Below are positions 1 to 21,099 of a stretch of DNA of 21,099 nucleotides, in pieces. This DNA is from Ruminococcus callidus. Lineage in GTDB: Bacteria > Bacillota > Clostridia > Oscillospirales > Ruminococcaceae. The notes beneath the pieces are model-generated. The model was not told where the DNA came from. It was given only the letters and a program-made list of their open reading frames with translations, and did not search any database. The translations under genes and the position numbers were made by a program. Location of the stretch: positions 1 through 21,099 of the forward strand of contig NZ_JAJFCK010000041.1 in NCBI RefSeq assembly GCF_020709055.1. Direction: 5' to 3'. Every line of letters begins with the position of its first letter. The first letter of the stretch is position 1.

Positions 1-55
1 TCTGCAAAAAAATTTGCTCGAAAATCCGCATATATTTCCTATGAACACAAGCTCT
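1..55 (-). repeat. Terminal copy (first 55 bp) of the dispersed MITE-like repeat
   Basis: These 55 bases are the exact reverse complement of 21045-21099. The identity stops at base 56. Read on the minus strand from 55, the copy begins AGAGCTTG and aligns without gaps for about 30 bases, then with one indel, to the outer part of the complete element at 4176-4338. The sequence runs off the window edge, so only the outer part of this copy is seen. Confidence 0.85.
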
Positions 56-61
56 AAGTCG

Positions 62-853
62 CTATAGCGTCTGATAAGAACCTGTGTCCGTGATTTTTCC
101 AAAACGGATGCGGGCTTTTTTCATTTCTGCTGCCAGCTGGAGCCGGTGTGCCGGACTGCCAGCCGGAACGCCGGCTGCATCCATTAGATCAGCAAAAGAA
201 TCTGGCGGTGAAAAATCGCATACAGCGGTATCCTCAGAGAACAGCGGTAAGAATGCGCCACGGCAGGGAATGCCGATGTCGTAGTTGCGGAGCAAACCGA
301 TCTTTCCGGCGAGCAGTCCCAGAATGTGCCCGTATTTGAGCGTGCCGATGGAAACAGTGCAGTCGGAGCGGACGCAAACTCCCTCTCCGGTGTCGCCGTT
401 CATACCGCTGTTGATGTCCACGCTGAGCACATATGCCGGAGATGCGTTGATCTGCTCCACAAGATTCCGCATGGCGGGACGCAGCTCCCCGTGGAATCCG
501 GTGCCCAGCAGGCAGTCCACAATGATATCTGACTGCTGGAAGTCAGCTTCTGTGACGATAGGAATCCCCTCTGCCTGACAGTGCTGGAAAAAGTATGCGC
601 CGTCCGGTGAAAATTTTTCGCTGGTGCAGACGATACGGCAGGGGATGCTGTGCCGGTGCAGCAGCAGCGCCAGTACGTAGCCATCGCCGGCGTTGTTGCC
701 GCTTCCGGCGACGATGTCAATGTTGCCGTGCCAGTCGCAGCTGCGGAACAGCCCCAGCCCGGCACGATACATCAGCGTTTTACTCTCTGTGCCGCTGGCA
801 ATTTCGGCGGCATCGCTGTCACGCATGGTGGCAACGGAGATTAGTTTTTCCAT
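62..853 (-). CDS. nnrE: NAD(P)H-hydrate epimerase (YjeF N-terminal domain protein)
   Basis: This 263-aa protein should epimerise the R and S forms of NAD(P)H hydrate, the first step of repairing hydrated nicotinamide cofactors in the cytosol. A Rossmann-like YjeF_N domain covers about residues 10-205. It carries the glycine-rich AGSGNNAGDGYVLA motif, VDCLLGTG, and VDINSG, where the family usually has DxPSG. The ATP-dependent dehydratase half found in bifunctional Nnr proteins is absent. A tail of about 55 residues has no recognised domain. The ATG at 853 has an AGGAGGT site just upstream. The gene starts 12 bp after the stop of the upstream membrane-protein gene, so the two are probably co-transcribed. 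Its stop lies six bases from the repeat at the window edge, so part of the C-terminal tail could be recently altered. Family assignment is firm. Single-domain status is read directly. Confidence 0.85.
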   Translation of the reverse strand: MEKLISVATMRDSDAAEIASGTESKTLMYRAGLGLFRSCDWHGNIDIVAGSGNNAGDGYVLALLLHRHSIPCRIVCTSEKFSPDGAYFFQHCQAEGIPIVTEADFQQSDIIVDCLLGTGFHGELRPAMRNLVEQINASPAYVLSVDINSGMNGDTGEGVCVRSDCTVSIGTLKYGHILGLLAGKIGLLRNYDIGIPCRGAFLPLFSEDTAVCDFSPPDSFADLMDAAGVPAGSPAHRLQLAAEMKKARIRFGKITDTGSYQTL

Positions 854-865
854 ATGCAGTACCTC

Positions 866-1555
866 CTATAATTGTTGGGATTTGATATGATGATGCGTGA
901 AGAACTCCCGGAATTTCTCGAAGCTGCTCTTGCGGGGGCTGATGAGATAAGGCGATTCGCCTACGGTAAATAGATACGGCTCCTGCAAGGAGGGAAGATA
1001 TGCGGTATAATATTGAATGGATGGCGACTTGACAGAGGGAAAAACGCTAAAGTCGCTGCCATAGGCATCGGAAACTGCGACCGGTGTTTTTGAGAACAGG
1101 CGGATCACTACGTAATAGGCACCCGCTTTTTGAGATGGTATCAGAGTGACACTGACGATAGAACCCCTTTCGTAATTCTCGAAAGTGGCAGATGAGGTCT
1201 GTACGGGGAGCGCATCTGCACGGTAACGATCACCGGATACGGACAGGCGCAGCACCGAATTGCTGTTTCCAGAGGAAATCGCCACGACCTCATTTTCGCC
1301 GGAAATGCTTCCGATGTAATCGCCACGTCCCAGATATTGGAACGCCGACTCCGGCGAAGCGTACCGAAGCACGAGATTCTCCAGATTTGGCGTATGTCTG
1401 GCACCGAGAAGCGAGAACAACACGATGAGAATGCTCAGCAAGACTTTCTCAAAACGCCGCTGGCTTTGTAGGGGCTTTCGCAAAAATAACAGAAAGATGA
1501 GGAGAAACAGAAGCAGCAGGAGGGCGGAATGGATACAGATAGCAATCAAATTCAC
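866..1555 (-). CDS. Unrecognised membrane-anchored protein with two N-terminal helices
   Basis: I do not recognise this family. From the chosen start the product is 229 aa. It has a very hydrophobic helix at about residues 10-25 (rich in Leu and Phe), a short basic loop (RKPLQSQRRFEK), and a second helix at about 37-50. A region of about 175 residues follows, rich in Ser, Tyr and Val, probably a beta-type extracytoplasmic domain. An ATG at 1651 is possible in frame, but it would put the xylB terminator hairpin (1569-1602) inside the coding region. The GTG at 1555 has AAAGGAG immediately upstream and begins right before the first helix, so GTG is preferred. No promoter is evident between the hairpin and the gene, suggesting read-through from xylB. 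It is followed after 12 bp by the NAD(P)H-hydrate epimerase gene. Confidence 0.6.
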   Translation of the reverse strand: MNLIAICIHSALLLLLFLLIFLLFLRKPLQSQRRFEKVLLSILIVLFSLLGARHTPNLENLVLRYASPESAFQYLGRGDYIGSISGENEVVAISSGNSNSVLRLSVSGDRYRADALPVQTSSATFENYERGSIVSVTLIPSQKAGAYYVVIRLFSKTPVAVSDAYGSDFSVFPSVKSPSIQYYTAYLPSLQEPYLFTVGESPYLISPRKSSFEKFREFFTHHHIKSQQL

Positions 1556-1568
1556 AGACTCCTTTCCA

Positions 1569-1602
1569 AAAGCGGCAACGCTGCCGGGAGCGCTGCCGCT
1601 TT
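1569..1602 (-). terminator. Intrinsic terminator or attenuator after xylB
   Basis: A 14-bp stem with one mismatch pairs 1569-1582 with 1589-1602 (AAAGCGGCA arms) around a 6-nt loop. On the minus strand it is followed by only four T residues and then the ribosome site of the next gene. It lies 24 bp after the xylB stop. The short T tract suggests partial termination. Confidence 0.6.
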
Positions 1603-1625
1603 GTTTTTTGGGGGGATGATTGGTG

Positions 1626-3152
1626 TTACTGCAAGCCGGCCAGTGTGGCAAACTGTTCTTTCAGCGCCGGATAGATGTTCCGGTACAGCTGATAGTAGGA
1701 CTCGTACAACGGCACATTTTCCGCCTGCGGATTCTGTGTCTTGTCGGTCTTGACAATGGCATCGCATGCCTCCGGCACGCTGCTGTAGATGCCTGCGCCA
1801 ACCGAAGCCAGAATTGCCACGCCCAGCGACGGACCTTCCTTGGAGGCAACAGTCTTGACCGGACAATTGTACAGGTCTGCCAGCATGCTCCGCCACAGGG
1901 GAGAAGTTCCGCCGCCGCCGCAAGCCATCATGTCGTCTACGGAGATGCCCATCTCACGGAACACTTCGACGCAGTCCCGCAGAGAGTAGGTCACGCCCTC
2001 CAGTACAGCACGGAGCATGTCCCGCTTGGTGTGCATTGCGGACAGTCCGAAGAATACGCCACGGGCGTTGGGATCGAGGTGCGGTGTGCGCTCTCCCATG
2101 AGGTACGGCAGATACAGCAGGCGGTTTGCGCCGACCGGCACCTGTGCAGCTTCCTTGTCCATGAGGTAGTAGGTGTCCACATCCATCAGTGCAGCGGTCT
2201 GCTTTTCTGCAGCACAGAAATTGTCCCGGAACCACTTCAGCGAAAGACCGGCACCTTGTGTCACGCCCATGACGTGCCAGCTGTTGGGGACAGCTGCACA
2301 GCAGGTGTGGACTCTGCCCTTGCTGTCCATTGCCATGGCAGAAGTGTGTGCAAAGACCACGCCGGAGGTGCCGATGGTGGTGAATGCCTTGCCGTCCCTG
2401 ACGACACCGGTTCCCACGGCAGCAGCTGCATTATCGCCGGCACCGCCGACAACAACTGTTCCCTCGCACAGTCCCAGTGTTTCCGCCATGTCACGGGTCA
2501 GCGTTCCGGTAACTTCGCAGGATTCATATACCTTGCCCAGCAGGCTCTTGTCGATTTGCAGCAGGTGCAGCAACTCATCAGACCAGCAGCGGTGCGCCAC
2601 ATCCAGCAGCTGCATGCCGGAGGCATCAGAAACCTCGGTGGCATACTCGCCGGTGAGAATCAAGCGCAGATAGTCCTTCGGCAGCAGAATGTGACGGCAC
2701 TTCTCGTAGACCTCCGGTTCGTTGTTCCGGACCCACAGAATCTTTGCAGCTGTCCATCCGGTCAGTGCCGGATTTGCGGTGATTTCCATGAGTTTCTCCT
2801 GACCGGCCGTGCGGTTCATCTCGTCCACTTCCGCAGCTGTCCGCTGGTCGCACCAGATGATGGAGTTCCGCAGCACCTGATTGTCCTTGTCCAGCATGAC
2901 CAGACCGTGCATCTGTCCGGAGATGCCGATGCCTTTGATTTCCTCTTTCGCAGCACCGCCCTTTGCGACTACTGCCTGAATGGTCTGGATCATGGCATTT
3001 TTCCAGTCTGCCGGATCTTGTTCTGCATAGCCGTTTTTCGGCTGATACATGGGATATTCCACAGTGGCACTTGCCATGACAGTGCCATCCTCCCGGAATA
3101 ATACGGTTTTGGTACCGCTGGTACCGCAGTCCACGCCAATTACATAAGCCAT
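1626..3152 (-). CDS. xylB: Xylulokinase
   Basis: This 508-aa FGGY-family sugar kinase should phosphorylate D-xylulose with ATP to xylulose-5-phosphate, feeding xylose carbon into the pentose phosphate pathway. The N-terminal phosphate-binding motif VDCGTSGTK begins at residue 7. SGQMHG at 78-83 is the substrate-binding segment typical of xylulokinases. GGAGDNAAAAVGTG contains the predicted catalytic base D240. An adenosine-binding ACGGGGTSPLWRSM segment lies in the second half. The length is that of full XylB proteins. The ATG is preceded by AAAGGAAG, and a consensus promoter lies upstream (3201-3229). No xylose isomerase or xylose transporter is next to it. The downstream membrane-protein and epimerase genes look unrelated in function. 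Confidence 0.93.
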   Translation of the reverse strand: MAYVIGVDCGTSGTKTVLFREDGTVMASATVEYPMYQPKNGYAEQDPADWKNAMIQTIQAVVAKGGAAKEEIKGIGISGQMHGLVMLDKDNQVLRNSIIWCDQRTAAEVDEMNRTAGQEKLMEITANPALTGWTAAKILWVRNNEPEVYEKCRHILLPKDYLRLILTGEYATEVSDASGMQLLDVAHRCWSDELLHLLQIDKSLLGKVYESCEVTGTLTRDMAETLGLCEGTVVVGGAGDNAAAAVGTGVVRDGKAFTTIGTSGVVFAHTSAMAMDSKGRVHTCCAAVPNSWHVMGVTQGAGLSLKWFRDNFCAAEKQTAALMDVDTYYLMDKEAAQVPVGANRLLYLPYLMGERTPHLDPNARGVFFGLSAMHTKRDMLRAVLEGVTYSLRDCVEVFREMGISVDDMMACGGGGTSPLWRSMLADLYNCPVKTVASKEGPSLGVAILASVGAGIYSSVPEACDAIVKTDKTQNPQAENVPLYESYYQLYRNIYPALKEQFATLAGLQ

Positions 3153-3200
3153 AGTTGTTGCTTCCTTTCCACGCTGCCAACGCAGCTTCGATTTTGTTTT

Positions 3201-3229
3201 ATTTTATCAAAAAAGTGCGGAAATGTCAA
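3201..3229 (-). promoter_or_regulatory. Sigma-A promoter of xylB
   Basis: On the minus strand, TTGACA (3229-3224) and TAAAAT (3206-3201) are separated by exactly 17 bp, with the xylB ATG about 50 bp downstream. No clear operator palindrome was seen next to it. Confidence 0.8.
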
Positions 3230-3262
3230 GCCGAAATTGTGCGAAATCCCGTCAAAATCGAA

Positions 3263-4129
3263 TTAGTTTCCGTTTCCGCTTTCTGTTGTGCCGGTGTTGC
3301 CCTGATCCGGAATTGTGACGAGAATGCCGGAGTCGGAGGATACCACATTGGGATACTTGCCGTCCCACTTTTCGATCTGCTGATAGCGGAGTACGCCATC
3401 GCTCAGGGAGGCATTGATCTTCTCGTTTGCCGCAGCTTCCGCCTCTGCCTTTTTTAGAGTCGCTTCTGCCTCAGCCTCTGCGGCGATGACCTTTTGCTTG
3501 GCGGCAGCCTCTGCCTCAATGATCTGCTGTTCCTTTTCAGTTTCTGCCCGCAGCTTGTTCTGCTCTGCCACCTGCTTCTGCTCAATAGCTGCGTTGAACT
3601 CCTCGGAAAAGTCGAAGTTGATGATGTTGAACTTGTCGATCAGAATGCCGTATTCCGACACCTTGTCCGAGAGTGCCTGCCCGATCTCATCGCCCACGGC
3701 GGAGCGCTTGGTAATCATTTCCTCTGCGGTATACTGTGCCGTTACTGCCTTGACAGATTCCTGAATGGCAGGCTGCAGCACCGTGTCCGCATACTGTTCG
3801 CCGATGTTCTGGTAGATGTCGGAGGCGGCGTCCTTGGTGATATGGAAGTTGATGGCGACGGAGCTGGAAACCGTCTGTAAATCCTTGGAAACGCTGTTGG
3901 ATGCCACCTCGGTCTTCTGAATCTTGTTGTTCATCAGAATGATCTGCTGGACAAAGGGCATCTTGAAGTGCAGCCCCTCGTCCAATGCCGTTTTCTGCAC
4001 ACGTCCCATGGTCACCACAACACCGGAGTGTCCGGCAGGGACAACAGTCGTAGCGCTGATGCCCAGTGCCAGCAGTGCCACAACGACAACACCGGCGATG
4101 ATGCCGGCTCTTGCTTTCTTGTTTTTCAT
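3263..4129 (-). CDS. SPFH/prohibitin-family membrane protein
   Basis: The 288-aa product has a short basic N-terminus (KNKKAR), one membrane helix at about residues 8-27, and then an SPFH/band-7 domain starting PAGHSGVVVTMGRV. SPFH proteins assemble into membrane-bound rings or cages and organise membrane microdomains or protect proteins from proteolysis. After the domain comes a long Ala/Glu/Lys-rich helix (about 175-240) ending near NASL, typical of the coiled-coil section of prohibitins. The C-terminal tail ends in a Gly/Asn/Thr-rich segment. The ATG at 4129 is preceded by GAGGAA. The repeat at 4176-4338 sits directly upstream, so expression may depend on the promoter at 4402-4430 reading through a hairpin and the repeat. 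A partner NfeD-type gene is not seen. Confidence 0.87.
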   Translation of the reverse strand: MKNKKARAGIIAGVVVVALLALGISATTVVPAGHSGVVVTMGRVQKTALDEGLHFKMPFVQQIILMNNKIQKTEVASNSVSKDLQTVSSSVAINFHITKDAASDIYQNIGEQYADTVLQPAIQESVKAVTAQYTAEEMITKRSAVGDEIGQALSDKVSEYGILIDKFNIINFDFSEEFNAAIEQKQVAEQNKLRAETEKEQQIIEAEAAAKQKVIAAEAEAEATLKKAEAEAAANEKINASLSDGVLRYQQIEKWDGKYPNVVSSDSGILVTIPDQGNTGTTESGNGN

Positions 4130-4175
4130 ACGTATTCCTCATTTCAAAATGTCTGGCGGAAAATTCCGCAATTTT

Positions 4176-4338
4176 AGAACCTGGCTTCACAAGAAATATA
4201 TGTGGATTTTCGAGCATAATTTTGTTGCAGACAAGGCAAAAATGCGCAGGCGGGCTGTCGCCCGGCAAGTATTTTTTACGCAGGATGCAGCAAAATTTGC
4301 CGAAAAGACACGTGTATACGCTTGTGAAGACAGGTTCT
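4176..4338. mobile_element. MITE-like non-coding repeat, complete copy
   Basis: This 163-bp element has 18-bp terminal inverted repeats matching at 17 of 18 positions (4176-4193 and 4321-4338; AGAACCTG...CAGGTTCT). TTA sits immediately outside both GAACC ends, a possible 3-bp target duplication. A small GC hairpin lies near the centre (CGGGC 4251-4255 with GCCCG 4260-4264). No credible protein is encoded. The outer 55 bp are homologous to both ends of the window, so at least three copies are represented. It lies between the SPFH gene and the azlCD operon. It would need a transposase supplied elsewhere. Confidence 0.75.
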
Positions 4339-4339
4339 T

Positions 4340-4391
4340 AAAAAAAGCGCCTGTTTCGGATTCTGTGAACGACAGAAACTGCGGAACAGGC
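4340..4391 (-). terminator. Intrinsic terminator downstream of azlD
   Basis: On the minus strand a stem pairs 4391-4385 (GCCTGTT) with 4355-4349, with a further CCG pairing and an inner TTCTGT/ACAGAA helix (4377-4372 with 4366-4361) closed by a 5-nt loop. Seven T residues follow (4346-4340). It would end azlCD transcripts, but it also lies only a few bases downstream of the start expected from the promoter at 4402-4430. Confidence 0.75.
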
Positions 4392-4401
4392 ACTTCACTT
4401 T

Positions 4402-4430
4402 AGTATACCATAAATTTGTCGATTTGTCAA
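4402..4430 (-). promoter_or_regulatory. Sigma-A promoter with extended -10, aimed at the terminator and the SPFH gene
   Basis: Minus strand TTGACA (4430-4425) and TATACT (4407-4402) have a 17-bp spacer ending TGG, an extended -10. It overlaps the last codons of azlD. The predicted start near 4395 is directly followed by the hairpin terminator (4391-4340), so transcripts would be about 55 nt unless the terminator is read through toward the SPFH gene at 4129. Confidence 0.7.
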
Positions 4431-4735
4431 ATGATGCTGCACAAAAAGTCGGTGACCAGCGCCGAGGCAGAGGCAGCGAGTGCAACTACGATCAGGGGGA
4501 GATTTCGATACGCCAGAATCACTGCAATTGCCGTGCCGATGACGGCAGAGAGCAGACTTCCGGTGGAGTAGAAGATGGCTGGAATCGTCATGGCGCTGAG
4601 TACGGTATAGGGAATATAATAGAGGAAGCTGCGCAGAAACGGAGAGCGAATCTTTTTCCGGAAGATGGTGAGGGGCAGCATGCGGATGAGATAGGTGACC
4701 ACCGCCATCACTGCAATATAGATGACGATACTCAC
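4427..4735 (-). CDS. azlD: Branched-chain amino acid transport subunit AzlD
   Basis: This 102-aa, highly hydrophobic protein has three to four membrane helices. It matches the small AzlD subunit that works with AzlC to export branched-chain amino acids or analogues. The family signature region YLIRMLPLTIFRKKI is present near the N-terminus. The GTG start at 4735 overlaps the azlC stop in a GTGA arrangement, which implies translational coupling, and AGGAGG lies 10 bp upstream. A longer frame starting at 4867 is open, but its extra sequence is Arg/Cys-rich and lies inside azlC, so it is rejected. Length is normal for AzlD. Confidence 0.85.
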   Translation of the reverse strand: MSIVIYIAVMAVVTYLIRMLPLTIFRKKIRSPFLRSFLYYIPYTVLSAMTIPAIFYSTGSLLSAVIGTAIAVILAYRNLPLIVVALAASASALVTDFLCSII

Positions 4736-5439
4736 GTGGCACTTGCCTCCTGTTCTTCCGGAACGGGAAACAGCAGCGCTCCCGCTGCTGCAGCGGCGAC
4801 AGCGCAGATGATAACGGCAAATCCGCTGGATACCGCGGGGAATCCATAGCGGAACAAAACGCTGCATCCGGCGGCGAGCAGCGCCGCCAGCAGAATCCCC
4901 TTGCTCTTTTTCGCAGCGGGGAGGACGATTGCCAGGAACATGGCATAGAGCACAATTCCCATGGCGTTGGTAATCAGTTCCGGCAGAATCTGTCCTGCCG
5001 CTGCGCCGAGCACTGTGCCCAGCGTCCAGCCAAAAAAGGCGATGACGATCAGACCGGCGAGGTAGGCGGCGGAGATCAAACCCGGCTGCGCTGAGGCAAC
5101 GGCGAAGATTTCATCGGTGATGCCGTAGGCGGTCAGAAGCCGCTGAGGTGTGCGGAACGAGCTGTCTAGTTTCTGCGAGAGGGAGATGCCCATGAGGGCG
5201 TAGCGGATGTTGATGACCAGCTGGGTCAGTGCCATTTCCAGATAGCTGCCGCCGGCGGCGATGACTGCAACGCCTGCGACCTGTCCGGCGGAGGTGAGAT
5301 TGGTGACGGAAATGCTGATGGCTGCCAGGACGGAGAGTCCGGAGCGGATTGCCAGAATTCCGAATCCGAAGGAAACCGGCAGATAGCCCAGCGCAATGGG
5401 GATGCCGTCGTAGATGCCTTTGACGAATGGTGATTTCAA
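4732..5439 (-). CDS. azlC: Branched-chain amino acid permease AzlC
   Basis: The 235-aa product begins LKSPFVKGIYDGIPIALGYLP, the usual AzlC/YgaZ N-terminus, and contains about six or seven hydrophobic helices. AzlC is the larger subunit of an inner-membrane exporter of branched-chain amino acids. No ATG is available at the right place. The TTG at 5439 has AAAGGA 10 bp upstream and gives a length normal for the family. A more distal TTG at 5520 is part of the -35 box of a well-formed promoter, so it cannot be the start. Its stop overlaps azlD. No Lrp-type regulator gene, which accompanies azlCD in Bacillus, is adjacent. Confidence 0.87.
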   Translation of the reverse strand: MKSPFVKGIYDGIPIALGYLPVSFGFGILAIRSGLSVLAAISISVTNLTSAGQVAGVAVIAAGGSYLEMALTQLVINIRYALMGISLSQKLDSSFRTPQRLLTAYGITDEIFAVASAQPGLISAAYLAGLIVIAFFGWTLGTVLGAAAGQILPELITNAMGIVLYAMFLAIVLPAAKKSKGILLAALLAAGCSVLFRYGFPAVSSGFAVIICAVAAAAAGALLFPVPEEQEASAT

Positions 5440-5491
5440 TGTAAGAACGTCCTTTCCCGGCGCAGAAGCTGCACCGATGTCATATCGACTT

Positions 5492-5520
5492 ATTCTACCA
5501 CATTTTCCGAAAAAAAGCAA
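5492..5520 (-). promoter_or_regulatory. Sigma-A promoter of azlCD
   Basis: Minus strand TTGCTT (5520-5515) and TAGAAT (5497-5492) have a 17-bp spacer. The expected start is near 5485, giving a leader of about 45 nt before the TTG start of azlC. Confidence 0.65.
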
Positions 5521-5557
5521 ATCGGAATTTCCGATTGCCGAAGCACTGGAAATTCCG
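5508..5557 (-). terminator. UUCG-capped hairpin, likely terminator of the sensor-like gene
   Basis: On the minus strand, perfect 10-bp arms CGGAATTTCC (5557-5548) and GGAAATTCCG (5532-5523) enclose an inner TGC-TTCG-GCA stem-loop, a C(UUCG)G tetraloop. ATTTGC and a run of seven T residues follow. It lies about 36 bp after the stop of the gene at 5593-6678. The T tract overlaps the azlC -35 region, so an operator role cannot be excluded. Confidence 0.6.
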
Positions 5558-5592
5558 AGAAGACGTGTCTTTTATTTGGATGGGAATACACT

Positions 5593-6678
5593 CTAATAAA
5601 AGCGGTATTCTGAAATATCTGCCAGCATGATTTCATAGAGCGAATCCTCGTCGCTTCGAAACCGCCGGACACCGCTTTGTAAGAACAGCGGTGCGGTTTC
5701 GTCGCAGAGCGGAATGCGCAGAACCGCCATCTTCTTCTGCTCTCGCTCCGCCGAGAGCAGCGTCGCCTGATAGCAGCGGCAGAAGTGGCGGATGATGACC
5801 TCCTCCTGGGAGAGCAGGTGCGTGTGGTAGAGCAGTACTGCGGGACTGTGGCGGGAGCGTGTTTCGTCGATTCCGCTGGATTCTGCGGAGAATGTGAGTT
5901 CTGCATAGCCGTCTGCTTTTTTTGCAGCGATGCGAATTAAAGTTGTGTCGCTGTATTGCCGCTTGATCTGCAAAATCAGACAGAGCAGACAGAGCAAAAG
6001 CCGCTGCGGATTGACGGAAATCGCCAGCTGCGATTCGCTTTCTCCTTGGATCCGCAGCGTTCGGCCGAGTATTTTTCGACACGATTCGACAAAATTCGAC
6101 ATTTCACGGTCAAGAAAAAAAGGTGATCCGGAAATATCCTTTTTTTGGCAATACTGCATCTGCTCTGCGAGGAGAACTGTGGGGCGGATAAGACGGCAGC
6201 AATTCCCTTTAATAATGTTCAGCTGTTGCATCTGTTCCTCCAAGAGTGTGCGGGGACAGGCATCGCTTTGTTCTTCAATGGCGCAGTAAAGTGCGGCAAC
6301 CGCATTGGAGATTCCAAAAATCTGACTGCGCATTGCCGCAAGACGATTTTCCATATCGTTGCACCACTCCTGATTCTCCATGGATAGATCCGTATAGGGC
6401 AGCGCATCAATTCGAACCAGAAAAAGGGGAGTGCCGTCTGTGAGATTCCTGTCGCAGTGGACTCGGTAGAGTTCCCCGATGTGACAGATTGTTGAAGTTC
6501 TGGAAGAAGTTTTATCATTTTGAGAAAAAGGAAAGAAAGAGCCGAAGTCGGTGATGTTCTGAAGCATCGGGCATGGGCGGTTCTGCCAGAGCAGTTCCCA
6601 TTGGCCGGAAAATGCCATGACATAGTCCGATGCCTGCTGATACCATTGTGCAATCCACTTGAGTTGCGTCTGCTGCAT
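5593..6678 (-). CDS. Degenerate sensor histidine kinase-like protein
   Basis: The 361-aa product is soluble, with no convincing membrane helix. Residues 1-105 resemble a PAS-like sensor. Residues 106-180 (NDMENRLAAMRSQIFGISNAV, then a second amphipathic helix with LEEQMQQLNIIKG) look like the two-helix dimerisation domain of a histidine kinase, but the phospho-acceptor His is missing. Residues 190-345 resemble a HATPase domain, yet the N-box (RLLLCLLCLILQIKRQ) lacks its Asn and no DxGxG box is evident. This suggests a catalytically inactive or highly diverged member. No response regulator is adjacent. The ATG is preceded by AGGAGGG at good spacing, and its promoter is divergent from that of the GAPDH gene. 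The domain reading is by eye and needs a profile search. Confidence 0.55.
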   Translation of the reverse strand: MQQTQLKWIAQWYQQASDYVMAFSGQWELLWQNRPCPMLQNITDFGSFFPFSQNDKTSSRTSTICHIGELYRVHCDRNLTDGTPLFLVRIDALPYTDLSMENQEWCNDMENRLAAMRSQIFGISNAVAALYCAIEEQSDACPRTLLEEQMQQLNIIKGNCCRLIRPTVLLAEQMQYCQKKDISGSPFFLDREMSNFVESCRKILGRTLRIQGESESQLAISVNPQRLLLCLLCLILQIKRQYSDTTLIRIAAKKADGYAELTFSAESSGIDETRSRHSPAVLLYHTHLLSQEEVIIRHFCRCYQATLLSAEREQKKMAVLRIPLCDETAPLFLQSGVRRFRSDEDSLYEIMLADISEYRFY

Positions 6679-6719
6679 ATCTTTTCCCTCCTGTCTATCT
6701 GTTTCTATTCTATGCTTTT

Positions 6720-6748
6720 ATTATACTACATATTTAGAAAAATGAAAA
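6720..6748 (-). promoter_or_regulatory. Promoter of the sensor-like gene
   Basis: Minus strand TATAAT (6725-6720) is a perfect -10. The -35 at 17 bp is a weak TTTTCA (6748-6743). The region 6749-6880 between this and the GAPDH promoter is A/T-rich and shows no other clear feature. Confidence 0.5.
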
Positions 6749-6880
6749 TAAAAAAAACGATGTTTTTGTTTGATTTTTTGGATTTGTGGAAAATGCACAA
6801 ATAGAGCGGTCTGCTTTCGCCGGAATCATAGAAAAATATAGAACTTGCTTAAAACCACCCCGCTTTTTTTCAGAAAGTGC

Positions 6881-6909
6881 TTGAATTTCTTCCGGAAATG
6901 GTGTACAAT
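6881..6909 (+). promoter_or_regulatory. Sigma-A promoter of the GAPDH gene
   Basis: TTGAAT (6881-6886), a 17-bp spacer and TACAAT (6904-6909) lie about 30 bp before the start codon. AGGAGG is in the short leader. Confidence 0.75.
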
Positions 6910-6939
6910 AGAAATATAAAAATTTAGGAGGTAATTCCA

Positions 6940-7977
6940 ATGTCAGTTAAAGTTGCTATTAATGGTTTTGGCCGTATTGGTCGTCTCGCATTCCGTCAGA
7001 TGTTCGGCGCAGAGGGTTATGAGGTTGTTGCTATCAACGACCTGACCAAGCCTTCCATGCTGGCTCACCTGCTGAAGTATGATACTGCACAGGGCGGTTA
7101 CGCAGGCAAGATCGGCGAGAACAAGCACACTGTTTCCGCTGATGATGAAGCTGGTACTATCACAGTAGACGGCAAGACCCTGAAGATCTATGCAAAGGCA
7201 AACGCTGCTGAGCTGCCGTGGGGCGAGATCGGTGTTGACGTTGTTCTGGAATGCACTGGTTTCTACACTTCCAAGGCAAAGGCACAGGCTCACATCGATG
7301 CTGGTGCAAAGAAGGTTGTTATTTCTGCTCCGGCTGGTAGCGATCTGCCGACTATCGTTTACAACGTAAACCACAACACCCTGACCGCTGATGACAAGAT
7401 CATCTCTGCTGCATCCTGCACTACCAACTGCCTGGCTCCGATGGCAAAGGCTCTGAATGACTACGCTCCGATCCAGAGCGGTATCATGAGCACCATCCAC
7501 GCTTACACTGGCGACCAGATGATCCTGGACGGCCCGCACAGAAAGGGTGACCTGAGAAGAGCAAGAGCTGGCGCTGCTAACATCGTTCCGAACTCCACCG
7601 GTGCTGCAAAGGCAATCGGTCTGGTTATTCCGGAACTGAACGGCAAGCTGATCGGTTCTGCACAGCGTGTACCGGTTCCGACTGGTTCCACTACCATCCT
7701 GACCGCTGTTGTTAAGGGTGCAGACGTAACTGTTGACGGCATCAATGCTGCTATGAAGGCTGCTGCTACTGAGTCCTATGGCTACAACGAAGAGCCGATC
7801 GTATCTTCTGACGTTATCGGCATGAAGTATGGTTCTCTGTTCGATGCAACTCAGACCATGGTTTCCAAGATCGCTGATGATCTGTACGAAGTACAGGTTG
7901 TTTCTTGGTACGACAACGAGAACAGCTACACCAGCCAGATGGTTCGCACCATCAAGTTCTTCGCTGAACTGGCATAA
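6940..7977 (+). CDS. gap: Glyceraldehyde-3-phosphate dehydrogenase, NAD-type
   Basis: This 345-aa cytosolic enzyme converts glyceraldehyde-3-phosphate, NAD and phosphate to 1,3-bisphosphoglycerate in glycolysis. The N-terminal Rossmann motif INGFGRIGR is at residues 7-15. D34 in AINDLT is the residue that usually selects NAD over NADP. The active-site segment [13 protein letters not shown] places the catalytic cysteine at C160. HAYTGDQ and the C-terminal [15 protein letters not shown] are also present. The gene uses a narrow set of codons (GGT, GCT, CTG, GTT, AAG), like the PFL genes and unlike most neighbours, as expected for very high expression. AGGAGG precedes the ATG. It appears monocistronic, between its own promoter and a strong terminator. 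No phosphoglycerate kinase gene follows. Confidence 0.97.
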
Positions 7978-8027
7978 GGAAAGCACATTCTCGATAGGAC
8001 AAGCAATTTGTCTGAATCTCGCAATTG

Positions 8028-8060
8028 AAAGCGGCGTGGCGTTCTGCCATGCCGCTTTTT
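8028..8060 (+). terminator. Intrinsic terminator of the GAPDH gene
   Basis: A 13-bp stem with one G-T pair (8028-8040 with 8046-8058; AAAGCGGC arms) around GTTCT is followed by a T run. The remaining intergenic sequence to 8200 is A/T-rich. No comparably strong terminator for the convergent gene ending at 8201 was found there. Confidence 0.85.
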
Positions 8061-8200
8061 GCGTTTTCTCTGCATAAAGTTCAATATATCGCAGAAAACA
8101 GATAGAAGATGCGATAAAAAAGAGCTTCTGATTTTTTGCGGTTTCGGCGAGACTGGCAGCTGTGCTTTACGGCAGCTTTTTTCAGAGGTCAAGGAAACCC

Positions 8201-9058
8201 TCAGTCCTTGCGGGATAGGGCAACGGGCAGGTGATACGGCAGACACAGGGAGTCCTCCTGGTGTCCGATGGCGGTAGTGCAGGCGATGGGCAGCGAAGGA
8301 TCGTTTACGATTGTGCAGACCAGTCCGTAGAGCAGCGGCATGAAATGCTTCTGTTCTAACTCGGAGAAGTTTCCAAGCAGGACACCGCTGCACTGCCGGA
8401 ATGCGCCGGCCTGCTGATACTGGTGCAGCATGGTTTCGATTCGCTTCAGACCGCCAGAGCAGCTCTCCAGAAACAGCACCTCGCCGGCGAAATCCGGCTG
8501 CCAAGGTGTGCCCATGAGTTTTAGTGTGCAGCGGATGTTTCCGCCAATCAGCGTGCCGGTCAGGGAATCTCCGTGCAGGAAGCTAATGGGAAATTCCGGA
8601 ACCTGTGGCGGTTCGCCGAATATCGCTGCCGAGAAGCTTGCTCTGGCAATTGCTGAACTGCACAGAAAGCGTGGCTGGAAATACCAGACGGGCACGTCGG
8701 CGCATTGCCGCAGGGGGTTCAGCAGTACGGAGAGGTCGCTGTAGCCGAAAAATGGCTTTGCATGCGCACGAATTGCCGGGAAATCCAGAAACGGCAGGAC
8801 AGCATTGGCAGAATCTCCGCCGGAAACGTCAAGAATGGCGCTGATGCTGTCATCCCGGAACGCCTGCATCAGTGCAGCGGCACGTTCCTGCGGCAGCTGT
8901 GTGACACCGCCTGCAGCGCAGTAGAGCGCCGGCGAGATCACTGCCTCCAGCCCCATTTTTTCCAGTTCAGCACACAGTGCGTCGATGGCCGGTTTGTCAT
9001 GCCAATCTCTTCCGTCGGAGCACCCGACCAGCGCAACCCGTTTTTTCAAATGCAGCAT
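8201..9058 (-). CDS. LD-carboxypeptidase family protein (peptidase S66)
   Basis: The 285-aa protein belongs to the S66 serine peptidases, which include LdcA (releases the terminal D-Ala from muropeptide tetrapeptides during cell-wall recycling) and MccF (microcin C self-immunity). The expected Ser-Glu-His triad is visible: S107 in GYSDLS, E198 in LFLESC, and H266 in AIGHQED. The LDVSGGDSANAVLPFLD segment corresponds to the conserved RGGYGxxRLLPxLD region. No signal peptide is present, so it is cytosolic. The start has AAAGGA upstream and a consensus promoter at 9097-9125. Wall recycling or peptide detoxification cannot be separated from sequence alone. Confidence 0.85.
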   Translation of the reverse strand: MLHLKKRVALVGCSDGRDWHDKPAIDALCAELEKMGLEAVISPALYCAAGGVTQLPQERAAALMQAFRDDSISAILDVSGGDSANAVLPFLDFPAIRAHAKPFFGYSDLSVLLNPLRQCADVPVWYFQPRFLCSSAIARASFSAAIFGEPPQVPEFPISFLHGDSLTGTLIGGNIRCTLKLMGTPWQPDFAGEVLFLESCSGGLKRIETMLHQYQQAGAFRQCSGVLLGNFSELEQKHFMPLLYGLVCTIVNDPSLPIACTTAIGHQEDSLCLPYHLPVALSRKD

Positions 9059-9096
9059 AAAATTCCATTCCTTTCAGCGCTGTTTCCTTTTCCCAT

Positions 9097-9125
9097 AGTA
9101 TAGCATGTGCGCCAGTGAAAGTCAA
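9097..9125 (-). promoter_or_regulatory. Sigma-A promoter of the S66 peptidase gene
   Basis: Minus strand TTGACT (9125-9120) and TATACT (9102-9097) with a 17-bp spacer. It is divergent from the PFL promoter. The 9126-9271 stretch between them is A/T-rich with poly-A/T tracts and no further clear feature. Confidence 0.75.
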
Positions 9126-9271
9126 TCGCTGGAAGTGACAATTATTTTGCAAAAAAAACAAAAAGGGAGGTTTTCATTTCTTTTTTTCAAAATCGAAATG
9201 GGATAATGCAGGAGAAAAATTGAAAAATAAGGTTCTCTAAAAAAAATCTTGGAGAAATTTCTTGAAAGCTA

Positions 9272-9300
9272 TTGACTTAGTAGTTGAGATGTGTTATTAT
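9272..9300 (+). promoter_or_regulatory. Sigma-A promoter of the pyruvate formate-lyase operon
   Basis: TTGACT (9272-9277) and TATTAT (9295-9300) are separated by 17 bp. The predicted start near 9307 gives an unusually long leader of about 130 nt. Confidence 0.7.
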
Positions 9301-9306
9301 TTAAGA

Positions 9307-9437
9307 GAAACAAAGCGCAGACGAAGTGCAGTGGAAAACTACGCCGGATTTCCGGCGGTTTCACCGCATTTTCTGTCTGTGATTTGCAAAAATCTATCAA
9401 AATTCTGCTGGTTTTCCAGCAAAGGGGAGATTTAAAG
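9307..9437 (+). promoter_or_regulatory. Structured 5' leader of the PFL operon
   Basis: The leader contains two clean hairpins: CGCCGG-ATTT-CCGGCG (9342-9357) and GCTGG-TTTT-CCAGC (9407-9420). The second abuts the AAAGGGGA ribosome site at 9421 and could affect its access. An in-frame extension of the PFL reading frame through this region is open, but lacks family similarity and starts before or at the promoter, so it is taken as untranslated. Confidence 0.45.
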
Positions 9438-11525
9438 ATGGCAGAGTCTATGACAAAGGCATGGGAAGGTTTCGTTGATGGTGCTTGGAGCAAGACAATC
9501 GACGTCCGTGACTTCATTCAGAAGAACTACACACCGTATGAAGGTGATGAGAGCTTCCTGGCTGGTCCGACCGAGGCTACCACAAAGCTGTGGGGCGAGG
9601 TAATGGATCTGTTCCAGAAGGAGCGGGAAAACGGCGGCGTTCTGGATATGGACACCAAGATTGTTTCGACGGTAAACTCTCACGAAGCCGGCTATATCGA
9701 CAAGGATCTGGAAACCATCGTTGGTTTGCAGACCGATAAGCCGTTGAAGCGTTCTCTCCAGCCGTTCGGCGGTATCCGTATGGCAGAAGAGGCTTGCAAG
9801 GCCTATGGCTATGAAGTTGATCCGGAGATCAGCTACATCTTCACACACTACAGAAAGACACACAACGAGGGCGTATTCGATGTTTACACACCGGAAATGC
9901 GTGCTGCTCGTCATAACGCAATCATCACCGGTCTGCCGGATGCTTACGGCCGTGGCCGTATCATCGGTGACTATCGCCGTGTTGCTCTGTACGGTATCGA
10001 CCGCCTGATCGAAGACAAGAACTATCAGAAGGCTGTTACTTCCGGTACAATGACAGAAGAAAAGATTCGTCTGCGTGAGGAACTGGCAGAGCAGATCAAG
10101 GCTCTGAAGGCTCTGAAGGCAATGGCTGCTCGTTATGGTTATGATATTTCCGTACCGGCTGCCAACGCAAAGGAAGCAATCCAGTGGACTTATTTCGCAT
10201 ATCTGGGTGCAGTAAAGGATCAGAACGGCGCTGCAATGAGCCTGGGACGTACCTCTACTTTCCTGGATATCTACATTCAGCGTGATCTGGACAACGGCAC
10301 TCTGACTGAGGAACAGGCACAGGAATATATCGATCACTTCATCATGAAGCTGCGTATGGTAAAGTTCGCAAGAACTCCGGAATACAACGCACTGTTCTCC
10401 GGCGACCCGCAGTGGGTTACCGAGTCCATCGGCGGTATGGGTATCGATGGCAGAACACTGGTTACTAAGAACAGCTTCCGTTATCTGCATACTCTGGAAA
10501 ACCTGGGTACTGCTCCGGAGCCGAACCTGACCGTTCTGTGGTCTAAGAGACTGCCGAAGGCATTCAAGCACTACTGTGCAAAGCTCTCCATCAACACCTC
10601 TTCCTTCCAGTATGAGAACGATGATCTGATGCGTGTGACACACGGCGATGACTATGCAATCGCTTGCTGCGTATCCTCCATGCGTGTTGGTAAGGAAATG
10701 CAGTTCTTCGGCGCACGTGCAAACCTGGCAAAGTGCCTGCTGTACGCCATCAACGGCGGTGTTGACGAAAGACTGGATGCAAAGACCGGTAAGCACAATC
10801 AGGTTGGTCCGAAGTATCGTCCGGTAGAAGGCGATTATCTGGACTACGATGATGTTATGGCAAAGTACACCGACATGATGGCTTGGCTGGCTAAGCTGTA
10901 TGTAGATACCCTGAACTGCATCCACTACATGCACGACAAGTATTGCTACGAGGCAATCCAGATGGCACTGCACGACAGAGATGTAAAGCGTTACTTCGCA
11001 ACTGGTATCGCTGGTATGTCTGTTGTTGCTGACTCCCTGTCTGCAATCAAGTATGCAAAGGTTAAGTGCATCCGTGATGAATTCGGCGTAGTAACCGACT
11101 TTGAAGTAGAAGGCGACTTCCCGAAGTACGGCAACAACGACGACCGTGTCGACAGCATTGCTGTTGAGATCCTGGACAAGTTTATGGACATGATTCGCAG
11201 CAACTACTGCTACAGAGGCGGCGTTCCGACCACTTCTATCCTGACCATCACTTCCAACGTTGTATACGGTAAGAAGACTGGTAACACTCCGGATGGCCGT
11301 AAAAAGGGTCAGCCGCTGGCTCCGGGCGCAAACCCGATGCACGGCCGTGACACCCACGGTGCAGCTGCTTCTATGGCTTCTGTTGCTAAGCTGCCGTGGA
11401 AGAACGCACAGGATGGTATCTCCAATACCTTCACCATCATCCCGGATGCTCTGGGTAAGGATTCCAAGGTATTCGCTGGCGATATCGATATCGAATCCAT
11501 CCGCAAGGAAATGGAAAGCAAGTAA
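9438..11525 (+). CDS. pflB: Pyruvate formate-lyase catalytic polypeptide lacking the glycyl-radical domain
   Basis: This 695-aa protein is the PFL barrel that splits pyruvate and CoA into acetyl-CoA and formate. The family N-terminus ([20 protein letters not shown]) supports the ATG at 9438, with AAAGGGGA upstream. The catalytic tandem cysteines are C410-C411 in AIACCVSSM, equivalent to C418-C419 of E. coli PflB, followed by [15 protein letters not shown]. The C-terminal part keeps [22 protein letters not shown] in family form and reaches [13 protein letters not shown]. There it leaves the family alignment for a 16-residue acidic tail ([16 protein letters not shown]) and stops. The whole glycyl-radical domain (about 65 residues including G734 in E. 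coli) is missing and is supplied by the gene at 11826-12065. The narrow codon use indicates high expression. The stop is not a frameshift scar: no glycyl-domain remnant follows in any frame before 11826. Confidence 0.95.
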
Positions 11526-11559
11526 GGCTCTTTTTTGAAAAAGAAAGGAGGCGGATGTC

Positions 11560-11769
11560 ATGGCAGAACATGAGGTCAAAGAACAGGATAAGTCGGATGA
11601 ACTGGTGGATATGATCGAAAAGCTGATGGAAGACGGCAGCGGTCATTTGACCATTTCGGAGGACGATCTGATGGGCGGAGGCATGAGTGTGAAAACCTAT
11701 CGCAGTATGGACTGCTCCAAGGGAAACATGGCATGCTGTCAGCCTACTGAGTTTATAGAGGACGAGTGA
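11560..11769 (+). CDS. Unrecognised 69-aa acidic protein between the two PFL parts
   Basis: I do not recognise this protein. It is strongly acidic with a predicted amphipathic helix at about residues 11-24 (KSDELVDMIEKLME), a Gly-rich turn with GGGMS at about 39-43, and three cysteines near the end (C52, C59, C60 in DCSKGNMACC) that could bind a metal or be redox active. It has no signal peptide or membrane helix. AAAGGAGG sits at good spacing before the ATG. It lies 34 bp after the catalytic PFL gene and 56 bp before the glycyl-radical gene, on the same strand. From position alone it is a candidate assembly factor, tether or protector for the split enzyme. That role is inferred. Confidence 0.75.
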   Translation: MAEHEVKEQDKSDELVDMIEKLMEDGSGHLTISEDDLMGGGMSVKTYRSMDCSKGNMACCQPTEFIEDE

Positions 11770-11825
11770 GTTTTCACTAGTCCCCGGCAACCCGTATCTG
11801 TAAATTCTGCGAGGAGGAATTTATC

Positions 11826-12065
11826 ATGGCAAATGAAAAGCAAATTGAAAATCTGGTTGGCCTGCTGGACGGCTATGCTGAAAAAGGCGGTCACCACCTG
11901 AACGTAAACGTACTGAATCGTGAAACTCTGCTGGATGCTCAGCAGCATCCGGAAAAGTATCCGCAGCTGACCATCCGTGTTAGCGGATACGCTGTAAACT
12001 TCATCAAGCTGACCAAGGAACAGCAGGATGATGTTATCACCAGAACTTTCCACGCTTCTCTCTAA
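11826..12065 (+). CDS. Stand-alone glycyl-radical subunit of pyruvate formate-lyase (GrcA/YfiD-like)
   Basis: The 79-aa product is essentially only the C-terminal domain of PFL. After an 8-residue lead (MANEKQIE) it begins NLVGLLDGY, exactly where the catalytic polypeptide stops matching. It continues through [16 protein letters not shown] and PEKYPQLTI to RVSGYAVNF, where G54 (codon 11985-11987) is the predicted radical glycine. It ends [13 protein letters not shown], like the end of E. coli PflB. It is shorter than E. coli GrcA (127 aa), a spare part that rescues oxygen-cleaved PFL, and here the main enzyme has no such domain of its own. GAGGAGG precedes the ATG, and codon use matches the catalytic gene. 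It should insert in the barrel of the 695-aa protein and be activated by the activase at 12274. Confidence 0.95.
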
Positions 12066-12273
12066 GAAAAAGCGGATTTTGCCGGAGTGCAGTGGGAATC
12101 CTATTGCAGTACGGCAGTGCTGAATTGTTTCATATGAAGTAACGTGTACTCTTTGCGGTCCGCAGTGGCACACGTGTTGTGCCCGTAGCGGTGACGCAAA
12201 AGGCAAGAATACTAGCAGTGGACGTGCAGAATTTCTGTGCGTCCATTGTTGTATCTGCCGGAAAGGAAGAAAA
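12066..12273 (+). other. Structured intergenic region before pflA
   Basis: This 208-bp gap holds two hairpins: GGCACA-CGTGT-TGTGCC (12167-12183) and an 11-bp stem with two G-T pairs, TGGACGTGCAG-AATTT-CTGTGCGTCCA (12219-12245). Neither has a following T run, so they are not typical terminators. They may be processing or stability elements that let pflA be expressed at a lower level than the PFL parts. Only a weak promoter candidate was seen (TTGTTT, 16 bp, TACTCT around 12126-12153). Confidence 0.45.
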
Positions 12274-13038
12274 ATGGAAGGACATATTCACTCAACCGAG
12301 AGCTTTGGCACGGTAGACGGCCCCGGCATTCGCTTTGTGGTTTTCTTTCAGGGATGCCCCATGCGCTGTTTGTACTGCCATAATCCGGACACATGGACGG
12401 TGGGCGGCGGAGATCAGAACCTGCGCAGCGTGGAATCGTTGTTGAAAGAGTACGACGGCATCAAGGAATTTCTGCACGATGGCGGAATCACTGCAACCGG
12501 CGGTGAACCCCTGTTGCAGATGCCGTTTTTGACAGAGCTGTTTGAGGCGGCAAAGAAAAAGGGAATTCACACCTGCCTGGACTCTTGCGGTATCACCTTT
12601 CGTCAGGAACGGCGTGCCGAATTTGACCGCCTTATGGCGGCAACCGATTTGGTGATGCTGGACATCAAGCACATTGACGATGCCGAGCACCAGAAGCTGA
12701 CCGGACAGAGCAACAAGCACATTCTGGAGTTTGCGGAGTACTTGAAAGAAAAGAACGTGCCCGTCTGGATTCGCCACGTTGTCGTACCGACGATTACGCT
12801 CAACGACGAATACCTGTATCGTCTGGGCTATTTTATCGGCGGACTGGATAACCTCAAGGCGCTGGATGTGCTGCCTTATCACACCATGGGTGAGGTGAAG
12901 TACCAGAATCTGGGGATCGACTACCCGCTGAAGGGGATTCCTGCTGCCACCAAGGAGGAGGCAGAACATGCCAAGGAGGTTATTTTCCATGGCATGAAGG
13001 CACGCATTCGGGACGACATTGAAGCCAAAAAAGTGTGA
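12274..13038 (+). CDS. pflA: Pyruvate formate-lyase activating enzyme (radical SAM)
   Basis: This 254-aa radical-SAM enzyme uses S-adenosylmethionine and a 4Fe-4S cluster to abstract hydrogen from the PFL glycine, creating the active radical. The cluster motif CxxxCxxC is GCPMRCLYCHNP (C28, C32, C35). GTVDGPGIR precedes it, and TGGEPLLQ is the SAM-binding GGE motif. DIKHID and the C-terminal YHTMGEVKYQNLG match PFL activases, and length is close to the E. coli enzyme (246 aa). AAAGGAAG precedes the ATG. It is last in the operon, with a strong terminator. Its substrate here is predicted to be the separate 79-aa subunit, alone or docked, which differs from the usual full-length PFL. Confidence 0.96.
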   Translation: MEGHIHSTESFGTVDGPGIRFVVFFQGCPMRCLYCHNPDTWTVGGGDQNLRSVESLLKEYDGIKEFLHDGGITATGGEPLLQMPFLTELFEAAKKKGIHTCLDSCGITFRQERRAEFDRLMAATDLVMLDIKHIDDAEHQKLTGQSNKHILEFAEYLKEKNVPVWIRHVVVPTITLNDEYLYRLGYFIGGLDNLKALDVLPYHTMGEVKYQNLGIDYPLKGIPAATKEEAEHAKEVIFHGMKARIRDDIEAKKV

Positions 13039-13076
13039 GCAAGTTTCGAAGCTGCGCACTTTTTCGAGAAATTTAC

Positions 13077-13106
13077 AAAAACCGCCTTGTCAAAGGCGGT
13101 TTTTTC
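13077..13106 (+). terminator. Intrinsic terminator of the PFL operon
   Basis: ACCGCCTT (13081-13088), loop GTCA, AAGGCGGT (13093-13100), extended by A/T pairs and followed by a T tract to 13106. It overlaps the promoter of the next operon. Confidence 0.9.
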
Positions 13107-13115
13107 TGTTATAAT
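13087..13115 (+). promoter_or_regulatory. Sigma-A promoter of the corA transcript, overlapping the pflA terminator
   Basis: TTGTCA (13087-13092), a 17-bp spacer and TATAAT (13110-13115). The -35 lies inside the terminator hairpin of the PFL operon. The predicted leader to the corA start is about 170 nt. Confidence 0.65.
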
Positions 13116-13171
13116 AAAAAGAGCGGCATTCGTTTTGCTGCTGATTTTGAATCGAAAAAAGGAGGTACGGC

Positions 13172-13252
13172 ATGAACGCTGACCCATACCCTTTGCCGGA
13201 GCAGAGCTTTTGCAAATGGCGCAATGTTGAAAAATGCAAGGACAGCCCGTGA
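13172..13252 (+). CDS. Candidate 26-aa leader ORF upstream of corA
   Basis: The ORF has a near-perfect AAAGGAGG site before its ATG and encodes a 26-residue peptide with two cysteines (C13 and C22, around SFCKW and EKCKD), two Trp/Tyr aromatics and two prolines near its N-terminus. It ends 42 bp before the TTG start of corA. Its last codons form the left arm of a hairpin with 13267-13275. Too short for family recognition. The strong ribosome site is the main evidence that it is translated. By analogy with leader peptides of other magnesium-transporter genes it may control corA, which is an inference. Confidence 0.5.
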   Translation: MNADPYPLPEQSFCKWRNVEKCKDSP

Positions 13253-13275
13253 TGTAACCCTCCGTACTGCCTTGC
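13236..13275 (+). promoter_or_regulatory. Hairpin between the leader ORF and the corA ribosome site
   Basis: GCAAGG-(A)-CAG (13236-13245) pairs with CTG-CCTTGC (13267-13275), nine pairs with one bulged A. The leader ORF stop codon (13250-13252) is in the loop, and the corA ribosome site AAAGGTGG begins just after the right arm. Ribosomes finishing the short ORF would disrupt it. Confidence 0.4.
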
Positions 13276-13294
13276 TGAAAGGTGGTACCTGATT

Positions 13295-14224
13295 TTGGTC
13301 TCTTATTACAAAACTGTCGCCAACCGCTTGATTGAAATCGATTCCATTATCAATGGCTGCTGGGTATCCGTTGTAGATCCCACAGCGCAGGAACGGAAGA
13401 TGCTGATCGAGGAATACGGCTTGGACAGCGACTTTTTGAAGTCATCTTTGGATGAAGAGGAGTCCTCCCGTGTGGAACAGGAGGAGAAGCAGACGCTGAT
13501 TATTGTGGATACGGCGGTTTCTGAGGTGCAGAAAGACGACACACTGATTTTCTACACCATGCCGCTGGGGATTATCATCACGGAACACCATGTGTTCACC
13601 ATTTCCCTGCGGGAGAATAAGGTGATCGATGATGTGGTAAATGGGCGTGTGCGGAACATTCAGACGCAATTCCGGACGCAGTTTGTGCTGCGGCTGATGA
13701 TGAACATCACATCATCGTTCCTGATCTACCTGAAACAGATCGATAAAACTTCCAGCGTGATGCAGCGGAAACTGCACGGTGCGATGAAAAACCACGAGCT
13801 GATTCAGATGCTGGAGTTGGAAAAATCCCTGATTTACTTCTCTACCTCCCTCAAGTCCAACGATGTCACCATGAACAAGATTCTGCGCGGACGAGTGGTG
13901 AAGCTGTACGAGGAGGATCAGGATCTGCTGGAGGACGTGCTGATCGAGTTAAAGCAGGCGCAGGAGATGGCGAGCATTTACTCCAGCATTTTGTCCGGCG
14001 TCGTGGATGCGTTTGGCTCTGTCATTTCCAACAATCTGAACATTGTCATGTGGAATTTGACTCGCATCACGATTATTCTGGCGATTCCGACCATGGTGTT
14101 CAGTTTTTACGGCATGAATACGCTGGATTTGCCCTTTGCGGAACACACCTGGGCGCCGACGCTAATTTCGCTGATTGCAACGCTTCTGGTTGCGCTGATT
14201 CTGTTCAAGTATAAGAAAAAATAG
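13295..14224 (+). CDS. corA: CorA-family magnesium/divalent cation channel
   Basis: The 309-aa product has a large cytoplasmic N-terminal domain, long charged helices, and two C-terminal membrane helices (about 250-272 and 285-304). The CorA signature Y-GMN is at 272-275, followed by an acidic periplasmic loop (TLDLPFAEHT), and a basic KYKKK end. CorA forms pentameric channels for Mg2+ uptake gated by cytoplasmic Mg2+. The TTG at 13295 is chosen because AAAGGTGG lies upstream and no in-frame ATG fits before the conserved domain. The preceding short ORF and hairpin suggest translational control. The neighbouring convergent gene also encodes a possible Mg2+ transporter. Confidence 0.9.
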   Translation: MVSYYKTVANRLIEIDSIINGCWVSVVDPTAQERKMLIEEYGLDSDFLKSSLDEEESSRVEQEEKQTLIIVDTAVSEVQKDDTLIFYTMPLGIIITEHHVFTISLRENKVIDDVVNGRVRNIQTQFRTQFVLRLMMNITSSFLIYLKQIDKTSSVMQRKLHGAMKNHELIQMLELEKSLIYFSTSLKSNDVTMNKILRGRVVKLYEEDQDLLEDVLIELKQAQEMASIYSSILSGVVDAFGSVISNNLNIVMWNLTRITIILAIPTMVFSFYGMNTLDLPFAEHTWAPTLISLIATLLVALILFKYKKK

Positions 14225-14246
14225 CCCATGGTTCTGATACAGCCGG

Positions 14247-14282
14247 AAAGCCCCCGAATTGCAGGAATCCGGGGGCTTTTTT
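14247..14282. terminator. Bidirectional terminator between convergent corA and the CNNM/CorC gene
   Basis: AAAGCCCCCG (14247-14256) pairs perfectly with CGGGGGCTTT (14270-14279), then T residues to 14282. The minus direction also gives a short T run. Confidence 0.85.
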
Positions 14283-14300
14283 GGTTGGAATGGGGGAAGA

Positions 14301-15563
14301 TCAGTTTTCTTTGGCATCGCTGTCCGCTTCTTTTTCGGGGACGATTTCCAGACGGATGAGTTTCACAGTCTGGTTGTCCGCCTCCAGCACCTTGAAGTGG
14401 AATGTGCCGCAAACAGCAGTTTCACCCTTTTCAGGAATGTGTCCCAGCAGTTCCATGACCCATCCGCCAATGGTGGTGGAATCGGTCTCCGGAATCTGCG
14501 CTGGCGCATCCTCTTCGTCTACCGCACTGCAAACATCGCTGATGCTGAAAGAACCAACGACGGTGTAGGTGTGCGGGGCTGTCTTCATGAATTCGTGGAT
14601 AACCTCGTCGCTCTCGTCATAGATATCGCCCACAAGCTGTTCCAGAATGTCCTCCAGCGTCACCATCCCCTTGGTTCCGCCGTATTGATCGACCACAATG
14701 GCAAGATGTGTCTTGGCGTGCTGCATCTCCCGCAGAATGTCGCTGATGCGTTTCGTCTCCGGAACATAGATAACATCCTGTAGAATCTCGTGCAGCGTGC
14801 GGTACTGTCCGCACATCAGCTGGAAAAAGCTGCGGTTGGTAATCATACCAATGATGTTGTCCAGGCTTTTTTCATACATGGGAAAACGGGAGAAGTGGCT
14901 GTTCAGGAACAATTCCTTTGCCTCTTCCACCGTTGCCTCCGAGGAAATGCCCACGATCTTGACACGGGGAATCAGAATCTCGCTGACGGATGTCTCGTCG
15001 AATTGCAGGGCGGAGATGACCAGATCGCTCTCCTGTTCTTCCAAAACGCCCTCCTCCTCAATCTCGTCAATGATGTATTTCAGTTCATCTTCGGTGACGC
15101 TGGGGGCTTCCTCCTTGGGCTTGATGGCACGGGAGAGCAGTCCGAACAGCAGGACAAAAGGCTTCATAATTGTGGTGAATGTGGAGAGAGCGGAACCCAG
15201 CACCAGTGCCAGCTTGTCCGCATGGGATTTGGCGTAGGACTTGGGGAGCACCTCGCCGAACGTCAGCACCAGAACGGTCATGACAACCGTGGAGATGGCA
15301 GCGCCGGCAGAGCCGAAGTACTTGGTGAAAAGAATTGTTGCCAGAGAAGAGGCACCGATGTTGACAACATTGTTTCCCACCAGAATCGCCGTGAGGGCAT
15401 CTTCGTAGCGGTTGGCGATATCCAGCGCCTTTCCGGCACGTTTATCGCCGGAGTCTGCCATGTGCTTGAGGCGAATCTTGTTGACGCAGGCAAATGCCGT
15501 TTCCGTGCTGGAGAACAGCGCAGAAAAAGCGACTAGGATCAAAATGAGTACGACGTGAATCAA
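14301..15563 (-). CDS. CNNM/CorC-type (hemolysin-family) transporter with CBS domains
   Basis: The 420-aa protein has a DUF21/CNNM membrane domain with about three or four helices in the first 160 residues (SALFSSTETAFACVN, the family signature, and LTFGEVLPKS). A CBS-domain pair follows (about 180-310, including DQYGGTKGMVTLEDILEQLVGDI), then a C-terminal CorC/HlyC domain. Members are linked to Mg2+ or Co2+ efflux and older annotations call them hemolysins. The TTG at 15563 has AGGAGG 7 bp upstream and begins directly before the first helix. An ATG at 15608 is rejected because the added residues would include the ribosome site. Placed convergent to corA, it may balance Mg2+ uptake, as an inference. 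Confidence 0.9.
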   Translation of the reverse strand: MIHVVLILILVAFSALFSSTETAFACVNKIRLKHMADSGDKRAGKALDIANRYEDALTAILVGNNVVNIGASSLATILFTKYFGSAGAAISTVVMTVLVLTFGEVLPKSYAKSHADKLALVLGSALSTFTTIMKPFVLLFGLLSRAIKPKEEAPSVTEDELKYIIDEIEEEGVLEEQESDLVISALQFDETSVSEILIPRVKIVGISSEATVEEAKELFLNSHFSRFPMYEKSLDNIIGMITNRSFFQLMCGQYRTLHEILQDVIYVPETKRISDILREMQHAKTHLAIVVDQYGGTKGMVTLEDILEQLVGDIYDESDEVIHEFMKTAPHTYTVVGSFSISDVCSAVDEEDAPAQIPETDSTTIGGWVMELLGHIPEKGETAVCGTFHFKVLEADNQTVKLIRLEIVPEKEADSDAKEN

Positions 15564-15628
15564 AATAGTTCCTCCTGATTGAACTTGAAAAAATAAGCGT
15601 TGGCACAATGCGTGACAACTTCTTACTT

Positions 15629-15657
15629 ATCATACCATAAAAAGAAAAAAGAATCAA
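15629..15657 (-). promoter_or_regulatory. Promoter of the CNNM/CorC gene, extended -10
   Basis: Minus strand TTGATT (15657-15652) and TATGAT (15634-15629) with a 17-bp spacer ending TGG. The leader is about 60 nt. It shares TTATGGTATGAT with the yitT-family promoter at 18894-18922. Confidence 0.7.
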
Positions 15658-15695
15658 GAGAAACGGATAAATTTGTTGAAAAAGGGGGATTTCCC

Positions 15696-16208
15696 ATGGA
15701 AAAAATGATTGCATGGATTATCGGTCATCTGCCGAAACCGCTGCAAAAGCTTTGGTACGCCCACGAATCGGTGTGGATGTATATTCTGGTGGGCGGACTG
15801 ACAACGCTGGTATCTCTGATCTTCCAGATGCTGCCTACGGCGCTGTTCAATGCGGTGCACATGGTGAACTGGCTGAACACCGGACTTTCTACCACAATTT
15901 CTTGGATTTTTGCTGTGACCTTTGCGTTTTTCACCAATAAGAAATACGTGTTCAAGAGTGAAACGCATACCCGTGCTGCCTTTTGGCGGGAATTTTACAT
16001 GTTTTACGGAGCACGACTGGTCACCTATTTTCTGGAGCTTGCCATTATGGAGCTGGGCAACCACTTTTTTGCCACAGTTCACGGCGAGATCATCACATGG
16101 CGTTCGCTGCTGGTAAAAATCGCAGCGCAGATTGTGATCCTGATCCTGAACTACATCTTCAGCAAACTGGTCATTTTCAAAAAGCGGGAGGATGGTGCAA
16201 AAAAATAG
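15696..16208 (+). CDS. GtrA-family membrane protein
   Basis: The 170-aa product has four membrane helices typical of the GtrA family: YILVGGLTTLVSLIF, a second containing STTISWIFAVTFAFF followed by the conserved TNKKYVFK, a third around ARLVTYFLELAIM, and a fourth around AAQIVILILNYIFSKLVIF. GtrA-like proteins are thought to move lipid-linked sugars across the membrane for glycosylation of surface polymers. The ATG at 15696 has AAAGGGGGA upstream; an earlier ATG at 15600 would run through the divergent promoter region. No glycosyltransferase gene is adjacent, so its sugar substrate is unknown. It is divergent from the CNNM/CorC gene. Confidence 0.85.
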   Translation: MEKMIAWIIGHLPKPLQKLWYAHESVWMYILVGGLTTLVSLIFQMLPTALFNAVHMVNWLNTGLSTTISWIFAVTFAFFTNKKYVFKSETHTRAAFWREFYMFYGARLVTYFLELAIMELGNHFFATVHGEIITWRSLLVKIAAQIVILILNYIFSKLVIFKKREDGAKK

Positions 16209-16232
16209 CGCACGGCTCCGTATAAAAGCAGT

Positions 16233-16272
16233 GCACTCCGGACATACTTCCGGTATGAAAGGAGTGCGTTTT
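16233..16272 (+). promoter_or_regulatory. Hairpin that contains the DUF421 gene's ribosome site
   Basis: GCACTCC (16233-16239) pairs with GGAGTGC (16261-16267), and inside it CATAC (16243-16247) pairs with GTATG (16253-16257) around TTCCG. GTTTTT follows, so it looks like a terminator for the GtrA gene. The right arm includes AAAGGAG, the only ribosome site for the ATG at 16274, so folding would both end upstream transcripts and hide the start. Confidence 0.55.
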
Positions 16273-16273
16273 T

Positions 16274-16957
16274 ATGGGCGTGGTTTTGATTCGATCTCTC
16301 ATTTTGTACATTGTGGTGATTTTTGGCGTGCGCCTTATGGGAAAGCGCCAGCTGGGAGAGCTTCAGCCCTCGGAACTGGTCATCACGATCTTGATTTCCA
16401 ACATTGCAACGCTGCCGCTGGAGGATCCGGATATTCCGCTGTTCATCGGAATCCTGCCGATTTTGACGCTGGTGTGCTATGAGGTGATCATGTCCTGGAT
16501 CACGCTGCGCTCGCTGCGGATGCGGCGCATGATCTCCGGCCGCCCGAAAATCATCATTCGGAACGGACAGATCGAACAGGCAACACTTCAGGACTTGCGG
16601 CTCTCTGTGGACGACCTGATGACAGCGCTGCGGAGCAACCAGATTTTTGATCCGGCGCAGGTGCAGTTCGCCATTATGGAAACAACGGGAACCATCTCGG
16701 TTTATCCGAAGCCAGAGTACCAGCCGCTGACGCAGGGCGATGTGCAGCTCAAACGTCCGCCGCAGAATCCGCCGGCAGTGGTCATTCAGGATGGCAAGGT
16801 GATGGAGAAATCGCTGGTCATGATTGAAAAGAACGACGCATGGCTGGAACAGCGCCTGGCGGAGCATCGGCTGACGGCGGAGGAAGTGTTCCTGATGCTG
16901 GGGGATTCCTCCGGCGCCTGTACCGTGATTCCCAGAAAACGGGGGTGTGCGGAATGA
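16274..16957 (+). CDS. DUF421 (YetF-like) membrane protein
   Basis: The 227-aa product has about three hydrophobic helices in the first 80 residues, with the family segment GVRLMGKRQLGELQPSELV near residue 18 and ISNIATLPLEDP after it. A soluble C-terminal alpha/beta domain follows (KIIIRNGQIEQATLQDLRLSVDDLMTALR). YetF-like proteins occur in spore-forming Firmicutes, where some affect spore membranes or germination; the molecular role is not settled. The ATG at 16274 has AAAGGAG upstream, sitting in a hairpin. Its stop overlaps the start of the next gene by ATGA. Confidence 0.85.
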   Translation: MGVVLIRSLILYIVVIFGVRLMGKRQLGELQPSELVITILISNIATLPLEDPDIPLFIGILPILTLVCYEVIMSWITLRSLRMRRMISGRPKIIIRNGQIEQATLQDLRLSVDDLMTALRSNQIFDPAQVQFAIMETTGTISVYPKPEYQPLTQGDVQLKRPPQNPPAVVIQDGKVMEKSLVMIEKNDAWLEQRLAEHRLTAEEVFLMLGDSSGACTVIPRKRGCAE

Positions 16958-17331
16958 ATCGGGTGCGGCTTGGCATTGCAATTCTGCTGGTTCTGGTGCT
17001 GATTAGCGGCGGAACAGTGTGGTATGTGCACCAGCAGACCACACGTCTGCTGGCACAGCTGGATGTGCTGGAGGACGCCATTGATAATGGCCCGCTGGAA
17101 GCAGCGGAAGAGCCGTTTGCAGAATTTGAGCGCCAGTGGGAGAAAACGGAGGTTCTGCTGAACATCATGGTGTGGCGGGAACGTGTGTCCGAGATCGATG
17201 TCTCCGTTTCCCATCTGGACCCTATGCGTGTGTCAGACTGCGATGAGCTGCGGTCGGAGATGACGGAGCTGCGTATGCGTCTGGTGCATCTGCACGACTT
17301 TGAGATGCCCTCTTGGAAAAACATCCTGTAA
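16954..17331 (+). CDS. DUF4363-like membrane-anchored protein
   Basis: This 125-aa protein starts within the DUF421 stop (ATGA overlap), so translation is probably coupled. It has one N-terminal membrane helix (about 6-26), then a helical extracytoplasmic domain with an acidic region (AAEEPFAEFERQWEKTE) and WRERVSEIDVS. This matches the small DUF4363 partner often found after DUF421 genes in Clostridia. The pair probably forms a membrane complex of unknown function. The ribosome site is weak, in keeping with coupling. A bidirectional terminator follows directly. Confidence 0.75.
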   Translation: MNRVRLGIAILLVLVLISGGTVWYVHQQTTRLLAQLDVLEDAIDNGPLEAAEEPFAEFERQWEKTEVLLNIMVWRERVSEIDVSVSHLDPMRVSDCDELRSEMTELRMRLVHLHDFEMPSWKNIL

Positions 17332-17335
17332 TGGA

Positions 17336-17382
17336 AAAACCGTTCTGAAAACGACACAGAAACGTTTTCAGAACGGTTTTTT
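17336..17382. terminator. Bidirectional terminator, 18-bp perfect stem
   Basis: The arms at 17336-17353 and 17363-17380 pair perfectly around a 9-nt loop, with T runs on both strands. It serves the DUF421-DUF4363 operon and the convergent Nudix gene, whose stop codon touches its end. Confidence 0.92.
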
Positions 17383-17791
17383 AGAACTCTTTGATCGCTG
17401 TCTTTGCCTTGCTGACAATGTTCTTGTCGTTCTCGTAGGTGAGGATGCTGGAGGCATAGCCGATGTCTACCCAGCGAATCTCGGAGATCTCCTCCTCCTG
17501 CGGAAAATAGTCAAAATTTTTGGCACGTGCGATAAAGTAGACCACAGTTTTCTGGGTGTCCCGCTTGGGAAAATAGGAGACGGTTTCCCGAAATGTGGGG
17601 TCGATCATCACATCGATCGAAGTCTCTTCTTTGATCTCCCGAACGGCGGTTTCGACTTCGGTTTCGCCGGTTTCCATATGTCCCTTGGGAAACGACCAGT
17701 GTCCGCTGTTAATATGCTTGATGAGCAGAATTTCGGTATTGCCATGGGATTTTCGATAGACAATGGCACCACATGATTTTTCGTGCTGCAT
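17381..17791 (-). CDS. Nudix hydrolase, Ap4A-pyrophosphatase-like
   Basis: The 136-aa protein has a Nudix box starting at G37: GHMETGE, then R51-E52, E55-E56, followed by SI. The usual Gly three residues after the last Glu is replaced by Ser (EETSI). SCGAIVYRK at the N-terminus and HWSFPKGHMETGET resemble asymmetric diadenosine tetraphosphate hydrolases, which break Ap4A to AMP and ATP. Substrate is uncertain, since Nudix specificity is hard to read from sequence. The ATG has AAGGAG upstream and its own promoter at 17828-17856. Confidence 0.87.
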   Translation of the reverse strand: MQHEKSCGAIVYRKSHGNTEILLIKHINSGHWSFPKGHMETGETEVETAVREIKEETSIDVMIDPTFRETVSYFPKRDTQKTVVYFIARAKNFDYFPQEEEISEIRWVDIGYASSILTYENDKNIVSKAKTAIKEF

Positions 17792-17827
17792 AAGACAACT
17801 CCTTCATTTTGATGATTTGTTACCTCT

Positions 17828-17856
17828 AGTATAGCACATCTGATGCGATTTGTCCA
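17828..17856 (-). promoter_or_regulatory. Sigma-A promoter of the Nudix gene
   Basis: Minus strand TGGACA (17856-17851) and TATACT (17833-17828) with a 17-bp spacer, about 36 bp before the start codon. It lies right after the yitT-family stop, where no clear terminator was seen. Confidence 0.65.
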
Positions 17857-17897
17857 TAGGAAAACACGGAAAAAACAGAGAACCCGCAAACGAACGC

Positions 17898-18782
17898 TCA
17901 GGCATTTTGGTTGGCGGAGAACACGTCGGCAACTTCCGTGATGGTGATATAGGCGGCAGCATCTTTTCGGTGGACAATTTCCCGCAGCTTGCTGACCTGA
18001 TAGCGGTTGATGACAACATAGACTACGGTTTTGTCTGTGCCGGAGTAGTAGCCCTGTCCTGCCATGGTGGTCATGCCGCAGCCAAAGACGGCGGAAAGCT
18101 CTGCACAGACCTCCTCCGGAACGGCGGTAATAATCATCGCCGCCTTAGAGCGGTCGAAGCCCTCTACAATGAAATCTACGGTTTTCAGGGCGGCTGCATA
18201 GGTGACAATGGAGTACAGCGGGAGAATCCAGCTGTTCATGACAATGCCGCAGACGATGTACAGCAGGACGTTGTAGATCATGACAAACGTCCCCACAGAG
18301 ATGCCAAGCCGTTTGGCGAAGATTACCGCCATGACTTCGATGCCGTCCATGGCACCGCCAAAACGGATGGCAAGACCGCTTCCGGTGCCGGAAATCAGAC
18401 CGCCGAACAGCGCACAAAGCAGCAAGTCAGAGCCGGCAAGAGGAGAGGCGATGCTGACATCGATGGGCAGCACATCGGTAATCAGCCATGCAGCAACGGA
18501 GTAGACTGCGACAGCAAAAATGGAGTAGACGGTAAACGCTGCGCCCTGCCGTTTGAGTCCGTAGAGGAACAGGGGGACGTTAAGTACCAGCAGAAACAGC
18601 GACAGACTCATCCAGTCCGGTGTCAGCTGCCCAAGCAGCATGGAAGTGCCGGAAATGCCGCTGTCGTATAGGTTGACGGGTGCCAGAAAGAGCGTGACGC
18701 CAAAGGCGTTGATGATGCCTGCCAGAAACAGCAGGCAGAACTTTTTCCATTCGAATTGCGGTTTTGTTTTCTCTGAGCGCAT
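17898..18782 (-). CDS. YitT-family membrane protein (DUF161 plus DUF2179)
   Basis: The 294-aa product has five or six membrane helices in the first 205 residues, with conserved NLYDSGISG near residue 37 and IRFGGAMDGIEVMAV near 140. A C-terminal soluble DUF2179 domain follows (about 210-285; FDRSKAAMIITAVPEEVC, GQGYYSGTDKTVVYVVINR). YitT-family proteins are common in Firmicutes, and their transported substrate or signal is not established. AAAGGAGG precedes the ATG. A consensus extended promoter gives a leader of about 105 nt. Confidence 0.88.
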   Translation of the reverse strand: MRSEKTKPQFEWKKFCLLFLAGIINAFGVTLFLAPVNLYDSGISGTSMLLGQLTPDWMSLSLFLLVLNVPLFLYGLKRQGAAFTVYSIFAVAVYSVAAWLITDVLPIDVSIASPLAGSDLLLCALFGGLISGTGSGLAIRFGGAMDGIEVMAVIFAKRLGISVGTFVMIYNVLLYIVCGIVMNSWILPLYSIVTYAAALKTVDFIVEGFDRSKAAMIITAVPEEVCAELSAVFGCGMTTMAGQGYYSGTDKTVVYVVINRYQVSKLREIVHRKDAAAYITITEVADVFSANQNA

Positions 18783-18893
18783 GGAGTTCCTCCTTTTGGT
18801 CCGGAATATGTTTTGATCGAAACAATTAGCATCTGCGATGCAAACTGCTTTATATCAGAACGAATTTCAACTTTGATGTTTGATTTAATTATC

Positions 18894-18922
18894 ATCATAC
18901 CATAAAAAAGAAAATTTGTCAA
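18894..18922 (-). promoter_or_regulatory. Strong extended -10 promoter of the yitT-family gene
   Basis: Minus strand TTGACA (18922-18917) and TATGAT (18899-18894) with a 17-bp spacer ending TGG. The leader contains a short GCATC/GATGC hairpin at 18829-18841. Confidence 0.8.
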
Positions 18923-18986
18923 GAAACGGAAAATCAAACGGAGATGGAGAAAAAACAGCGTTTTCTGTAAAAAATGTAAAAATCGG

Positions 18987-19015
18987 TTTACGCCACACGA
19001 AAAATGTGTTATAAT
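18987..19015 (+). promoter_or_regulatory. Promoter of the CPBP protease gene, extended -10
   Basis: TTTACG (18987-18992), a 17-bp spacer ending TGT, and TATAAT (19010-19015). It is divergent from the yitT-family promoter. Confidence 0.65.
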
Positions 19016-19064
19016 GAAAGATATCCGGACACAAGCGACCGCATAGAATAGGAGGCAGAAAATA

Positions 19065-20189
19065 TTGTTATCAGAAGAAACCATGCGCCAGTCAGCACCG
19101 CAGCAGAACGAGATGCTGGATCCCAAAAATCCCTTCGAAAATCCCATGGAAAATCGGGAGTACCGGATGGATTATCGGCGTGTTTTACCGCAGATTCTGC
19201 TGCCGGGCTTTCAGGTGCCATTTGCACCGGAGCGGGAGGAACGGCGTGCCATTCGGAAGTGCCTGAACATTGCGGGATTGGGTATCCTGCTCAGCGATCT
19301 GATTTCCCAGCTCCTCGCCTTTGGACTGATGTTTCTGGTCACGTGGGTGCTCCAGATGCGCTACCACATGGAATGGAATACCGCCTCGGACTATCTCTCC
19401 AACTCCTCCATTCTCATCGCAATCAACGGGCTGATTTTTTTCACCATCAACACCGCCACAGCGTGCATCGGCTGTAAGAGCATGCGAATTCCGCTGCGCA
19501 GTCTGTTCCAGACGCAGGATTTCACGTGGAAAAGCGCCCTGAAGTACATCCCCATCGGAATCGGGTTGCAGTGTGTCGCAGCCTATTTGTATACGGCACT
19601 GTCCTGGTTTCTGGAGCAGGGCGGTCTGTCCGGCGTGGATGCGGATTTCTCCTATTTCTCCAGCGGAAAGTCCGTGCTGATGACCATTCTGTATACCTGT
19701 ATTCTGGCACCGCTGACGGAGGAGCTGCTCTACCGAGGCTTCCTGATGAAGACGCTCTCCCGTGTCAGTATTCGGTTCGGCATCCTGATCAGTGCGCTTG
19801 CCTTTGGTCTGGCGCACGGCAATCCGGCGCAGTTCCTGCTGGGCTTTCTGGTGGGAATCTTCATGGGAAAGATCGACACACGGCACAACTCCCTGCTCCC
19901 GTCCATTCTGGTGCACATTGCAATCAACAGCACCTCCATGGCAATTGAACTGATCGGAGAACTTGTGCCCTCGCTTTGGGAAAATTATGTGAATTTCGGA
20001 CTCAATCTGATATATCTGGGTGTCGCTTTCATTGGCATCCTGTTCTGGTTCTGTTTTGAGTGCCGGAAGCCTCTGCCGTACAACACCCAGAAGCAGGCGA
20101 TGCGAAATCGTGTGGCATGGACGGCACCCTGCCTGCTGATTGCGCTGGCGTTCCAGATCGGCATGCTGCTGGCGTTTGGACTGCAATAA
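19065..20189 (+). CDS. CPBP-family intramembrane glutamic protease
   Basis: The 374-aa protein has a polar N-terminus of about 65 residues, then about eight membrane helices. The three CPBP (CAAX protease and bacteriocin-processing, Abi) motifs are present: EELLYRG with E219, E220 and R224; FGLAHGN with F247 and H251; and H284 in LVHIAIN. Family members cleave prenylated or other membrane proteins, and some protect against bacteriocins. TTG at 19065 is chosen because AGGAGG is 9 bp upstream. The next in-frame ATG (19083) would be about 27 bp from that site. It appears monocistronic. The downstream gap to 20254 has only an A/T-rich hairpin at 20208-20234 without a T run. Confidence 0.9.
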   Translation: MLSEETMRQSAPQQNEMLDPKNPFENPMENREYRMDYRRVLPQILLPGFQVPFAPEREERRAIRKCLNIAGLGILLSDLISQLLAFGLMFLVTWVLQMRYHMEWNTASDYLSNSSILIAINGLIFFTINTATACIGCKSMRIPLRSLFQTQDFTWKSALKYIPIGIGLQCVAAYLYTALSWFLEQGGLSGVDADFSYFSSGKSVLMTILYTCILAPLTEELLYRGFLMKTLSRVSIRFGILISALAFGLAHGNPAQFLLGFLVGIFMGKIDTRHNSLLPSILVHIAINSTSMAIELIGELVPSLWENYVNFGLNLIYLGVAFIGILFWFCFECRKPLPYNTQKQAMRNRVAWTAPCLLIALAFQIGMLLAFGLQ

Positions 20190-20254
20190 AAATCCAGGAC
20201 CCTGTTTCAGATTTTCGTGATTTTGTAAAATCTGTGAAAATCCGGTTTCTGCCC

Positions 20255-20283
20255 TTGACGAATGGCGGAAAAAGTAGTACAAT
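20255..20283 (+). promoter_or_regulatory. Sigma-A promoter of pduL
   Basis: TTGACG (20255-20260), a 17-bp spacer and TACAAT (20278-20283), giving a leader of about 75 nt before the ATG at 20366. Confidence 0.75.
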
Positions 20284-20365
20284 AGACCTAGGAAGAGGGC
20301 GCCGGCAGGCTGGTTTGACGGCATTTCCGGAACTGCTCTCAAATCTAAATCTGGAGGTTTTTGCA

Positions 20366-20947
20366 ATGTCTTTTCAGTTTATCGTAGAAACATCTGCAAG
20401 ACACGTACATCTGACAGCAGAAGCATTTGCCGTTCTGTTCGGCGAAGGAAAGGAACTGACCGTTAAGAAGATGCTTTCTCAGCCGGGTCAGTTTGCAAGC
20501 GAAGAGCGTGTTACTATCGTTGGCCCGAAGAAGGAACTGCCGAACGTTTCCATCCTTGGTCCGTTCCGCAGCGCAAATCAGGTAGAGCTGTCCGCAACGG
20601 ATGCACGTTCTATCGGAATTGCTGCACCGATTCGTGAGTCCGGCGATGTCGCTGGTTCCGGCGCATGCAAGATCGTTGGTCCGGCAGGCGAGCTGGAGAT
20701 CAGCGAGGGCGTGATCGTTGCCAAGCGTCACATCCACTTTACACCGGAAGACGCTGAGAAGTGCGGCGTAAAGGACAAGGATATTGTCTGGGTTCGTGTA
20801 GAAACCGAAGGCAGAAAGGCAATTCTGGGCGACGTTGTCTGTCGTGTATCTCCCAACTATGCAACTGCAATGCACATTGACACCGATGAGTCCAACGCCA
20901 TTGCTGCACCCCGCAGCCTGATGGGTGAGATCGTCAGCGTAGACTAA
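20366..20947 (+). CDS. pduL: PduL-type phosphate acyltransferase (phosphotransacetylase)
   Basis: This 193-aa enzyme exchanges the CoA of an acyl-CoA for phosphate, here probably acetyl-CoA to acetyl-phosphate. The two PduL domain repeats each show a metal-binding HxH: H13 and H15 in ARHVHLT, and H122 and H124 in KRHIHFTPED. MHIDTDESNA near the end contributes H170. The protein begins right at the first domain and lacks the N-terminal targeting peptide of microcompartment PduL, and no shell-protein genes are nearby. So it is probably a cytosolic housekeeping enzyme that serves the acetyl-CoA made by PFL. GGAGG precedes the ATG. Its GAPDH-like codon choice hints at high expression. No acetate kinase is adjacent. 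Confidence 0.9.
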   Translation: MSFQFIVETSARHVHLTAEAFAVLFGEGKELTVKKMLSQPGQFASEERVTIVGPKKELPNVSILGPFRSANQVELSATDARSIGIAAPIRESGDVAGSGACKIVGPAGELEISEGVIVAKRHIHFTPEDAEKCGVKDKDIVWVRVETEGRKAILGDVVCRVSPNYATAMHIDTDESNAIAAPRSLMGEIVSVD

Positions 20948-20971
20948 TTGCAGAATCTGTGAGTTTATCAC

Positions 20972-21024
20972 CAAGAGCGGCAGATGCTGTGGAGTGCGGA
21001 AGCATTTTACATCTGCCGCTCTTG
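20972..21024 (+). other. Long perfect inverted repeat downstream of pduL
   Basis: A 15-bp perfect stem pairs 20972-20986 with 21010-21024 (CAAGAGCGGCAGATG arms), with a 23-nt loop. The stem begins 24 bp after the pduL stop. No T run follows, so it is not a standard intrinsic terminator; an RNA-stability element or factor-dependent terminator is possible. Confidence 0.6.
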
Positions 21025-21044
21025 TCTATCTGTTGAGAATTTTC

Positions 21045-21099
21045 AGAGCTTGTGTTCATAGGAAATATATGCGGATTTTCGAGCAAATTTTTTTGCAGA
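21045..21099 (+). repeat. Terminal copy (first 55 bp) of the dispersed MITE-like repeat
   Basis: Exact inverted match to 1-55, beginning AGAGCTTG at the outer edge and running off the window. It aligns with 4176-4230 of the complete element (shared core AAATATATG, GGATTTTCGAGCA, TTGCAGA). Confidence 0.85.

Follow-up and report, generated by a model that had tools for sequence, protein, structure and literature searches.

A probable operon for an obligately split pyruvate formate-lyase and a conserved third protein in Ruminococcus callidus

Here, we describe four consecutive genes, all on the plus strand, that most probably (we put it at roughly 85%) form an operon for an obligately split pyruvate formate-lyase (PFL). 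They lie in a 21,099-nucleotide stretch of Ruminococcus callidus DNA (the window) and encode a catalytic core, a third small protein, a stand-alone glycyl-radical subunit and the PFL-activating enzyme (Table 1). The sequences support an enzyme divided at the boundary between core and radical domain, with the small part as a separate gene. A first-pass annotation of this DNA had noticed the split, and that observation is confirmed; its interpretation is partly supported, and it missed two of the four genes, namely the third conserved open reading frame (ORF) and the activase gene. The activase, whose gene comes next after that of the radical subunit, scores 289.8 bits with TIGR02493 (cut-off 231.75). 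Good ribosome-binding sequences can be read ahead of both small genes, and a search of the window against Rfam returned no match. The consensus scan behind the promoter-like and terminator-like sites of Table 1 found 8 and 10 such sites in the scanned stretch, where 4.5 and 4.4, respectively, would be expected by chance.

Table 1. Features of the putative split PFL operon, in positions of the window.
Feature	Position	Strand	Basis or remark
Promoter-like site TTGACT-17-TATTAT	9272..9300	+	Upstream of operon; consensus scan only
PFL catalytic core, 695 aa from ATG	9438..11525	+	TIGR01255 match, C410-C411, without radical domain
Ribosome-binding sequence AAAGGAGG of third gene	11544..11551	+	Direct sequence reading
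Third gene, 69 aa	11560..11769	+	34-member alignment, profile match to radical domain
Ribosome-binding sequence GAGGAGG of radical-subunit gene	11811..11817	+	Direct sequence reading
Stand-alone glycyl-radical subunit, 79 aa, G54 in RVSGYAVNF	11826..12065	+	NF038360 GrcA3, Gly_radical 50-106
PFL-activating radical-SAM enzyme, 254 aa	12274..13038	+	TIGR02493
Terminator-like hairpin, 12 pairs, 3' of activase gene	13077..13104	+	Consensus scan only

The two parts of the enzyme are complementary in the alignments. The core reaches 1111.3 bits with the PFL model TIGR01255 (cut-off 994.2) over model positions 1–665 of 744, and the small protein supplies the remainder past position 665. On E. coli PflB the core covers residues 5–680 and the small ORF 681–758, with no gap and no overlap, and the 106 positions of Pfam Gly_radical are shared out in the same way, 2–50 in the core and 50–106 in the small ORF. 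This bears out the first-pass annotation, which had described a core with C410-C411 and no radical domain, a 79-residue gene consisting of that domain, and a single alignment point at which the two meet and add up to one PFL; in the alignment to PflB and GrcA that it had proposed, the loop RVSGYAV is also shared with YfiD. The adjacent catalytic cysteines are thus found in the core polypeptide and the glycyl-radical loop in a separate ORF, which makes this a split variant and not a canonical PflB. The core carries a C-terminal extension of 18 residues, in the window without a cysteine. The small protein passes the cut-off of NF038360 (GrcA3; 164.7 versus 158 bits) and stays below those of TIGR04365 (GrcA; 100.2 versus 170) and GrcA2 (109.1 versus 145).

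Could a sequencing or assembly error, or the decay of a pseudogene, have broken a continuous frame? The core and radical-subunit genes do happen to share a frame in the window, but they are separated by several in-frame stops and by a further conserved gene. When species genomes were scanned with the 79-residue protein, 556 loci passed and the best 80 were fetched; a PFL core lies upstream of the radical-domain gene in 68 of these 80, with the remaining 12 having no core within reach, some of them at contig ends. The enzyme is split in 66 of the 68 and single-chain in two (L020 and L073), and isolates are among the fetched loci (R. bicirculans chromosome II, R. albus, Eisenbergiella tayi and Lachnotalea glycerini). 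The same break in 66 of 68 independent loci, from the best 80 of 556, is attributable neither to chance nor to a local assembly error, a concern that the first-pass annotation had itself raised, and base-level reading found the parts separated by stops in nine of nine further genomes. A broken frame is already refuted by these relatives, and we give it practically no weight. The single frames of 790–881 aa seen in some split genomes (e.g. E. tayi) were rejected as fusions, as stops part the two genes in L040, L072 and the nine further genomes.

A further explanation, which we consider very improbable, is that the 79-residue protein is a spare part in the manner of GrcA/YfiD, that an intact PFL elsewhere does the work and that the 695-residue gene is a remnant. 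The NCBIfam label of the family, autonomous glycyl radical cofactor, would suit such a role, as would the second radical-domain gene found elsewhere in some split genomes (G024, G025, G026, G029 and G338). However, a full-length TIGR01255 match is lacking in 29 of the 30 genomes with fetched loci that were searched, many of them drafts, in eight of eight split Oscillospirales genomes and in 16 of 16 split Lachnospirales genomes, which argues against a spare part. The one exception among the 30 (G020, with locus L020) is a re-fused enzyme, and in R. bicirculans the only two matches are the core and the radical domain, with no intact PFL. Of 117 Oscillospirales genomes, many of them drafts, 53 exceed the cut-off: 8 are split, 44 have an uninterrupted gene and 1 (G145) has an internal stop; split and intact PFL occur together in none of the 53, bearing in mind that drafts can miss genes. 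The 116 Lachnospirales genomes, subject to the same reservation, give 76 over the cut-off, 15 split and 61 intact, with a sixteenth split genome (G299) that is fragmentary; none of the 16 split genomes has an intact PFL and none of the 76 has both forms. Nor does the core look like a remnant, being conserved and codon-optimised (window versus L001, dN 0.09 and dS 0.93). The claim of the first-pass annotation that the radical domain exists only as a separate protein holds for the relatives, in which the split form stands alone, and by way of those relatives would extend to the source cell.

The second radical-domain gene of G024, G025, G026, G029 and G338 is itself a stand-alone gene away from the core, and in L054, L070 and other loci a radical-domain gene has no core nearby. 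Possibly, the second gene of some split genomes is a true spare part, serving the split enzyme.

How often did the split arise? A quick maximum-likelihood tree (midpoint root, no bootstrap) was built from 63 split and 37 intact cores, 100 in all, leaving out L111 and rows with fewer than 600 aligned residues. All 63 split cores and the two single chains form one group (SH-aLRT 95), with the other 35 intact enzymes outside it, so that one origin of the split followed by two re-fusions is the simplest reading; many lineages have retained the split. The two single-chain PFLs, both from Lachnospiraceae (L020:3925-6234 and L073:3907-6234), are nested in the split clade and are apparently re-fused; the linker in L020 is cysteine-rich, TPDVTCGCEEVTCAVD. 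Also within this clade, which otherwise consists of Bacillota, sit rows from Gastranaerophilales/Melainabacteria (L028, L035, L042, L045, L075 and others) with a split PFL and a CGCCEG-type tail on the core; their position suggests that the split PFL moved between phyla by horizontal transfer.

Of all the parts, the third protein, whose gene accompanies the split state, is the least known. Its first half resembles the glycyl-radical domain: the first 30 columns of its alignment match the radical-domain profile with an hhalign probability of 96 (E 4.2e-9), and the matched part is the helix and strand that precede the loop. Where the glycyl loop would stand, the second half has a motif D/E-C...A-C-x-x-P, with C52, C59, C60 and P62, and an acidic end. 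M1, C52, C59 and P62 are invariant in 34 aligned third proteins, all of which have the Cys/Cys/Pro motif where the RVSGY loop would be. The protein has no match in Pfam or NCBIfam; a database search found 863 proteins, the relatives are named "hypothetical protein" among the matches listed, and a Pfam domain occurs in none of the 120 listed of the 863. Calmodulin-like matches (best 0.026) were dismissed as chance similarity to the acidic stretch.

Half of the 66 split loci (33, from the best 80 of 556) have the third gene between their two PFL genes, and in 12 of these 33 its start codon lies within the end of the core gene, an arrangement that the window does not have. We searched the 116 Lachnospirales genomes for it with E values up to 1e-8; it occurs in 16, which are exactly the split ones, and the 61 genomes whose only PFL is intact all lack it (Fisher p 7e-17, with kinship ignored). 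A near full-length match occurs in 3 of 197 Oscillospirales genomes, all three split. Three of seven pairs of third proteins have a usable dS and give dN/dS of 0.17, 0.12 and 0.13; dS is saturated in three other pairs and 3.05 in the fourth.

Split loci that lack the third gene often carry cysteines on the core itself. A core tail with at least two cysteines is present in 24 of the 33 split loci without a third gene, and neither feature in 9 of the 66 split loci (both counts from the best 80 of 556); since 24 and 9 of the 66 lack it, a split PFL can do without the third protein. In seven of those nine (L029, L033, L034, L043, L046, L047 and L049) it is the activase gene that separates core and radical gene, and these seven form one group of the tree (SH-aLRT 85). 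Among the 117 Oscillospirales genomes, the six split ones without a third gene all have a tail of the form C..GC..PTL or close to it (L087, L129–L132 and L137), and third gene and cysteine tail replace each other several times on the tree. Scored against a model of the end of the third protein, 5 of 21 tails reach 21.8–28.1 bits, followed by L087 (14.2), L086 (12.8) and L129 (11.4), with the other 13 at 4.9 or below and the best of 1000 shuffles at 11.9. Only part of the tails is thereby shown to be homologous to the end of the third protein, and a single homologous motif for all of them was rejected, as 13 of the 21 are indistinguishable from shuffles.

Codon usage offers a prediction of how much of each part is made. 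We took each locus's own core as the reference and scored the core itself half against half. Over 28 loci, codon adaptation then averages 0.73 in the core and 0.72 in the radical subunit, against 0.57 in the third protein, which lies below the radical subunit in 26 of the 28; the activase averages 0.54 (19 loci). In the window, with a GAPDH reference, the values are 0.76, 0.69 and 0.37, and 0.34 for the activase. This suggests that the radical subunit is abundant, roughly as much so as the core, and that the third protein is scarce, its level being close to that of the activase. The GAPDH-like gene of the window (6940-7977), named by eye, has the strongest codon bias among the 17 window genes compared.

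What would such an enzyme do with three parts? The 79-residue subunit could dock on the core through its N-terminal helix and strand, in the place of barrel strand 10 of the E. coli enzyme; the activase would set the radical on G54, and the docked G54 would pass it to C410-C411. As the first-pass annotation supposed, oxygen damage might then be made good cheaply, and the ratio of the two parts might set activity. According to the available text of PMC8683613, E. coli PFL cut at residue 695 shows no detectable YfiD binding and 32-fold less radical, is fully active once activated, and has residues 696–733 proposed as the recognition element. The natural split core is entirely without the 696–733 stretch, the radical subunit keeps the helix ahead of the strand, and the third protein presents a second copy of helix and strand; from this combination we propose a placeholder for the same groove. 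Tentatively, and as the likeliest of its possible roles, the third protein would imitate the first half of the radical domain at substoichiometric amounts: it would fill the groove on cores without a radical subunit, keep them loadable and bring in a cysteine pair shielding or reporting on the active site; a low-copy protein of this kind may aid loading and exchange, with its thiol pair as guard or sensor. More speculative still is a wider scheme, in which splitting lost the covalent tether that kept the radical domain close by, and a half copy with a thiol end, as a separate protein or, in other lineages, as a cysteine tail of the core, became a placeholder. It would sit in the groove of empty cores, let the radical subunit in and protect the catalytic cysteines or the radical from oxygen; the result would be a three-part exchangeable enzyme and not a spare-part rescue. 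Two structure models were poor (mean pLDDT 55 and 64).

Other roles for the third protein deserve consideration. It might belong to the enzyme permanently, as a third subunit completing the barrel (e.g. on the second protomer of the dimer), in keeping with the tight tie of its gene to the split state and the overlap with the core gene in 12 of 33 loci. A permanent subunit would also be consistent with proposed half-of-sites activity, and half-site reactivity is called hypothetical in the available text of PMC12338860. However, the codon usage of the third protein is near that of the activase and not that of the core, and its gene is missing from 33 of 66 split loci (best 80 of 556), both of which argue against this role, and we regard it as unlikely. 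An inhibitor or radical quencher, whose thiols give hydrogen to the glycyl radical as a reversible shut-off before oxygen destroys the enzyme, would account for the invariant cysteines at the place of the glycyl loop and for the low predicted expression; we rate it no higher. Still less probable is a functionless leftover of a duplicated radical domain: its resemblance to half of the gene next door and its absence from one split locus in two would fit, but purifying selection in the three pairs with usable dS, cysteines that are invariant over 34 sequences and an association with the split state that is without exception among the sampled Lachnospirales all stand against it.

Oxygen cuts glycyl-radical enzymes at the radical, and E. 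coli keeps a spare radical domain beside its whole PFL. In a large group of gut anaerobes, the radical domain seems to have become a permanently separate, detachable subunit. How is such a loose part loaded, and how is the empty enzyme protected? The operon would offer a natural system for the loading, activation and exchange of a free glycyl-radical subunit, for which present work, as described in the available text of PMC8683613, uses artificially truncated E. coli PFL. The third protein, a possible placeholder in the groove, supplies a concrete candidate for whatever loads or guards the enzyme, and the operon is small enough to be rebuilt in vitro.

The first-pass annotation had been in doubt whether an obligately split PFL had been described. 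Others have already met its parts, in the NCBIfam family GrcA3 and in PDB 38lb, and have begun to study them; a paper on a split PFL did not turn up in a literature search that fell short of most subscription journals, and the accessible part of PMC11528403 contains nothing on split enzymes. New here are the third protein and the tie between it and the split. PDB 38lb, listed like 38la as "Formate acetyltransferase", is a natural 718-residue core with no radical domain and with a cysteine-bearing tail; over 679 residues it equals P0121 (718 aa), at a reported 100 percent with one difference seen by eye, and the matches in 38la/38lb include no third protein and no radical-domain chain. The top-listed relatives are mostly 693–698 aa long, the named ones are from Olsenella and Thermophilibacter, which we take to be Actinomycetota, and six of six sequences end with cysteines. 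Separately, P0122 is an 821-aa PFL entry with an internal repeat of about 126 residues that ends in DCACCEPNLSVDEAE and is possibly an assembly artefact.

Compared with canonical PflB (E. coli 1h16 and 2pfl; TIGR01255), the split enzyme has the same core sequence and cysteine pair and, with the small gene, the same whole length (5–758), but its radical domain is separate and its core ends in an additional acidic tail that the intact PFLs compared do not have. With GrcA/YfiD (PDB 6owr; TIGR04365) it shares a free radical domain and the same RVSGYAV loop. YfiD, however, has 127 residues with a long N-terminal part, the match starting at its residue 68, whereas the 79-residue protein is without that part, keeps the helix before the strand and serves a core that has no radical domain of its own. 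GrcA/YfiD goes with a whole PFL, in contrast to the relatives studied here, of which 29 of 30 locus genomes have none. The third protein belongs to no named family, its N-terminal half being homologous to the radical domain. The small protein exceeds the cut-off of NCBIfam NF038360 (GrcA3), a label that implies a spare part, yet its context points to an obligate subunit.
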